Below, in pieces: positions 1 through 64,000 of a stretch of DNA of 64,000 nt. The DNA lies in contig CAUYUJ010020580.1 in the NCBI GenBank assembly GCA_963575745.1, positions 90,169 through 154,168 of the forward strand. The letters are read 5' to 3'. Within the stretch, counting starts at the first letter, position 1; every line of letters starts with the position of its first letter. Source of the stretch: Prorocentrum cordatum (taxonomy: Eukaryota; Sar; Dinophyceae; Prorocentrales; Prorocentraceae). Made by a program: the position numbers and the translations under genes. The notes under the pieces are model-generated. The model was not told the DNA's origin and searched no databases. It saw nothing but the letters and a program-made list of their open reading frames with translations.

Positions 1-408
1 CTGCGGATTGTGTTCGCTGGTCGGTGTGCACGCCTCGCGCCCTATGCGGTGGCCACAGCGTGCACGAAGTATGTCCGAACTATGCATCACAAGATTGCCG
101 CACATCCTTACAATCGTTTGTTTCGCAATTGTGTGTGTGTGTGTGTTCGGTCATCACGTCCGGCATTACCGACAGCTCCAATGATATCCTTTTTTGCCGT
201 TGCGTTTGGCGCTGCACGATTCCGTTGGTGATCCCATGTGTCACAGTGCAGCACGGTGCTCATCTAACATTGGCAGTTGCATTACTTCCCTAGGGGTGCC
301 ACGATGCCACGTCCCCCATGTGTTTCTTAGTGTTTCCCCCATCAGAGCTTGCCTCTGTAGGGGTCCTAGCGGATTCATATGGATGGGTGAGGTTTGACGC
401 CGATTTCG
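1..408. other. No gene recognised
   Basis: Mixed-composition sequence with a short (GT)n run near 129-146. The overlapping ORFs here are under 90 codons, resemble nothing I know and run in several frames at once. I see no coding signal. Confidence 0.5.
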
Positions 409-661
409 CCCAGGTGCCCGGGTGCCCAGGTGCCCAGGTGCCCGGTTGCCTTAAAGCCCTATAGCTTTATAGCCTTATAGCCCCATAGCCCTGTAGCCCT
501 ATAGCCCGAATAGCCCTACAGCCCTATAGCCTTACAGCCCTAGAGCCGTATAGCCCTATAGCCCTATAGCCTTATAGCCCTATAGCCCTAGAGCCTTATA
601 GCCCTATAGCCCTATAGCCCCAGAGCCTTATGGCCCTATAGTAATATAGCCCTATAGCCCC
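409..661. repeat. Octamer satellite, CCCRGGTG then CCCTATAG
   Basis: About five units of CCCAGGTG/CCCGGGTG at 411-446 pass directly into about 26 units of CCCTATAG and close variants (CCTTATAG, CCCTAGAG, CCCCATAG) up to about 660. Both halves keep an 8-bp period. It resembles a telomere-like C-rich repeat, but the unit is not the TTTAGGG repeat reported for dinoflagellate telomeres. Confidence 0.85.
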
Positions 662-1290
662 AAAAAGGATTATGATTGGGGCTTTTCTCCGGTATCATAT
701 GTTTTCTCTAAAACGAATCATATCAATATGTGTTGCCTTATTTCTCTTCGTCGCATCAGTGTTCTTATTCGTCTCATTTGCTCAATTCGCTCACTGCCCA
801 CCCCATCCTTCGTCCGCGCGCACGCCTCGGGACATGATGTGTTGACTCCCTTCTTCCTGGCCCCCGCCCCTCTTCAGCGCATCCGATACTCCCCCCTTGT
901 TCTGCCTAATTTCAACCCGCTGGCAGTCAGGCCGGGGTGCATGTATGCGCCAATTGCTGCGTCGCCTGCTTGGCAGCCCCCCAGCAGGGGGCGGCTCGCC
1001 GCGGACCCTTGTGTCTCACCAGTGGCGGACTGGACGCTGGAAGGATGGTGAGGGTCATGATGTCCCAGCCTACTTGGGCCTGAATCGCCAGAAGGAGCTT
1101 CGAACACCGAGGAAGCACCGGAACTGGAGGGTCTTCACGTGTCGGGCTCTGGGGGGCGGTATTCGTTCGACACTTCGCCAGGGTGTCGGGCAGACACTGT
1201 TTCGATACCTTTCCGGGTGCTCGAAAGGAGTCTTGGGAGGTGGCCCGTAAGTACGATGCGAACAGCATCAGGTGATGATGGCCCTGTTTT
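662..1290. other. No gene recognised
   Basis: Unique-looking sequence, AT-richer at 662-790 and GC-rich after that. ORFs of 60-117 codons occur on both strands over the same bases, with no recognisable motif. Confidence 0.4.
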
Positions 1291-1291
1291 G

Positions 1292-1886
1292 CACCACCAC
1301 CACCACCACCACAAGCTGGAGAGGGAAGGAGGTGGAGGATGAGGAGGAGAAGGAAGAGGAGGAGGAGGAGGAGGAGGAGGCCCCCCTCCCCCTCCTAGTT
1401 ATGGCAGTGGTGGTAAAAAAGCAAGCCCACCAAGGCGAGGGGAAGAGGGGTCGGGGACGGCGCGGGCCGCACCGATGCGGAGGCGGGCCGCCGCGGGCTT
1501 CGAAGGCGGCGGGCGGCGGGTTGAGCGAGGGGCAGAGGGAGGCTGCGAGGAAGGGGGGCGTAGGAGGGAGGTGGAGGTAGACTGGGAGGAGGAGGATTGG
1601 GAGGAGGAGGATTGGGAGGAGGAGGAGGAGGAGGAGGAGGAGGAGGAGGAGGAGGAGGAGGAGGAGGAGGGGGATTGGGAGGAGGAGGAGGAGGAGGAGG
1701 AGGAGGAGGAGGAGGAGGGAGGAGGAGGAGGAGGAGGAGGAGGGAAGAGGAGGAGGGAGGGAGAGGAGGAGGAGGAGGAGGAGGAGGAGAGGAGGAGGAT
1801 TGGGAGGAGGAGGGGGATTGGGAGGAGGAGGAGGAGGAGGAGGAGGAGGAGGAGGAAGAAGAGGAGGAGGAGGAGGAAGAGGAGGA
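1292..1886. repeat. (CCA)n and long (GGA)n microsatellite
   Basis: (CCA)7 at about 1292-1312, GGA-rich DNA at 1318-1386, a GC-rich interruption at 1387-1565, then almost pure (GGA)n with short GATTGG interruptions to 1886. The long poly-Pro, poly-Ser or poly-Glu ORFs across it are products of the trinucleotide repeat and are not genes. (GGA)n is known to fold into G-quadruplex structures. Confidence 0.95.
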
Positions 1887-2242
1887 GCAATATGGTAGCA
1901 TCGGCAACAGGAAGAGAACGACAACGAGGGAAGCGCGAGTAAGGGCAAGGGTAGGAAGAACAGGTGCAGCAAGAGTGCAACCGCAAGGAAAAGACGCAGG
2001 AAAATTGAGAGGAGCAGGCTGTTACGGGCACGGCGAACGCAACAGTTGGAGGCACATGCACACAGACGAGGTTCGGGGGTCAAAGGGGGGCCCCTGCATA
2101 ATAGTAATTTCGGAAACGTGATGAATGAGTGATGAATGATGGTTGGATTTCCTTTGGCGGCTTCACATCTCGCAACGGGCATCTGCACTTGAAGCCCGCA
2201 CATCGTCGCAGAAGCCTGGAGGGCGAGCGTCACACAGTGCAT
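1887..2242. other. No gene recognised
   Basis: Moderately GC sequence between the GGA tract and the transposase relict. The small ORFs carry no recognisable motif. Confidence 0.4.
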
Positions 2243-3658
2243 TCAAACATGGGCGCGACAGCGCCTGGGCGATGCCACTGGCCAAGTCACTGCGGCCCAG
2301 GCGCGCACGCAATGGCGAACGAGCGGAACGGGACGAAGACGGTGTGGCCGTAGTCGAGCGTCTGGGTGGCCGCCAGCTTGCGCCACTGCAGGTCGCGCCA
2401 CTTCTGCCGATCGGAGTGGTTTGGCATCCGCCCGCCGCGCCTGCGGCGGACCCAACGCGTCACCACAGACCACACGGACTCAATCCCGCCAGTGGTGAAG
2501 CCGCGTGGGCTCTTGACCTCGCCCGCGGAGTGCACCGCCAGCTCGTGGCTGGTGTCCCTCGCAGTCCACCCCTTGCTCTTCCTGAGCGCCTTGAACGCGG
2601 AAGCCGTTGCATCCTCCCAGGAATCGCTCGCCAGGGTGGCCCTTCTGCGCATGCCGAGCAGGCGGAGATTGGTCAGCATTTCCTTGTGCCCGCGGGGCTG
2701 TCCCTCGAAAGCGCCGATCGGGCGACCCAGAATGCAGAGGAACCGTTCCGCAGACCCACGCCTGGTCTTTGCAAGGGCGGGCTGCCCTCAGGAGGGCGCC
2801 AGGTTTCTTCTTGTTGAGGTGCGCCTCGCCCACCTGCGCCGCGAGCTTGAGTTTGGATACGTCGCCCCTCTCGGTCAGCGCGACGCCCGCCTTCTCATTC
2901 TGCGCCGCCGCCTTCGCAGCAAGATCGTCCGTCTGCTTAGCGAGCGAGCTCTTGCCGCGGTTTCTCGGCCGCAGCCGCGCCCGCTGGTTTCTTGCCCGCG
3001 CTCGACCAGGACACAGATTTAGACATGATGCCGCCGAGCGCCTTCGCCACCTTTCCTTGGAAGAGCGACGCACAGCGGTCAACCGTGTTGCAGGTCACGC
3101 CCGACCGTCGGTGCGTCAGCTGCCGAGGGTAACCCATGACCCACATGGCCAGAATGGCAAAGAGTTGTTCACATCACGACCCATGGACGCCTTGCAGACT
3201 CGAACCAGCAGTCGTAGACGCATGGCCGTCCGACTTGCACGACGCATGCTTCCGAATCGCACTCACAGCAGCGCCACGCCCGGTTGTCGCCACGCGCACT
3301 CGGGGCACCCGTGCGACGTTCGCAGGAAAACCATGGCCTGCGCGAAGATGAGGACTAGCGGTGTCGAGTTGTTGGCCACAGTACCCGTGTCTTTGACCCT
3401 CGCGTACTTCACGTTCCATAAGTGCTCCCTGCAGTTGGAGGCCAGATCTTTCAACGAGGCGCGGTGCTCTTGCATGCGGCGTGCTCTTGTGATTGAGTGT
3501 AAAGAGCGAGGAAAGATTGTGGCGGTCCTGTCGGTAGCCCAGCTTCCAGGTATCAATATATTTCCGGGCCGTGTTCGTTTCGTTCGTCCAGGTATTCGTT
3601 TTGTTGTGCGCTTCCTGGGCGTTCCGCATGCGCTTATTGGAGCGTCTCCTGTGGACAC
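2243..3658 (-). pseudogene. ISXO2/IS1595-like DDE transposase, decayed
   Basis: Three minus-strand reading-frame pieces together look like an ISXO2-like (IS1595/Merlin-type) transposase. The N-terminal piece has a Zn-ribbon-like CPEC (about 3280-3320). The middle piece reads VGEAHLNKKKPG followed by KDQAWVCG, the usual place of the first catalytic Asp (DExH). The C-terminal piece has SDSWEDATASAFKALR, HSAGE and GGIESVWSVVTRWVR. The probable second Asp codon is at 2623-2625 and the Glu codon at 2479-2481. The first Asp is replaced by Gly (codon 2828-2830; GGC would be GAC in an active enzyme). At least one frameshift separates the middle and C-terminal pieces near 2680-2770, and another break separates the zinc ribbon. 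An active enzyme would cut and paste DNA; this copy should be dead. The family call rests on motifs only. Confidence 0.72.
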
Positions 3659-4090
3659 GCCACGGAAGAGAAACGTTATCTAGTGCCACGCAGAAGTGGC
3701 GCCACGCGCAAGCAACACATAACACGCGGTGATAAAATGTGTCCGAGTCTTCTCGCTTCTGCGTGGCAATAATTGGATGTCGGGTCGTGGCGTGGTGCTT
3801 GTATGCTGCGCAAGGGTCCGCAGGGCATCTTCTTTCTTGCTGCGGTATTCCGTCGTCGAGCGGGCCGCGCCGCGGACCTTGTCAGAGGCCGCGCGGCGAA
3901 ACGTCGCCACCAATTTGAAGTCATGGTTGTGGTTTTGTATTTTCGGTTTGCTTTGAGCTTTCTGTCGCGCTGCTCGGCGTCCTTGTCCAGGTTGCCCATG
4001 GCTCCAAGCAGTGGCGTTCTTCCGGGGCTGTGGGCCTAAAAGCCTTTGCCCGCTACACCCTCCCATCCTCCTCCCATCTTTCTTTCCCCC
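3659..4090. other. No recognised gene; minus ORF of 107 codons
   Basis: A minus-strand ORF at 3676-3999 contains a basic stretch (KLKANRKYKTTT) and lies directly upstream of the transposase relict, so it could belong to the same element. Overlapping ORFs in other frames make this uncertain. Confidence 0.3.
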
Positions 4091-4166
4091 TCCTTCATTG
4101 GAACGCAATGCGATTGAAGCGCAATGCGATTTCAACGCAATGCGATTGCAACGCAATGCAATGAAG
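4091..4166. repeat. GCAAT/ATTGC palindromic short repeats
   Basis: Alternating GCAATGCGATT and CGCAATGC units about every 15 bp. Each can pair with its neighbours as GCAAT/ATTGC hairpins. Related GATTGCAA-rich blocks occur near 16.6, 50.5 and 55.9 kb. Confidence 0.65.
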
Positions 4167-4560
4167 AGGAGGGAGGAGGAGGAGGAGGAGGAGGAGGAGG
4201 AGGAGCGAGCAAGGAGGGGAGGGGGGGGAGGGGGAGAGGAAGGGAGAGGGGAAGACGGGTTAATCCAAACTGTTCCTTCCCGCCTGCTTTTCTTCCTCCC
4301 CCTCCTCCTCTTTTTCCTCCTTCTCCTCCTCCTCCTCTTCCTCCTCCTCCGCCTCCTCCTCTTCCTCCTCCTCCTCCTCCGCCTCTTCCTCCTCCTCCTC
4401 CCTCCTCCTCCTCCTCCTCCTCCTCTCCTCCTCCTCCTCCTCCTCCTCCTCCTCCTCCTCCTCCTCCTCCTCCTCTCCTCCTCCTCCTCCTCTCCTCTTC
4501 CCTAATCCTACTCCCCCCCCTCCACCCCCAGCTCCCCCCCCTCCCCTTACTTCTCCTCCT
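4158..4560. repeat. (GGA)n followed by (TCC)n
   Basis: GGA-rich DNA at 4158-4250, then TCC-rich DNA at 4275-4560 on the same strand. The two halves form a large imperfect inverted repeat of simple sequence. It lies immediately upstream of M1 copy 1. Confidence 0.93.
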
Positions 4561-4580
4561 CCTCGTCCGCCTCCACCTTT

Positions 4581-5145
4581 ACAACTACTCAATATGAATA
4601 CTACTCTCCCTCTTCCCCTGATGGCGTGCTGGGAGTGGCCGACCCCCCCCCCGCGTATTGTTTTTTTACACAGGATTCCCGGGAGTTGGGTTTTCGCCTG
4701 CGTTTTTTTTCAAAATGCTGCTCTCGCTGAGGCGCCGGCCTCATTTCTGCTCCCGAATCGTTCCGAATCGTGCTCCCGCTGCAGCGTGGGCCTCATTTTC
4801 GGATCGGTGTTTGGCCTCCGTCGTTCAGGATGGCGTTCTCGCCCCAGCGCGGGCCTCTTTCTCGCGCGCCCATCCGCCCGCCACCACCGTGCGCGCACCA
4901 CCACCACCACCACCACCACCACCACCACCCACCACCACCACCACCACCACCACCACCACCACCACCACCACCACAACCACGCACACACGCACGCACGCAC
5001 GCACGCGCACCACCACCCACTACGCACGCGCGCGCGGAGCCACAGGTCCGCTACGACACGCGTCCGCGGATAGAGAAAATCAGCGCCATGGTAAGGGATG
5101 GGAGGGAAGGGTAGGACGTCAGATATGACGCGAGCGCACCTAGCT
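4581..5145 (+). repeat. Dispersed unit M1, copy 1
   Basis: Starts near ACTCAATATGAATACTAC and ends near GCGAGCGCACCTAGCTTG. The same order of sequence recurs at 29432-30366, and diverged partial copies lie near 31.15 kb (plus) and 55.45 kb (inverted). The first about 300 bp contain internal subrepeats around GGCCTCATTT and CGCTGCAGCG; a (CCA)n/(CA)n core at 4890-5020 is followed by a 110-bp tail. Both full copies sit between TCC-rich tracts on the same strand. No coding potential is convincing. It could be a non-autonomous retroelement. Confidence 0.8.
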
Positions 5146-5276
5146 TGTCCTCCTCCCCCTCCCCCTCCTCCAACTCCTTATCCCTTATCCTCCTTTTCCT
5201 CCTCCTCCTCCTCCTCCTCCTCCTCCTCCTCCTCCTCCTCCTCCTCCTCCTCCTCCTCCTCCTCCTCCTCCTCCTG
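5146..5276. repeat. (TCC)n tract
   Basis: Nearly pure (TCC)n directly after the 3' end of M1 copy 1. The Leu, Ser and Pro homopolymer ORFs over it are not genes. Confidence 0.95.
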
Positions 5277-5699
5277 GGCGGTGGCAAAAGCAACGCAATG
5301 AAAACGCAAGGACGAAAGCAAACAAAACAAAGAAACAACAACATTAAAAAATGACGTCGGGGAAACATCTGAGGGGGGATGCCCGGGTTTGCCCGAAATC
5401 ACGGTTTGTTTGCTGTTTGTGTGTTTGCCATGTTTGTGTGTTTGGTATGTTTTTAATGGTCCCCGCTGTTTTCGCAACGACGCCGATTTCTCGCAGGCGC
5501 CCGTGCGCGTTCGGAAAGGAAGGGGGGGGAGGCAGAGGAGTGGAGAGAAGTAGTATGGATGCAATGAAAAGGGTTGTGAAATTTCCCACGCGGGTCCCGC
5601 ACGGGAGTCCCATGGTAGGCGGAGGAGGAAGAGGAAGATGGAAGAGGCCTGAGTGGTTCACGCCCGCTGCCGCGTCTGCAGGGGGCCCCCCTCCTGCGG
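5277..5699. other. No gene recognised
   Basis: Mixed sequence with T/G-rich short repeats (GTTTGTGTGTTTG) at 5400-5450. ORFs overlap on both strands without recognisable motifs. Confidence 0.4.
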
Positions 5700-6046
5700 C
5701 CCCGAAGCCACACGGACAGCGCGCGATGGCGCTGGCGAAGCGCCTGCCTGGACGGCCGGGCGGGCGGACAGCTCGCAGGAAGGAGGGCCCTTGGCGGGCG
5801 GGCGGGCGGCGAGTGGGCAGGCAGGCGGCCGCAGGCGGGCGGACAGGCCGCAGTGGGCAGGGCAGGCGGGGGGCCCGACGCGGCGGGCAGGCCCACCCTT
5901 GGCGGGCCCGCGGGCCCCACGGGCGGACCCCGGCGGGCCCGGCGGACCCCGGCGGGCCCGGCGGGCGGCCTTCCGCGCAGCGACTCGGGCGGTCGGGCGC
6001 GCGGCCACCGGCCCTCGAGGCGGGCGGGCCCCGACGCGGCGGGTAG
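5700..6046. repeat. GGCGGGC-rich minisatellite
   Basis: Very GC-rich run of GGCGGGC-type units (CGGGCGGGCGG, GGCGGACCCCGG) with degenerate spacing. Long runs of G triplets and quadruplets give G-quadruplex potential. Ala/Arg/Pro-rich ORFs in all frames are composition artefacts. Confidence 0.75.
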
Positions 6047-6050
6047 GCAA

Positions 6051-6262
6051 CCCAGACATGGTCGCGTCGTTTTTAAAACAAAAAAAGAGAGAGAGAGAAA
6101 AAAAAAAAAAAAATGAAAAAAAAAAAAAAGGTTTTTGGTTATTTTCGGCCCCGCCGGCGGCCTCCGCCGGGCCTCGGGACTGTCAAGAAACGATCCGGGA
6201 CGAGAAACCGGTCCCGGGGACAGGGTCGGGATTTCCAGGGACGCCGTCCTGAAAAGATCCAA
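6051..6262 (+). mobile_element. Family 1 element, degenerate copy
   Basis: Begins with CCCAGAC, contains an expanded A/AG run, then the family 1 core (ATTTTCGGCC, GGGCCTCGGGAC, GAGAAACCGGTCCC). The right terminal repeat GTCTGGG is not seen; the copy fades into A-rich sequence near 6262. Confidence 0.6.
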
Positions 6263-6279
6263 ACAAACAAAAAAGCACG

Positions 6280-6369
6280 GTGGGAAAAAACACACAAAAA
6301 AAACACAAAAACACTCAGATTTCTGTGTTCAGATTTCTGTGTTTTTGTGTTTTTTGTTTTCTTTCCCAC
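6280..6369. repeat. A-rich/T-rich inverted repeat, about 35-bp arms
   Basis: The left arm starts GTGGGAAAAAACACAC and the right arm ends TTTTCTTTCCCAC. They pair over about 35 bp around a duplicated CAGATTTCTGTG. It follows directly where family 1 copy F loses its right end. Confidence 0.7.
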
Positions 6370-6582
6370 AGACGTCGCATCGTGTGGGGCTCGGACCCCT
6401 GACGCGGGGTGCGGGCGAGCTGGGCGAGGGGGCCCCGAGAGGCGGGCCTGGAGACGGGCCAGGGGCCACGCGGGCGAGCTCGCCGGCGGAGCACGACGGA
6501 CGAGCGAGCGGGCGGTTTCTCTCGGGCGGCGTGGCAGTGCAGGCGCTCACCGAGGCGGGCGAGCGGACCCCGACTGGCGTCT

Positions 6583-6637
<55 letters not shown>

Positions 6638-6773
6638 GAATGTCTTCCCCACGACCAGATGCGCAAGCAGCACCGCTGCCGCCCTACCATCCCTGACCAT
6701 CACTAGCAGGACGACGCAACGAACCACCACCGGCAGCACCATGAGTGGGCCGCCAAGGCGGGCCAGGACAAAG
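6370..6773. repeat. (GAC)n trinucleotide tract in GC-rich DNA
   Basis: A (GAC)n run of about 17 units lies at 6582-6633 (poly-Asp, poly-Thr or poly-Arg by frame). The flanking GC-rich sequence has no recognised gene. Confidence 0.85.
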
Positions 6774-7116
6774 GCGAGACGCTGAGGCGAGCCAGGACGA
6801 AGAAGGACAGCCCAAACAGGCCAGTACGCAGCGAGATCGCCGACTCGGAACGGACGAAACATGAAGGGAGAGCAAGGTGTCTCAGAAGCAGGCGGCGTAA
6901 GCGGAGCGGCCAACGTTGGCCAGGACGAAGCGGGTTCGGACGGAGCAGATTCGGAGGAGGCGTGCCCAGGCGGTGCGGGCCAGGACGAAGTAGGCCATGA
7001 CGAATCGGGCGTGGGGCGAGGCAGGTCGAGGCGAAGAGGGCCGGGTCGCAGTGGGGTCGGGACGAAGCGGGCCAGGACGAAGCGGGCTTGGTCATAGCGG
7101 GCTCGGGACGAAGGTG
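6774..7116. repeat. Degenerate repeat around GGCCAGGACGAAGCGGG
   Basis: Irregularly spaced copies of a unit of about 15 bp, GGGCCAGGACGAAGC, with substitutions. Minus-strand translations give Arg/Pro/Ser-rich periodic peptides; I do not regard them as real proteins. Confidence 0.65.
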
Positions 7117-7840
7117 GCTTGTTTTGGGCGGAGTAGTGGGAAGAGAGAGAGAGAGAGAGGAAACAAAAAGAGGAAAAGAGAGAGAGAGAGAGGAAGCAGG
7201 AGGAGGAAGGATGGCACAGAAAAGGACGGAGGAGGGAGGAGAGAGGAGGCGAAGGATAGGGGGGAGGAGGGGGGCAGGGAAGAGGGAGGAAGAGGAGGAC
7301 GAGGATAAGGAAGAGAAGGATGAGCACCACGAGGGGGAGGGTCAGCAGCAGCAGCATGAGGGATGGCAGAACGCACACAGGCTTCTGTGTCGCGGGCGGG
7401 GGAGCAGGACAGGTGGGAAGGAGGAGCGCGCTCGGGCAGCTCAAGGGCGCAGGGTGTGACGGATGGAGGTGCCGGAGTGGCAGGGGGATGTGTGGGGGAG
7501 GTGTTGGGGGGAAGCAGCAAAAGCGCGTGGGCACGAAAGGGGCGCGAGAACAGGGCACGGAGGGAGGGCCAGAAGAGCGGCAGGCAGGGGGGAGCAGCCA
7601 AGGGAGGGCAGGGGCAATCAATCGTAGGAAGGAAGGGAGGGGGAGGAGGACGAGGAGGAGGAGGAGGAGGAGGCGAAGGAGGGGAGCATGAGGGGGAGCT
7701 GGGAGGAGCGCCACTCGCTCCCCAGGCCCGCCATCGGAAGTTGAGACAGGGCTGGAGGTCCTGTGTGACTCTGGGGGGGCGGCTTGTGGTTGATAGCCGA
7801 CCAAGCTTCCTGCATTCGGGCTCTCCTCCTTGACATAGTG
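7117..7840. other. GA-rich DNA, no gene recognised
   Basis: (GA)n runs at 7145-7195, then G/A-rich sequence with a short GGA tract at 7640-7685. A minus ORF of several hundred codons crosses this and neighbouring repeats, but its composition follows the repeats. Confidence 0.5.
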
Positions 7841-8814
7841 CGGTGGCTTAGGTGAATCGCGGGAAGGGGCGCCAGTCCAGCTCATTGACAGCAGCTTGTT
7901 GCGAATAATTCTGTCAGCGCTCCCCTGCTCATGGAAAGGATGCGGCTGCAAGAGACGGACACGTGGGATCGGACATGAAGCGTCGAAAGCGGTCATTCGA
8001 ATGTTTGCCCTTGAGTCTCGGGGGATAACGTGCATGATTTGCCTCACAACACTTCCTCGAACAGAACGGTCTCTGTCGAATAAATTTAGAAATCTGAATG
8101 GGTCGGGAAGCATATGTTGCAGTTGCGCTCCAAGACGCTCGCCAGTAGTTCAAATGAGAAGAGTGCGAACGAGGAGGAGGAAGAGAAGGAGAAGGAGGCG
8201 AAGGGAGGAGAAGGAAGCTGATCTACCAAGGAGTGCTGCTTTAGGAAGCGAAGGCAGCTAAACATGACCCATGCCGATTCTGATCACCAAGCTCGGGCAT
8301 TCAAAACAAACTTGAACGGCGGCATCAATATTGTTATGGCGCGCGCACCAGGAACGTGGCTCGCAAATGGTTGTCCGAATGGTGTCGTTTGCAGTACGAC
8401 AGCGATGTTCGTATGCTTGCTAAAGTTGTAATTACGCGAGCTCCTCGAACAACACCTGGTGCACTGGCCAAACAGCTGCTGTACCTGCATCGCATGTGTT
8501 CCTGCCGATGCTACGCGCCTACGGAGTTGAAGTTATTTGTTCACCGGTGGTGGCGCCAGGCTTAAAGACGGGCTTTGGCTTCGCAACGTCGCCGCGGCGA
8601 TGACACGTCGGCAGTTCTGGAAGGAGCCCTGGGTGTTTTTGCCGACAGGCCGATCGGGGAACGCTTATCCGTGAAATTTAGACTTCTCACCTCTGAAGCG
8701 GAAGTTGTTCTCATCGCGCGGAGGGTGATGCAGCAAGTTGAGAAAGAGGAAGAGGAGGATGAGGAGATGGAGGAGAGGGAGGAGCGTCTGCAGTTTGCGT
8801 TCTCGTAATTCGGC
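7841..8814. other. No gene recognised
   Basis: More ordinary composition than its surroundings, with short GGA runs at 8160-8215 and 8740-8790. ORFs of up to about 75 codons on either strand show no motif I can name. This could hold unrecognised exons. Confidence 0.35.
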
Positions 8815-9095
8815 CTTTCCTCCTCCTCCTCCTCCTCCTCCTCCTCCTCCTCCTCCTCCTCCTCCTTCCTCCTCCTCCTCCTCTCCTCCTCCTCCTCCTC
8901 CTCCTCCCTCCCTCCTCCTCCTCCTCCCCTCTCTCCCTCCTCCTCCTTCCTCCTCCTCCTCCCTCCTCCTCCTCCTCCTCTCCTCCTCTTCCTCCATCTC
9001 CTCCTCCTCCTCCTCCTCCTCCTCTCCTCTTCCTCCTCCTCCCTCCTCCTCCTCCTCCTCCTCCTCCTCCTCCTCTTCCTCCTCCTCCTCCTCCA
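8815..9095. repeat. (TCC)n tract
   Basis: TCC repeat with scattered TTCC and CTCT interruptions over about 280 bp. Confidence 0.95.
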
Positions 9096-9204
9096 CGGGG
9101 CCAGTTCTGGAGAGCTCCGTGGCCCGAGCTGCACGGGCGGAGCTGCCCAGCCCCCGCGGGGAGAGCGCTGCCTCTTCGGCCCGCCTCTGTATATTTTTTA
9201 TAGA

Positions 9205-9726
9205 CTCCTCGTGTGCTCGGACGTGCTGCCTGCGCTGTCGAGCCCCAGACCCCCTCGAGTAATGAAAAAATCATGACGGGCTGTTTTTCCTAATTTTCGG
9301 CCTCCGGGGGCCCTCACCGGGCCTCGGGAGCGTCAAAAAACGACTCAAGATGCAAAGCTGGTCATGGGGAAAGGGTCCAGCCCTCTGGGGGTCGACGTAA
9401 CGAAAAAAACATTACGTCGGGGGTCTGGGGCTGCAGCTCTTTGACGTCGGCCCGTCTGAGCACGCCTGGGCTATCTATCCCCAGAGGGGGGGGGGGCAGT
9501 CGTCAATCCGAAGGTCGGGACTCCTCGTGTGCTCGGACGTGCTGCCTGCGCTGTCGAGCTGCAGCTGTTTGCCGTCGGCCCGTCTAAGCACGCCTGGGCT
9601 ATCTATCCCCAGAGGGGGGGGCAGTCGTCAATCCGAAGGTCGGGACTCCTCGTGTGCTCGGACGTGCTGCCTGCGCTGTCGAGCTGCAGCTGTTTGCCGT
9701 CGGCCCGTCTGAGCACGCCTGGGCTG
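9205..9726 (+). repeat. 125-bp tandem repeat, three units
   Basis: Units begin with CTCCTCGTGTGCTCGG at 9205, 9521 and 9646. The second-to-third spacing is 125 bp. The first-to-second spacing is 316 bp because the first unit carries a family 1 element (188 bp with its duplication) and has a slightly longer G run. The third unit breaks off near 9726. Confidence 0.92.
9244..9429 (+). mobile_element. Family 1 inverted-repeat element, copy A (186 bp)
   Basis: Terminal inverted repeats CCCAGACCCCC and GGGGGTCTGGG, 11 bp and perfect. The dinucleotide GC lies on both sides (9242-9243 and 9430-9431). Units two and three of the surrounding 125-bp repeat show the uninterrupted site GTCGAGCTGCAG, so this is a real insertion with a 2-bp duplication. 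A hairpin lies inside each end; the right one has a perfect 7-bp stem (9394-9400 with 9412-9418). No coding capacity, so it is non-autonomous. Confidence 0.9.
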
Positions 9727-9743
9727 CTCCAAGCCCCCCGACA

Positions 9744-10085
9744 CCGAATGAGGCGATTCGGACCACAACACACATACACATCATCGAGATAGGCCAAGGA
9801 TGTCTGCCCCTGACAGTAGCCGTCTCCGTATTTCAGGCACGGCTGGGTGCCGTGAATGCGCCACCTCGCTCCCCGCAATCATCAGAATCATGTGCGTTTT
9901 GCCTTTGTCTCCCACCCACCGTCTGCGTACCGTACCATTGATTTTATCAATCATGCAGTTCTGGATTGAGCACAAGTTGTTCAAACATCCGTGCACGGTT
10001 GACGTGGTCATAGGCCCCACCCCGTCGATTTTAAGAATGTTTTTTTGGGGTGAGTATCTGTCAACTAGCGCAACCTATGGATAGT
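9744..10085 (-). pseudogene. Family A reverse transcriptase fragment (A3)
   Basis: Reading the minus strand from about 10085, the region starts like YSPQKNILKIDGVG (motif A region, matching SIDGVGAFDHV in the other copies) and continues, after a 1-bp frame change, to NRARMFEQL. Near 9800 it reads RRLLSGADIL and then, after one extra G, AYLDDVYVCCGPNR (motif C, YLDD). It ends abruptly at the 125-bp repeat. Only motifs A to C remain, with at least two frameshifts, so it is a relict. Confidence 0.75.
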
Positions 10086-10611
10086 TGCAATCCTGGGATG
10101 TCCGGAGCGTCGTCGCGAAAGTAGATGTATCCAGCACTAGTGCGTGGTTGTGTCGGCGCGAAAGCAGATAATTCTTGCGGGGGTGGTTCTGCAAGTTATG
10201 TTGGGCGTAATTCGGGATGTTGGAGTTGATCCAAAGTTCTTTGAGTATCCGGAGCATTCCCTGAGGACGTCAAACCCTTAGTTGCGTGGCTCATTTAGTT
10301 CTCGAGCACTTTTAGTTTCACACATTTGTGTCTGAGCTGCTCGGTGTTGTCGATCTTTTCGTTGTCGTGTATGTCGTTGGCCTGAAGCCTCCAGTAGTAG
10401 ATTCCACTCTCAAATGTTGAATTGAGCGAGCCATTTCCTCAACTCTTGTGCTCTGGCATCCCTTCCGCAGGACGTGTGTTGAAATGACATTTTGGGGGAA
10501 CAGAATCAAGAGCGCCTATGGTAATGTGCAGTTTTCGGTGAAACAACGTTCCTCTCAAGCCATAGTTGCCGTTTGCACTGCTGAACAATGTGTAAGAATA
10601 TGTAGATATTA
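10086..10611. other. No gene recognised
   Basis: Ordinary-composition sequence upstream of the family A fragment on its coding strand. It may include diverged RT sequence before motif A, but I could not align it convincingly. Confidence 0.4.
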
Positions 10612-10974
10612 TTGTTGTATACAATGTGGTATTGCTTTGGATGTTCGAGGTTTACCAACCATTCCCATCCATCGGGAAGGTCACGGATGGAGGCGCAGGA
10701 AGACGTGAAAGCACACGTGGTCATACACCGGCATGAAAAGAAATGCCAAAGTAGCCCAAACAATATTCCGACCGTAGCGGCTGCCCCGGTGGAGCCGCAA
10801 CTCACGCAATGGGAGCGTGCACAATTGGAGGTGCTCCGGGCCTTACAGACAGGTGGGCGTGGTGCGCTCCGCAATATGGCGGCCAATGCCCACACGACAG
10901 ACACGGCGTTCCTATACCATCTCGCTGGTTTGCCAGCCCCGCTGCCCGGTGCGGCAGGGTATGCTCCGTATTAG
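10612..10974 (+). CDS. Hypothetical protein, possible zinc-finger-like start
   Basis: A 120-codon ORF with CFGC near residue 8 and a later HRHEKKC, a spacing that could bind zinc, followed by QLTQWERAQLEVLRALQTGG. The composition is more protein-like than most ORFs here. An overlapping ORF (10809-11399) in another frame is Gly/Thr/Ile-rich. Family A relicts lie nearby, but nothing shows a link. I do not recognise it. Confidence 0.25.
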   Translation: MLYTMWYCFGCSRFTNHSHPSGRSRMEAQEDVKAHVVIHRHEKKCQSSPNNIPTVAAAPVEPQLTQWERAQLEVLRALQTGGRGALRNMAANAHTTDTAFLYHLAGLPAPLPGAAGYAPY

Positions 10975-12060
10975 TACATGCGGTGACCCAGGAATTGGTG
11001 CATGCTCGGTTTGACGAGCATTTTCAATATCGTGGGCACGACGGCACGTACGCATGCAATATAATCACTACGGGCATTGGTTTGGTTGGCACGTCTACTC
11101 CCCGGGCAGAAATCTTGGCAATTGTATGTTATCATTGTAACGGGATGGCCCCTATTTGTTATGGCGGTTCAAGTACAAAGCCGCCAATGACATCATCCAC
11201 GGCTACTGCTTACCACGGTATTGTTCCGACTCCGGATTCCGACGGGATCGCCATCTCCATCGGGATCAGTATTGCCGGCGGCATTCAGGGCAATACCAAC
11301 GATTACGCAGGGGCGGGTAATAACATACGGCGACAAAATTGGTACCAATACGGATGCGACATCCACGGTCCGCATGAGGGAGGAAAGAGGATGATATAAT
11401 AGAATATGTTCTTTTCTTTACCAATCCGATTGTCGATTTCCTTCATCTTGGTTTGGTTTTCCCGGCTCCTGCCCCGATCCCGGCAATTCCCAGAACATTA
11501 ACGACGACCTCCGGGGAAACCCCAAAGGCTTACACATAACAAATACGCAGGCCGATATTGCGAGTGGGGGACTTCGAGAACTACCGCGGTGTCCCCGCAA
11601 GAACCTTTCCGCGGACATTCCACGAGATGTTCCTACGAAAGGGCCCCAAATAAGAGCCACAAAAGGGCCCCACGCTAGAGACCAAAACATTTCGATGAAA
11701 AATCCTGGAGACGTCGAAGATCAACAGCAGGATACCAAAGCAACGCATGTGTATAAGGGTCACACCTACGGCGTGGATATCATCATCGTTCTTCCGGCCC
11801 CGCTCCCTATCCAATGCCCGATGGATTTCCGACTCCAGAGCCCGACCGTCGTCGAAGACCAACCTCGGATGTTGAAATCACTTTGTTCTCCGACCTTACC
11901 GCGGTGTCGGACTTAGGTTCTGGATTCCAGCTCCGGGCCCGGAGCCCGAATACAACGAGATATGGTGGTACAGTGCAGCTATGCTTCCCAGCTCCGGCAC
12001 CCCAAGATGCACAATTCACTATATGATAGAGCGCGCGTGTGGGGCCCGATAGACTAAAAG
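10975..12060. other. No gene recognised
   Basis: Mid-GC sequence rich in CCGAC, CGGGATC and TTCCGACTCCGG words, similar in style to 17400-18200. An ORF to 11399 is open but unlike any family I know. Confidence 0.4.
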
Positions 12061-12064
12061 AGAG

Positions 12065-12470
12065 GCCCCAGCTTGAAGCTACCCCCTCCCCCCTTCCTTG
12101 CTAAAGGAGGGGGGGAGCTTCGGAAGCCCCCTCTCCCATCCCCCCTTTTTCGTGGTTCGGAAAGGGTGGGGGGACTTCCAAGCTACCCCCCCCTCCTTCC
12201 CTTTAATTGAACCGGGGTGAGCCACCCTCGCCTTTTGAAAGGGGGGGACTTCGGAAGCTACCCCCCCCTTCCTTTTCGTGGCCGGAAAGGGGGAGGGGGG
12301 GGCTTCCAAGCTACCCCCCCCCCTCCCTCCTTTTAATGGAGCTGGGGTGAGCCACCCCTCCCTTTTGAAAGGGGGAGGGGCTTTGGAAGTTCCCCCCCCC
12401 TCCCTCCCTGGGTGCAAAGGGGGGGGGGGCTTGAAGCTCCCCCCCCCTTCCCCCCTTTGGCCGCACAGTT
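12065..12470. repeat. Polypurine/polypyrimidine hairpin array 1
   Basis: Alternating C runs and G runs bounded by AAGCTACCCCCC and GGGGGGAGCTTC or GGGGGGACTTCC. Neighbouring blocks can pair into a series of hairpins, with CCTTTTGAAAGG-type turns. A second array with the same boundary words lies at 16870-17245. Confidence 0.85.
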
Positions 12471-12529
12471 CCCGGAGATATCGCCCTCCTTTTCGCCTTT
12501 ATTTACTCCCGCCCCTCTCCCTCCTCCTC

Positions 12530-12695
12530 TTCTCCTCTTGTTCCTCGTCCTCCTCATCCTCTTCATAGTCATCATCGCCTCCTTTTCCTCCTCGTCCTCC
12601 TCCTCCTCCTCGTCCTCCTCCTCCCCCTCCTCCTCCTCCTCCTCCTCCTTCTCCTCCTCCTCCTCGTACCCCTCCCCCTCCGCCTCCCCCATCCT
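12530..12695. repeat. (TCC)n with CGTC interruptions
   Basis: TCC-rich tract in which CTCGTCCTC units interrupt the repeat. Confidence 0.93.
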
Positions 12696-12876
12696 CCGCC
12701 TCCTCTTCCCCCACTGGCCGCCGTCTTACACGAACACGGGCTGGCGTTCTCCGAATTACATTTCGTGCAATTTTCGGGAGGGGATAGTATTTCTCCCAAC
12801 CCTTTTTGGTTATGTGGTCTCCACTTCCTCCTTCCCGTCCCGTCTCCCTCTTGCCTCCTCCTGTCTTGTTTGCGGG

Positions 12877-13035
12877 GGGCTACGATCTGTGAAATTGCCG
12901 CCAGCACAGCGACGCCACGGGCGCACTTAAATTACACCTCGCCATCCTTGGAGGGCTGCGATCTGCGAAATTGTCGCCATTTTCGAAGCCTGCTTGGAGG
13001 TCCAGCAAAGTGACGCCACGCGCGGACCTAAATTC
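12877..13035 (+). repeat. About 100-bp dispersed repeat, one and a half units
   Basis: Contains CGATCTGTGAAATTGCCG, CAGCGACGCCACGG, then a second unit TTACACCTCGCCATCC, CGATCTGCGAAATTGTCG, AAAGTGACGCCACG, ending at CCTAAATTC. The same unit recurs in the same direction at about 16270-16385, on the other side of family A copy A2. Confidence 0.8.
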
Positions 13036-13109
13036 TTGACGCTTCGCGTATCCCCACCAGCCCATCCTACACCAGGCACTCGAACGAAGAGCGCCGATGA
13101 TCGGCAGCT

Positions 13110-13328
13110 GTTCTTCTTCCCCTCTTCCTCCTTCTCCTCCGTCTTCTTCCTCCTCCTCCTCTCCTCCTCCCTCTCCTCCTCCTCTTCCTCTTCCTCCTCC
13201 TCCTCTTCCTCCGCCTCTTCCTCCTCCCTGGTGGCGTCTTGGAGGTATCTTCAAACGGTTTGGTGGGCTCTTGGGCCTTGCGGACGGGCGGGCGGCGCTC
13301 CGCCCGCCCGCGCGCAGGGCCCAAGAGG
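13110..13328. repeat. (TCC)n tract and a GC-rich inverted repeat
   Basis: TCC-rich DNA at 13110-13230. At 13271-13328 an inverted repeat begins CTCTTGGGCC and ends GGGCCCAAGAG, with an inner GGCGGGC/GCCCGCC stem around GCGCT. Confidence 0.85.
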
Positions 13329-13554
13329 AGAGTCCAAGACGTTTCTTGGAGCCATTTATAGGAGGAGATCGATCAACGAAGGAGGGTCCCTCAACTTGGC
13401 TCGTACCCCAGGAGCTCCAAAAATCGTCTCCTGGACCCCTCATTTTTTTCCCCGCCGCAGCGCACCCACAACATCGCCACGAGCCCGAACCGAAAACCAG
13501 TCTGGGGTGAAACAGCGGCTAAGAAGCAGAGAGCGGCAGCTCAGCAGAGCGAAA

Positions 13555-13604
13555 GGAGGAGGAAGAGGAGGAGGAGGAGGAGGAGGAGGAGGGGGAGGGA
13601 GCGC
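13555..13604. repeat. (GGA)n at the 3' side of element A2
   Basis: (GGA)n on the plus strand, so (TCC)n on the sense strand of the minus-oriented A2. It begins about 20-50 bp beyond the A2 stop. Confidence 0.85.
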
Positions 13605-13620
13605 CTGCTTGCCCACTATG

Positions 13621-15612
13621 CTAGGCAACTACCTGCAGCTTATCCACAAGGCAGGTAGGTTCCAATCGTGTGGTAGGTAAGTCGGTGTATTCGTAGAGTA
13701 TTAGGTGTGCCACTGATTTTTGGAGAGAGACCCCCAATATGCCCCACCATCGGTGTAGGAACCCCATCATAATGCCCCGTCGTATGCGTATTGGTAGGTC
13801 TCGGTAGGAGAAACCACCGTGACGTCGCAGAATCAGAGCAGCCCGCGTGCAATGTTCAGGCAAAGGACGAGGAGGTCCAGGCGTCGCGTGTCACCTTCAG
13901 GAACAGGTATGTGGGTGCGTCCTGAAAGTCGCTCGACATTACGGTCGGGGATTAGCACCCCCGCTTCAGTGAACACTTGACGCCAGGCTGAAACCATCCA
14001 TGTATGACGTGAGTTTAGCCTGGCATTATCATTATTCACCATTTTTGTATATCCATGCGGATCCCCGCCGTCACCAAACACGCCTATACCCAACCATCGT
14101 CGCACTGCGCAGGCCATGTGTGTGTTGTGTAGTACAAGTAGATCCGTAATGGGGCACACCGTGAGCCATGACCCCGTGTAAGCCCCCATGCATGACCACA
14201 CCCGGGCTTTGCCAGTCGTAGCTGCGTTACGTCGGGCTCCAGGCCCGCCTCCGAGAGTAGCCATAAGAGAAGGCAGCACGTTCCAGATCGTAAGATGCAT
14301 GGTATTGCCACCCGTGGTTCCATTCCCCGAGCACCGTCGGTTCAATAGGCAATTTTGGGGGTCGGCTTCCAGCGGCCAGCTCTTCCCAATTGGGCCGTGC
14401 TCCCCACCCTGCCTTGTCGCATTGTCGTCCAGCTGCTCTTGCTGCTGCCACACATGCAAGGTAATTAGCGAACTCGTGCGGTTGTGCGTCACGAAGCGCG
14501 CGGAGATTGTTGAGGATGTCTTGTCCTATTGTTGGGAATCCAATGGTAAAATTGTGGAGGGAGTCCGCCCAGCTCGCCGAGTATGCTGCCGGGGCAAGCC
14601 GTTGAGAGTCCCGAAGCCCCATGCCCGCCAGACGTATTGGGAGCTTAGCCTGTACAACCCATGCGTCATATGAAACACCGTGTGATTGCGCATTCCATGT
14701 ACTGGCCCCTGGGAGAGCGAACAGGAGTCGGAAAATATCGATGACATGAATAATGTGTGCGACTGCGGCAGTCACGGATTGGGCTGGCAATGCGGTCTGC
14801 AAGAGGTGGTTCAATCTCGGGACGCCGCAAAAGCACAGGAGGAACCACGCGGATTGCAAAAATGGGAGTTGAGGGCAAGATGTTCAGGAGCTTCGCCTTC
14901 TTTGCAGCCTCTGAGCTGCCAAATGCGCTGATGCACGTGTCCGTGCTAAATGGTGCGCCCAAGATGCGGATGCCTCATTGGTCGTCTGGTTTGTTGTGAA
15001 CCCATGCCGTGGGTGCTCTGTCGCGTAAGACAAGTGGAAGAACATTTGCATTTTTACTCCATGCTGCCAACTTCCCGATGTTGATATCTATGTGAGAGAC
15101 TTCCGTGAGGATTGCCTTCACGTTGTCATAAATTGCTGCAGTGTCACGCGGGTGGTTGATGATGCAAATGTCATCGAGGTCGGCTATGACCTCTGCGCTT
15201 GGGGGCAGGCTGTCTCGAACACGTCTTAGGGCGGGGTTGAGCGCGAGGCAAAATAAAACCATCGTCCTGTTCTCCGCCGTCGGCTTGAAATATGTCGTGC
15301 GTATGTCCCGCGCCATTTTTTCATTTGGACTACGATCGTACGCCATACCATTGTTTGATAAATGGGACCAAACCTTGCAATGATGCATCCCCCAATAATT
15401 CTTCAAACATACGGGCCCTGCAAATATGGTCGAATGCCCCCACCCTATCTATACTAAGGATCACCTTGTCCGGGTCGCTGTCAGATGAATATTGAAGCAA
15501 GTGGATAGCGGCATTTGTTCCACACCGGTCCTGGATTCCAGAATTATTCGGCCAAATCGTTTTTCGGAGCTGTTGTTGGAACTGGTGGGCGAGAATTTCG
15601 GCCGTACTGAGC
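13621..15612 (-). pseudogene. Family A retroelement, 5'-truncated copy A2
   Basis: Minus-strand relict that aligns by eye to copy A1 at 18773-21614. It begins abruptly near 15612 at LSTAEILAHQFQQQLRK, just before RT motif A (SIDRVGAFDH), where the DNA changes to CTTGG array. It continues through motif C (ADLDDICIINHP), HIDINIGKLAAWSKN, the thumb-like region (QAKLPIRLAGMGLRDS) and the C-terminal part (GDTRRLDLLV), and ends HRWWGILGVSLQKS and LQVVA. Compared with A1 about 200 bp are missing after RRLDLLV, removing the FCDITVV region. Several frameshifts and stops break it. A missing 5' end is typical of target-primed reverse transcription. Confidence 0.85.
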
Positions 15613-16150
15613 CCATCTTGGAGCTATCTTGAATCATCTTGGAATCGATCTTGAGCTCCTGGAGCTTTTTTAAACGTCATCGGGGCGCTCTGGGGGGGCA
15701 TCTTGGAGCAAATGCATCAAAAAAGAGCAGAGGTTTAATTAGCGTTGCCCCTCCAGACTGTCTAAAATCGCTTCTTGGACCCCTCTTGGATCGCTCTGGG
15801 ACGCTATTGAGGCAATCTTAAAGATCTCTTGGGCCCTTGTTGAAGCCCAGTTGGGAAATCTTGGCGCCATCTTGAGGCCTCGGATGGGCTTCGGAAGCGA
15901 AAAAACGAGAACACCAAAAACATTGATTTTCCTTAGGGATTTGAAGCATTTTGGCCTTTTGAGGGCATTCTAATGATGCTAATGATGCTCGTGTGGGCAC
16001 TTGGAACCATCTTGGAGCGGTCTTGGAACGTGTTGGAGCGGCGTCTGAACCATTTTCAGGCATCTTGCGCTATCTTGAACCATTTTGGAAACGAATTTTG
16101 GGCTTTCTGAGACCGTCTTGGAACCGTCTTGGGCCATCTTGGACGCTCTG
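15613..16150 (+). repeat. CTTGG array, plus orientation
   Basis: Degenerate CTTGG units (CATCTTGGAGC, GTCTTGGAACC) spaced mostly 10-11 bp apart. An AT-richer insert at about 15895-15950 (GAAAAAACGAGAACACCAAAAAC followed by ATTGATTTTCCTTAGG) is of the kind seen between arrays elsewhere in the window. Confidence 0.8.
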
Positions 16151-16559
16151 ACCGTTCCCCGCCCCTCCTGTCCAGGTCAGTGGGGAGGAGGGTAGGGGAG
16201 AGGTAATTCCTTCTACGAAGGGGAAGAGGAAAGAGAAAGCGCCCTAAATCACCGACGCCTAGAAGGCTGGGGTTACACCTCGCCATCCCTGAGAGGTTGC
16301 GATCTGTGAAACCGTCGCCACTTTCGAGGCCTGTTGGGGCGCCCAGCACAGTGACGCCACTGGCAAACCTAAATTAGATCTCGCCACCCTTGGGAGATCT
16401 CGGATTGCAATTAACCAGCTTTATCGCGAGTCTCCCGAATTCCGTCTGCACGCATATGTAACCCTCGCTCCATCATCGCACCCTCTTATGAAATGTCCCA
16501 AACTATTTGCGCCCCGCGTTTGCGCAAAAATTGGATATGTCGCCAGGGTAATTTTTCGA
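16151..16559 (+). repeat. Second copy of the about 100-bp dispersed repeat, with flanks
   Basis: At about 16270-16385 the unit TTACACCTCGCCATCC through CCTAAATT recurs, followed by the start of another unit (AGATCTCGCCACCC). The flanking DNA holds nothing recognised. Confidence 0.7.
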
Positions 16560-16860
16560 GACGAGTTGAACGATACATTTGCGTTGCAATCGATTGCAAA
16601 CGATTTGATTGCAATCCATTGGATTGCAACCGATTAAATTGCAATCGGTTGAATTGCAATCGATTCAATCGATTGGATTGCAAGGGAGGGACATGACGGA
16701 AGGGGGGGACGGGCGGGAGGCGGGGAGGGGGATTGCAAAAGAATGGAACGCAATCGATTGCAAGCGATTCGATTGGGATTTTCGATTGTCGATCGTTGAT
16801 CGTCGATCGTCCATCCTCGATCATGGATTGTTCATTTTGGATCGTTGGCGAAAGTGAGGG
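16560..16860. repeat. GATTGCAAT/CGATTG palindromic short repeats
   Basis: Dense, nearly self-complementary words ATTGCAATCGATTG, CCATTGGATTGCAACC and CAATCGATTGGATTG at 16580-16690 and again near 16745, then GATCG-based words (GATCGTTGATCGTCGATCG) at 16775-16845. No coding signal. Confidence 0.75.
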
Positions 16861-16869
16861 CGGAAGTTC

Positions 16870-17245
16870 CGGGAGCTGGTCGGCCAACTGGAGGAAAGGG
16901 GAGAGAAAGCTTCGAAACCCTCCCCTCCCCTTTGGCGCAAAAGGCGGAGGGGAGGGGAGCTTCCAGGAAGGCGGCTCCAAGGGAGAGGGGAGGTAGCTTA
17001 ACCAACCCCCTCCTTTTGGAAAGGAGGGTAACGGGTAATTTCTGGAGCAGCCCAAGAGAAAAGGAGGGGGGTAGCTTCCAAGCACAACCTCGTTTTGAAG
17101 GGGGGGTAGCTTCCGGGGAGAGCCCAAAGGGGGAGGTGGGGGGTAGCTGTAAGTCCCCCCTTTTTTTGCAAAACAAAAAAGGAGAGGGGGAGGTGGTGCT
17201 TCCAACGAGGGCGGCTCAAAGGAAAGGGGGGGAACTTAAGCCTAG
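16870..17245. repeat. Polypurine/polypyrimidine hairpin array 2
   Basis: GGGGGTAGCTTCC and CCCTCCCC blocks like those at 12065-12470, here mostly G-rich on the plus strand. With array 1 it brackets copy A2 and the about 100-bp repeats. Confidence 0.8.
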
Positions 17246-18257
17246 GGCCTTGTGGGCGCACTCTATGATGGTATGGACGATCGCTCTCCCCATATATAGC
17301 GTGGATCCCGATCGATGTCCAGCTCGGTTTATCATATCGTACAGCGCCGGATCCTCCTTCGACGAATGATGCGGGTTTTAATTAGACCCGCCATATCTTA
17401 GATAAAGATCATTGCCAAAATTGCCCGTGCCGATCGTGGTATCGTTCTGTTATATTTTCCGACTCCCGTTCCGATCCCGGTTGCGACCCCTGCACCTATC
17501 TACGTCCGCTTCCGACCAATCTCCCGATGAATAAATGCATTAACGACCGGTGCACCGAAAACTATGGCGTAAAATTCGAGATTCATTGGGACAATTCTGC
17601 TACGACATCAGCACTGCAAATATTTCTACCGGAGCCGACGCGTACGCCAACATTGGCATCGAGAACGTCACCGGCACCGGCTACGACATTAGCATATTCG
17701 TAATCGACGTTCCTTACGACGGTACTACCGATATTCACGAATCCGACGACCCACGGCAACTTACACCGCGACTGGCATTACCCATGTAATCGTAATCAGA
17801 TACCCGGTTTTGAATGCACATCCCTTTTGAAAGATCCGGGCGTAACAAGTCTAGAGACAATTCCGATAGCAATTCCGAGAGTGCCTCCTACGGTATTTGT
17901 GCCTCTTTCAGTTTCGACACAAGGTCCGACACAGCACATGGGACTAAATACATAGCATTCGGTACTATGGTGGATCTATTCCGGCATGGACTTACGGTTG
18001 CGACAATTTTTTCGACTCCCACGCAATATCGTTGTAATATTCCCGTAAGCTTTCGCACACGCTATTTGCACGATCTACAACGTCTCCTCTTATATATTGT
18101 TCTACCGGCTGGGCCCATATAGTGGAGTACGAATCGACGAAACACTTCGTTTGTTAGGTCTCGGGCCGACCCTGGAACCTCGACCTCAATCACCACGAGA
18201 ATTACATTCATCTTCTCGGGACCTCAGCATGGCGCTCAACAGCAACCACCATTTACG
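17246..18257. other. No gene recognised upstream of family A copy A1
   Basis: Mid-GC sequence with many CCGAC, CGACGG and ACCGG words. A 79-codon plus ORF (17550-17789) and a 102-codon ORF (17814-18122) have no identity I know. Because it lies directly upstream of A1 it may contain the 5' part of that element. Confidence 0.4.
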
Positions 18258-18772
18258 GTGCCAAATGGTCCGCCCCTTCCGCCTCCATCTATAACTCTTT
18301 ACCCGTTCGCTCACCCCATCTTTGCTCCCCATCCCTCTCTCGACCATACAACCCCAGCGGAGAGGCACATTGATGGACTCACGGAGCCACTCCCCCCAGG
18401 CAAGGCTGATTACGAACCACCTCCCCGGGTTGTACCAAGCACTACGGAACTTCGAGGTCCCACTCGTGCGGGGGAGCTTCTAGAACCACCATCAACTCTT
18501 GGTCCCGAGAGGCCCTCACTAACACCTGGTCATGAGATCGACGATCGGAGCGAATTACGCCACCCCACCTCTTTCCCCGAGATTTCCGCCCAGCCCCCGC
18601 CCGCCCTCCCCACTCCCGTCCCCGCGCCTTTCCGACGATCTCTTCGACGACGGCGGCGGATGCGCTGACCTCCCGCCCCTTACCCCTCCACCTGGACCCC
18701 CCCGACCTGGCGATCAGACAACCCCCCTTATCCGCGATCCGCCCCGACCTCGCCCCACCACAACGAGACTTC
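18258..18772 (+). CDS. Proline-rich ORF upstream of A1 (candidate 5' ORF)
   Basis: An ORF at 18258-18668 encodes a Pro/Arg-rich peptide with PTPVPAPFRRSLRRRRR at its end. Pro-rich coding style continues in other frames to 18772, where the A1 reading frame starts (DFLDIDGEEDGSG). Gag-like ORFs of retroelements are often basic and low-complexity, but there is no zinc knuckle or other diagnostic motif. Confidence 0.3.
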
Positions 18773-21614
18773 TTGGATATCGATGGGGAAGAAGACGGAT
18801 CCGGCAATGATACGGTGGACAAACAGGAGAGAGAGAGAGAGAGAGATCTACGGAAACGGATTGCGCTCTTCGAATCTGGGGAATGGTGTCAACTACTGGA
18901 CCGAGCCCGACGTACCACTGCGGGGAAGCATGCACAAAGCACACCAGCCGATGACACGAAACAGCAAATTGAGAAAGCAATGACTTTAATCAAGCAAGGG
19001 GAACTCAGCCACGCAGCGAGACACCTCACCTCCCGAGGGCTTGCCCCAGGAACGGATGCAACGTACAACGAACTAACGAACCCACAACTCCGACCTCTCG
19101 ACCCTGCTGAACCCATCCCGGAAGAAGTCGCAGATTTTGTACCACAGCATCCAGCCGAACTGAACAAAGGCGTATTCGCGACAGTCATACGACAATCACG
19201 GCGGGGGCTCAGCGGAGGACTGTGGGGATACAGGTACGAGTACTTCAAAGCATGCATGGAAGATGATACCTCGTTCGATGCATTATTTGACGTAGCTCGA
19301 CGTCTCGCTTCAGCACACATCCCCCACCCCATCTGGGACGCTCTCTTGGTATCTTCGCTCACGGCCGTCCTTAAACCGAATTCCCGGGTCCGTGGCATCC
19401 CCAGTGGAGATACACTCAGGCGCCTGGTGGCCAAAACACTGGCGAAACAATACCAAGATCAACTACGGAACGCAGTGTGGCCGCACAACTTCGGGATTCA
19501 CGACAGGTGCGGCACGGATGCAGCAATCCATCTTTTTCGGTATCTCACCGACAACGACCCCGACAAAATCGTCGTGAGCATCGATGGGGTGGGGGCTTTC
19601 GACCACGTTTCTCGAGCACGAATGTTCGAGCAATTGTTGGCGGACAGGGCGCTCCACGGCCTTATCCCGTTCGTGCGTATGTGGTACGGTGTGCAATCAC
19701 AACTAAAATGGGAGAGATGGCGAAGGACGAGTTCGAACAAGACACCAGGGAGATGGGGGAGAACAGGGGGACGCACTTATGCCAACACTTTTTTGTTTGG
19801 CATTGACGCCCGCTTGGGAGCGACTGCGGGCTGCGCTCCCGCCAGGAGCAGAAATCCTGGCATATCTCGACGACATCTAGATCATCTGTCACCCGCCCGA
19901 CTGAACGTTCATCTATGACGCCACCAAGACTACGTTGGAAGACGTATGCCATATTGATATTAATATCGGCAAACTAGCGGCATGGAGTAAGAACCACAAC
20001 GACAGCCCGCCAGGACTAAGCGCAGTGGCCCCACACGCATGGGTCCACGACAAACTGATGGAAGAACGAGGATTGCGGATCCTGGGGGCGCCTTTCGGCA
20101 CGGACGAGTACATCACAGCATGCGGCACCACACAAGCAGAGGAGAAAGCGAAACTACTTAACATCTTACCGCAACTCCCTTCTTTGCAAGCCGCGTGGCT
20201 CCTGCTTTACTTCTGTGCCGTCCCACGCCTCAACCACCTGCTGCGCACAACCCCGCCGCACCACGCTCGGGCAGCAACCCAAGCGCACGACAACAACGTC
20301 CTCGACACCTTCAGGAAGATATTCGGCATCGCGGGCCCAGATGGATGGGCCTATGGACTCCACGGGCTAACATGCGACACTTGGGTCGCCTAAGCCCGGC
20401 TGCCCTTCCGTCTCGGAGGACTTGGACTCAGGGACTCGACGCGGCTCGCGCCAGCAGCGTACTGGGCGAGTCGGGCGGACACTCTACCAAACCTCGTCCA
20501 AGGCTTCCCTACCATAGGACGGGATATACTTTACCACTTGAATGCGGTAGCGGGGAGCCGCGACGACGACGGGAACCTTCCGGAATGCTTGGTTGCAGCT
20601 GAAATTGCTGGACGTGTGTGCGACGACAACGGGTGGCGGGATCGCCCAGAATGGGACTCTCTGGCAGCAGGGGAACGGCCGCCGCTCCCACCAGACGACC
20701 CGCTCGCCCTCGGAGAGTGCACGCACGGGTGGCAATTCCATGCGTCCGACAACTCAGAAAGAACAGCATTCCAAAACCTTGTGCAGACGCTTGGGGGAGG
20801 ACCAGGAGCCCGGGTGAACGCCGCTACGACAGGCAAAGCACGATTACGCTCATGTATGGGGGCTTATGCCGCTACATTGCTTACTATCTGCCCTACAACG
20901 GCATCCCTCACGCTGAAAAACACACAGATGGCTTGTGCAATACGCTGGCGGCTGGGTATCGGGGTATTGTTTGATGGAGGTGACTCGCATGGCCATTCCC
21001 TCATGACTACTAATCAACAGGGCCGGCTCAATTCAAGACATACTACTGTGCTGGTGGCTTGGCGACAAGTGCTGACAGAAGCGGGGGGACCTATCCCAGA
21101 CAGAAACGTCGAACGCCTCAACAGGGATACACACATACCAGTTCCTGCAGGGGACACACGAAGGCTGGATCTTTTTGTCCCTGGTCTGAACGTAGCGAAT
21201 GGACTACCACTATTTTGCGATATCACGGTCGTCTGCCCTATCAGGGGGGATGGGAACCCACGACCCGGGACTAGCAACAGGGGAGGGACAGCGCTACGAA
21301 ACGCGGAAAGGGACAACGACAATACCTACCATAGCTACAACGACAATACCTACCAATGCCTGGGGGTAGAAATATTCGGGAGATGGGGGCGGCAAAATAC
21401 ACTCTTGGTCCCGGCCCTGGCCAGAAAAAGATGCCGGGAACTGAACATACGCATACGGCAAGGCACTACACTCAGCCTCTTACACCGTTGGTGGGGTATC
21501 CTGGGAATTGCCGTACAAAAAGCGGCAGCCGACATGATCTTGCAGCGGCATTCCGACCTACCCACGACGCTGCGGGAGCCCGTCCCCCCCCTGGACGAGC
21601 TGCAGGTAATCTGA
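18773..21614 (+). pseudogene. Family A retroelement, RT plus C-terminal domain (A1)
   Basis: Reverse transcriptase of an element without a recognised name. The N-terminal part has RTTAGKHAQ and GLAPGTDATYNEL. RT motifs follow in order: RGIPSGDTLRRLVAKTLA, VSIDGVGAFDHVSRARM (motif A, near 19580-19625) and ILAYLDDI (motif C, near 19860-19877). The C-terminal third has SCMGAY, RRLDLFVPGLNV and LFCDITVV, which could be a PD-(D/E)XK-type nuclease (inference), then HRWWGILGIAVQK. Two frameshifts lie between motifs A and C (near 19705 and 19770). In-frame stops follow: TAG at 19878, TGA about 20 bp later, and TAA near 20393 where copy A2 has Gln. The frame is open from there to 21614. It is dead as written. 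Confidence 0.8.
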
Positions 21615-21690
21615 GGCTGAATGGGGCCGCGGGGCCCTCCCTCTCCTCCTCCCCTTGCTCCTCTTCTTCCTTTTTCCCTGCGTGGCCACA
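21615..21690 (+). repeat. TC-rich 3' tail of A1
   Basis: CCCTCCCTCTCCTCCTCC-type sequence starts about 30 bp after the A1 stop, on the sense strand of the element. The same holds at the 3' end of A2. Confidence 0.6.
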
Positions 21691-22834
21691 CCCTTAGGGT
21701 TTCGCAGCCGCCGTACCCCAATCGGTTTCCGGGATGGGCACTTGGCTTTGAGCGAGTCAGAGAATCACGAGCAAACGTTGGAACGCTTTTCTGCCCGTGT
21801 CTGTTCTCGCCCGATTTTGACAAGGATGTGCAGGGACTTGCCTGGAGTATTTTTCTTCCAGGGACCCCCCGGGTCTGCAAAACAAATAAGAATAATTTAT
21901 AGCAAAGTTCCAGCAAGCGCTTATATTTCGTGCCAATTTTCCAAAAAGCGTGTGGGAAACAGACTTCAAATTAATGATTTCGCCGAAGGAAAAATCTTTT
22001 ATCCTTATTATTAAGATCGCGTTATATATTGACGCAATCGGAATTCAAAAAGAAGCTCTTGAACGTGGACTGGGTAGATCTCAAATTTGGAGGCCAACCG
22101 ATGTCGAAAACAATAATGAACTATTAGAAACGACTCAACATAAAAATAGCTCGATCCACCAATGAGAAAATCTTCAAAACACATCGGAACAAAAAACAAA
22201 ACAAACAATCACGGACATGTTAGAAACACGCGCGACAAATTGATCAAAACAAGTGGGCGAAAAGCCTAAGTAGTGCACGGCTCCATTCTTACCAACAGCG
22301 CCCCCGAGGCACAGCATCATTCATGCAACTTGGAATGTGATAATATTTGGCTGACAAACCAAGGGCACAACAATCAATGGATATGTTGATGTGTTATCTG
22401 GATTTTTCCCCCTCCTATCCGATCATTGAACAGCAATGTTCTCTCACAAATGTTGAAGCAATCAATTTTTGAAAACGCGCAAGACAGACAAAATAATTAC
22501 CGAAAAACGAAGCTCATCTGAGGACCACGCCGACGAGCCAGACAAAAGCAGGGGTCTCAAGGCACCGAGGGAAAGAGGGGAAAGGTAGAGGAGGGGGAGG
22601 GAGAGGAAAGGAGAAGAAGCAGACGACGCCGATGGCGACGATGACGAGGAGAAGGAGGAGAGAGAAGGGAGCAAAGAGGCCAAAATCCAACGCGGAGGCA
22701 CCATGCGCAGCGCGCATCGTGCTGTCCAAGCGACAGCAGCAAGAGGAAGGAAAGGAAAATAACAATAAACAATGGAAATCCCACAATAAGCTCCACTCAT
22801 ACTCAAAACGGCCGCCGGCGCTCGATCTGCCTGA
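21691..22834. other. AT-rich island, no gene recognised
   Basis: From about 21890 to 22530 the sequence is much richer in A and T than the window average, with short ORFs only. A GA-rich stretch follows at 22560-22680. No RNA gene, TIR or coding motif was recognised. Confidence 0.45.
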
Positions 22835-23440
22835 AGCTATCTTGAGCCATGCTCGGCTATCTTGGGCCATCTTGAGGCTGCCTTGAGGCCTCTTGGAGGG
22901 TTGTCGGAGGCTATCTTGAGCCATGATTGGCTATCTTAGGCCATTTTGAAGGCCATCTTAGGCTATCTGGGGCTCTCTTGGAGCCATCTTGGGCCAAAAA
23001 GGGCGGTGTGGAGGGTCTCTAGGGGCCAGCTTGGGCTCCATACCTCAAAAAGAAGAGGTTCCTTAATTAGTACCGCCCCCTCGGAGGCTCAAAAATGGCG
23101 TCTTGGGGCTCTCTTGGGGCGCTCTTGGGCGATCTTGGAGCCGTCTTGGGCCTTCTTGGACCCCTCTTGGGCCATCTTGAGGTCCCAAAGGCCCATCGGA
23201 CGCGAAAAGGCGAGAATGCCAAAAACATTGATTTCCCCTAGGCTTTTGAAGGGTTTTATTAGGGTGTTGGAGGGCGCTGTGGAGGGCTCGAAGGGCATTT
23301 GGATCCGTCTTGGGGCCTCTTGGAGGTATGTCGGAGGCTATCTTGACCCATCTTGGAGTACCTTGGGCCATCTTGGAGGCCATCTTGCGACTTCGAGCGC
23401 CTCTTGGAGCCATCCTGGGCCATCTTGGACGCTGCGGCGT
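22835..23440 (+). repeat. CTTGG array, plus orientation
   Basis: CTATCTTGAGCC, CATCTTGGGCC and CTCTTGGAGCC units every 10-11 bp, with an AT-richer spacer at about 23200-23260 (GCGAAAAGGCGAGAATGCC, then ATTGATTTCCCCTAGG). The interval starts abruptly within CGATCTGCCTGAAGC. Confidence 0.82.
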
Positions 23441-24199
23441 CTCCGTCCCCCCTGCAGCAAATGTTTCTGCAAGACACCTACGCTGAACGACTCCGGTGCC
23501 GCCGACATAACGCCGCTGCGGGAAGCGACTACGACGAGCACCAACGCGGCAGGCATGGCGACCATTACGAGTTCGACAACTGCGGCAAATACAATTTCGA
23601 AGAGTGAGTCCGACACATCGGGCATTGACGGAACAAAGCGACAACCCCCGAAGCCTCAAAACATCATCGGGAAATCGCTGGTTTTCGCCTCCGGCGTCCC
23701 TCTTGGAAGTCCTCGTGTGGGAGCCTCTTGGGCCGTCTGTGGGGCTCCTTGGACCGTCTTGGGGCCATCTCTGCCCCTTTTGGAGCGCTCTTGGGCTGTC
23801 TTGGGGCCCCACTCCCAGCTCCGCACGGGCCACACCAGAAACTCTGCTGAGGCCTGTCGAGTTTCCACGACGCAGCGACGGCGCAACGCAGCCGACCGCC
23901 ACTTCCCACCCCTCCACTCGTTCTTCTCCGCCAGCCCCAACTCCTAAAGAAATCAGCAAAGCAGGTCGCTGCTTAGCCTCGAATTCAGCGATGCCAAGTA
24001 ACATGTTAAACTCATTCACCTTGAAAGCGGCAGGGAGCATTTCTTCATGCAGACTAGGATGACCCTGGGAACCCCCTGCAAGCCAACAACACCACCGACG
24101 AGGGAAACGAGAGCGATGTAGTGCAGAGGAACAGGCAAGCTTAGGATGGCACCGTGCAGCGCGTGCGTGAACACTAACTGTGTAATTGGAGGTGGCGGT
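23441..24199. other. Mostly non-array DNA; possible minus-strand exon
   Basis: Non-repetitive sequence with a short CTTGG block at 23690-23830. On the minus strand, 24016-24210 can encode a hydrophobic stretch (ALHGAILSLPVPLHYIALVS) and an overlapping frame reads MLPAAFKVNEFNMLLGIAEFE. Either could be an exon of an unidentified gene. I cannot choose. Confidence 0.25.
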
Positions 24200-25235
24200 G
24201 TCGTGCGCACTCTTGCGAGATCTCCTGGGCGGACTTGGGGCGATCCTGGAGGCTTCCGGGCCCACCTTGGCGGTCCAAAGCTTGGTAAAACCAGAAGGTT
24301 GCAGCCGCATGTTTTTCACTCTGGACGAATTCTTGGCAGTCCTCTGGGGGCCTTCCCGGCGCGTCGCGGGGGCTTCTGGATCCATCTCGGGGCAATGTTG
24401 GGCTATCTCAGGGCGCCTGGGGGCCTTTCGGCTGCCTCTCAGGGGGCCGGTAGGGCCCCAGGCCGGCCCCGAGAGGCCCACAGAACGGCTTCCGACCGCG
24501 TCAGACGGGCCAGGAACGCCCTAAGACGGGCAAAGAGGCGCGTATGCCAGCTATCAAATGGCCGTCGGCCCATCCCGCCACCGTGCTTGGGTTTTGGGTC
24601 GGAGTCCTCATGGACGCTTCTTGGGGTCTCTCAAGAGGGCTTTCGGGGGCCCCTGCGGGGGAGTTTAGGGGCCTCTTGGGGGCCTCCTGGGGGCTTCTTG
24701 GGAGCCTCTTGGGACTCTCTTGGGGCCTCTTGGGGCTCTCTGGGAGCCTCTTGGGGGCCTCCTGGGGGCCTCTTAGAGTCTCCTGGGGGCCTCTTGGGAC
24801 CGAAAGCTCGAAATGTTCATTCGGGTTCCCCTTCTGGGCGCCCTCTTGGGGCCGTCATGGGGCCCCTCTTGGGCTGATCCGGGGGCCTCTTGGGCCGTCT
24901 TGGGGCCCTCTTGCGCTGTCTTGGAGCCCTCTTGGGGGCTTGTTGGGCCGCCCTGGGGCGATCTTGGGGGCCTCTTGGGCCGTCTTGGAGTGTCGGTAAG
25001 CCGAAATAGCGAGAACGCGAAAATCCTTCCCAAACCATTGACAAATCGATGATTTTTGTCTTTTGGGGCTCTTTTGGGGGTGCTCTTGAAGGCCTCTTTG
25101 GCCGTCTTGGAGGCGTTTTGGGCCGTTTGGAGGCAAATCTTGGGCGTCTTGGAGCGATCTGGAGCCGTCTGGAGGCTCTCTTGGACTGCTTGGGGCTCTC
25201 TTGGACCGGCTTGGGGCGCTCTTGGGTCGTCCCCG
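24200..25235 (+). repeat. CTTGG array, plus orientation (best preserved)
   Basis: Between 24660 and 24800 successive units such as CTCTTGGGGGC, CTCCTGGGGGC and TTCTTGGGAGC are 10 or 11 bp long, about a dozen in a row. An AT-richer spacer lies at 25000-25065. No strand or frame is a convincing protein, although long ORFs rich in Gly/Ser/Trp/Leu or Pro/Arg/Gln/Lys run through it because the unit rarely makes stop codons. Confidence 0.88.
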
Positions 25236-25500
25236 GGCTGCTCCGGACGGGGAGGCCAGCGGCAGAGTGGGGCCCCTCTCGGAGGGACTTTCAGGGAGGT
25301 TTTTGACCAGGCGCTGGCGAGCGGGGCTGAAGACTGTGCCAAACACTTCTGTCCGAGAGGTCTCGCACGGCCCAACCCGCAGGGCGGGAGCGGCCTGCCT
25401 GGCAGGATTCTGGTCAAGACCTCCAGAAGTCCCTCCCAGGGGCCCAACCTCTGTCGGCGGTCCCTCACAGACCCCCCCCTGGCTCAACGACCTAAGGGCC
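25236..25500. repeat. Dispersed module M2 at the turning point of two arrays
   Basis: Contains CCCGCAGGGCGGGAGCGGCC, TGCCTGGCAGGATTCTGGTC and GGCGGTCCCTCACAGACC. The same words recur at 26540-26660 (GC core inverted) and 27053-27085, where TCC tracts lie between them. To its left the array reads CTTGG, to its right CCAAG. Confidence 0.72.
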
Positions 25501-28262
25501 CCAAGACGACCCTACAAACGCCCGGGAGCGACCCACGAGGCCCCAAGACGGCCCAAGAGAGCCCCACGACGGCCCTAGAGAGCATCCAGACGGCTCCAGA
25601 TCGTTCCAAGACGCTCCAGATGGCCTCCAAACGTCCCAAGACGCCTCTGAGACGCCCCAAGAGGCCTCCAAGATGCGTCCCAAGAAGGTCCCCAGACGCC
25701 AAAATTGTCCCATTCCCTTCGTGAAACGTACGTGTTTCACAACTTCACTTCTTAGGCTTTCCGACGCTCCAAGACGGCCCAAGAGACCTCCAAGACCCCC
25801 CCAAGACAGCCCAAGAAGCCTCCAAGAGGGCCCCAAGACATCCCAAGAGAGCCCCAAGACGGCCCAAGAGGCGCCCAAGACGGACCAAGAGGGCCCGAAG
25901 AAGAGCCCAAGAGGGGGCCTGGAGGGGGGCTACGAACGGAAAGCTCGAGCCTTCCGCTCCAAGGACCGCAAGGAAGCCCCAAGAGGCCCCCAGGAGGCCT
26001 CACGGAGCTCCCAGGAAGCCCCCCAAGAGGCCCCAGGAGACCCCCAAGAGACCCTCAGAGGGCGTCAAGAGCCCTACAAAGAGAGCTCCAACACGCACAA
26101 ATCGTCCCGCTCCTTTGAAGAAATGTGCAATTTTAGCATGTCAGACTTGTGGCCCTCAGAGCGTCCATGACGGCCCTAGAGGCCCCCGCGGTCACCCCAA
26201 GATGGCCCAAAAAGCCCCGCAGAGAGCCCAAATACAGACCACGGGCACCCCAAGACGACCCAAGAGAAGCCCAATACGGCCCAAGAGTGCCGCAAGAGAG
26301 CCCCAAGAGGCAGAAATCGAAAGGACACTTCGAGCTTGCCACCACAACGAGACCTCCGACCCCGCCAGCAAGCTCCCAAGAAACACTTGATGGGCCCCAA
26401 GAAGCCCCCAAGAAGCCCAACAGAGGCCCAGAAGAAGCCCCCTAACGGCCCCTGAGAGGAGCCGAAGAGGCTTCAAAACTGCCTCCAAGAGGCTCCCGAA
26501 ACGCTGCGTCAAACTCCCAGGGAGCGGCCAGCGATGCGCCGCCGGCGTTCTCGATCGGGCCGCTCCCGCCCTGCGGGTTGGGCCGTGCGAGGCCACTCTG
26601 TCAGCGTGCCTGGCAGGATTCGCCAGGGTCTGGTCAAAATCTCCCTGAGGTCCCTCCTGTGGGCCTCCTCCTCCTCCTCCTCCTCCTCCTCCTCCTCCTC
26701 CCTCCTCTTGCTCCTGCTCCAGCTCCTCCTCCTCCAGCTCCTCCAGCTCTTCCTCCTCCTCCTCCTCCTGCTCCTCCTCCTCCTCCTCCTGCTCCTCCTC
26801 CTCCTCCTCCTCCTCCTCCTCCTCCTCCTCCTCCTCCTCCTCCTCCTCCCCTCCTCCGCCCGACGGAGAACCAGGTCGGACGACAGGGAAGGGAGTTGAA
26901 GAGGGGTGGCTAACGAATCGGCTCACCTGGCCGGTCTTCCCACCGCTTCCCGGTGCCGGAGGCGCGCCGCTGCACCGAGGAGGCCGCCCAGCGGTGGGGC
27001 CCGGGGCAGACCCCTCGGGAGCTGCTCCTCCTCCTCCTCCTCCTCCTCCTCCTCCGGCGGTCCCTCGCAGACCCCCTCCCAAGTCGAAGCTTTCAAGAAA
27101 TCCCAATGGCCCCAAGACGAACCCAAAGAGCCCCAAGACGGCACCAAAAGGGTCCAAGAAGGCTCCCGCCCCAAGACGCCCAGGATGGCCTTGAGACGGT
27201 CCACGTGGCCCCCAAGACGCCCCAAGAGGGCTTCAAGAGGCCTTCCAAGAAGGCCCCGAAAGGCAAACATCGTCCCATTCCTACGGGAAAACGCCTACTT
27301 CTAGCATGTGCGACTTGTCTGGGATTCTGAGCGTCCACGACGGCCCTAGAGGCGCCCAAGATCGCCCGAATATGGACCCAGAAGCCCCAAATAGATCTCC
27401 AAGACGGCCCAAAAGCACCCACAGACGGCCCAAGAGGCGTCCAAGACTGCCGAAGACGGCCCCAAGAAGAACCTAGAGGGGCCCCAACAGAGTCCAATAA
27501 GGCTCCACGTCGCCGACAGACCGCCCCAAGACGCCCAAAATGATCTTGAGACGGTGCACGAGGCCCCCAAGACGCCCCAAGAGAGCTCCAAGAGGCCTTC
27601 CAAGAAGGCCCCGAAAGGCAAACATCGTCCCATTCCTATGGGGAAACGTATACTTCTAGCATGTGCGACTTTTGGGAGTCTGAGCGTCCACGATGGCCCC
27701 AGAGGCGCCCAAGATCGCCCCAACCCCCCCCGACGTCAACAGACGACTCAAGAGAGCCCCCAGACGGCCCCCAAGACAGTCCGAAAGAGCTCCGAGTCAG
27801 CGACAGATCGCTCCAAGACGCTAACATAGCCGCAAGACGGCCCCGAAGACGCCAGAATCCAGAGGCTTTCCAAAACGGCCCCACAAAGCAAAATACGTCC
27901 CAGTCTCTAAGGAAAACGTGCATTTTGAGCGAGTGCGACTTGTAGGACCTCAGTGCGTCCACGACGAGCCTACAAGCCCCCCAAGATCGCCCCAAGATCG
28001 CCCCAGAGACCCCGAAGAGGGCCCCAAGACTGCCAAGACGGCCCCAAGACGGCCCAAGACGCGCCGAAGACGGCCCATGATGTCCCCAAGAGGGCCCTGG
28101 AGCCAGAACTAAATTACATTTCCAGCTTTCCGCCCAAACGGAACCTCCCAGACCGCCAGCAGGCCTCCAAGAAGCTCCCGAAAGTCCCAACAGAAGCCCC
28201 GAGAGGCCCCAAAACTGCGCCCAAGAGCTCCCAAAGAGGCTTCAAAACTGCCTCCAAGAGAC
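25501..28262 (-). repeat. CCAAG array, minus orientation (longest)
   Basis: CCAAGACGGC, CCAAGAGACCT and CCAAGAGGGCC units every 10-11 bp over about 2.4 kb, excluding the M2 module and TCC tracts at 26520-27085. AT-richer spacers lie near 25695-25765, 26090-26150, 27255-27320, 27610-27680 and 27880-27950. Several share CAAACATCGTCCCATTCCTA and CTTCTAGCATGTGCGACTTG. Confidence 0.88.
26660..27060. repeat. Two (TCC)n tracts inside an M2 copy
   Basis: TCC-rich DNA at 26660-26850 and (TCC)n at 27020-27056, separated by about 170 bp of GC-rich sequence. The equivalent M2 copy at 25400-25480 reads TCCCTCCCAGGGGCC without any TCC expansion. Confidence 0.9.
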
Positions 28263-28984
28263 TACCGACCAGATGCGTCAAACTCCCAGGGAGCGCCCGG
28301 TGATGCGCCTCCGGCGTTCTCGATTACGAGGCGAAGTCTTAGATTCTGGTCAGTCCGAGGGGCTGCTGGGCCAAAGAAACCGGCGATGGAGTCCAACCAC
28401 GCAAACCGACTCAGAGACTCAGCACCTGCAGAAGGCGACGGGCGGCGAGAAACCTCGGCCCGCAGCAGCCGCGGGTGGCCACGCCCAGGGCGCAGCCGAA
28501 GAGCAGCAGCAGCGCGGCGAGCCCCGCCCACGCCGCGGGCGTCGGGACTCGGCGGCGCGTGCCCCGCCCACCACAGGGGGCTCCGCGCGCCTCCGAATCC
28601 CGCCCGCAAGGAACTGCGGAGACTGTGTATGGGGAGGCGGCAACCCGTCAAAGGAGGCACGCCGTGCCATCTTGACCTGCTCCAGCTCGCCGAGACCCCC
28701 GTCGCACTGCGCTTGGACAGGCGCGTGGCTCTGATCGTGATACCGAACGCTGCGATGGTGTCGGCGATAGTGACGCTGCCTTCGGGCAGCCCCACTGATA
28801 CGACAACGCCTCTTGCAATGGCCTCAGACCTATGTAAACTGCAGTGCCTGAAGCCACCGCCAACACTCTTCGCACGGCGTTTGCAGCTTCGAGGCGCTGC
28901 TGGTGAAAATGGTGGCGATGCTGATCGGTGCGAGAATTCGGTCGCAGGCGGCTGGAAGAACCAGGGGGGTCGGACCCCGAGACT
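28263..28984. other. No gene recognised
   Basis: GC-rich sequence with ORFs on both strands. The minus frame at 28648-28875 contains AVASGTAVYIGL, faintly reminiscent of a membrane transporter helix, but the frame is broken and no second motif supports it. Confidence 0.35.
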
Positions 28985-29431
28985 CCTCCTCCTCCTCCTC
29001 CTCCTCCTCCTCCTCTTCCTCCTCCTCCTCCTCCTCCTCCTCCTCCGCCTCCTCCGCCTCCTCCTCCTCCTCCTCCTCCTCCCCGCCCCCGCCTCCTCCT
29101 CCTCCTCCTTCCTTCTCCTCCTCCTCCTGCTCCTGCTCCTCCTCCTCCTCCTCCTCCTCCTCCTCCTCCCTTTTAGGATCCCTTCGCGCGCCGCGCCAGG
29201 CGTCGGAGTCGGAATGACCTCCGATCGCGGAAAGATCCAACCCAGCCCTCCAGGGCGTCAGCTGGTTCAGATGGCCTCCTCTTCCAACCCCCTTCTTCCC
29301 TTTCGCGGAGAGGTTTGCCCCTGCCCCCTTGCTGCCACTCGTCCGCTTCTCCCCCTCCCCCCACTACTCTCCTATCCTCCCTCCCCTCCCCTCCCCTCCC
29401 TCCCCCCCCCCTCCTCGTCCTCGTCCTCCTC
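28985..29431. repeat. (TCC)n tract and C/T-rich flank
   Basis: (TCC)n with GCC interruptions at 28985-29170, then about 260 bp of increasingly C/T-rich sequence leading to M1 copy 2. Confidence 0.9.
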
Positions 29432-30366
29432 CACAATTACTCAATATGAATACTACTCTCCCTCTTCCCCTGATGGCGTCCTGGGAATACTCGACCCCCC
29501 CCCCGCGTACTGTTTTTTTACACACAGGATTCCCGGGAGTTGGGTTTTCGCCTGCGTTTTTTTTCAAAATGCTGCTCTCGCTGAGGCGCCGGCCTCATTT
29601 CTGCTCCCGAATCGTTCCGAATCGTGCTCCCGCTGCAGCGTGGGCCTCATTTTCGGATCGGTGTTTTGCCTCCGTCGTTCAGGATGGCGTTCTCGCCCCA
29701 GCGCGGGCCTCTTTCTCGCGCGCCCATCCGCCCGCCACCACCGCGCCGCACCACGCCCCGCCCCGCCGCACGCACACCCACCGCCACTTCCACCCACCAA
29801 CGCACGCACGCACGCACGCGCACCACCACCGCGCACCGCCACCACCACCGCACTACCCCACCCACCACCACCATGCTACACCGCGTCACACCACATCACA
29901 CGCGCGCACACACAGACACACACGCACGCACGCAAACACACACATACACACGCACACACACACACACACCGCACACACACACAGACAGACACACACACAG
30001 ACAGACACACACACACACACACACGCACACACACACACACCACCACCGCCACCACCACCACCGCCATCACGCACGTACGCACCTGGCCCACCACCAAACC
30101 ACTAAGACGCCACAACACGTCACACCACAGCACACGCGCACACACGCACACACACATACACACCACCACCACCACCACCACCACAACAACCACAACCACG
30201 CACACACGCACGCACGCACGCGCACCACCACCCACTACGCACACGCGCGCGGAGCCACAGGTCTGCTACGACACGCGTCCGCGGATAGAGAAAATCAGCG
30301 CCATGGTAAGGGATGGGAGGGAGGGGTAGGATGTCAGATGTTGACGCGAGCGCACCTAACTTGATC
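29432..30366 (+). repeat. Dispersed unit M1, copy 2
   Basis: The first about 310 bp are nearly identical to 4581-4890. The core is expanded to a (CA)n/(CAC)n block (about 29750-30235), and the last about 110 bp match 5036-5145. It is followed by a TCC tract, as in copy 1. The long ORF across it is rich in His/Thr/Pro because of the microsatellite. Confidence 0.88.
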
Positions 30367-30402
30367 TACACCTCCTCCTCCTCCTCCTCCTCCTCCTCCT
30401 CC
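30367..30402. repeat. (TCC)n tract after M1 copy 2
   Basis: About ten TCC units on the same strand as M1. Confidence 0.95.
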
Positions 30403-30429
30403 GCTGGACCTAGACGGGCCCTGTCGCGA

Positions 30430-30995
30430 GGGGTTGGAGCGTCCAAGATGGCCCAAGGTAGCTCCAAGAGGGCTTCGGAGAGCCCAAGATGGCCTCCGAG
30501 ATCGTTCAAGGTAGCCCAACATGGCCCATGATCGCTCACAACATGCCTCCAAGAGGCTCCAACACCGCCCCAGGACGGCTTCAAATGGCCAAGGAGCCTC
30601 CCAAAGAGGCCCCCGAGAAGCCCAAATCCTTCCAAAACCTGTGGGAATCAATGTGTTTTGCCTTCTCCCCCTTTCCGCTTCCGGTGGGCCTTTGGGGCCT
30701 CAATATGGCTACAAGACGGCTCAAAACGGCCCAAAAGGGGCTCAAGAGAGGCCCAAGAAGGGCCAAAGAGCGCCCCAAGAGGGCCTCAAGAGGCATTTTA
30801 TGGCCCCGAGGGGACTGGAATAACAGCTCCCCTCCCTTTTGATCGATGATCTCCAAGATTCCCCCAGGAGGGCCTCCAACGCCGCCACGAAGCCCCAAGA
30901 GAGCCCCAAGAGAGCGCCAAGAGGGCCCCAAGAGAGCCCCAAGAGGGCCCAGGAGGCTTCCAAAATGTCCCCAAGAGGGTCGTCGTCGTCGTTGT
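30430..30995 (-). repeat. CCAAG array, minus orientation
   Basis: Units such as CCAAGATGGC, CCAAGAGGGCC and CCAAGAGAGCC every 10-11 bp, with an AT-richer spacer at about 30620-30680 and a GC/TA-mixed one near 30800-30850. Confidence 0.85.
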
Positions 30996-31660
30996 CAGTC
31001 GGGAAGATATCCCTCGTCCTTCCTCCTCCGCGGAAGAATCGGAGTCGGAGCGAACGTGTTGGTCCCCCTGCTTCCATTTGCATAGAACTTGATACATTGA
31101 GACACAACCAGGGCGGGAGAGATCCAAACGGAGGGGGGAAGGACTCCTCCACACTTACACCACATTAATACTACTCTCCTCTCTCCCCTGACTGCGTGCG
31201 AAAGGTATCCCGCCCCCTCCGCGTTCTGTGTTCACACACGCAAGGTTTCAAAACCTGGTATGCCCTGTGTGTTTTCCCCTTCCGACAATTTTCGGTCCTT
31301 CCAACTGTCGCACCAGCTGCAGCGCTGGCCTCCTTACCGCGCTTCCGCTCGTTCCAGATCGTGCTCCCGCTGCAGCGCTGGCCTCCTCCCGTCGCGCGCG
31401 CTCCGCGCGAGCTCAAATTCTAGCAAGGCCTGATAGGCTAACTTGTGCCATCTCATTTTGATCGACTCTTGCGTCCAGGGACTCCCTTGGAGGCCCTGCG
31501 CAAGCCTCGGAATCGTATAGAAGGGGGAACGCGGAAACGCAGAAATCATTGATTTCCTTTAGGTGTTCAGCGATTTGGGGCCCTCAAAGGCTTCCTGGGT
31601 TCTTTTTTGGGAGGTGAGGGGGGTCTGAATTGTGGTCTGTTGTGCAAGGGGGCCAACCTT
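30996..31660 (+). repeat. Diverged M1 copy 3 and flanks
   Basis: At about 31147-31425 the order AATACTACTCTCC, CTGACTGCGTGCG, CAGCTGCAGCGCTGGCCTCC, CGTGCTCCCGCTGCAGCG resembles the first half of M1, with large differences. The flanking sequence to 31660 holds no gene; 31520-31560 resembles an array spacer. Confidence 0.6.
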
Positions 31661-32095
31661 GAACAAAAAATGGGAATCGTGGGATTTCCATGTTTTTCCA
31701 ACTCCTCGGCGCTGTTCGGCGCTGTCTTTTGTTTGTGCCTCGCGGGTTTTGTTAGCCGGGCCCCTCAAGGGTGTGGGTTCTTCCAGACCCCCTGGGGGTT
31801 CCGGAGGAGGAGGAGGAGGAGGAGGAGGAGGAGGAGGAGGCCTCCCGGAGGCCTCGAGAGCCGTCGGACGGGTGCCGCGGGCTGCGCGGGAGCGTGCTGC
31901 GCCGTTCTCTACGTTCGGGGGGCTCCCTGGGGTCGTGATATTGGGCTGTCCTTCGGCGATTCGGGGTCTCCCCCCCGGGAAGCTGGGAGGCGCGGTGCCG
32001 GCCAGATGTCAGGGGATGTGTGGGACCCCCGAGTAGGAGTCCCACTTTGACAAAAAAAGGGGGATTCTGGGAGTTCCCTTTTTTTCAAAATCCTC
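31661..32095 (+). repeat. Module M3, copy 1, with (GGA)n insertion
   Basis: TCGGCGCTGTTCGGCGCTGT, GCCTCGCGGGTTTTG and CCGGGCCCCTCA recur at 33235-33300 (M3 copy 2). Here a (GGA)n tract (31803-31842) sits where copy 2 reads CCTGGGGGTCCTGGAGGC. Confidence 0.75.
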
Positions 32096-34366
32096 GATCT
32101 TCGAAGGTTGGAAGCGGGAAAACGTGAGAAGGCGAAACACATTAGAAAAACCATGGGACATCAACGATTTTCCCCTCTTTGGGCTCTCTCGGGACGGCTC
32201 TCGCAACTCTCGTGGGCTGTTCTTGGAGCCTCGTCGGGGTCTTTCTGGGGCCTCTCAGGGATCGGGTTTGTGTTGGGGCCTCTGGGTGGTCCGGAAGCCT
32301 TTCGGAGGTCTCTGGAAGCCTCCTGCTCCCACTCTTGGCCCCATCTTGGGCCTGTTCTGGGGTGATCTGGGGCTGTCCTGGGCGCCTCTTCGGCAGTCTT
32401 GGAGCCTTCTTGGCCCGTCTTGGGGCCGTCCTGAGGGTCTCTTGGGTGGTCTTGGGGCGGTCTTGGGAGCCTGTTGGAAGCTCGAAAGCGCGAGAAGCTA
32501 AAAATATTGAACAAAAAACCAATGACAATCTACGATTTTGGCCTCTTCGGGCCGTCCCGGGACGCCTCTCGGACCTCTCTTGGGGTCTCTTGGAGGTTAC
32601 CTGGGAGCCTCGAGAGCCGTCGGAAGGCTGACTTGGGCTGCTTGGGAGCGTTTTGGATCATCCTTTCGCATTCTGGGGGCTCCTGGGAGGCGTCTTGGGC
32701 TCTCTTGGAGCGCTGTGGAGGCCCCCCGGGAAGCCCGGGGGAGCGATACTGGGAACGTTCCCGAGATTTCTCGGGAAGGTGTGGCACCTGGGGCCAGGGG
32801 GGGCTCTATTGGGGTGCCTCTTGGGGCGTCTTCGGGGCCTCGTTTGGTGTTTTTTCTGGTCTCATGGGGGCCTCTTGGGGAGTGGGCGCTTCTTGGAGTC
32901 TCTTGGGGTCTCCTGGGGGTCTCTTGGGCCAAAAGGCGCGAATTTCCGATTCCTCGTCCTCGTCTTGGGCGCCGCCTTGGGGCGTTCTTGGGCGGTTTAG
33001 GCGCCTCGTGGGCCGTCTTGGCCCCCTCGTGGGCCGTCTTGGGGCCCTCTTGGGGGCATCCTCGACCGGCTTGGGTGTCTCTTGGGCCGTCTTGGACGCA
33101 GTGGAAGCCCACAAGGCGAACACGCCAAAAAACATAAGTTTTCCAATCGGAAATCGACAATTTTTGCTTATTGGGGCTCTCTCGGAGTAGGAGTCCCAAC
33201 TTCAAAAGAAAGGGGATCTCTGCAATTCCAATGTTTTGTTTCTCGGTGCTGTTCGGCGCTGTTTTTAGGGCCTCGCGGGTTTTTAACCGGGCCCCTCAGG
33301 GATCTGGGGCCTTCTGGACATCCTGGGGGTCCTGGAGGCTTCTCGGAAAATTCATGGGGCGTCCTGCTCCCGCTCTTGGGCCCATCTTGGGCCTTTCCTG
33401 GAGTGCTGCAGCGTTGGGCCCTCGAAAACGTAAGAAAACGAAAAACCTTGAACGAATAATGAAAATCAGCGATTTTGGTGTTTTCGGGGCGGCGGCCTTT
33501 CCCCGACTTCGAGTGAATCAAGATGTCTAGGATGTCGGATGAACAAGAAAATGTCGAGAAAGAGGATAGGGAGTAGGAGTCCCAACGGGAGAACAAATAA
33601 TCTCTCGAATTCAATGTTTAGAAAGGTTCTCGGTCTCTGAGCGGTGGAAGCGGGAAAACGTGAGAAGACGAAAAACGTAGAACAACCAACGGAACTTAAC
33701 GATTTTTTGCTCTTCGAGCTCTCTCGGGACGGCTCTCGAAGCTCTCTTGGGCTGTTTTGGAGGCCTTGACGGGCTTTTTAGGGGCCTCTCAAGGGTCTGA
33801 GGTGTGTTGGGGGCCTCTGAAGGTCCTGGAAGCCTCTCGGAGGTCTCTGGAGGCCTCCTGCTCCCGCTCTTTGCCCCATCTTGGGCCTGTTCTGGGGTGG
33901 TCTGGGGCTGTCCTGGGCGCCTCTTCGGTAGTCTTGGGGCCTTCTTGGTCCGTATTGGGGCCGTCTTGGGCGCCTCTCAGGCGGTTTTGGGGCGGTATCG
34001 GGGGCCTCTTCGGCCGTCTGGGAGCGTTGGAAGCATGAAATGGTGAGAAGGCCAAGCATTTTCACAAAAAATACGACAATTGACGATTTTAGGTTCCCCG
34101 GGCGCTCTCGGAGGGCCTCTTGGAACTCTCTTAAGGTCTGTTGGAAGCTCTTTGGGAGCCTTGAGCGCCGTCCGAAGGCTATCTTGGGTTGCTTGGGAGC
34201 GTCCTGGGCCGTTCTTTTACGTTCTGGGGGCTTCTTGGGGTCGTCTTGGGCTGTCCTTGGGCGTTTTGGGGGCTCCCCCGGAGGCTGGGAAGCGCGGTGC
34301 CGGGAGCGTTCCGCAGATGTTCCGGGGAGGTGTGGGACCCCCGGGGGCGGGGGGCCTCGGTTTTTT
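32096..34366 (+). repeat. CTTGG array with regularly recurring AT-rich spacers
   Basis: CTTGG units every 10-11 bp in blocks of about 200-400 bp. Spacers begin near 32100, 32470, 33095, 33415, 33645 and 34025. Most share GGAAGC, then GAAAACGTGAGAAG-like and GAAAAAC-like words, then AACGATTTT and CTCTTCGGGC or a variant. M3 copy 2 lies at 33180-33430. Confidence 0.85.
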
Positions 34367-34985
34367 TCCATGGAGGCTCCACAGGAGGCCCAAGAGGGCC
34401 CCAAGCGGGCCCCGAAAGTTATGTACCAACTGAGGGCCCGGTGGTACATCATTGCTGTGGCCCTCTTCGGGCCTCCTTGGGATCTCCCAGGGCCGTCTTC
34501 CAGACTAACTGGGGCCATCTCGAGGCTCTCTTGGGGACCTCTTCAGGCTCTGGGGGCCCCGAGAAACCTCCCATGGAGGCCCCAAGAGAGGCCCAAGATG
34601 GCCTCAAGAGCGCCCTGGGAGTTCTGTACCAACAGAGGGCGCGGTGGTACATGACTGCCGCGGCCCTCCTTGGGCCGTCAAGAGATCTCCCAGAGCCGTC
34701 CTCTGGCCCTTTTGGGCCCATCTCGGGGCCATTTTGGGCGACCTCTGCAGGCTCTAGGGCCTCGAGAATTCTCCCATGGGGGCTCCAAGAGAAGCCCAAA
34801 GATGGCCCCAAGAGGGCCCCGAGAGTTATGTACCAACCGAGGGCTGGGTGGTACATGAGTGCTGGGGCCCTTCTTGGGCCCTCCTGGGATATCCCAAGTC
34901 CGTCTTTCGGACCTTTGGGCCATCTCGGGGCCCTCTTGGGGCCTCTTCTGGTCGAAACATTAGCCTGGCGAAGGACCCCACTATA
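34367..34985. repeat. About 203-bp tandem hairpin units, three copies
   Basis: Units start near 34367, 34571 and 34772, each at CTCCCATGG or CCATGGAGG. Each has CCAAG words, then GTATGTACCA-type, a GAGGGC loop and GGTGGTACAT, then CTTGG words, so each is a large imperfect hairpin. A fourth copy starts at 35763 within the tandem duplication. Confidence 0.82.
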
Positions 34986-35762
34986 TTGAGTACCGCAATT
35001 GTGCATATCTTCTCCTGTGGCGCTCCCTCTGCGAACTGCCTCCTCGACAATTCGCGAGGCCGGAGACCTTGATGCCTGGATGAGACCTACTGTGTGCATG
35101 CAACGAAATGCGGCACGCAGGATCTGGGAAAACACGGGTCGATAAAACCATTGGCCGATGCACGCGTAGTGATAGCGGTGCAAGCGCGGCAACGTCCTAG
35201 GGCGAGCCGAGTGGGTCGACACTCTGGCCCGCAAATCGCCTCCTGAAGAGGCCGTAGTAGTCCGCCGACCCCCGCTTTGCCAAGGGTGCGATGGCGTGTG
35301 AGATGCGCGGCTGCCCCCCCATCTGTTCGCTCGCTCTCCCGGGGCTTCGACATCCAGCTTGAGGGTCGGGTGCCTTCTCCCCCGAAGTCCCCCTCGGCCC
35401 ACCGAACCCATATATACAGTCGAGGCGTTGACCCAAGGAACCCTAAATAAGGAACGAGGTCCCTACTTTCCATCAGTTGAACTTCGATTTCGTATCGCAG
35501 ACCTAAGGAACATCCAAGGCAAGCTGCGAAACAATCAAGGAACACGGAGCCACTCCCCAACGAAAAGGATTCCTTCTTCAGGGCCCCGACTGTATAGACT
35601 CCCCAACTTGCGCTCCGGGATTGCAAAAAGCTCCCGGAAAGCGCCGCGGCCGGCTCCAATGTGCCAGATAAGTCTTGCCTCCCGAAACGTCCCAAGTGGC
35701 CCAAGAGGGGCCGCAATTGCCTCCAAGGATGGCCCCAATATGGCCGTAGAACGCCACACGTA
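34782..35762 (+). repeat. Large tandem duplication, unit 1 (981 bp)
   Basis: Starts at GCTCCAAGAGAAGCCC and ends at GCCACACGTA. Nearly identical to 35763-37024 apart from two insertions and small changes. The empty insertion site of the 164-bp element is the TA at 35167-35168. Confidence 0.9.
35415..35594 (+). mobile_element. Family 3 element, copy 1 (about 180 bp, TA-flanked)
   Basis: Begins TACAGTCGAGGCG and ends GGGCCCCGACTGTA, with TA on both sides. Internal words GTTGACC, AAGGAAC, TTGAACTTCGA and GGTTCCTTCTT-type are shared with copies at 36676 and 47760. No ORF. Confidence 0.72.
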
Positions 35763-36137
35763 GCTCCAAGAGAAGCCCAAAGATGGCCCCAAGAGGGCCC
35801 CGAGAGTTATGTACCAACCTAGGGCTGGGTGGTACATGAGTGCTGGGGCCCTTCTTGGGCCCTCCTGGGATATCCCAAGTCCGTCTTTCGGACCTTTGGG
35901 CCATCTCGGGGCCCTCTTGGGGCCTCTTCTGGTCGAAACATTAGCCTGGCGAAGGACCCCACTATATTGAGTACCGCAATTGTGCATATCTTCTCCTGCG
36001 GCGCTCCCTCTGCGAACTGCCTCCTCGACAATCCGCGAGGCTGGAGGCCTTGATGCCTTGATGAGACCTACTGTGCTCATGCAACGAAGTGCAGCACGCA
36101 GGATCTGGGAGAACATGGGTTAAGAAATGCACGCGTA

Positions 36138-36301
36138 CACCCTGCGAAATGCTTAAGAAATCATGGGTTAAGAAATTCATAGTCTTAGAAAGTGAATAAA
36201 ACCCAGAACTTCTATCAAAATCTTGGGATTTACATTGAAAAGTTAAGAATAATCGAGACTCAGGACGAAAACTTAGGTTTTCTTAAGCATCGCCTAAGGT
36301 G
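36138..36301. mobile_element. Family 4 TA-flanked inverted-repeat element (164 bp)
   Basis: The left end CACCCTGCGAAATGC and the right end CGCCTAAGGTG are imperfect inverted repeats sharing ATGCTTAAGAAA. TA lies on both sides (36136-36137, 36302-36303). The paralogous unit 1 has CGCGTAGTGATAG with a single TA and no insert, so insertion with a TA duplication is direct. AT-rich unlike its surroundings, with no coding capacity. TA duplication is typical of Tc1/mariner-type transposases. Confidence 0.9.
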
Positions 36302-36439
36302 TAGTGATAGCGGTGCAAACGCGGCAACGTCCTAGGGCGAGCCGAATGGGTCGACGCTCTGGCCCGCGAACCGCCTCCTGAAGAGGCCGTAGTAGTCCGC
36401 CGACCGCCGCTTGCCAACGTGTGGGATGCGCGGCTGCCC

Positions 36440-36580
36440 CCTTACCTCTCTCCTCCTCCTCCTTCTCCTGCGCCCCCCTCCTCCTCCTGCTCCTCCTCCT
36501 CCCCCTCCTCCTCCTTCTCCTCCTCCTCCTCCTCCTCCTACTCCTCCTCCTCCTCCTCCCCTCCTCCTCCCCCTCCTCCC
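36440..36580. repeat. (TCC)n tract absent from the sister unit
   Basis: Unit 1 reads GGCTGCCCCCCCATCTG at this place; unit 2 has about 140 bp of TCC-rich DNA between GGCTGCCCCC and CCCCATCTG. Confidence 0.92.
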
Positions 36581-36675
36581 CCCATCTGTTCGCTCGCTCT
36601 CCCGGGGCTTCGACATCCAACTTGAGGGTCGGGTGCATTCTCCCCCGAAGTCGCCCTCGGCCCACCGAACCCATA

Positions 36676-36856
36676 TACAGTCGAGGCGTTGACCTAAAGG
36701 AACCCCAAATAAGGAGCGAGGTCCCTATTTTCCATCAGTCGAACTTCGATTTCGTATCGCAGACCTAAGGAACATCCAAGGCAAGCTGCGCAACAATTAA
36801 GGAACACGGAGCCACTCCCCAACGAAAAGGATTCCTTCTTCAGGGCCCCGACTGTA
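36676..36856 (+). mobile_element. Family 3 element, copy 2
   Basis: The counterpart of 35415-35594 in unit 2 of the tandem duplication; same ends and TA flanks. It was duplicated together with its surroundings and did not insert separately. Confidence 0.72.
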
Positions 36857-37024
36857 TAGACTCCCCAACTTGCGCTCCGGGATTGCAAAAAGCTCCCGGA
36901 AAGCGCCGCGGCCGGCTCCAATGTGCCAGATAAGTCTTGCCTCCCGAAACGTCCCAAGTGGCCCAAGAGGGGCCGCAATTGCCTCCAAGGATGGCCCCAA
37001 CATGGCCGTAGAACGCCACACGTA

Positions 37025-37327
37025 GCTCCAAGATGACCTGTGAAACGCACCCCATGCCTCCGAGAGGGTCCAATAGGCACCCAAGAGGCCCCCAAGGTGA
37101 AGCCAAGATGGCCCAAACAATGCCTCGTACGTCCGAGAGGTGACCAGCTGGCCTCCAAGACGGAGCAAAGAAGAGTTCCAAGATGACCTAAGACTGCCAT
37201 CTGTCCAGATGGCCCTGATGAGACTCTGCAAAACGAGCCCGAGACCCTCCGAGGGACCCGAATGATGTCCCAATAGCATCCGCGTGGGCCCCAAGACGAC
37301 CCCTCAAATGACCCCAATAGAGCCTCG
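37025..37327 (-). repeat. CCAAG array, minus orientation
   Basis: CCAAGAGGCCC, CCAAGATGGC and CCAAGACGGA units, less regular than at 25.8 kb, ending at the trinucleotide tracts. Confidence 0.75.
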
Positions 37328-37332
37328 TCGCT

Positions 37333-37382
<50 letters not shown>

Positions 37383-37719
37383 TGTTCTCTCCCCCTCCTC
37401 CTCCTCCTCCTCCTCCTCATGCTCCTCCTCCTCCTCCTCCTCCTCCTCCTCCTTCTCCAACTCCTCCTCACTCCACGTCCTCCTCCAACTCGACTTCTTC
37501 TTCCTCCTCCTCCTCCTCCTCCTCCTCCTCCTCCTCCCCCTCCTCCTCCTCCTCCCTCCTCCTCCTCCAGCTCGTCCTCATCCTTCTCCTCACCCTCCTC
37601 CTGCTGCTTGTCGTCGTCGTCGTCGTCGTCGTCTTCGTCGTCGCCGCAATGGTCGGCATCGTCGTCGTCGTCCTCCTCCTCCTCCCCCTCCCTCCTCCTC
37701 CTCCTCCTCCTCCTCCTCC
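37328..37719. repeat. (GTC)n and (TCC)n upstream of the LINE
   Basis: (GTC)n at 37328-37383, TCC-rich DNA to about 37600, a second (GTC)n near 37610-37672, then pure (TCC)n running directly into the spliced leader. Confidence 0.95.
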
Positions 37720-37741
37720 TCCGTAGCCATTTTGGCTCAAG
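37720..37741 (+). other. Dinoflagellate spliced leader sequence
   Basis: All 22 nt of the published dinoflagellate SL are present: T, then CCGTAGCCATTTTGGC, then TCAAG. The next bases are ATG, not the GT donor expected in an SL RNA gene, so this is the SL of a mature trans-spliced mRNA copied into DNA. Its first base cannot be told from the preceding TCC repeat. Confidence 0.97.
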
Positions 37742-37893
37742 ATGTTGTTGTCCCACGGGCAAGAAGTGGATACCTCTAGTCCGAGGCTTGTTCCCGTTTC
37801 AGGCAACCCCAGTCGGGCTGCGCGCTGCTGGGGCCAAGAGACTCATTCCTCGGACACGATTTTGGCAACTCCAGCGGTGTGCCTGCGCGCGCA

Positions 37894-38962
37894 ATGGGGC
37901 GCGGGCGCCAAACCTACACGTGTTGCAAGACCTGCGGTGGCTGGGTCTACGACTGGAAGCTCGAGAGGTCGGGCGGCTGGTGCTACAAGTGCCAAACTGT
38001 ACTCCCAGGTTGGTCGCCACAAGCGCAACGTGTACCGGGTGTCGAAGTCGGCAAGAGCAAGGGCGGCAAGGGGCCTCCCTGGCGTAAGGCGACGGCAGTA
38101 CATGGCTCGCTGGCAGAGCTCAGCAGCATGCGGGAGCGAGTCGAGACACTCACGGCGCAGATGGCCCCTCAAATCGACCTGGGACCAGTCAAAGCGGTGC
38201 AGTCGCAGGTGCAAGCGGCTGCACAGGCCCCCAAGAAGGAGGCCTCTAAGGAGCTGGAGCTGCGGCAGGCGATCAACAAGCTCAACAGGTGCCAGTTGGA
38301 GGTGGAGAGCACGACCTCCACCCTGCAGGAGGCGGAGGAGAAGATCTCGCAGCTGCGCGCCAAGAACGAGAAGGCTATCGGGGATGCGGCAGACGCGATG
38401 CTGGAGCACAAGAGGGCGTTGGCGGCGAACCAGGCGGAGACCGCTTGCCAGCCCCCAGACCCGCCCCAAGCAGAATGGCAGGCACCTGCGGTCGGCGACC
38501 TGTTCGACGACCTGGACGACTACGAGGAGGAGGATAGGATCAAGCTCAAGAAGTTCAAAGCAGACATGGAGGCGCTGGACCAATTGCTCCAGGCTGCGGC
38601 GGGTCAGTTCCGCCAGTTCAGCGAGCTCAAGCAGGAGGCGGCCAGCCTACGGCGGCAGGCCCAGAAGAAGCGCAAGAAGGTTGACGGCACTGGCGGGACC
38701 CAGAAGGGGGTGCAAGAGACGCAGGCTGCTGAGGCTGCAAGCGGCGGCCCAGGACCCGCGGCGGTGCCTGCAGGCGGCACCAGTGGTCAGGCCGCCTGGC
38801 CCCGCAGCAGAACAGGGTCGTGAACGGCAAGAGATCATCGACAAAATCAAGCAGCAGACCGAGCAGAAGGTCCAGGCGGCCAAGGGCAAGGCAACTTCGA
38901 CGTACAAAGAAGTGGTGCTCGGCTCTGACGGTGATGAGCAGCCTGGTGGGTATGGCCTTTAG
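37894..38962 (+). CDS. LINE ORF1, zinc-ribbon and coiled-coil protein
   Basis: Probable nucleic-acid-binding partner of ORF2. ATG at 37894 gives MGRGRQTYTCCKTCGGW; CKTC and CYKC about 20 residues apart form a zinc-ribbon-like pair. From about residue 70 on, the sequence is Glu/Gln/Lys/Ala-rich (ELRQAINKLNRCQLEVEST, LQEAEEKISQLRAKNEK) as in a coiled coil, then acidic (LFDDLDDYEEEDRIKLKKF), then basic (RRQAQKKRKKVDG). The frame as written stops at 38821-38823. In the next frame the coiled-coil style continues (RQEIIDKIKQQTEQKVQAAK) to a stop at 38960-38962, so a 1-bp frame change near 38790 is likely. Role inferred from position and composition. Confidence 0.7.
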
Positions 38963-41354
38963 CATCTTCTCCAACATCACAATGTGGGGGCCCAAGGCCC
39001 ACAAGTTCATTTCGGTAGACGGTAAGCAGAAGGATATCATCATGATGTGCGAGGCGCATGTAGATTGTAACAAGTTGGAGCAGGTGAGGGAGGAGGTATC
39101 CCGCGACGGCTGGAAGTTATCGGGCACAGCAGCGGTGCCCACCAAGCGATCGGAGACAGGAACCTCTGGCGGCGAGTTCATCGTGGCCAAAACCCACCTG
39201 GCCTGCACGGGCTACGATGACCCGTTTAGGGGATTTGCAGCGCTCAATGTCCACGCGCGATCGGGCAACATCATCCTGGTCGCGGCGTACCTGGTCCCAG
39301 GTGAAGGTTTCACAGGGTCGAATTGCCACAGAATTCGATCCCTGTCAGGTTTCGTCAGGTCTCTCACGGATCCTTGGGTGAGCTTGGCTGATTGGAATAT
39401 CCCGCTCGAACATATGGAGAAAGCTGAGCTACCAGGTAGGCTGGGCGGAGTTGTCATCCGCCCAGATATCAGCATCACGTGCGACAAAGGTAAGGGCAGC
39501 CTCATCGATTACGGCATTGCGAGGCTGGATTTCGCGCCCAGGCTCAAGCTATTGGCTGAGGGCCGAGTACCATGGCGCACGCACTGTGGATTGCAGTTGG
39601 TGGTAGAGGGCACTAAGCAGGAGTGGTGGCATCGGCAGGTTGACATCCCGAAGGCACTCCCGCACCAAGGTCGTCCTCAGAAGTTGGCGGACCCAGACTC
39701 GAAGACGAGCAAGAAGAAGCAGGCGGCGCGCCACAGGGTGCAGCACGCATTGGATGAGCACCTGCAGGAGGCCTACGCGGAGGCCATGACGGTGGAGGAG
39801 TCGGCGGCTGACACCCTGATTGGCTCGGTGCCGCCGAAGCCCTACGACATCACGAGCGAGATCTGGGGGCAGGTTAGCTTCGGGGATCACAAGCTGGAAC
39901 TGACGGAGGAGATGCGCATCACAGGTGACAAGATTATCATCAGGAGCGCGAAGCACCAGATGGACGAGTACCAGCTGACGGAGCAATACGGCGCGTGGGT
40001 CGCGAGGGTAGAGGAGGCCCACATCCTGAATGAGCAAATGTACGTTCAGGAGGCGCTGCGGTGTAAGGGGCGCGCGTCAGGATTTGGCATACGATGGATA
40101 CGTGCGAAACCCGCACCAGGACGTGCACGCATGAGATACGGACCAGCAGAGGAATGGAGCATGTTGGCAGCTGATTTGGTTCGATATCAGTCCTTGGTGG
40201 TGAATGGCACTGATGTCAAGCAGCAGAGCATGTGTGTCAAGCGTATCCTCAGGCAGATCGGAGTGCTCAGAGGCATCTCGCACAAGGATGCCCTTAGCAA
40301 GCACGACGCTGAGACCAGCAGCAATATGCACTTCCAAATGGCAGAGGACATTCTAGAATTAGACTTGGGACAGCTGGCAAATCTGGTTGACCAGACGGAG
40401 AGGTACCTGGCCAAGGCATCGTCCAGATCGATGACGACGGCGAGGAAAAGCTTCGCGACTTGGGCGAAGAAGGCCTGGCAGACCAAGGCGGGTATATTGC
40501 ACGGGCACGTCAAGCCGAAGGAGGCACCCAGATACGAGATGGCGATAAGACCAGATTTTGCCACGGCTGACCCAACCATCACCATGCGCTCGAAGGCCAG
40601 TAAATGGGAGACCATTTGGACGGATCCTGTGGATACGCGCACGGACATTATTGAACAGCTGGAGCACACGCGGCGCAGAGCGATACAGGAGGACCTTGAC
40701 CCCATCGACATGGAGATGCTGAACGTTGCTCTGCGTGTTACTGCTGCTTCAAAGGCAAAAGGATTTGATCAACTGGGCCCCACTGACATTGACAGACTCC
40801 CCGCGACGGCGAAGGAAGAGCTGTTATACATACTGCAACGGAGTGAAAGCACGATGGCGTGGCCACGGCAGTTATCGGCGACCAAGTGTGCAATGGTGGC
40901 GAAACCAGGGCCTGCAGCGGGAGATCGCGTGCTAGGCATGCTACCCCTCCCAGTCAAGTTGTGGTCCAGAGCTCGTGGAGGTGTGTGCTCAATGTGGAGT
41001 GCGGGATTATCTGACCACTGGGATACAGCGATCAAGGGCAGTTCGGCACTCAGAACAGGGCTGCTGCGAGCCATATTGGACGAGACGGGGATGGAGATAG
41101 GGGCATCGGCCTTGACGCTTTTGTTAGATATCGAGAAATTCTATGACACGGTCTCCTTGGTGATCTTGATGCAGACAGCTTGCGCGTCAGGATTCCCAGC
41201 AGTCGCTGTGGGGCTGGAAATGGTCATGTTCCTAGAGCCACGGTGTTTACAGGAGCGGTCCGCCATAAGCGAGGCTATATGGCCTACCAGATCGCTGGTG
41301 GCCGGCTCAGCTCGAGGGGTGACATTGACAAAATTGTTCTTCACCCAGTGCTAG
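38955..41354 (+). CDS. LINE ORF2, part 1: APE endonuclease and RT N-terminal half
   Basis: Starts at an ATG overlapping the ORF1 stop (38955-38962); an in-frame ATG at 38934 and a GTG at 38820 also exist. The endonuclease/exonuclease/phosphatase fold is shown by FSNITMWGPKA (Asn), MMCEAH (Glu), VSLADWNIP (Asp-x-Asn), GSLIDYGIAR (Asp) and WRTHCGLQL (His); these nick target DNA. RT follows: KGFDQLGPTDIDRLP, KCAMVAKPG, LLLDIEKFYDTVS (motif A, about 41120-41150) and SLVAGSARGVTLTK (motif B position). The frame then runs into a TAG at 41352-41354. The correct continuation (HPVLELAHRR) is in the next frame, so a frame change lies near 41335-41345. Confidence 0.88.
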   Translation, partial: AFSIFSNITMWGPKAHKFISVDGKQKDIIMMCEAHVDCNKLEQVREEVSRDGWKLSGTAAVPTKRSETGTSGGEFIVAKTHLACTGYDDPFRGFAALNVHARSGNIILVAAYLVPGEGFTGSNCHRIRSLSGFVRSLTDPWVSLADWNIPLEHMEKAELPGRLGGVVIRPDISITCDKGKGSLIDYGIARLDFAPRLKLLAEGRVPWRTHCGLQLVVEGTKQEWWHRQVDIPKALPHQGRPQKLADPDSKTSKKKQAARHRVQHALDEHLQEAYAEAMTVEESAADTLIGSVPPKPYDITSEIWGQVSFGDHKLELTEEMRITGDKIIIRSAKHQMDEYQLTEQYGAWVARVEEAHILNEQMYVQEALRCKGRASGFGIRWIRAKPAPGRARMRYGPAEEWSMLAADLVRYQSLVVNGTDVKQQSMCVKRILRQIGVLRGISHKDALSKHDAETSSNMHFQMAEDILELDLGQLANLVDQTERYLAKASSRSMTTARKSFATWAKKAWQTKAGILHGHVKPKEAPRYEMAIRPDFATADPTITMRSKASKWETIWTDPVDTRTDIIEQLEHTRRRAIQEDLDPIDMEMLNVALRVTAASKAKGFDQLGPTDIDRLPATAKEELLYILQRSESTMAWPRQLSATKCAMVAKPGPAAGDRVLGMLPLPVKLWSRARGGVCSMWSAGLSDHWDTAIKGSSALRTGLLRAILDETGMEIGASALTLLLDIEKFYDTVSLVILMQTACASGFPAVAVGLEMVMFLEPRCLQERSAISEAIWPTRSLVAGSARGVTLTKLFFTQC

Positions 41355-42769
41355 AATTGGCTCATCGGAGGAACCCATCAGCAGGATTATGGGCGTTCGT
41401 TGACGATACGGTGGTCAGATTCGAGGGAAGCGTCGACGCGGTAAGCGAGCAGCTGGTGGAGGTCTCTACTGATATTTGCATGGGACTGGTTAGACAGAGA
41501 ATGACAATATCGGAGAAGACGACAGTGATCGGCTCCGACCTGGAACAAGCGAAGAAGGCAGCGGAGCGATTACTACGTCGAGGTATACCAGCTAAAGCTA
41601 CGGGGGTGGCAACGGACCTGGGGCTGGACACTGCTGGCGGAAGGAAAAGGGTTACGACGAAGAGTAAGCACACACAAGACAAGGCGCGTAAGAGGTTCGC
41701 CATCATTGTCAAGCTTAGGAGAATCGCTGCGCTGAAGAAGGAGTCCAAAGGCCTCTACAATGCGGGGGCGCTGCCACAAGCGATCTGCGGGCAGCAGACC
41801 TTTGGAATGTCCAAGCAGGAGATCGCACAACTTCGTCGCCAGGCTGGCAAAGTGGCAGGAGGTAGTGCAGGAGGACGCTGTCTCACGACCACGCTGGGCA
41901 TGGAGTTGGGGCTTCGCGACCCTGCCGTGGATATTCGTTTGGGCGTGGTACGTGAATGGATTGGTATGTGGCAGAGGTTCCCGCACATTCATCGTCGAGT
42001 TGCTAAGGCGTGGCATGCCATTAAATCAAGGTTACTTCGTTTGGGGGCGAAGCGATGGCGAGCAGCACGTGGACCTACAGGCGCTCTCATTGCCACACTG
42101 ATGGATGCAGGATGGACACCCACGACAGCGACACGGTGGCTTCGCCCTGGAGTGGGTGAGATGGAGATGCGGGAGCTGCCGGCCTCCGAGGACGGCACCT
42201 TTGTCGACGCGGGTTGCTTCGAGGAGCTGCTAGACGACTTGGAGGGCGACCTGAGGAGAGATCTGTGGACGGAGGCCGCCAAGCACGAGTGCGGCGTCAA
42301 CCTGCAGGCGGGCGGCGATCTGTGGCTCATCGTCATGGAGCAGCGGCGGTTCGAGCGCAAGGGTATGCTCGACCAGCTGGCGCTCAACGTGACGGTGGTC
42401 GCTGGCGGCCAGTGGCCGCGAGTCCGTAGCAGTGAAAAAGGATATCAGGTCCCAGTCGAGTGCCCGAGATGTAAAGCCGCCCCCGAAACCTTGAGGCACA
42501 GGATTTGGGGATGTTCTAGTAACACGGAGCACGAGGATTTTACTAAGAGCGAACCTTTAGTAGCTGCAGCACTAGTGCAAGCAGAAGCTGAGCCAGCCTT
42601 ATGGCTGCGTGGCCTTCCCCCGACTCGCCTCACTCACCCCCTCTTCGAGGAAGGGCGTCTGGAGGGGCGGGGGCTCAGGTTGGGCGGGAGGGATGACTTT
42701 GAAGCCTCTCGAGGAAGCGACGGGATTTTAAAGATTTGCGGCGACGGCTCGGGGGGGCGTTTTTTCTGA
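41340..42769 (+). CDS. LINE ORF2, part 2: RT motif C, thumb and CCHC finger
   Basis: Continues part 1 in another frame. WAFVDDTVVRFEGS near 41390-41420 is RT motif C with the two catalytic Asp. The thumb/connection region follows (ADLG-like VATDLGLDTAGGRKR, KRFAIIVKLRRIA, GALPQAICGQQTFGMS). CPRCKAAPETLRHRIWGC at about 42460-42513 is a CX2CX8HX4C zinc finger of the kind found between RT and RNase H in many LINEs. It ends at ILKICGDGSGG, the first RNase H motif, where a homopolymer (GGGGGGG, then TTTTTT) shifts the frame into a TGA at 42767-42769. Confidence 0.87.
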
Positions 42770-44010
42770 TGACCCCAGGCGACGACGCTGCGGGTCTGCT
42801 AGTTGTTCCCTGAGATGGTCCCAGGGTGTGCTGGATTTGCAAGCAGCGTTGTCTCGCCCCCTGCGCGGAGCCCGCCAGACCGTCCCGCGCTCCGAGATCC
42901 AGGCTTTTTGCATGGCCTTAGAGGGGATTTCGGGATCGTTCCTGTCTATAACTGATCATTTATCGGTAGCTCGGAAGTGGCGCAAAACAAATGGAGAACC
43001 CCCGCCCGACAGGGGCTAATGAAGACCTCTGGACCAGGGCCCGAGAGGCCTGGCGCCTCAGGCCAGACACCGCCACTGTCGAAGTACAGTGGGCACCCTC
43101 TCATGCAGATGAATCCCCTGAGCTGCTGGTGGCAGACCAACAGCTAGAGACTGCGGCAGGCAACGCAGCGGCGGATATTTGGGCGAGGGAGGGGGCGGAG
43201 CTGGCGTGGGAGTTCGGGCTGGTGGGGGAAAATCCGCAGACGGACCGAATAGATGCCATCGCCAGTCTTGTGCGACGCCGCGCGAGAAAAACGCTGGCCG
43301 AGTCAGCGAATGTAGAAGTGCAAGCGAAAGGCGAACGCAAGGCTGCTGCCAAGCGATTGCCCGCCAACCTGAAAGCTCGAGCGGTCCGAGAGTCGGCCCA
43401 CAGCATTGTGAAGGCTGGCGCGGGCTGGAGATGCACCGTGTGTGATCAGGTGGCGCCAGGCTCCAGGCTGCTCAAGCTTGCGGCCACCCCTTGCGCAGGC
43501 AGGGCCCTCCCTGAGGGAAGTCGGCCACCCGAGGTCCAGCAGGCCCCCCATAGGTTCGTTTCGGGGGCCCTGGAATTTCATGAGACCCACGCTATGTTTT
43601 ACGTGGACAAGTGGTTTATGCATGCCTGCAGTAAGTGTGGTCGCTTCGCGACAGTGGATGATAGACACATCAGGAAGCGTTGCGAAGGTCTGACCCCTAG
43701 GGGGTCAGAGAATTTGGCGAGAATTCGGAAGGGTGCTTACCCGAGGAGAGAGGGGCCCCCACAAGCCGTTGTGGAAGCAATGGCGGCGCGCGATGGTGAG
43801 AGGGTGTCGTCTCTCGTCGTTCGGTCGTATTCCGAGGGTGCTGCGCCTGGGGGCTCCTCCTCCGACCCTCCCCCACCGCCCATCCCCGCGGAGGCAAGGC
43901 CCGCCGCGCAGGCCAGTCGCGGAGTTCGGAGAGGAGCGGAGGCTCTTCGACGAGAGCCGCCCAATTTTGTTGGGGCGGTGGGAGGAGAGGATTCAGGAAG
44001 TTCAGATTAA
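42770..44010 (+). CDS. LINE ORF2, part 3: RNase H and C-terminal finger
   Basis: After the homopolymer the coding frame continues to a stop at 43017-43019 and then in a third frame (42991-44010). RNase H motifs in order: DGSGG (part 2), SDDPRRRRCG, RSEIQAFCMAL (Glu), SITDHLSVARKW (Asp), VEVQWAPSHADE (His) and ETAAGNAAADIWA (Asp). All four expected acidic positions and the His are present. Beyond it lie WRCTVC and a second finger-like block HACSKCGRFATVDDRHIRKRC, then a Pro/Arg-rich tail to 44010. RNase H removes the RNA strand after first-strand synthesis. The frame change lies between the SITDHLS motif and the His motif. Confidence 0.8.
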
Positions 44011-44079
44011 CCCCTTGTGGGTTAATGGTTTGTGGTTTGTAGGACAGAGGTCCGTTCTCATAGCATTCCCATAGCATTC

Positions 44080-44163
44080 CTCCTCCTCCTCCTCCTCCTC
44101 CTCCTCCTCCTCCTCCCCCTCCTCTTCCTCCTCCTCCTCCTCCTCCTCCTCCTCCTCATCCTC
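44080..44163 (+). repeat. (TCC)n at the LINE 3' end
   Basis: About 28 TCC units, with CCC and TTC variants, directly following the last LINE-specific word AGCATT. Confidence 0.95.
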
Positions 44164-44600
44164 CAAGTGTTTCTTCCGGGGTGCCGGCGGAATGGCGCAC
44201 GTGAGCCTCCAGGATCATAGGTCCCCGAGTTGATTGCGTCGGTCAGCTCGCTGGGCTTCTCAACCAGCCCGGCTCTGACCGCGGGCTCCTGGGATGAAAA
44301 AACACAGAAACACCGATGCCGCTACTCCAGATTCCGTAATCAAAGGGAGGGGGTCTGGACCCTCCAAGACAAGCCACTTCAGACCTCCCCCGTGGGAGAA
44401 CCCTCCAAAACATCGTCCCCAGACCCCCCCCAGGCCCTCCAAGATAGCCTGGAAGAGACCCCCCCCCGAAACGAGACCCCCCTCCCTTTACTACGAAACC
44501 TGGAGTACTCTCTGGACCCCTCTCGGGGAGCGCTCCGACCGGAAGCTCGAGGCGAGGCCAGCCGCTGCGACCAGGGGCCCGCCACGCCGGGCGGCGGCAT
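44164..44600. other. No recognised gene; likely 3' side of the dioxygenase gene
   Basis: Contains C-run-rich sequence (CCCCCCC at 44425-44470). The minus-strand frame from exon 3 runs into it, but G/C homopolymers make the true end unclear. Confidence 0.4.
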
Positions 44601-44765
44601 CGGCCCCGCCTCCCCCCCCCGAGCTCCAGGCCGCCCCGCACCGCCCCGGGGCGCACGTCGCCCCAGAGCGCGCGGAACTCGGGCGTGTCGGGGAGCTCGC
44701 GCGAGTTGCGCGGCGAGAGCCACATGCGGAACAGCAGCCTTCCGCGGAACGCATCCGTGCGCCAC
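44601..44765 (-). CDS. TauD/TfdA-type dioxygenase, exon 3
   Basis: Minus-strand frame reading DAFRGRLLFRMWLSPRNSR, then ELPDTPEFRALWGDVRPG and AVRGGL. In TauD/TfdA enzymes the conserved C-terminal block is an Arg-containing LLxRLWLSP-like stretch (Arg binds the 2-oxoglutarate carboxylate), followed by RxLP and a WG-rich RGG ending. The match is good in order and spacing. The start is placed at an AG near 44765 and the end is uncertain because a run of seven or more G follows RGGLE. Confidence 0.65.
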
Positions 44766-44882
44766 CGGCTCTCCTGGCCACCGTGCGCACACACACGCCT
44801 CCCGCGGCCGCGGCCGCCGGAGGGCCTGCACGCACCCTCCGTGGGGCCCGGGGCGGTCCTGGCCAGGCACTGTGGTGGTGTA

Positions 44883-45070
44883 CGGCAGGTTCGTGTCGTG
44901 TCGACCCCGGCGTTGGCTCCTGACGCCGCGGGGATCGTTCGACCCTGAACGGTCGGCCGTTTCCGAAGCTTCAGATCGTTCAGCATCGACCGACTCGGGG
45001 TCGCCAGCGGCGTCCGACGTTGAACGCTGGCGGCGGGGTCGCCGCCGGTCGGCACGACGCGAACCTACCG
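44883..45070. mobile_element. Family 2 palindromic element, copy 1 (188 bp)
   Basis: Ends CGGCAGGTTCGTGTCGTG and CACGACGCGAACCTACCG; TA on both sides (44881-44882, 45071-45072). Copy 2 at 57198-57385 has exactly the same length. Internal GTTCGACCCTGAACG-like palindromes. It lies between dioxygenase exons 2 and 3, and its edge supplies the TAG that ends the exon 2 reading frame. Confidence 0.85.
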
Positions 45071-45072
45071 TA

Positions 45073-45601
45073 TAGATGCCTTCTGCGGAAACCTCCCCAG
45101 GCTTGCATCGTCCTGGTCGCCCTCGTACTTCCAAGCGGTGCGGCCATGGTAGACCAAGTGGTTGTTCAGGAACGTCATCTGTCCCGGCTCCTGCAGGAAA
45201 TCGTGGCCGACCTCCAGGCCGATCTCCTCAAGAAGATCTATAGCCTCCAATTCTTCAGGCAGCAGCTTGCGCACGCCCGGGCACAACTGCGCGTTCTCAA
45301 TGTATGACGGCGAGATCTGGGTGGTAAACTTGCCCTTGTGCACTGCCCAGACTGGCAAGTCGGAGATGCCTGCCTCCCAGATGCGTGGGATGGGGCTGTA
45401 GAGGTATGGCACCAGGTGAGGGTGCATCTCCAGCATCTTGTCGTGGATGGTCACGGCCGAGGCGATCCTGGACCGCCCACCAGCGGCCGCCGTGCGGATG
45501 GACAGCAGCGAGAGAACATCACACCGGTCGGTGTGCAAGCGGAAGTGCGCCGGCCCCCGCCCGCTCGGGGTGAGAAGGCGCGCGAGGTGTTTGGCTGTCA
45601 A
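45073..45601 (-). CDS. TauD/TfdA-type dioxygenase, exon 2
   Basis: Holds the iron site: HFRLHTDRCDVLSLLS (the HxD pair) and LNNHLVYHGRTAW (the distal His). IPRIWEAGISDLPVWAVHKG and LGLEVGHDFLQEPGQ-type text between them fits the family. Known members use Fe(II) and 2-oxoglutarate to hydroxylate small molecules; the substrate here cannot be told. The 5' end is at an AG such as CCCCGAG near 45570. The 3' end must lie before the family 2 element at 45072. Confidence 0.8.
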
Positions 45602-46420
45602 TCCTCTCTCCCGGTTCCCTATCCCCCGAGTCCACGGTCTAACTTGAGGGCGGGGGGGCCCAGGCGGATGTGCGCGTGGGGAGGTGGGATGACGAGGTCA
45701 TCAGTGCACGCCTGGGTCCCTGAGAGGCTCCCCCCTCCAGGCAAAAACACGATCCATGGAAATTGCTCGAACGGCCCAACACGGCTCCCATGAGGTCCAG
45801 GATAGCCCCAGCATGGCCCCACAGAACCCCCAAGATGGGCCTCGACGACATCCACGATGGCCGCAGCATTGCCGTACCCAATGCGCCGCGGATGGCCTCG
45901 AGGTGCGATAAGCTGCGAAATCCTTACATTCTGACTCCAAGATGAGCTTCCCACGAACTAGGTCTGAGGAGCGCCCAAGCGGGCCCGTACATGACCTACA
46001 AGACTACCCCAAGACACTTCCAAGAGGACCCCTGGACGCTCACAGACGGATTTAACCTTCTCCAGAACGGCTAGAATTGCCAGGGGCGTCAAGAAGGCAC
46101 CAAGAGGCCCCAAGAGGACCCGAGTTATCCGACGAGGGCCCCAGGGGAGACGACAAAAAGTGCTCAAGGAGGGCCCCTAACGGCCCAAGTGTGCGGCCAC
46201 GTGCGTCGAGGCAATACCACCGAGCATTCGCTGATTGGGAGGTGTAGCTGTTAGGTTTTCCATGGTCGTCGTCGTCGTCCTCCTCAGTCTCTCCGTCTCC
46301 TCCTCCCCTCGTCCTCATCGTCACTATCCTCATGGGCCTCGCACGTCCCAAGACAATGCCACGAACCTCGTCTTCTTGGATCCGGCAGAATGGTGTGAAC
46401 CTCTGGGCTAATTGTTCGCC
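45572..46420 (-). other. Intron 1 of the dioxygenase gene, with CTTGG array
   Basis: Separates exons 1 and 2. One in-frame joint is a GA...AG intron (5' GAACAATTAG after codon bases GC; 3' CCCCGAG before CGGGCGG), giving KQAGRG then HFRLHTD. Dinoflagellate introns are known to use GC and GA donors as well as GT. Other joints are possible. The middle (about 45770-46190) is a CTTGG array on the gene's sense strand, and GTC repeats lie near 46265. Confidence 0.5.
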
Positions 46421-46899
46421 TGCTTGCCCGCGAGCGGCGTGTTGCCGTGCATCTCCGCCTTGATCTTCCCGAGAGGCATGCCGTAGCCGCGGCTCCTGGA
46501 GCGCAAGCCCGCCGAGGACTGCGGCACCCACTGGCCCACGTACGCGCACATGCCCTGGTAGAGCACGCTGAGCTCTGCCTCCGAGTACTTCTCCACCGGA
46601 ACGTTCGCGATCATAGCGCACCCCTTGCTCTCGAGCTCCTCGCTGAGCTCCGCCAGCGTCGCCGCCACCGCGCCGAGCTGGAAGTTCTCCTGCGACACGT
46701 TGACGGCGATGTCGCCGTCCCACGAGAGGTCCCCCGACTTCAGGGCGGACGCCATGGCCGCCTCGAGCTCGTCGAGTTCGCCCTTGGAGAACTCATAGCC
46801 CCAGAACTTGTTCTTCACCAAGTCCCAGCCCATCCATGCCGAAGGGCCCCCAATTTTTGGATACGCATCGCAACTGGGAGCCTGCTGAGTATCGTTCAA
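46408..46899 (-). CDS. TauD/TfdA-type dioxygenase, exon 1 (N-terminal part)
   Basis: Reads IGGPSAWMGWDLVKNKFWGY, then SKGELDELEAAMASALKSG, then GKIKAEMHGNTPLAGKQ, matching the start of TauD/TfdA-like proteins (G-P-A-W, then an EL-rich helix). The nominal TTG start at 46897-46899 lies inside the edge of a palindromic element (46893-47068), so the true 5' end is probably an acceptor such as ACTCAG near 46885, and a further upstream exon is likely. The reading frame ends KQANN then TAG at the presumed intron. Confidence 0.72.
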   Translation of the reverse strand: MNDTQQAPSCDAYPKIGGPSAWMGWDLVKNKFWGYEFSKGELDELEAAMASALKSGDLSWDGDIAVNVSQENFQLGAVAATLAELSEELESKGCAMIANVPVEKYSEAELSVLYQGMCAYVGQWVPQSSAGLRSRSRGYGMPLGKIKAEMHGNTPLAGKQANN

Positions 46900-47068
46900 C
46901 CGATCCCCATCCCCAGCGGCGCGGCCTGGGCCTCGCTGGCCGATTTACCCCCCTAGATGGGGATGTAGGTCGTTCTCTTCGGGTTTCGAGGGGTGCATCC
47001 CCAACTGGGGTGGTAATTCGGCGGGGGTCTCGAAGGGGATGGGGATGGGGTCGGAGATCGTTGGAACG
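46893..47068. mobile_element. Palindromic element beside dioxygenase exon 1 (176 bp)
   Basis: Ends CGTTCAACCGATC and GATCGTTGGAACG, with AT on both sides (46891-46892, 47069-47070) and inner CCCCATCCCC/GGGGATGGGG complements. No coding capacity. The duplication could be read as AT, but the ends are imperfect. Confidence 0.55.
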
Positions 47069-47070
47069 AT

Positions 47071-47417
47071 GCTGACCTGCTGACCTGCGTCGAGAACTCG
47101 ACCCGTCGAGCACCGTCGACCAGCCGGGGCACCAGCCGGGACCACGCCACGCGCGCCACCCGCACGGTGCACCCGCTCGGCCGTCGTGCGGCGGCAGGCG
47201 GCCCGGACAGCCTTGGATACGAGGCCCTTGGGCACCATTCCTGGATGACCCCTTGATTCTCGTTTGAGGCCTAGACGTGGGCACCAACACCAACACAGGG
47301 GGTTGCCTCCACATGGGGAAGACGGTCCTAGGTCCTAAATTTCAGTGCTGGTGGCAATGTTTCGGTCGCCTTGGAAGCCAGAACATTACCACCATCACCG
47401 AGATCGGGATCTTCTTT
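47071..47417. other. No gene recognised
   Basis: GC-rich sequence. CACCAACACCAACAC near 47283 is roughly complementary to TATTGGTGCTGGTGTCAC near 47635, an outer shell of the palindrome described next. Confidence 0.4.
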
Positions 47418-47606
47418 GACGAACCAACAACACACACACCCATACCCATAGGGGGGTCGGAGAGGGCTATGGGTGCGTGTTGTCGGATGGGGGTCCCCGT
47501 TCGAACGGGAGCGTTCCCCAGGGTCCGACAACCCGCACCCATACCCATAGCCAGTCCCCCTCCCAGCAACCCCCCTGTGGGTATGGGTGTGTGTTGTTCG
47601 TTCGTC
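47418..47606. mobile_element. Nested palindromic element (189 bp)
   Basis: The left arm GACGAACCAACAACACACAC continues into CCCATACCCATAGGGGGG and is complementary over about 42 bp to the right arm, CCCCCCTGTGGGTATGGG then TTGTTCGTTCGTC. An inner palindrome pairs CTATGGGTGCG...TTGTCGGA with TCCGACAA...CCCATAG. MITE-like, with no coding capacity. Confidence 0.72.
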
Positions 47607-47759
47607 ATTCTTCCCTCGGCAGATGCACACCGCCGATATTGGTGCTGGTGTCACTCTCTGGGCCTGCGATCTCGGGCGGATGGCAGGGCGAGAGGGGGCC
47701 TGGACTGCTCGGTGAGGCCGCGGTGCTCGAGGCGCTCCTCGAACAACTCGAGCAGCAAA

Positions 47760-47937
47760 TGCAGTCGGAGCGTTGACCTAAGGAACGATCAAGAAGGAAC
47801 GAGGCCCCTTTTCTCGAGAAGTTAAACTTCGAGTTCCCATCGAAAGCATAAGGAAAACCTGAGGCAGGCTGTCAAACGATGAAGGAACACGGCGCCCCTC
47901 CCGAACGAGAAGGGTTCCTTCTTCAGCGACCCGACTA
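47760..47937 (+). mobile_element. Family 3 element, copy 3 (diverged)
   Basis: TGCAGTCGGAGCGTTGACC at the left and CCGACTATA at the right. Internal AAGGAACGA, AACTTCGA, GAAGGAACACGG and GGTTCCTTCTTCAG match the copies at 35415 and 36676. The terminal repeats are eroded. Confidence 0.68.
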
Positions 47938-48217
47938 TAGCATCGGTGCTGCGGACAAGCAGTCCCAAGAGTGCGCTGGCCCCACGGACCCAAGGCGCGC
48001 CGGAGCAAGCCAGGGGAGGCACAGCCCGCGCGGCGGAGCGCGAAGTGCGCGCCAGTCACCCGGGAACAAAAGCGCCTCGCGCGCGCGGGGGCGAGAACCT
48101 CCGCGGGGCGCCCGGCCGGCGGAGCCGGGCAGTTCTGCTCGTCCGCGAGGTGCGGAAGCAGCGCCCCAAAGACTGCACAGACGCGGAGCCAGCTCGCGCA
48201 TGCAGAGCGGCTGCGTC
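47938..48217 (+). repeat. GC-rich DNA ending in a 65-bp direct repeat
   Basis: The segment at about 48152-48217 (GAAGCAGCGCCCCAAAG through GCGGCTGCGTC) recurs at 48402-48466 on the other side of the family 1 element. No gene was recognised in the rest. Confidence 0.75.
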
Positions 48218-48402
48218 CCCAGACCCCCTCGCGTTGTGAAAAATTCACGACGGGAGGTTTTTCGCTATCTTCGGTCTCTGAGGGCCCTCACCGGGCCTCA
48301 GGACCGTCAGAAAACGACTCGGGACGAAAAACCGGTCACGGGGAATGGGTCTGGACCTCTGGGGGTCGCGTCATGAAAAAATCTTGACGTCGGGGGTCTG
48401 GG
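48218..48402 (+). mobile_element. Family 1 element, copy B (185 bp)
   Basis: CCCAGACCCCC to GGGGGTCTGGG. Left subterminal hairpin GTTGTGA/TCACGAC; right hairpin GTCATGA/TCTTGAC with one mismatch. No simple 2-bp duplication is visible; instead a 65-bp direct repeat flanks it. Confidence 0.88.
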
Positions 48403-48549
48403 AAAGCAGTGCCCCAAAGACTGCACAGACGCGGAGCCAGCTCGCGCATGCAGAGCGGCTGCGTCAGCTGGCTCTGCAACGCCGTTGGGCGACGCCGGCC
48501 TGCGATGGGCGGGCGTGTGCCGAGAGGTGATCCAAAGGTTCCAGCCAGG

Positions 48550-49360
48550 AGGGCCCCATCCGGAACCCGGAGTCCAGAATCCAGCATGTTGCTGAGGCCT
48601 GGCGCTGGGAGGGAGCTGGCTGGCAGGAATCCGGAATCCGGAATCCGGGATCCTGAACGCTCAAGCGACCTGGCTCGGGAAGAAATGCGAGGAAGGAGGA
48701 GGTCCCATCAGGAATCCGGAATCCTGAATGCTGGTGAGGCCTGGCGCTGGCATGGAGCTGAGCCTGCCGGCCAGCCGAATCCGGAATCCGAAGTCCGGAA
48801 TCCGGAATGCTGACCGAGCTGGCGATGGGGATGAAAGAATGAGGAGGAAATAGGTCCGATCCGGAATCCGGAATCCGGAATCCGGAATCCGAATGCTGCT
48901 GAGGCCTGGCGCTGGGATGGAGCTAAACCTGCCAGCGAGCCGAATCTGGAATCTGGAATACTACTGAGCGCTGGGAGTGACAGAGATGAGGGCAGAGGAA
49001 GTCCCGTCGGAAAACCGGCATCCGGAATGCTGCTGAGGCCTGGCGCTGGGATCGAGCTGAGCCTGCCAGCCAACCGAATATGTAATACGGAATCTGGAAT
49101 CCGAAATCCGGAATGCTACCGAACTGGCGCTGGGGATGACAAAGATGAGGAAGGAAGTCCAACTCGGAATCCGGAATGCTGCTGAGACCTGGCGCTGGGA
49201 TGGAGCTGAGCCTGCGAACCAGCCGAATCCCAAATCTGGATCCCGAACTCCGGAATCCTGCATGCGACAGAGCTGGCGCTGGAGATGCAAGAGAGATGAG
49301 GAGGGAGAACGTCCGATCTGGAATCCGGAAATCCGGAATGCTGCTGAGGCCCGAGGCCGA
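48550..49360 (+). repeat. About 150-bp minisatellite with GGAATCC heptamers
   Basis: About six units of GCTGCTGAGGCCTGGCGCTG plus GGATGGAGCTGAGCCTGCC, at about 48570, 48735, 48892, 49026, 49175 and 49335, separated by (GGAATCC)n runs. The periodic ORFs are repeat products. Confidence 0.88.
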
Positions 49361-49775
49361 CCATGCTCCTGTGGTCTGCCGTGCGGGCCGTGCACCCGTG
49401 TGCTCTGCCATGCTCCTGTGGTCTGCCTTGCTTCTGTGGTCTGCCGTGTTCCTGTGGTCTGCCGTGCTCCTTTGTGGTATGCCGTGCGTGTGGTCTGCCG
49501 TGCTCACGTGACGTGTTTTGCTGTGCTTCTGTGGTCTGCCGTGTTCCTGCGAGGTCCGCCGTACTTCGGTGTGGTCTGCCGTGCTCCTGCCAACTGCTAT
49601 GCTCCTGTGGTCTGCCGTGCTCCTGTGGGCTACCGTGCTCCCGTGCTCCTATGATCTGCAACGTTCCTGCCGTGGTCTGCTATGCTCCTGTGTAGCCTGC
49701 CGTGCTCCCGTGGTATGCCGCACTCCTATGACGTGGGGCGTTCCTGTGAAATCAGCCGTGCTCCTGTGTGTAGCT
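49361..49775 (+). repeat. About 18-bp satellite, TGCTCCTGTGGTCTGCCG
   Basis: About twenty degenerate units with indels. The related CTCTGGTCTGCCGTG satellite lies at 52420-52700. Confidence 0.88.
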
Positions 49776-49799
49776 GTAGATGTGGAAGCGTGGAGCCAA

Positions 49800-50489
49800 C
49801 GAAACAAGGGGAACAAAAAAGTGGGCGGGCCACGTTGGGCCGGAACCCAGGGCCACCAAGGCCCCCATCCACCCAAGGGGCCAAGCGGGGAACGGGCCAG
49901 AGCCTCGGAGCCCCACAGGGCCACGCGCCTGGGGGGCGGAGAGAGCGCGTCAGCGCAATCTCGCTAGACACCTTCTGGTTCTGCGGAGGCCCGTTGGAAG
50001 TTGCTGCCGCCTAGATAGGCGGGCAGACCGCCGCCGCACGCCCTCCACCCCTAAGCTGACTGCTCAACGGGGCCCACGAGGCGCCTCCGCTTGCGCTCCT
50101 CCGCCGCAACCACCTCGTCCGCCCATTCGGGCCACGCCGACCTCGTCCAGGCCGCGTGCCTGCATGGCTTCTGGGCGGCTGATCGCGGCTGCGGCCGGCC
50201 CGCTGGCGACGAGCTCGGCGCGCGGGAGGTGGCCGCCTCTCCCCCGCCCCCCTCGCGGCCAGCGGGTCCGACGGCTGCTGCGGGCGCCGCCTCCCCGGGC
50301 CGCGCGCCGAGCCAGGCCAGGATGTCGCCGCGCAGCTCGCTGGTGGTGTCCAGCTGGCGCGGGGCCTCGATGGCCCTCTCCTTCCCTGCGCGCCCTCCGC
50401 TTGGGTGCTGCCCGCGCTCCCATTGGCGGAGCTCTGGTCTCGACCGCCCTCGCCCTTTGGGGCTCCTTGGGTGGGCAGCTCGGGCACTC
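49800..50489 (-). repeat. GC-rich segmental duplication, copy 1, coding-like remnant
   Basis: GGCGGGCCACGTTGGGCCG, CCAGAGCCTCGGAGCCC and ACAGGGCCACGCGCCTGGGG recur near 52740-52880, and a further part recurs near 53195-53655. On the minus strand both copies can encode ELRGDILAW, SSPAG, ISRPEA and an EERKRRR or EGRKRRR ending. Here a frame change separates LDEVGVA from WADEVVAAEERKRRR. Conservation of the same peptide order in two copies suggests a decayed or unknown gene. Confidence 0.55.
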
Positions 50490-50567
50490 GAACGAAGGAT
50501 TGCAACGAAGGATTGCAAAACAAAACCCTTCGTTTTTGCAATCCTTCGTTTTTGCAATCCTTCGTTC
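50490..50567. repeat. GAAGGATTGCAA inverted repeat (78 bp)
   Basis: GAACGAAGGATTGCAA twice, then its complement TTGCAATCCTTCGTT twice: a near-perfect hairpin. Similar AAGGATTGCAAA words lie at 55911-56010 beside a truncated family 1 element. Confidence 0.85.
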
Positions 50568-52419
50568 AGCTTGGGCCCTCTGCCCCCGTCCATGCCAGCG
50601 CGGGCGCCGCGGCGGCTGCAACCGATCAGGCGCCCCGTGGGGCCCTCGTCCGCGCCGTCGGCCAAGGCGCAGCGCGGGCTGCGGCCCAGCACGAGGAGCG
50701 GCCCCGCTCTGAGGCCGAGGGCCGCCGCCGCAGATGCCACGGAGCGCTCCCGCTGGGGCGCCGACCCTGTGGCCGCCGCCCCATGCAGGGAGGCTGCTCG
50801 GGTCGTCGTCGCACGTCGCAGCGGGCCGCCTCCTCTCCTGGCCCTCAGGCAGGCCCTGCGCGTCGCGGAGGCCGCGGTCTGCGCTCAGACAGGCCTGTCG
50901 GGAACGGCCAGTATACTCGTTCGCCGTCTCGGCGCTCTACGCGCGGGAGGACGAGGAAGAGCAGCAGCGGCAGCAGCTGCAGCAACAACAGCAACTTTTG
51001 TGGCACCAGATGCCAGCTGGAGCGCCAATGCGCGGCAAATCAACGCGCCAAAGCGGGCTGGCCAACGCCTTGCGGGATGCCGCCCGCATCGTCCCAATCG
51101 CCGCCAGGCGCCGACGCCAACCGTTTGCCATCGTTCACCTACGCCTTCTCCTCTGCCGTCGTCACGTTCAGGAGGCGGAAGATCGCATTTCGGGAGGGCT
51201 CCGCGCTACCGCAGGGACGGATGGACGAACCCGCGCTCCTGGATAAGATCGTCCACGATCTTGCTGCATTCGATCACCTCGGACCTGCCGCACAGCTTGC
51301 CGTTTCTCATGCGCCTCCCCAACTCCCTCCGCATCGCGCGGGCTCCGTCGGCAGACATTGCCGCGACGTCATTCGTGGCCCACTTTGCCTTGCTCCCCGC
51401 AGGCGCAGTCCTGAAGGCGACGCGGCCCTTCCGGTGCGCGCCCCGGACGCGCGGGCCAAAATAATTACTCCTCAGACCGCGGACGCCCCACTGGTGCAGT
51501 CGCTCTGCCGTCGCGTCCTCGGCGCCCCGCGATGCCCGCGCCGACGGGCCCCGCGGGGAGCTGCCCACTGCGACCACGTCGGGGAACTGTCCCCCCGCCA
51601 TGCCCGCAGACTACCTGCGCAGAGACTGGCCTTCAGATATGGGCCGCCCCCTATGCCGGGGCCCCGCTGGGCGCGGTGGTAGACCGCGCGGCCGCGGGTC
51701 GCCGTTGCTGCCCGCCCCGGCGGGGAAGGGCGAAGCCGAGGGCAAGCTCGCGCTCGTTGTCGCAGCGCCCCGCGCGGTAGAGCCGGCCCGCCTTGCCGCG
51801 GAATGTCTCCGCGGCGTTCCCGCCCACGGAACGCCCCAAAAGATGGGGGCCGACCCGTTGGGGCCGCGCGAGTGCGTCGGGGCGCCCGCGTCGGCGCGCA
51901 GCCCGCTCGCCACCGCGGCGCAGGCCGCCCGCTGTCCCCGAAGTGATTGGATTACTGTATAGCCGCGGTGGCTTGAGACCAAATCATGTGGCCCGACGTG
52001 GCTGCGGAACAGTCGCCGGGGGCATTCTTGGGCCGCCCTCTCGGGCCGCCCTGGGGCGCTCCGCGGCGGCGCGGAGCCCTCGGGGGAAGTCCTCGGGCAA
52101 ACCAGGGCTGCTCTCATGGGCTGCTTTCGCGGCGGCTCCTGGCCCGATGCGCTTGAATGGGGCTCCAAGTCAGCATCGCGACGGGCCGTTCCGCAGAGCT
52201 GGTCGGACAGCAAAGCGCGCGAGCAACGACGCTGGCAAGAACGGAGGGCGGACGCGCAACGGTTGCCTCGGCTGCTCAGATCAAGACCAGCGCAACAGCC
52301 CCGCACCTTGCCACGACAACCAGCTCGGTCACCGCTACATTCTTACGTCGCAGCACGGCAGAGGCGATCGGCACGGACGCTCGACATGTCGGGGGCCCGC
52401 GACTAACGAATTGTCCAGC
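50568..52419. other. GC-rich region, no identified gene
   Basis: Long ORFs in five or six frames reflect high GC. The best candidate is the minus frame 51206-51601, ending GKLCGRSEVIECSKIVDD and LIQERGFVHPSLR, whose composition is more protein-like, but I do not recognise it. A short CTTGGGCCGCC block is at 52010-52100. The minus frame at 51651-51839 (NAAETFRGKAGRLYRAGR) is another weak candidate. Confidence 0.35.
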
Positions 52420-52700
52420 TGCAAGTGCTCTGCCGTGGTGCTATGTGGTCTGCCATGCTCCTGTATGTTCTGCCGTGCTCCTGTCGTCTGCCGCGCGTCT
52501 GCGTGGTTCCTCTGCTGGTGCTGCGGTCTGCCGTGCTCTGGTCTGCCGTGCTCTGGTCTGCCCTGCTACTTTGCAATGCTGGTCTGTGGTGCTGGTCAAC
52601 CGTGCCCGTCTGCCGTGCTCTGGCCTGCCATGCTCTGGTCTGCCCTGCTGGTCTGCTGTGCTCTGGTCTGCCGTGCTGGCCCCCGTGGTCTGCCGCGCTG
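52420..52700 (+). repeat. About 15-bp satellite, CTCTGGTCTGCCGTG
   Basis: Degenerate units of CTGGTCTGCCGTGCT, related to the array at 49361-49775. The two satellites lie at the same side of the two copies of the duplicated GC-rich segment. Confidence 0.85.
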
Positions 52701-52734
52701 AAGCTGAAACTGAAGGAGCTTGACGCCGAGGAGA

Positions 52735-53660
52735 AAAGGAAGAAGGACAGGCGGGCCACCTTGGGCCGCGCCCCAGGGGCAGGGCCGCCACGACCCCAGC
52801 CCGCCCAGGGAGCCCAGCGGGGAAGGGCCAGAGCCTCAGAGCCCTCACAGGGCCACGCGCCTGGGGGCGGGAAGAGCGCGACAGCGCGGGCGGCCAGCCG
52901 CGCGGCGCCCACCTCGCCAAACGCTGCTCGCCAACGCCGAGGGACCTTGACAGGCCGAGCTGCAAACTGCCCTCAGGGGTTTGCGCCCTAGCAGCCCCGG
53001 GGCCCATGGGGGGAGCCCACGCTCAGAAAACAAAGCTGCCATTTAGGGCTTGCGCCGAAGCGCTCCCCGGGGCCCGCGGGGGGAGCCCGCGTCACGCTCG
53101 CGCTCCTCCGACACCGCGATGCGATGGCCCCAGGCAGAAACAGGGCAGCAGGCGGAGGCGGGCAACAAGCGAAGGATACGGCCCCGCACTGACGGTCAAC
53201 CACCGTCGCACGCTCTCCGCCCCTGAGAGGACCCAGGGGGGCCCGCGGGGCGCCTTCGCTTGCGCCCCTCGGCCATCGCCTCGGCCTCTCTCGCCCAGTC
53301 GGCCAGGCCAGACTCGTCCAGGACGCCCGCCTGCAAGGCCTCGGGGCGGCTGATCGCCGCCGCCCCCGAACCGCTGGGCGCCGCAGCTGCGCCTGCTGGT
53401 TTGTGAACGGCTCCGCGCGGACTGCCTCGTGCGTGGTCTGCATCAGCCAGCAAGCCGCCCGCTGGCGACGAGCTCGACGCGCAAGGGGCGGCCGTCCCTC
53501 CCCCGCCCCTCTCGCGGCCAGCACCCCTCAAGGCGGCCTGCGGGGAGCTTTCAGGCACCTCCCCGCCGCCGTCGGGCGCAGCAGGCGCCGCCCCCACGGG
53601 CGGCACGCCGAACCAAGCCAGGATGTCGCCGCGCAGCTCGTTGGTGAAGCCATCAGCGCC
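52735..53660 (-). repeat. GC-rich segmental duplication, copy 2, coding-like remnant
   Basis: Counterpart of 49800-50489 with about 300 bp of extra sequence. The minus strand reads FTNELRGDILAWFGVPPVGA, then SSSSPAGG, AAISRPEALQAGVLDESGL and ADWAREAEAMAEGRKRRR in one open frame (53196-53732), longer than in copy 1. Confidence 0.55.
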
Positions 53661-53964
53661 GAACCTTGCCGCGCAGGTCGTGCCCCCAAACCCTGCGCGA
53701 GACCACGCCGAAGGGACCACCACCTCGTGCACGTTTTCGTGAGGTATCTCGAGCAGGTTTGGATGGGATACCTAGTTTTTGGCAAGAGCTCTCACGCAAC
53801 GCGTGGATTGCGCACGCGAGGGTGCCATCACGACCCGGAGCAGCGGGCCCACGGAATTCCACCGGCGCAGCAGACACGGCATGCCGGGCCCGCCGGCCAG
53901 CATGCACTGCAGCAGTTGCCCCCAGGGGGTAGCAGACATGTCGTGTCGTTTGCAATGCCAAGCC
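53661..53964. other. No gene recognised
   Basis: GC-rich sequence between the duplicated segment and the TCC tract. Short ORFs occur only in overlapping frames. Confidence 0.35.
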
Positions 53965-54226
53965 TCCACCTCCTCCTCCTTTTCCTCCTTCCTTTCCTCC
54001 TCCTCCTCCTCCTCCCTTTCCTCCTCCCTTTCCTCCTCCCTTTCCTCCTCCCTTTCCTCCTCCCTTTCCTCCTCCTCCTCCTCCTCCTCCTCCTCCTCCC
54101 CCTTTTCCTCCTCCCTTTCCTCCTCCTCTTCCTCCGCTTCCTCCTCCTCCTCCTTTTCCTCCTCCCTTTCCTCCTCCTCCTCCTCCTCCTCCTCCTCCTC
54201 CTCCTCCTCCTCCTCCTCCCTCCTCC
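53965..54226. repeat. (TCC)n with regular CCTTT interruptions
   Basis: TCC units interrupted by CCCTTTCCTCCT-type words, several of them about 15 bp apart at 54015-54075. Confidence 0.94.
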
Positions 54227-55448
54227 CATTCACAGCAGCGCTCTGGATGTGCAACATCTCAGCGTGCGGTGTTTCTCTTGGCGACGCTGCTGGAACGCTG
54301 TAAATCTGTCAAGGTCGCCTGCGTCGATCAAGCTCCGGGGGACGGAGGTGGTCGTGGCCGAGTGGGGCCCCCTCGCGGGGGAGGACGAGGAGGGGCAGGA
54401 CAATAAACAAAAAGGGAGCTGCAGGGAGAAGGAGCAAGAGAGAGGAGCAGGAAGAGGACACGGACGAATAGGATGTCCAACCTTGCCCGTCCCCGGCAGG
54501 GCGAGCCCGCGCGCTTTTTTCTCCGAGGAGCTCCCCCTCGCACCGCGGCTATAGCTGCCAAGGCGGGCGCTCGCGGCGGGTAACAGCCGGAGGACGATGA
54601 CGGGGAGAGGAGGAGAGAAGGCGGGAGGAAGCGGGCGAGGGAGGGAGGGAGGGGGCGAGGAGGAGGAGAGGGAGAGAGCGAGCGGAGCGGCAGAGGGAGG
54701 CCGGGAAGTGGCGGGGGAGATGGGAGAATCGAAGGGCGGGGGTGACAACGAGAGACGAGGGGAGGTGTTGTGTACGGGAGGGGAGGGGTGGAGCAGCGGG
54801 GATGGGGGAGCGGGGGGGCGGTGAGGGGAGTGGGCGGAGAGGGGCGGAGGGTAGGGCAGTTCTCCGAGGGGGATGCGGGGAGAGGAGATGAGGGAAGACT
54901 ACAGGCGGGGCGGGGGGAGGGACAGGGAAGGGGAGAGGAAAGAAGGAAAGGGAGGCGGAACGCTCAACTTCTTAATGGCCGTAGCGAGACCTCTCCCCAA
55001 TCTGCCACGGGGGCCCGCGGCGGAAAAAGCGACCGCCGGCGGGGGGCGCTCAAAAGGAACGGGCCGAGAGGGGGATGAGATCGAGAGGGAGGGCGAGAGG
55101 GATGGAAGAGGAATGGGGAGAGGGAGGGGGGATGGGACAGGCTGCGTGCGCTCGCGCCGCACCTGAGATTCTACCCCTCCCGCTCATCTTTTTCACGTTG
55201 CGGTGATTTTCATCTGTCCGCCGACGGGGGTCAGAGCAGACCCCCCAAAAGGACCCCCCTCGTGCTACGCGCAATCTGAAAGGGTTTAGCCTGTGTGCAT
55301 TGGGGGAGGTGGAGGGGGAGGAGCAGGAGGAGGAACAGCCGCACCATCAGGAGTATGAGAAGTGGGAGGGGCTGGAGGACCAGGGGAAGGCGGAGGAGGG
55401 AGAAGGGGGGGCGACGACGACGAGGACGGACTCCGATCCAGAAGTCAG
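54227..55448. other. GA/GC-rich DNA, no gene recognised
   Basis: 54590-54960 and 55080-55130 are G/A-rich with GGGGAGAGG-type words. ORFs in this part are Gly/Arg/Glu-rich on one strand and Pro/Ser-rich on the other. 55290-55400 has a degenerate GGA tract. Confidence 0.45.
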
Positions 55449-55690
55449 GCCCGCGCTGGGGCGGGAGCGCCATTCTGAACAACGTGACCAAAGCGCCGAT
55501 TCTGAAATGAGGCCACCGCTGCAACGAGAACAGTATTTGAACAATCCAACGCGTCCCGCTTTCAGGGAACCACATGACAGACCACCTTTTGACACCTGGT
55601 GCGTGAAAAAAAACATGCGGCGGAAACGCTGCCCCTGGATCCGGGGAGGGGAGGCGCATCGTATTCGCACTGAACGAGTGTAGAGGGAGC
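55449..55690 (-). repeat. Diverged M1 fragment, inverted (copy 4)
   Basis: CCCGCGCTGGGGCGGGAGCG, CCATTCTGAAC, GCCGATTCTGAAATGAGGCC and CGCTGCAACGAGA correspond, in reverse complement, to the subrepeat region of M1 (for example 4790-4860). The rest diverges. Confidence 0.65.
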
Positions 55691-55745
55691 GGGGATGGGG
55701 GAGGCGAGGGCAGGGAACGGCGAGGTGGATGGCGGCCACTGCACT

Positions 55746-55908
55746 CCCAGACCCCCGACGTCATGATTTTTTCACGACGCGACCCCCAGAGGTCCAGACC
55801 CCTTCCCCGGGACCGGTTTTTCATCCCGAGTCGTTTTTTGACGGCCCCGAGGTCTGGTAAGGGCCCTCAGAGGCCGAAAGCAGCGAAAAACCTCCCGTCG
55901 TGATTTTC
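55746..55908 (-). mobile_element. Family 1 element, truncated inverted copy C
   Basis: CCCAGACCCCC followed by GACGTCATGATTTTTTCACG and the reversed core. It stops near 55908 at CCCGTCGTGATTTTC, where the second hairpin and terminal repeat should follow, and joins AAGGATTGCAAA repeats instead. Confidence 0.82.
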
Positions 55909-56149
55909 TCGAAGGATTGCAAAGGATTGCAAAAAAAATATTGCAAAACAAAAACCCTTTGGACGAAGGATTGCAACCAAAAAACCCTTTGCAATCAATC
56001 CTTTGGACTCCAGGAGGGCTGGGCTCCTCGACCCCCTCCCTAGCAGCGACTCCTTCTCCCGATCTCGTGCCGCCCCCGGGCCCCCGCGCCGCACCCGCAC
56101 GCGCCCCGCAGAGAGCTTCCGAGCCGGGGCCTCCGGCGCCCCTCTCTTC
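55909..56149. repeat. AAGGATTGCAAA repeats, then GC-rich DNA
   Basis: Several GGATTGCAAAA words and their partial complements at 55911-56010, as at 50490-50567. The GC-rich rest has no recognised gene. Confidence 0.65.
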
Positions 56150-56350
56150 GCGGGGAGGAGGAGGAGGAGGAGGAAAAGGGGGAGGAGGAGGAGGAGGAGG
56201 AGGAGGAGGAGGAGGAGGAGGAGGAGGAGGAGGAGGAGGAGGAGGAGGAGGAGGAGAAGGGAGGAAAAGGGAGGAAAGGGAGGAGGAAAAAGGGGGAGGG
56301 AGGAGGAGGAGGAGGAGGAGGAGGAGAGGAGGAGGAGGAGGAGGAGGCCC
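56150..56350. repeat. (GGA)n tract
   Basis: (GGA)n with GGGAGGAAAA interruptions, lying between two inverted family 1 copies. Confidence 0.94.
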
Positions 56351-56527
56351 GAGGTCCCAGGCGCCCAGAGCGCTCCGAGCCCGCCGGGGGGAGAGCTCTC
56401 CGACGACGCAGGGCCCGGGAGGGCGGCGAGAGCCGGCGGTGCGCACAGAGGGGGGGTGGGAGGGGGGGGGGGGGGGCTTCTCGGAGGGAGGCTGCTTCTT
56501 AGAAGCCGCTGGCCTCACGTCTGCAGA

Positions 56528-56711
56528 CCCAGACCTCCTCGAGTCATGAAAAAATCACGACGGGAGGTTTTCGCTATTTTCGGCCTCTGAAGGCCCTTAC
56601 CGGGCATCGGGACCGTCAAACAACGACCCAGGATGAAAAACCGGTCCCAGGGAATGGGTCTGCACCTTTGGGGGTCGCGTCATGAAAAAATCATGACGTC
56701 GGGGGTCTGGG
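56528..56711 (+). mobile_element. Family 1 element, copy D (184 bp)
   Basis: CCCAGACCTCC to GGGGGTCTGGG; dinucleotide GA on both sides (56526-56527 and 56712-56713). Right hairpin GTCATGA/TCATGAC with an A5 loop (56679-56697) is perfect; left is GTCATGA/TCACGAC. Confidence 0.88.
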
Positions 56712-56853
56712 GAGGAGGCCCGCGCCTTCTGAGAACCACGGGCGTGCTTCTAAGACGCCCTCCCCCCTCCCCCCATATACCCCCCTCCGCGCGTGGCCGA
56801 GAAGGCAGGAGGGCGAACTGGACGGGCTGCCGAAAACGGGCCCTCGAGGAGCG

Positions 56854-57022
56854 ACCCCCAAAACTCCGGCGTCTTGGCTCTTCACGGCGCGGGCTCTCAG
56901 AGGCCCGGACTTCTCGCGGGGGGTCGGTCTTTCATCCGGCGCCGTGCGGTCCCGGGGCCTGGTGTGAGGGCCCCCGGAAACCGGAAACGGCCGAAAACGG
57001 CCCGTCGTGGTTTTGCCACGAC
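56854..57022 (-). mobile_element. Family 1 element, strongly diverged inverted copy E
   Basis: Reversed core words are present in order: CTCTCAGAGGCCCGGAC, GGTCTTTCATCC, GGTCCCGGGGCC, GAGGGCCCCCGG and GGCCGAAAACGGCCC. The end hairpin reads GTCGTGG/CCACGAC, perfect although its bases differ from the other copies. The terminal repeats are eroded. Confidence 0.65.
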
Positions 57023-57197
57023 AGGATCGCGGAAAACGGGCTCTCTCGGCGGTGGACAAACCTCCCTTTGGTAAACCTCCCTTGGGTGAGAACAGCTATA
57101 GGACCGAAACCGACGGACCTGGACCCGCAAAAGCGACGGCCGCGACGCCCTCTCGCGAACCGCAAACGGCCAATTCGCTCATCCACGTGTCAGGGTA
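57023..57197. other. No gene recognised
   Basis: Contains two near-identical CCTCCCTT(T/G)GGT words (57060-57085). Nothing else was recognised. Confidence 0.35.
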
Positions 57198-57385
57198 CGG
57201 CAGGTTCGTGTCGTGCCGACCCCAGCGTTGGTTTTTGACACCGCAGGGATCGTTCAACCTTGAACGATCGGCCGCTGCCGCAACGTCCGATCGTTCAACA
57301 TCGATCGATTCCGGGTCGCCGGCGGCGTTCAACCTTGAACGCCCGCGCTGGGGTCGCCGCTGGTCGACACGACGCAAACCTACCG
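57198..57385. mobile_element. Family 2 palindromic element, copy 2 (188 bp)
   Basis: CGGCAGGTTCGTGTCGTG to CACGACGCAAACCTACCG, flanked by TA (57196-57197, 57386-57387). Two internal perfect palindromes: GATCGTTCAA-CC-TTGAACGATC and GGCGTTCAA-CC-TTGAACGCC. Same length as the copy at 44883. Confidence 0.87.
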
Positions 57386-57719
57386 TACAGGAGGTCTATC
57401 AACCTCCGATGCTCGGGCCGACTATCGGTCCTCCGGCGGCCTGTTCGGGAGGCCCTGGGCGCCCCCGCAGCGCCCTCGGCGAGGCGGACTTCGACATGAT
57501 GTCAAAACCTTGTCGGTTTGAAATCAAAAAGGCGTCTGCGCGAAATACTTCTTGGACACAGGGCTCGACCGAAATCGAAGCCCGTCGGTCCGAAGTCGAG
57601 ACGGCGACTTCGCTCGGGACTTCCCCATCAGCTCAACTTCGACAGAGGTGGAGCAGCTGGTGGAGAGCATTCGGAGGCTGGGAAGCGGCTGGGGCGGCGA
57701 GGGGGGCCACGCGAGGGCG
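57386..57719. other. No gene recognised
   Basis: Contains a short inverted repeat GAGGTCTATCAACCTC (57411-57426) and words rich in TCGAAATCGAAG/CTTCGA. No coding motif. Confidence 0.35.
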
Positions 57720-58162
57720 ATGGGGGGAGGGGGGGAGGGGGGGGGGGGGGAGGGAGGGGGGGAGGGGGGGAGGGGGGGGGAGGGAGGGAGGGAGGGAGGG
57801 AGGGGGGAGGGAGGGGGGGCCAACGCTGGAACGGGGGCTGTGTTTGGCCGGGGGCGCCAAAGGCCCCTGGCCTGGCAGAGAGGGGCGCCACCCCTTCCCC
57901 GCGGCTCGTCGAATTGGTGTGCACTACTGGGGCGGCCACCAGGCCTGCGGTCGCGGCGCGCCAGGGGGGCGGGGAGGGAGGAGACGGCGCGCGCGATGGT
58001 GGTGGTGGTGGTGGTGGTGGTGGTGGTGGTGATGATGATGATGATGCTGATGATGATGATGATGATGATGCTGATGATGATGATGATGATGATGATGATG
58101 ACGATGATGATGATGATGATGATGATGATGAGGATGATGACGACGACGATGATGATGCTGCT

Positions 58163-58209
<47 letters not shown>

Positions 58210-58215
58210 CGCTGA
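57720..58215. repeat. (GGGA)n-like, (GGT)n and (GAT)n tracts
   Basis: G-rich runs with GGGAGG at 57720-57815, a GC-rich gap, then (GGT)n at about 57998-58030 passing into (GAT)n with GAC and GCT variants to 58215. The poly-Asp, poly-Met and poly-His ORFs are repeat products. Confidence 0.93.
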
Positions 58216-58640
58216 TGCTGCTCATGTTGTTGGTGGTGTGTTTGTTGCTGAGGAGGATGCTTACGATGGGAATGGTGATCGCGACGAGGAGCAAGAGAAA
58301 GATAAAAAAGAGGAGGGATAGGAAAAGGACGAGGAGGAGGACGAGGAGCCCGCGCCTCGGGACAGAGAGCGCCCTGTCCCGCATCATCATGTGCCGCCCA
58401 TGAGCCCTCTCGGGCCAATCCCTGCGGCGCTCTTTCCGTTTCCGTGCCAGCCCAGGTGACGGAAAAGAGCGAGGAACGAGCAACGTGCGTTGAGTTGGGC
58501 GCTTGCGCCTCCCTAGGGTGAGTGCAGAAGGGGGAGGCGCGGAATTCTCCAGTTCATGGCCAGTTGGGGGCCGTTTCCATGGTCTTTTTTCGAATGACGC
58601 GGCTCGCGGGCGCCTTCCACGGCACGTCTCCTCGTATTTG
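58216..58640. other. No gene recognised
   Basis: A/G-rich at 58290-58350, then GC-rich. No motif recognised. Confidence 0.4.
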
Positions 58641-59244
58641 TCCGAATGACGCGGCCCAAGGGCCCCAAGACGGCCCGAGAGGGCACCAAAACAACCCAAA
58701 GACGGTCCCAAAAGAGCTTCCGATGGCCTCCAGACGGTCCAAGAGAGCCTCGAGACGGCTCCAGAGGCCCTCAAGAAGGCCCCCGAGAGGGCCTGAGGAG
58801 GCCAAAAACAATGATATCTCTGAGGTTTTTGTAGGTTTTCGGGTTCTCCCTTGTTCGGGTCCAGAAGGGCTCCAGACGGCCCAAGAAGCCCCAAAGATCG
58901 TCCCAAGACGGCCCAGAGGCACCCCAAAGGGCTCCCAAAATGTCCAAGAGGGCCTCCACACAGGCCCAAGACGGGCCCAAAACAACCTCAGATGGCCCCA
59001 AGACGGCCCCAAGAGGGCCCCAAGACGGCCACAAGAGAGCCCCAAGAGGCTCCCAAGGGGGCCCCAAGAGGCCCCCAAGAGAGTTCCAAGACGGCCAAAG
59101 GCCCCCAAGACGCCCCAAGACTGCCCAAAAGGGCTCCAAGACGGCCCCAAATTGCCCCAAAAGGGCTCCCGAAGGGCTCCAAAGGGCCCCGAGAAGGCCC
59201 CGACGAGGCCCAAGAGACGCTCAAGAACACTATGGCTCCCATCA
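58641..59244 (-). repeat. CCAAG array, minus orientation
   Basis: CCAAGACGGC, CCAAGAGGCTC and CCAAGAGAGCC units every 10-11 bp, with one AT-richer spacer at about 58800-58860 (CCAAAAACAATGATATC, then GGTTTTCGGG). Confidence 0.86.
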
Positions 59245-59350
59245 GCGAGCGGTGACGTAACAAGCTCTTGGCACCAAGGCTCCCCAGAGCGCGGTGACGT
59301 AAAAAGCTCGTCTCACCAAGGTTCCCAAGAGCGAGCGGCAACGTAAAATT
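59245..59350 (+). repeat. About 48-bp tandem repeat with TGACGTAA
   Basis: Three units: GCGAGCGGTGACGTAAC, GAGCGCGGTGACGTAAA and GAGCGAGCGGCAACGTAAA, each followed by AAGCTC or a variant and, in the first two, CACCAAGG. Confidence 0.8.
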
Positions 59351-59364
59351 CTCCAAGACGACCG

Positions 59365-59512
59365 AAGCTTTCCCTCCTCCTCCTCCACTTCCTCCTGCTC
59401 CTCCTCCTGCTCCTCCTGCTCCTCCTCCTCCTCCTCCTCCTCCTCCTCCTCCTCCTCCTCTTGCTCCTGCTCGTTCCCCCTCCTCCTCCTCCTCCTCCTC
59501 CTCCTCGCTCGC
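59365..59512. repeat. (TCC)n with TGC interruptions
   Basis: TCC units with CTGCTCCTC interruptions, just after the CCAAG array and the 48-bp repeat. Confidence 0.94.
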
Positions 59513-62450
59513 TTTCCTTGCTTCTCACCCTCCCCGTGACCATCTCGGCCCAGGTCACGGGCGGAGCCGCCCGCCCTACAGCCGTCCCAGCAAGCTCGGC
59601 ACCGACCTTCGGCGCCCCCGTCCAGAGTCGGTGCACCTCGTGCCGCTTGGCCGATCCACCCCCGCAGCATTGGCAGTGAGGCTCGTCGCGGTCCGCGGCC
59701 GCCGCGCCACTCTAAGACGGCCTTCGGGCGACCCCCGGGGCCCGGGAGGACCCCAGGAGGAACCCAGAGTGACCCCAGGGAAAAAGCCTGATCCACTGGA
59801 CCCTGACATGATTGCAAGAGGACCGCGCGATGATTCCAAGATGGCCCCTAACACGACCCCAACATGTCCACGTCCTCATCGCGACCCCGTGGCCCAAAGA
59901 TGGCTCCTCAAGAGCGGTGCCGCAGCTATCGGCGGAGTGCTGCGTGCGCAGTCGCTGTGTGTGTGTGTGGCGCGCAGGTGCTGTCACGGTGTCTGCCGGA
60001 CGTGGGCGAGAAAGGGCGACACGATCCAGTCGACAGCCGCGACGCTGCTCTTCCGCCCTTGTTCTCGCGCCTGCGTTTGATGCGCCGCGCGGCGTGGCGG
60101 CATTTGCGCCCATGTAGAACGCAATCAGCGCCCGTCGCACGCCTTGCGGGTGATGCCTGCCCATGCTCCTGCCGCGCGCCGCCAGATCCACGGAGGCCCC
60201 ATGCCCCGAGCCCGCGAGTCCAGGTTGATGTCAGTGTGGTCCTAGGACCCCAACATGACACCAAGACGACCTCCTTGCCTTAACGATGGAGTCGACGCAT
60301 GACCCCGAAGGGCCATTGATGCTGCCCAGAGGCGGGGCCAACTTGTACAACTATAGAAACAGCGCAGACGAGCGCACATGCCTACACCGATCCCAAACAA
60401 TGGGCAGCGGATGGCGGCGTCGACAGGGGGAACTCCGCGCCACCCAGGCGGCGGTGTCTGAAGCGCGGGCAGGGTCTGAACCCAACGATCCTGGCATATC
60501 CTAAGGGCCAGCTGCAAATGCTCCAGGTGCCACGTCGGGCGGTTCAGGCTGTTCCGGGGCCGGGGGGGGGGGGCCGAGGAGCCCGGAGGAACCCCGGGGG
60601 ACCTCTCCCAGGAACGGGCAACGTAACTTGCCGAGGCGCCAGACCGTTCCCCGAATCGGAGCCCCTTTGGCAAGCCCGAATGGAGAACGTCGCGGCCGCG
60701 CGCTCGCAGCGCCCGCGGGGGGCGCGCGCCGGGGCCGCCCTCAAAACCAGCAGGGGCGCGGGGGCGTTCCGCTTTCCATGCAGGCCCCGTGCGTCCTCCG
60801 CCCCCTGAACGCGCTGGATGGGGGCTCTGGAGAACAGGGTGCGCGAGCGGGAGGTGAGCGCGATGCTGGCCCTGGTGATGCTGGCTGCGATGATGGGGAG
60901 CACGGGGGAGCAGTGGGTGAAGGGAGAGAGAGGGAGAGGGAAGCGAGAGGACGAGAGACCCATGCGCGAGGGGCGCTGGACAAGATTCTGTTGCGTCGGC
61001 ATCCCGATCGCAAACCCAGCCGCCGCGCGTTCCGCAACAGCCGACGGGCGAGGGTCAACGTGGGCCCGGCCCAACCCATCAGCGCCCACAGCCGTGGCCT
61101 CAACGCGGGCGCGTCCAGTGTCCAAGGGCTGATACCCACGATCCGGTGTCATCATCATGCTCGCGAGTGGAAGTGGTGTCGCCACGATTGAGCACTCCTG
61201 GCTGACACAGGCGCTACCCTCGCTGCCGAGAACGGAGATGGACTCACGGACGGGCGGAGGAGAAATCGACGCGGCGCGCAGGCGCGCGGGACAGTGGCGG
61301 AAGCTGGTTACCACAATGGACATACGAGCAGCAACCAACCAAGCCCATAGTCCCATGTTCCCCCGGCCCGAACACGCAGGACTCCTTCCACGGACCCAGC
61401 GCCATCTGCATTCACGTCGAACGGCTCCAGTATAATCTTCTTCCGAGAAACGAGCCAAGACCCCACGCCCAGTGGCGTTGTCTGGAGGAGCGCCCAGGGC
61501 GAATGATGCTCGGACAACTCCTGCCGGAGGGCCACTGGAGCAGACCACCCCCTGTGGCCGTGGGGCTCCCAGATGCACAACGCCCGGCAGGAAGCACCGC
61601 ACCGAGGGATGCGGCCGAAGGGGCCTCTGGCACTCCCGGCTGCGACGGACGATGGTGTCGCTGCAGCGAGGGGGCGGAACAGGCGATCCCCGGCTCCCCT
61701 TCCCCGTGACGAGGCGCGCCTCCTCGAGGCAGCCACGCGCGCGCGAGGGTGCCGTCGTGCGGGCTGCGGTCTCCAGGCGCCTGCGCCCCAGGACCCCGGG
61801 GGCTCGAGCGTGGGCCAGCAGGCGACGGACGTCGGCTCCTCGGGCGGTGGGCCGGGCTTCCACCGCTGGCGTGCTGAGTATCCTCAGCCATTCGCGGGGC
61901 AAGAACGAAAATGGCGGATCCGTTCAAAACTTCGCGAATGCCCTCATGCCAGACTCCCGCTGAAATCGCCTTCACATTGCTGCCATGTGGGAAAGGGCCC
62001 CAGCTGCCAACGCCGCCGGGACGGGCCCTGTTCGCTGCCTAACCTCTGCCACGACTGATTAATTCTGCTGCCGCACGTGGGCTCGGCTCGGGATGAAGCG
62101 ATGGCCTTATCGGCAGCGCTCTCGTCTTCTGAGCCTCCACCTCCTCCCGAAGAAACGTATGTAACATCCGAGATCTCCTTTCGCTGCTCAGAAGTGGCAT
62201 CGGCGTGCTTGCGTGCTGCTTTCACCTCGGTCATGGCCGTGGCGAGCTGGGCGCGATCAGTGGGGGCGACGCGAGGGGCATCAGGCCGATGCGGAGATGG
62301 GGCCGCCGAGCACCAGAAACACCCGATCCGCGTTGCGGTCACGAGCGAACCGCAAGGCCATGGGTTTGAGCCAAAATGCCAGCGGCAATGGGGTGATGGC
62401 GATGATGACCATGGCGAAACTAGGATTACGAGCGCTGGGGGTGGGCAGTG
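59513..62450. other. GC-rich region, no gene identified
   Basis: No microsatellite dominates here, so this is where host exons would be expected. A 452-codon minus ORF (60544-61902) and overlapping plus ORFs coexist. The minus protein is Arg/Ala/Pro-rich without a motif I can name. A short CCAAG-like block is at 59750-59850 and a G run at 60558-60570. Confidence 0.35.
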
Positions 62451-62925
62451 GGAAAAGGAGGAGGAGGAGGAGGAGGAAGAGGAGGACGAAGATACAAGAC
62501 AAGGCGCAACACGGCAAAACTAGACCACCGCATCGGAACTCCAAAGACCGACTTCGACACATCAGAAAATCCAACGCGCTGATACATCCGATGGGGCCAA
62601 CTGGCAAACTCAACTTCTTCGGCTCATTTCATCACATCCTTTATCAACGTTCAACTATTTCGTTCCGCTCCAATTTAATTCGACATCGCTCAATGCAACA
62701 ATAAAGCCGATTGAATGTACAACGAGACAATCATTGGGACCCCATCGCGCCACAACGCATCCGCAAAGCACATCAGACCCCTTCGGGAGACCACAGAAAT
62801 TGCCACGAGCACACTCGAGGCACCCAAGAAACACCACATAACAAAATATCAAGGCAGTAACCCAGCGCGACCGAAATCAGGGGAAAGCTTCCCAAGTAAG
62901 TAACCGAGCAGATAAGCAGGGACAG
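62451..62925. other. Short (GGA)n, then AT-richer DNA without gene
   Basis: GGA units at 62455-62490. From 62500 to 62920 the GC drops and many CATCGGAAC and GACATC-like words appear. No ORF or RNA was recognised. Confidence 0.4.
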
Positions 62926-63436
62926 AGTTGCTTTGGATTGCTTTGCGTTGCGTTGCTCGGCATTGCTTTGTGCTGCATGGCTTTGATTGGCTCTGTTTTG
63001 CGTTGCGCTGCACAGCTTTGGATTGATTGGTGCTGCTTGGCTTTGCTTTGCTTTGCATGGTCTTGTTTCGCATTGCTTGGCATTGTTTGGCATTACTTTG
63101 CGTTGCTTGGCATTCATTTGCTGTGCTTGGCATTGCTTTGCTTGATAATTCTTGGCAAACGCATTGCCTGGCCTTGCCTTACATTGCTTGGCTCAGCATG
63201 GCGATGCTTTGCTTTGCTTGGCATTCTTTGGAATTGCTCGATATTGCTTAGCACTACTAGGTGTTGCTTGGCATTGGTTGGCATTGCTTGGCATAGCTTT
63301 GAAATGCATTGCGTTGCTTGGCATTTCTTTGCATTGATTCGCATTGCCTGGATTTGCTTGGCGCTGCTTTGCGTTAGTTGGTGTTGCTTCGCTTTGCCTG
63401 GCATTGCTTGGTTTTACATTTCATTGAACTGCTTGG
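62926..63436. repeat. Degenerate pentanucleotide satellite (TTGCN)n
   Basis: About 100 units in strict 5-bp register, such as TTGCT, TTGCG, TGGCA and TTGCA, with few register shifts. Because 5 and 3 share no factor, the translation repeats every 5 residues (Leu/Cys/Ala/Trp-rich on plus, Asn/Ala/Lys/Gln-rich on minus) and stays open without being a gene. Confidence 0.9.
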
Positions 63437-64000
63437 TAACCGGACAACCGGGCAATCCGTACAACTGGGCACACGGGCAACTGGGCACTCGGGCAACATC
63501 TGAGGAAGGCTGGGCAACCCGAGACAGGCTGGGAAACCAGGGCAACCCTGGCGAATGCCGACCTGCGCAACCGTCGCACCCACCGGTTCTTCAAAAACGA
63601 ACCCCAACCCCTATAGTGGAGGCCGGTCCACAAGAAGCCTTCCGCAAGAAACCCAACCCTGAGACCCCAGGACGTCCTTTGACTTTTGGCGTGGGAGCGT
63701 CACGCTTTCCGTGTAAAAAATTCGTCGAAACCCAAGACACCCAGGCCACCCTGGAGGCAAGCAGGGTGTTTCTTGGCATGGGCCCCCACTATAAGGCAAG
63801 ACCAACTGAGGGAACACGCCACACATTTTCGGGGCGACAGCCGGCGAGCACAGAACAAAAAAACACACACACACACACCAGGAAAAAACAGCAGCAGCCC
63901 ATCGGGACAGCATCGGGACATCGCCGAAACACCAGGCCGGGCCACGGCGCCCGCCGCCCGATGGAGCAGCGGCCGTGGTAGGAGCGCGACGTGTGTCTCC
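63437..64000. other. No gene recognised; CGGGCAAC short repeats at start
   Basis: CCGGGCAATCC, CTGGGCAC and CGGGCAAC words at 63437-63550 form a short degenerate repeat. The rest is ordinary sequence with a (AC)n run at 63866-63880. ORFs cross from the satellite and are not convincing. Confidence 0.45.

Follow-up and report, generated by a model that had tools for sequence, protein, structure and literature searches.

We report a LINE in the genome of the dinoflagellate Prorocentrum cordatum that has a complete mature spliced leader (SL) of its host as its 5′ terminus. The element lies in the 64 kb window analysed here (64,000 nucleotides, the whole stretch of DNA under study), and comparison with its genomic copies makes it likely, in our judgement, that it represents an APE-type LINE of a dinoflagellate whose replicating RNA is an mRNA trans-spliced by the host, with the SL probably being renewed at the same base.

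The spliced leader and the ends of the element

The 22-nt dinoflagellate SL, TCCGTAGCCATTTTGGCTCAAG, occurs without mismatch at positions 37720–37741 of the forward strand, where it is the sole match with three or fewer mismatches in the whole 64 kb window, and no match was obtained in any of 100 shuffled sequences. This agrees with the first-pass annotation, which had placed a complete SL at the 5′ end of the LINE, and its statement that the next base is the A of an ATG rather than the GT of a donor can be read directly from the junction (CAAG followed by ATG). An SL RNA gene carries the SL exon followed by a GT donor, which is not the arrangement at 37720–37741; the site instead resembles a relict SL, that is, a DNA-encoded SL with no GT donor after it. 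What follows, though, does not come from the mRNA of a host gene, as it would in a retrogene, but is a LINE with endonuclease (EN) and reverse transcriptase (RT) domains.

A TCC microsatellite (37688–37719, +) lies directly 5′ of the SL and constitutes the pyrimidine tract of the target site. The element spans approximately 6.36 kb and stops at about 44080, immediately before another TCC tract (44081–44155, +). Its 3′ end, CATAGCATTCCCATAGCATTCC (44059–44080, +), lacks poly(A) and is common to five relatives, in which the last bases vary and a pyrimidine tract follows. One of these five (C6569) also has flanks in common with the window copy and, on that evidence, is an allele or duplicate of it. 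The 5′ and 3′ ends of the element differ on reading, and terminal repeats are absent. Another copy (C17132) has CCTCCCCTCTGCCCCCT at both sides, which represents a target-site duplication; among the four copies compared, this is the only clear case, the other three being ambiguous because both of their sides are TCC-rich. Similarly, the T or TCC at the end of the tract is also the start of the SL, which leaves the position of the 5′ boundary uncertain by as many as three bases. The defined 3′ end, the target-site duplication and the lack of terminal repeats are the features of a non-LTR element. Just upstream of the LINE, the window also contains a direct repeat of ~457 bp (35315–35771 and 36578–37033) whose two units are 97% identical.

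Coding content

The first open stretch of ORF2 (38820–41354, +) encodes the EN and the N-terminal part of the RT, and the second (41180–42769, +) encodes the C-terminal part of the RT and beyond. The APE-type EN domain is located at 38958–39566 (+), with a profile E-value of 9e-71 from a model whose seed of LINE proteins contained the window element itself. The RT (40749–41773, +) is split by a frameshift, such that the profile matches 40749–41351 and 41222–41773 in two different frames. These are the only EN and RT profile matches in the window, and an APE-like EN in ORF2 with an RT downstream of it is the organization expected of an APE-type LINE. The first-pass annotation described an element that keeps all its domains. 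EN and RT are indeed present, but given that the RT is divided between two frames, the window copy is broken and does not retain intact coding capacity. Farther downstream is a possible RNase H region with a broken frame (42690–43250, +), in which the motifs DGSGG, WAPSHAD and GNAAAD are evident by eye, and where the ORF at 42991–44010 had no Pfam or PDB match.

At E ≤ 0.1, the ORFs of the window gave no Pfam match for either EN or RT. A relative that covers both ORF2 open stretches (P0006) matched PF03372 (EN) at 3.4e-7, above its cut-off, and RVT_1 at 2.2e-4, below the curated cut-off. Eight protein relatives of ORF2 were found in total, all named Prorocentrum cordatum, with 23–94% query coverage and 28–52% identity, and a close search of viral contigs revealed no relative of ORF2.

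ORF1 (37894–38823, +) encodes a Cys-rich N terminus (CCKTC...CYKC) and a region that appears coiled-coil-like by eye. Its relatives are P0012 (75% identity), named P. cordatum, and only one other, P0013 (77%), which comes from a Pyramimonas data set and there probably represents contamination. The first-pass annotation noted the ATG adjoining the SL and proposed that host trans-splicing would serve capping and translation of ORF1. This ATG opens an Arg-rich reading frame of 406 codons (37742–38962, +) that overlaps ORF1 in another frame. We place the start of ORF1 at 37894 because predicted homologues open with residues that match those encoded from this position (P0012, MGRGRQTY..; P0005 and P0007, MPRRQTYT..; P0009, MRKRRTYT..), all of which are gene predictions rather than sequenced proteins. 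The SL-adjacent ATG is, by this comparison, probably not the ORF1 start. The ATG at 37894 lies 152 nt downstream of the SL, in a frame other than that of the ATG at 37742, and is preceded by a stop codon in the ORF1 frame. Although its length changes, the spacing between SL and ORF1 equals 2 mod 3 in 18 of 19 sequences, with the caveat that these cases comprise four lengths (152, 146, 164 and 125 nt) and that 16 of the sequences belong to one family (146 or 164 nt). The ATG beside the SL is itself conserved, and the long frame at 37742–38962 may be an overlapping ORF.

A conserved leader module

The SL is followed by a conserved leader module of 97 nt (37742–37838, +) that starts with ATG and is common to copies with differing downstream sequence. 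An alignment of these 97 nt from 43 copies, selected because their leader is unbroken, has no gaps and a mean column identity of 89%. Codon-position entropy in the leader is flat (0.42/0.48/0.42 in frame 0) and gives no coding signal. Hairpins are predicted for the leader RNA, with weak covariation (1 of 20 predicted pairs exhibits two-sided change), and a search of positions 37600–38100 against Rfam returned no credible match, the one weak lncRNA match (E 0.57) falling below the gathering score.

Three other loci (L028, L030 and L034) have 99–119 nt in common with the window at 87–89% identity, and beyond this segment they show no nucleotide similarity to the window LINE; one leader module is therefore seen in front of differing LINE bodies. 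Either 5′ ends have been exchanged between families, or the leader has been kept far more strongly than the sequence behind it. Further leader groups are evident among the SL loci, including L006/L018/L042 and L004/L039/L043.

Copies of the LINE and their 5′ ends

We searched a 4.13 Gb assembly (G000) for both the SL and the leader. The pattern used for the leader was 26 nt long, excluded the SL and allowed up to two mismatches; it selects copies whose 5′ end has been kept, some of which are haplotig or segmental duplicates. Exactly 100 sites were recovered (51 + 49), compared with none for the reversed control. The SL precedes the leader, with 0–6 mismatches, at 95 of these sites, and a recount gave the identical number. 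In the first batch it was present at 79 of 84 sites (23, 22, 19, 9, 2, 1 and 3 copies with zero to six mismatches, respectively), in the second at 13 of 13 (0–5 mismatches) and in the third at 3 of 3 (1–2 mismatches). Two of the 95 (L088 and L154) carry an SL that is partial or decayed. Among the 79 SL copies of the 84-site batch, 61 have at least 85% pyrimidine in the 40 nt upstream.

The same outcome was obtained in further searches. Relatives with a diverged leader, identified through ORF1 (L057–L060 and L158–L173), carry the SL in 20 of 20 cases with 0–1 mismatches, although L170–L172 stem from a single insertion that was duplicated, as L057/L158 probably do. The 500 nt that follow the SL match at least 40 genomic places (40 of 210 candidates scored). 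Of the 39 considered on their 5′ side (C6875 excepted), 36 start with the SL, the window and the 20 ORF1-identified relatives included; two of the remaining three are unreadable due to a contig end (L055) or a gap (L056), and one (L103) has no SL. The first-pass annotation had staked its reading on such a count of copies, and had proposed that the RNA of the element was trans-spliced and copied back into DNA, SL included. The leader sites and the ORF1 relatives strongly support this proposal.

Sequence shared between copies upstream of the SL was the finding that the first-pass annotation had held would speak against it. L094 and L095 represent one insertion, and L136 and L148 have a diverged flank in common (73% over 84 nt). 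Apart from these and a few other duplicated insertions, flanks match through TCC tracts only, as judged with low-complexity masking (the window/L050 pair by eye). Moreover, the SL decays along with its copy, as its range of mismatches indicates, and therefore belongs to the insertion. In the region of the duplicated insertion L170–L172 (G000:C1381:275085-286700), three LINE starts spaced ~5.8 kb apart have almost identical TCC flanks and one mutated SL in common, an arrangement that perhaps reflects unequal exchange via TCC tracts.

A single SL is present in 88 of the 95 copies, whereas seven carry stacked SLs (L098, L105, L108, L109, L111, L124 and L134). Six of these seven have the form expected if a GTAG acceptor was used, namely SL + CCATTTTGGCTCAAG; the other, L098, repeats the SL plus ATGT and may be a tandem duplication. 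Stacked relicts, which the first-pass annotation recommended looking for, thus occur in the LINE family of the window, and they indicate that some SL-bearing copies have been transcribed, trans-spliced and reinserted.

The stacked copies also bear on the five sites without an SL (L075, L101, L103, L140 and L151). These sites raise the prospect that the SL-bearing copies are dead-on-arrival retrocopies of a few SL-less masters in which an ordinary acceptor precedes the leader, and two of them (L151 and L103), which keep the leader start behind other upstream sequence, could be such source loci. However, the leader itself is interrupted in L075 and L101, and the SL of L140 may have decayed. In addition, each of several leader and ORF1 families would need its own master, and the stacks point to replication of the SL-bearing copies themselves. 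We therefore regard an origin from SL-less masters as unlikely.

Spliced leaders across the assembly

The 21-nt core of the SL occurs exactly 14,218 times in the assembly, whereas its reversed control is absent. Only 76 of these occurrences are followed by GTA, as in SL RNA genes, and 1,202 are part of exact stacks of the form SL + CCATTTTGGCTCAAG. TCCTCC is present 0–6 nt upstream of 2,109 of the 7,017 SLs on the reverse strand; the corresponding forward-strand figure (3,707) was set aside because some sites were listed repeatedly.

With so many exact SLs in the genome, the window junction might be thought to have formed by chance, or by insertion of a LINE beside or into an SL RNA gene or a relict retrogene. 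The presence of the SL before the leader throughout the copies, the A in place of a GT after it, the rarity of GTA genome-wide and flanks that match through TCC tracts only, with a few duplicated insertions excepted, all oppose this explanation, to which we assign a negligible probability. On the basis of the census, the shuffled sequences and the scarcity of GTA, chance and SL RNA gene origins were ruled out.

We also inspected the first 49 exact SL sites in listing order, with none omitted, corresponding to 48 loci (L002–L049). Selection was for an exact SL, and the sites therefore reveal how SLs are used rather than what share of LINEs carries one. When the window is included, 40 of 50 SL sites lie behind a simple repeat or a pyrimidine or purine run, compared with 7.6% of 4,000 random window positions. 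EN profile matches are located downstream in the sense orientation at 19 of the 49 sites, which equate to 18 loci because L040 has two SLs before one EN, and none of the matches listed is antisense; the profile was iterated and seeded with LINE proteins from the same genome. RT profile matches were obtained at 9 of the 49 sites. Pfam, to which 20 of 37 candidate ORFs were submitted, places EN above its cut-off at three more loci (L010, L012 and L029) and below it at L016, L018 and L035. For L002–L009, 1.5 kb of downstream sequence was available, and EN misses there consequently mean little. Since 19 of the 49 sampled SLs precede a LINE EN, taking genomic SLs as a count of retrogenes would result in an overcount in P. 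cordatum.

SL junctions in GGA-, AT- and AC-type repeats (L011, L012, L016, L035, L036, L037 and L049) accompany other leader groups. This association between repeat type and leader group suggests that there are LINE families with different microsatellite targets.

Three further SL-bearing contigs were encountered outside the assembly. An AT-rich, giant-virus-like contig (IMGVR_UViG_3300045993_001077; L001:1936-2913) carries two exact dinoflagellate SLs on its minus strand, the second of which is positioned 45 nt before a GC-richer ORF of 254 amino acids that has AT-rich genes on both sides. This looks like a retrocopy of a host SL-mRNA in a viral genome, the alternative being a chimeric assembly; no second viral contig was found. 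A contig binned as Dehalococcoidia (L156:4334-4354, minus strand) contains an SL followed by GTACG, as in a dinoflagellate SL RNA gene, and is a probable contamination of the MAG. Finally, at the end of another MAG contig (L155:1-60), (TCA)n runs directly into the SL, which provides a microsatellite–SL junction from a different data set.

Renewal or inheritance of the spliced leader

A trans-spliced template does not by itself establish how often the SL is added. The SL could have been captured once and now be element DNA, with transcription from its own first base and inheritance without further trans-splicing. The 88 copies with one SL are compatible with such a history, and an internal promoter like that of L1Tc (Pr77) would serve it, for which the conserved leader directly after the SL offers a possible location. 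Variation within the SL is relevant here, and was assessed in 62 single-SL copies, namely the 84 census rows minus 22 that had no SL or more than five mismatches, were stacked, had an aberrant leader length, or were L095. The second allele stays at or below 0.15 in every SL column, whereas it exceeds 0.20 in 15 of 81 columns of the leader. Among 47 copies with a full-length leader, none of 1,081 pairs has two or more SL changes in common, compared with 9 and 10 such pairs for the two leader windows nearest in variability; changes per copy numbered 1.23 for the SL, versus 1.40 and 1.62 for these windows. Random low-rate leader columns (0.77 changes per copy) yielded 0.13 pairs with two common changes. 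Variation is just as low in the best-conserved leader columns as in the SL, and therefore constraint could replace renewal as the explanation, which is a point in favour of a single capture. Clustering of rare variants (private versus shared) was flat, with a mean z of 0.10 for the SL and 0.05 for the leader, and does not discriminate between the two. A at SL position 6 (9 carriers) is spread more widely than chance (z +2.97).

Overall, these tests favour renewal without proving it. No high-frequency SL change marks a sublineage, and the stacked copies require renewed trans-splicing. Furthermore, the SL heads LINEs with unrelated leaders at different microsatellites, as seen in loci that were selected for the SL and hence document its spread rather than its frequency. 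A single capture is accordingly improbable in our estimation, and renewal remains our preferred reading.

A proposed replication cycle

It is well supported by these comparisons that the template for new copies is trans-spliced LINE RNA, because the SL is present in nearly all leader-bearing copies and in every ORF1-identified relative, and because few genomic SLs continue with GTA. In the cycle that we propose, a chromosomal copy would be transcribed from outside or upstream, and the host spliceosome would join the 22-nt SL to an acceptor immediately before the leader ATG, as the DNA junction indirectly suggests. The SL-bearing RNA would be translated and then copied into DNA by reverse transcription from a nick within a TCC-type microsatellite, a step indicated by the SL junctions, the flanking tracts and the one target-site duplication. 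The resulting new copy would consist of (TCC)n, then the SL, then the element.

During the following round, the CAAG end of the old SL, together with the pyrimidine tract, could act as the acceptor, such that the old SL is cut off and a fresh one is joined at the same base, as the many single-SL copies suggest. If the GTAG inside the old SL were used instead, a stacked relict (SL + CCATTTTGGCTCAAG) would be created. Invariable use of the first AG would make stacks dominant, which they are not. The preponderance of single over stacked copies thus suggests renewal in each round, and replacement of the old SL would provide the element with a constant, host-supplied 5′ end. Renewal of the 5′ end in every round, the target tract forming part of the acceptor, is our preferred, though unproven, interpretation.

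A broader proposal can be made more tentatively, and we hold it to be slightly less probable than even. There may be a class of LINEs whose 5′ ends are not inherited but are renewed each cycle by the SL, with a targeted pyrimidine microsatellite providing the tract and the terminal AG of the old SL serving as acceptor. If this is true, a LINE copy can do without a cap site of its own and without a fixed acceptor, many genomic SL relics are LINE heads and not retrogenes, and the machinery of these LINEs is the long-sought source of mRNA retroposition in dinoflagellates.

Relation to known systems

Slamovits and Keeling (2008) reportedly described dinoflagellate retrogenes with relict DinoSL. 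Such retrogenes, including some with stacked relicts, are covered in the portions consulted of more recent papers (PMC6050394, PMC7245778, PMC3942190). The window element resembles them in its DNA-encoded 5′ SL and in the occurrence of stacked relicts, but differs in that its SL stands before a LINE that encodes both EN and RT, an arrangement repeated in many copies and several families, and not before a host gene. The type of element behind dinoflagellate retroposition is given as unknown, with LTR elements favoured, in the portion consulted of one of these papers (PMC6050394). LINEs that use SL-RNA as template make this question testable.

The ingi/L1Tc-clade LINEs of trypanosomatids offer a second comparison, again from part of the source: the Pr77 hallmark at the 5′ end is common to otherwise different elements, and in L1Tc an internal promoter gives rise to unspliced RNA, with an HDV-like ribozyme also present (PMC8190864). 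Like the window element, these are LINEs in organisms with SL trans-splicing, and a short 5′ sequence is common to different elements. The likeness of the leader to Pr77 is one of analogy, not of sequence. Unlike L1Tc RNA as described there, the RNA copied here appears to have been trans-spliced, and no credible match to a known ribozyme was found at 37600–38100.

In Caenorhabditis elegans, the mRNA of a retroelement, Cer1, can receive an SL, whereas its 8-kb gag-pol RNA is not trans-spliced, according to the sections consulted (PMC3315495); Cer1 is an LTR element and the window element a LINE. SymbioLINE-Dnmt is a dinoflagellate LINE that likewise has EN and RT, but carries a DNMT in ORF1, and the main text of its description contains the term 'spliced leader' nowhere and 'trans-splic' once (PMC5890265). 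The literature searched, to which most subscription journals are external and which was consulted in part, covers LINEs in dinoflagellates as well as SL relicts, both those of host retrogenes and those close to endogenous RNA-virus fragments, and yielded no report of an SL as the 5′ end of a LINE.

SLACS and CZAR are LINEs that insert into SL RNA genes. They share with the window element a physical linkage between a LINE and SL sequence in an SL organism, but here the SL is the end of the element, and its flanks are TCC microsatellites rather than an SL RNA gene. Microsatellite-targeting non-LTR elements insert into simple repeats. Microsatellite targets are also named in a further paper (PMC4640811). 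The window element differs from them in its 5′ SL, and its target tract may double as the pyrimidine tract of an acceptor. LINEs must keep their 5′ ends, and the known solutions include internal promoters and ribozymes; in the present case, it is the host trans-spliceosome that appears to supply the 5′ end of the LINE.
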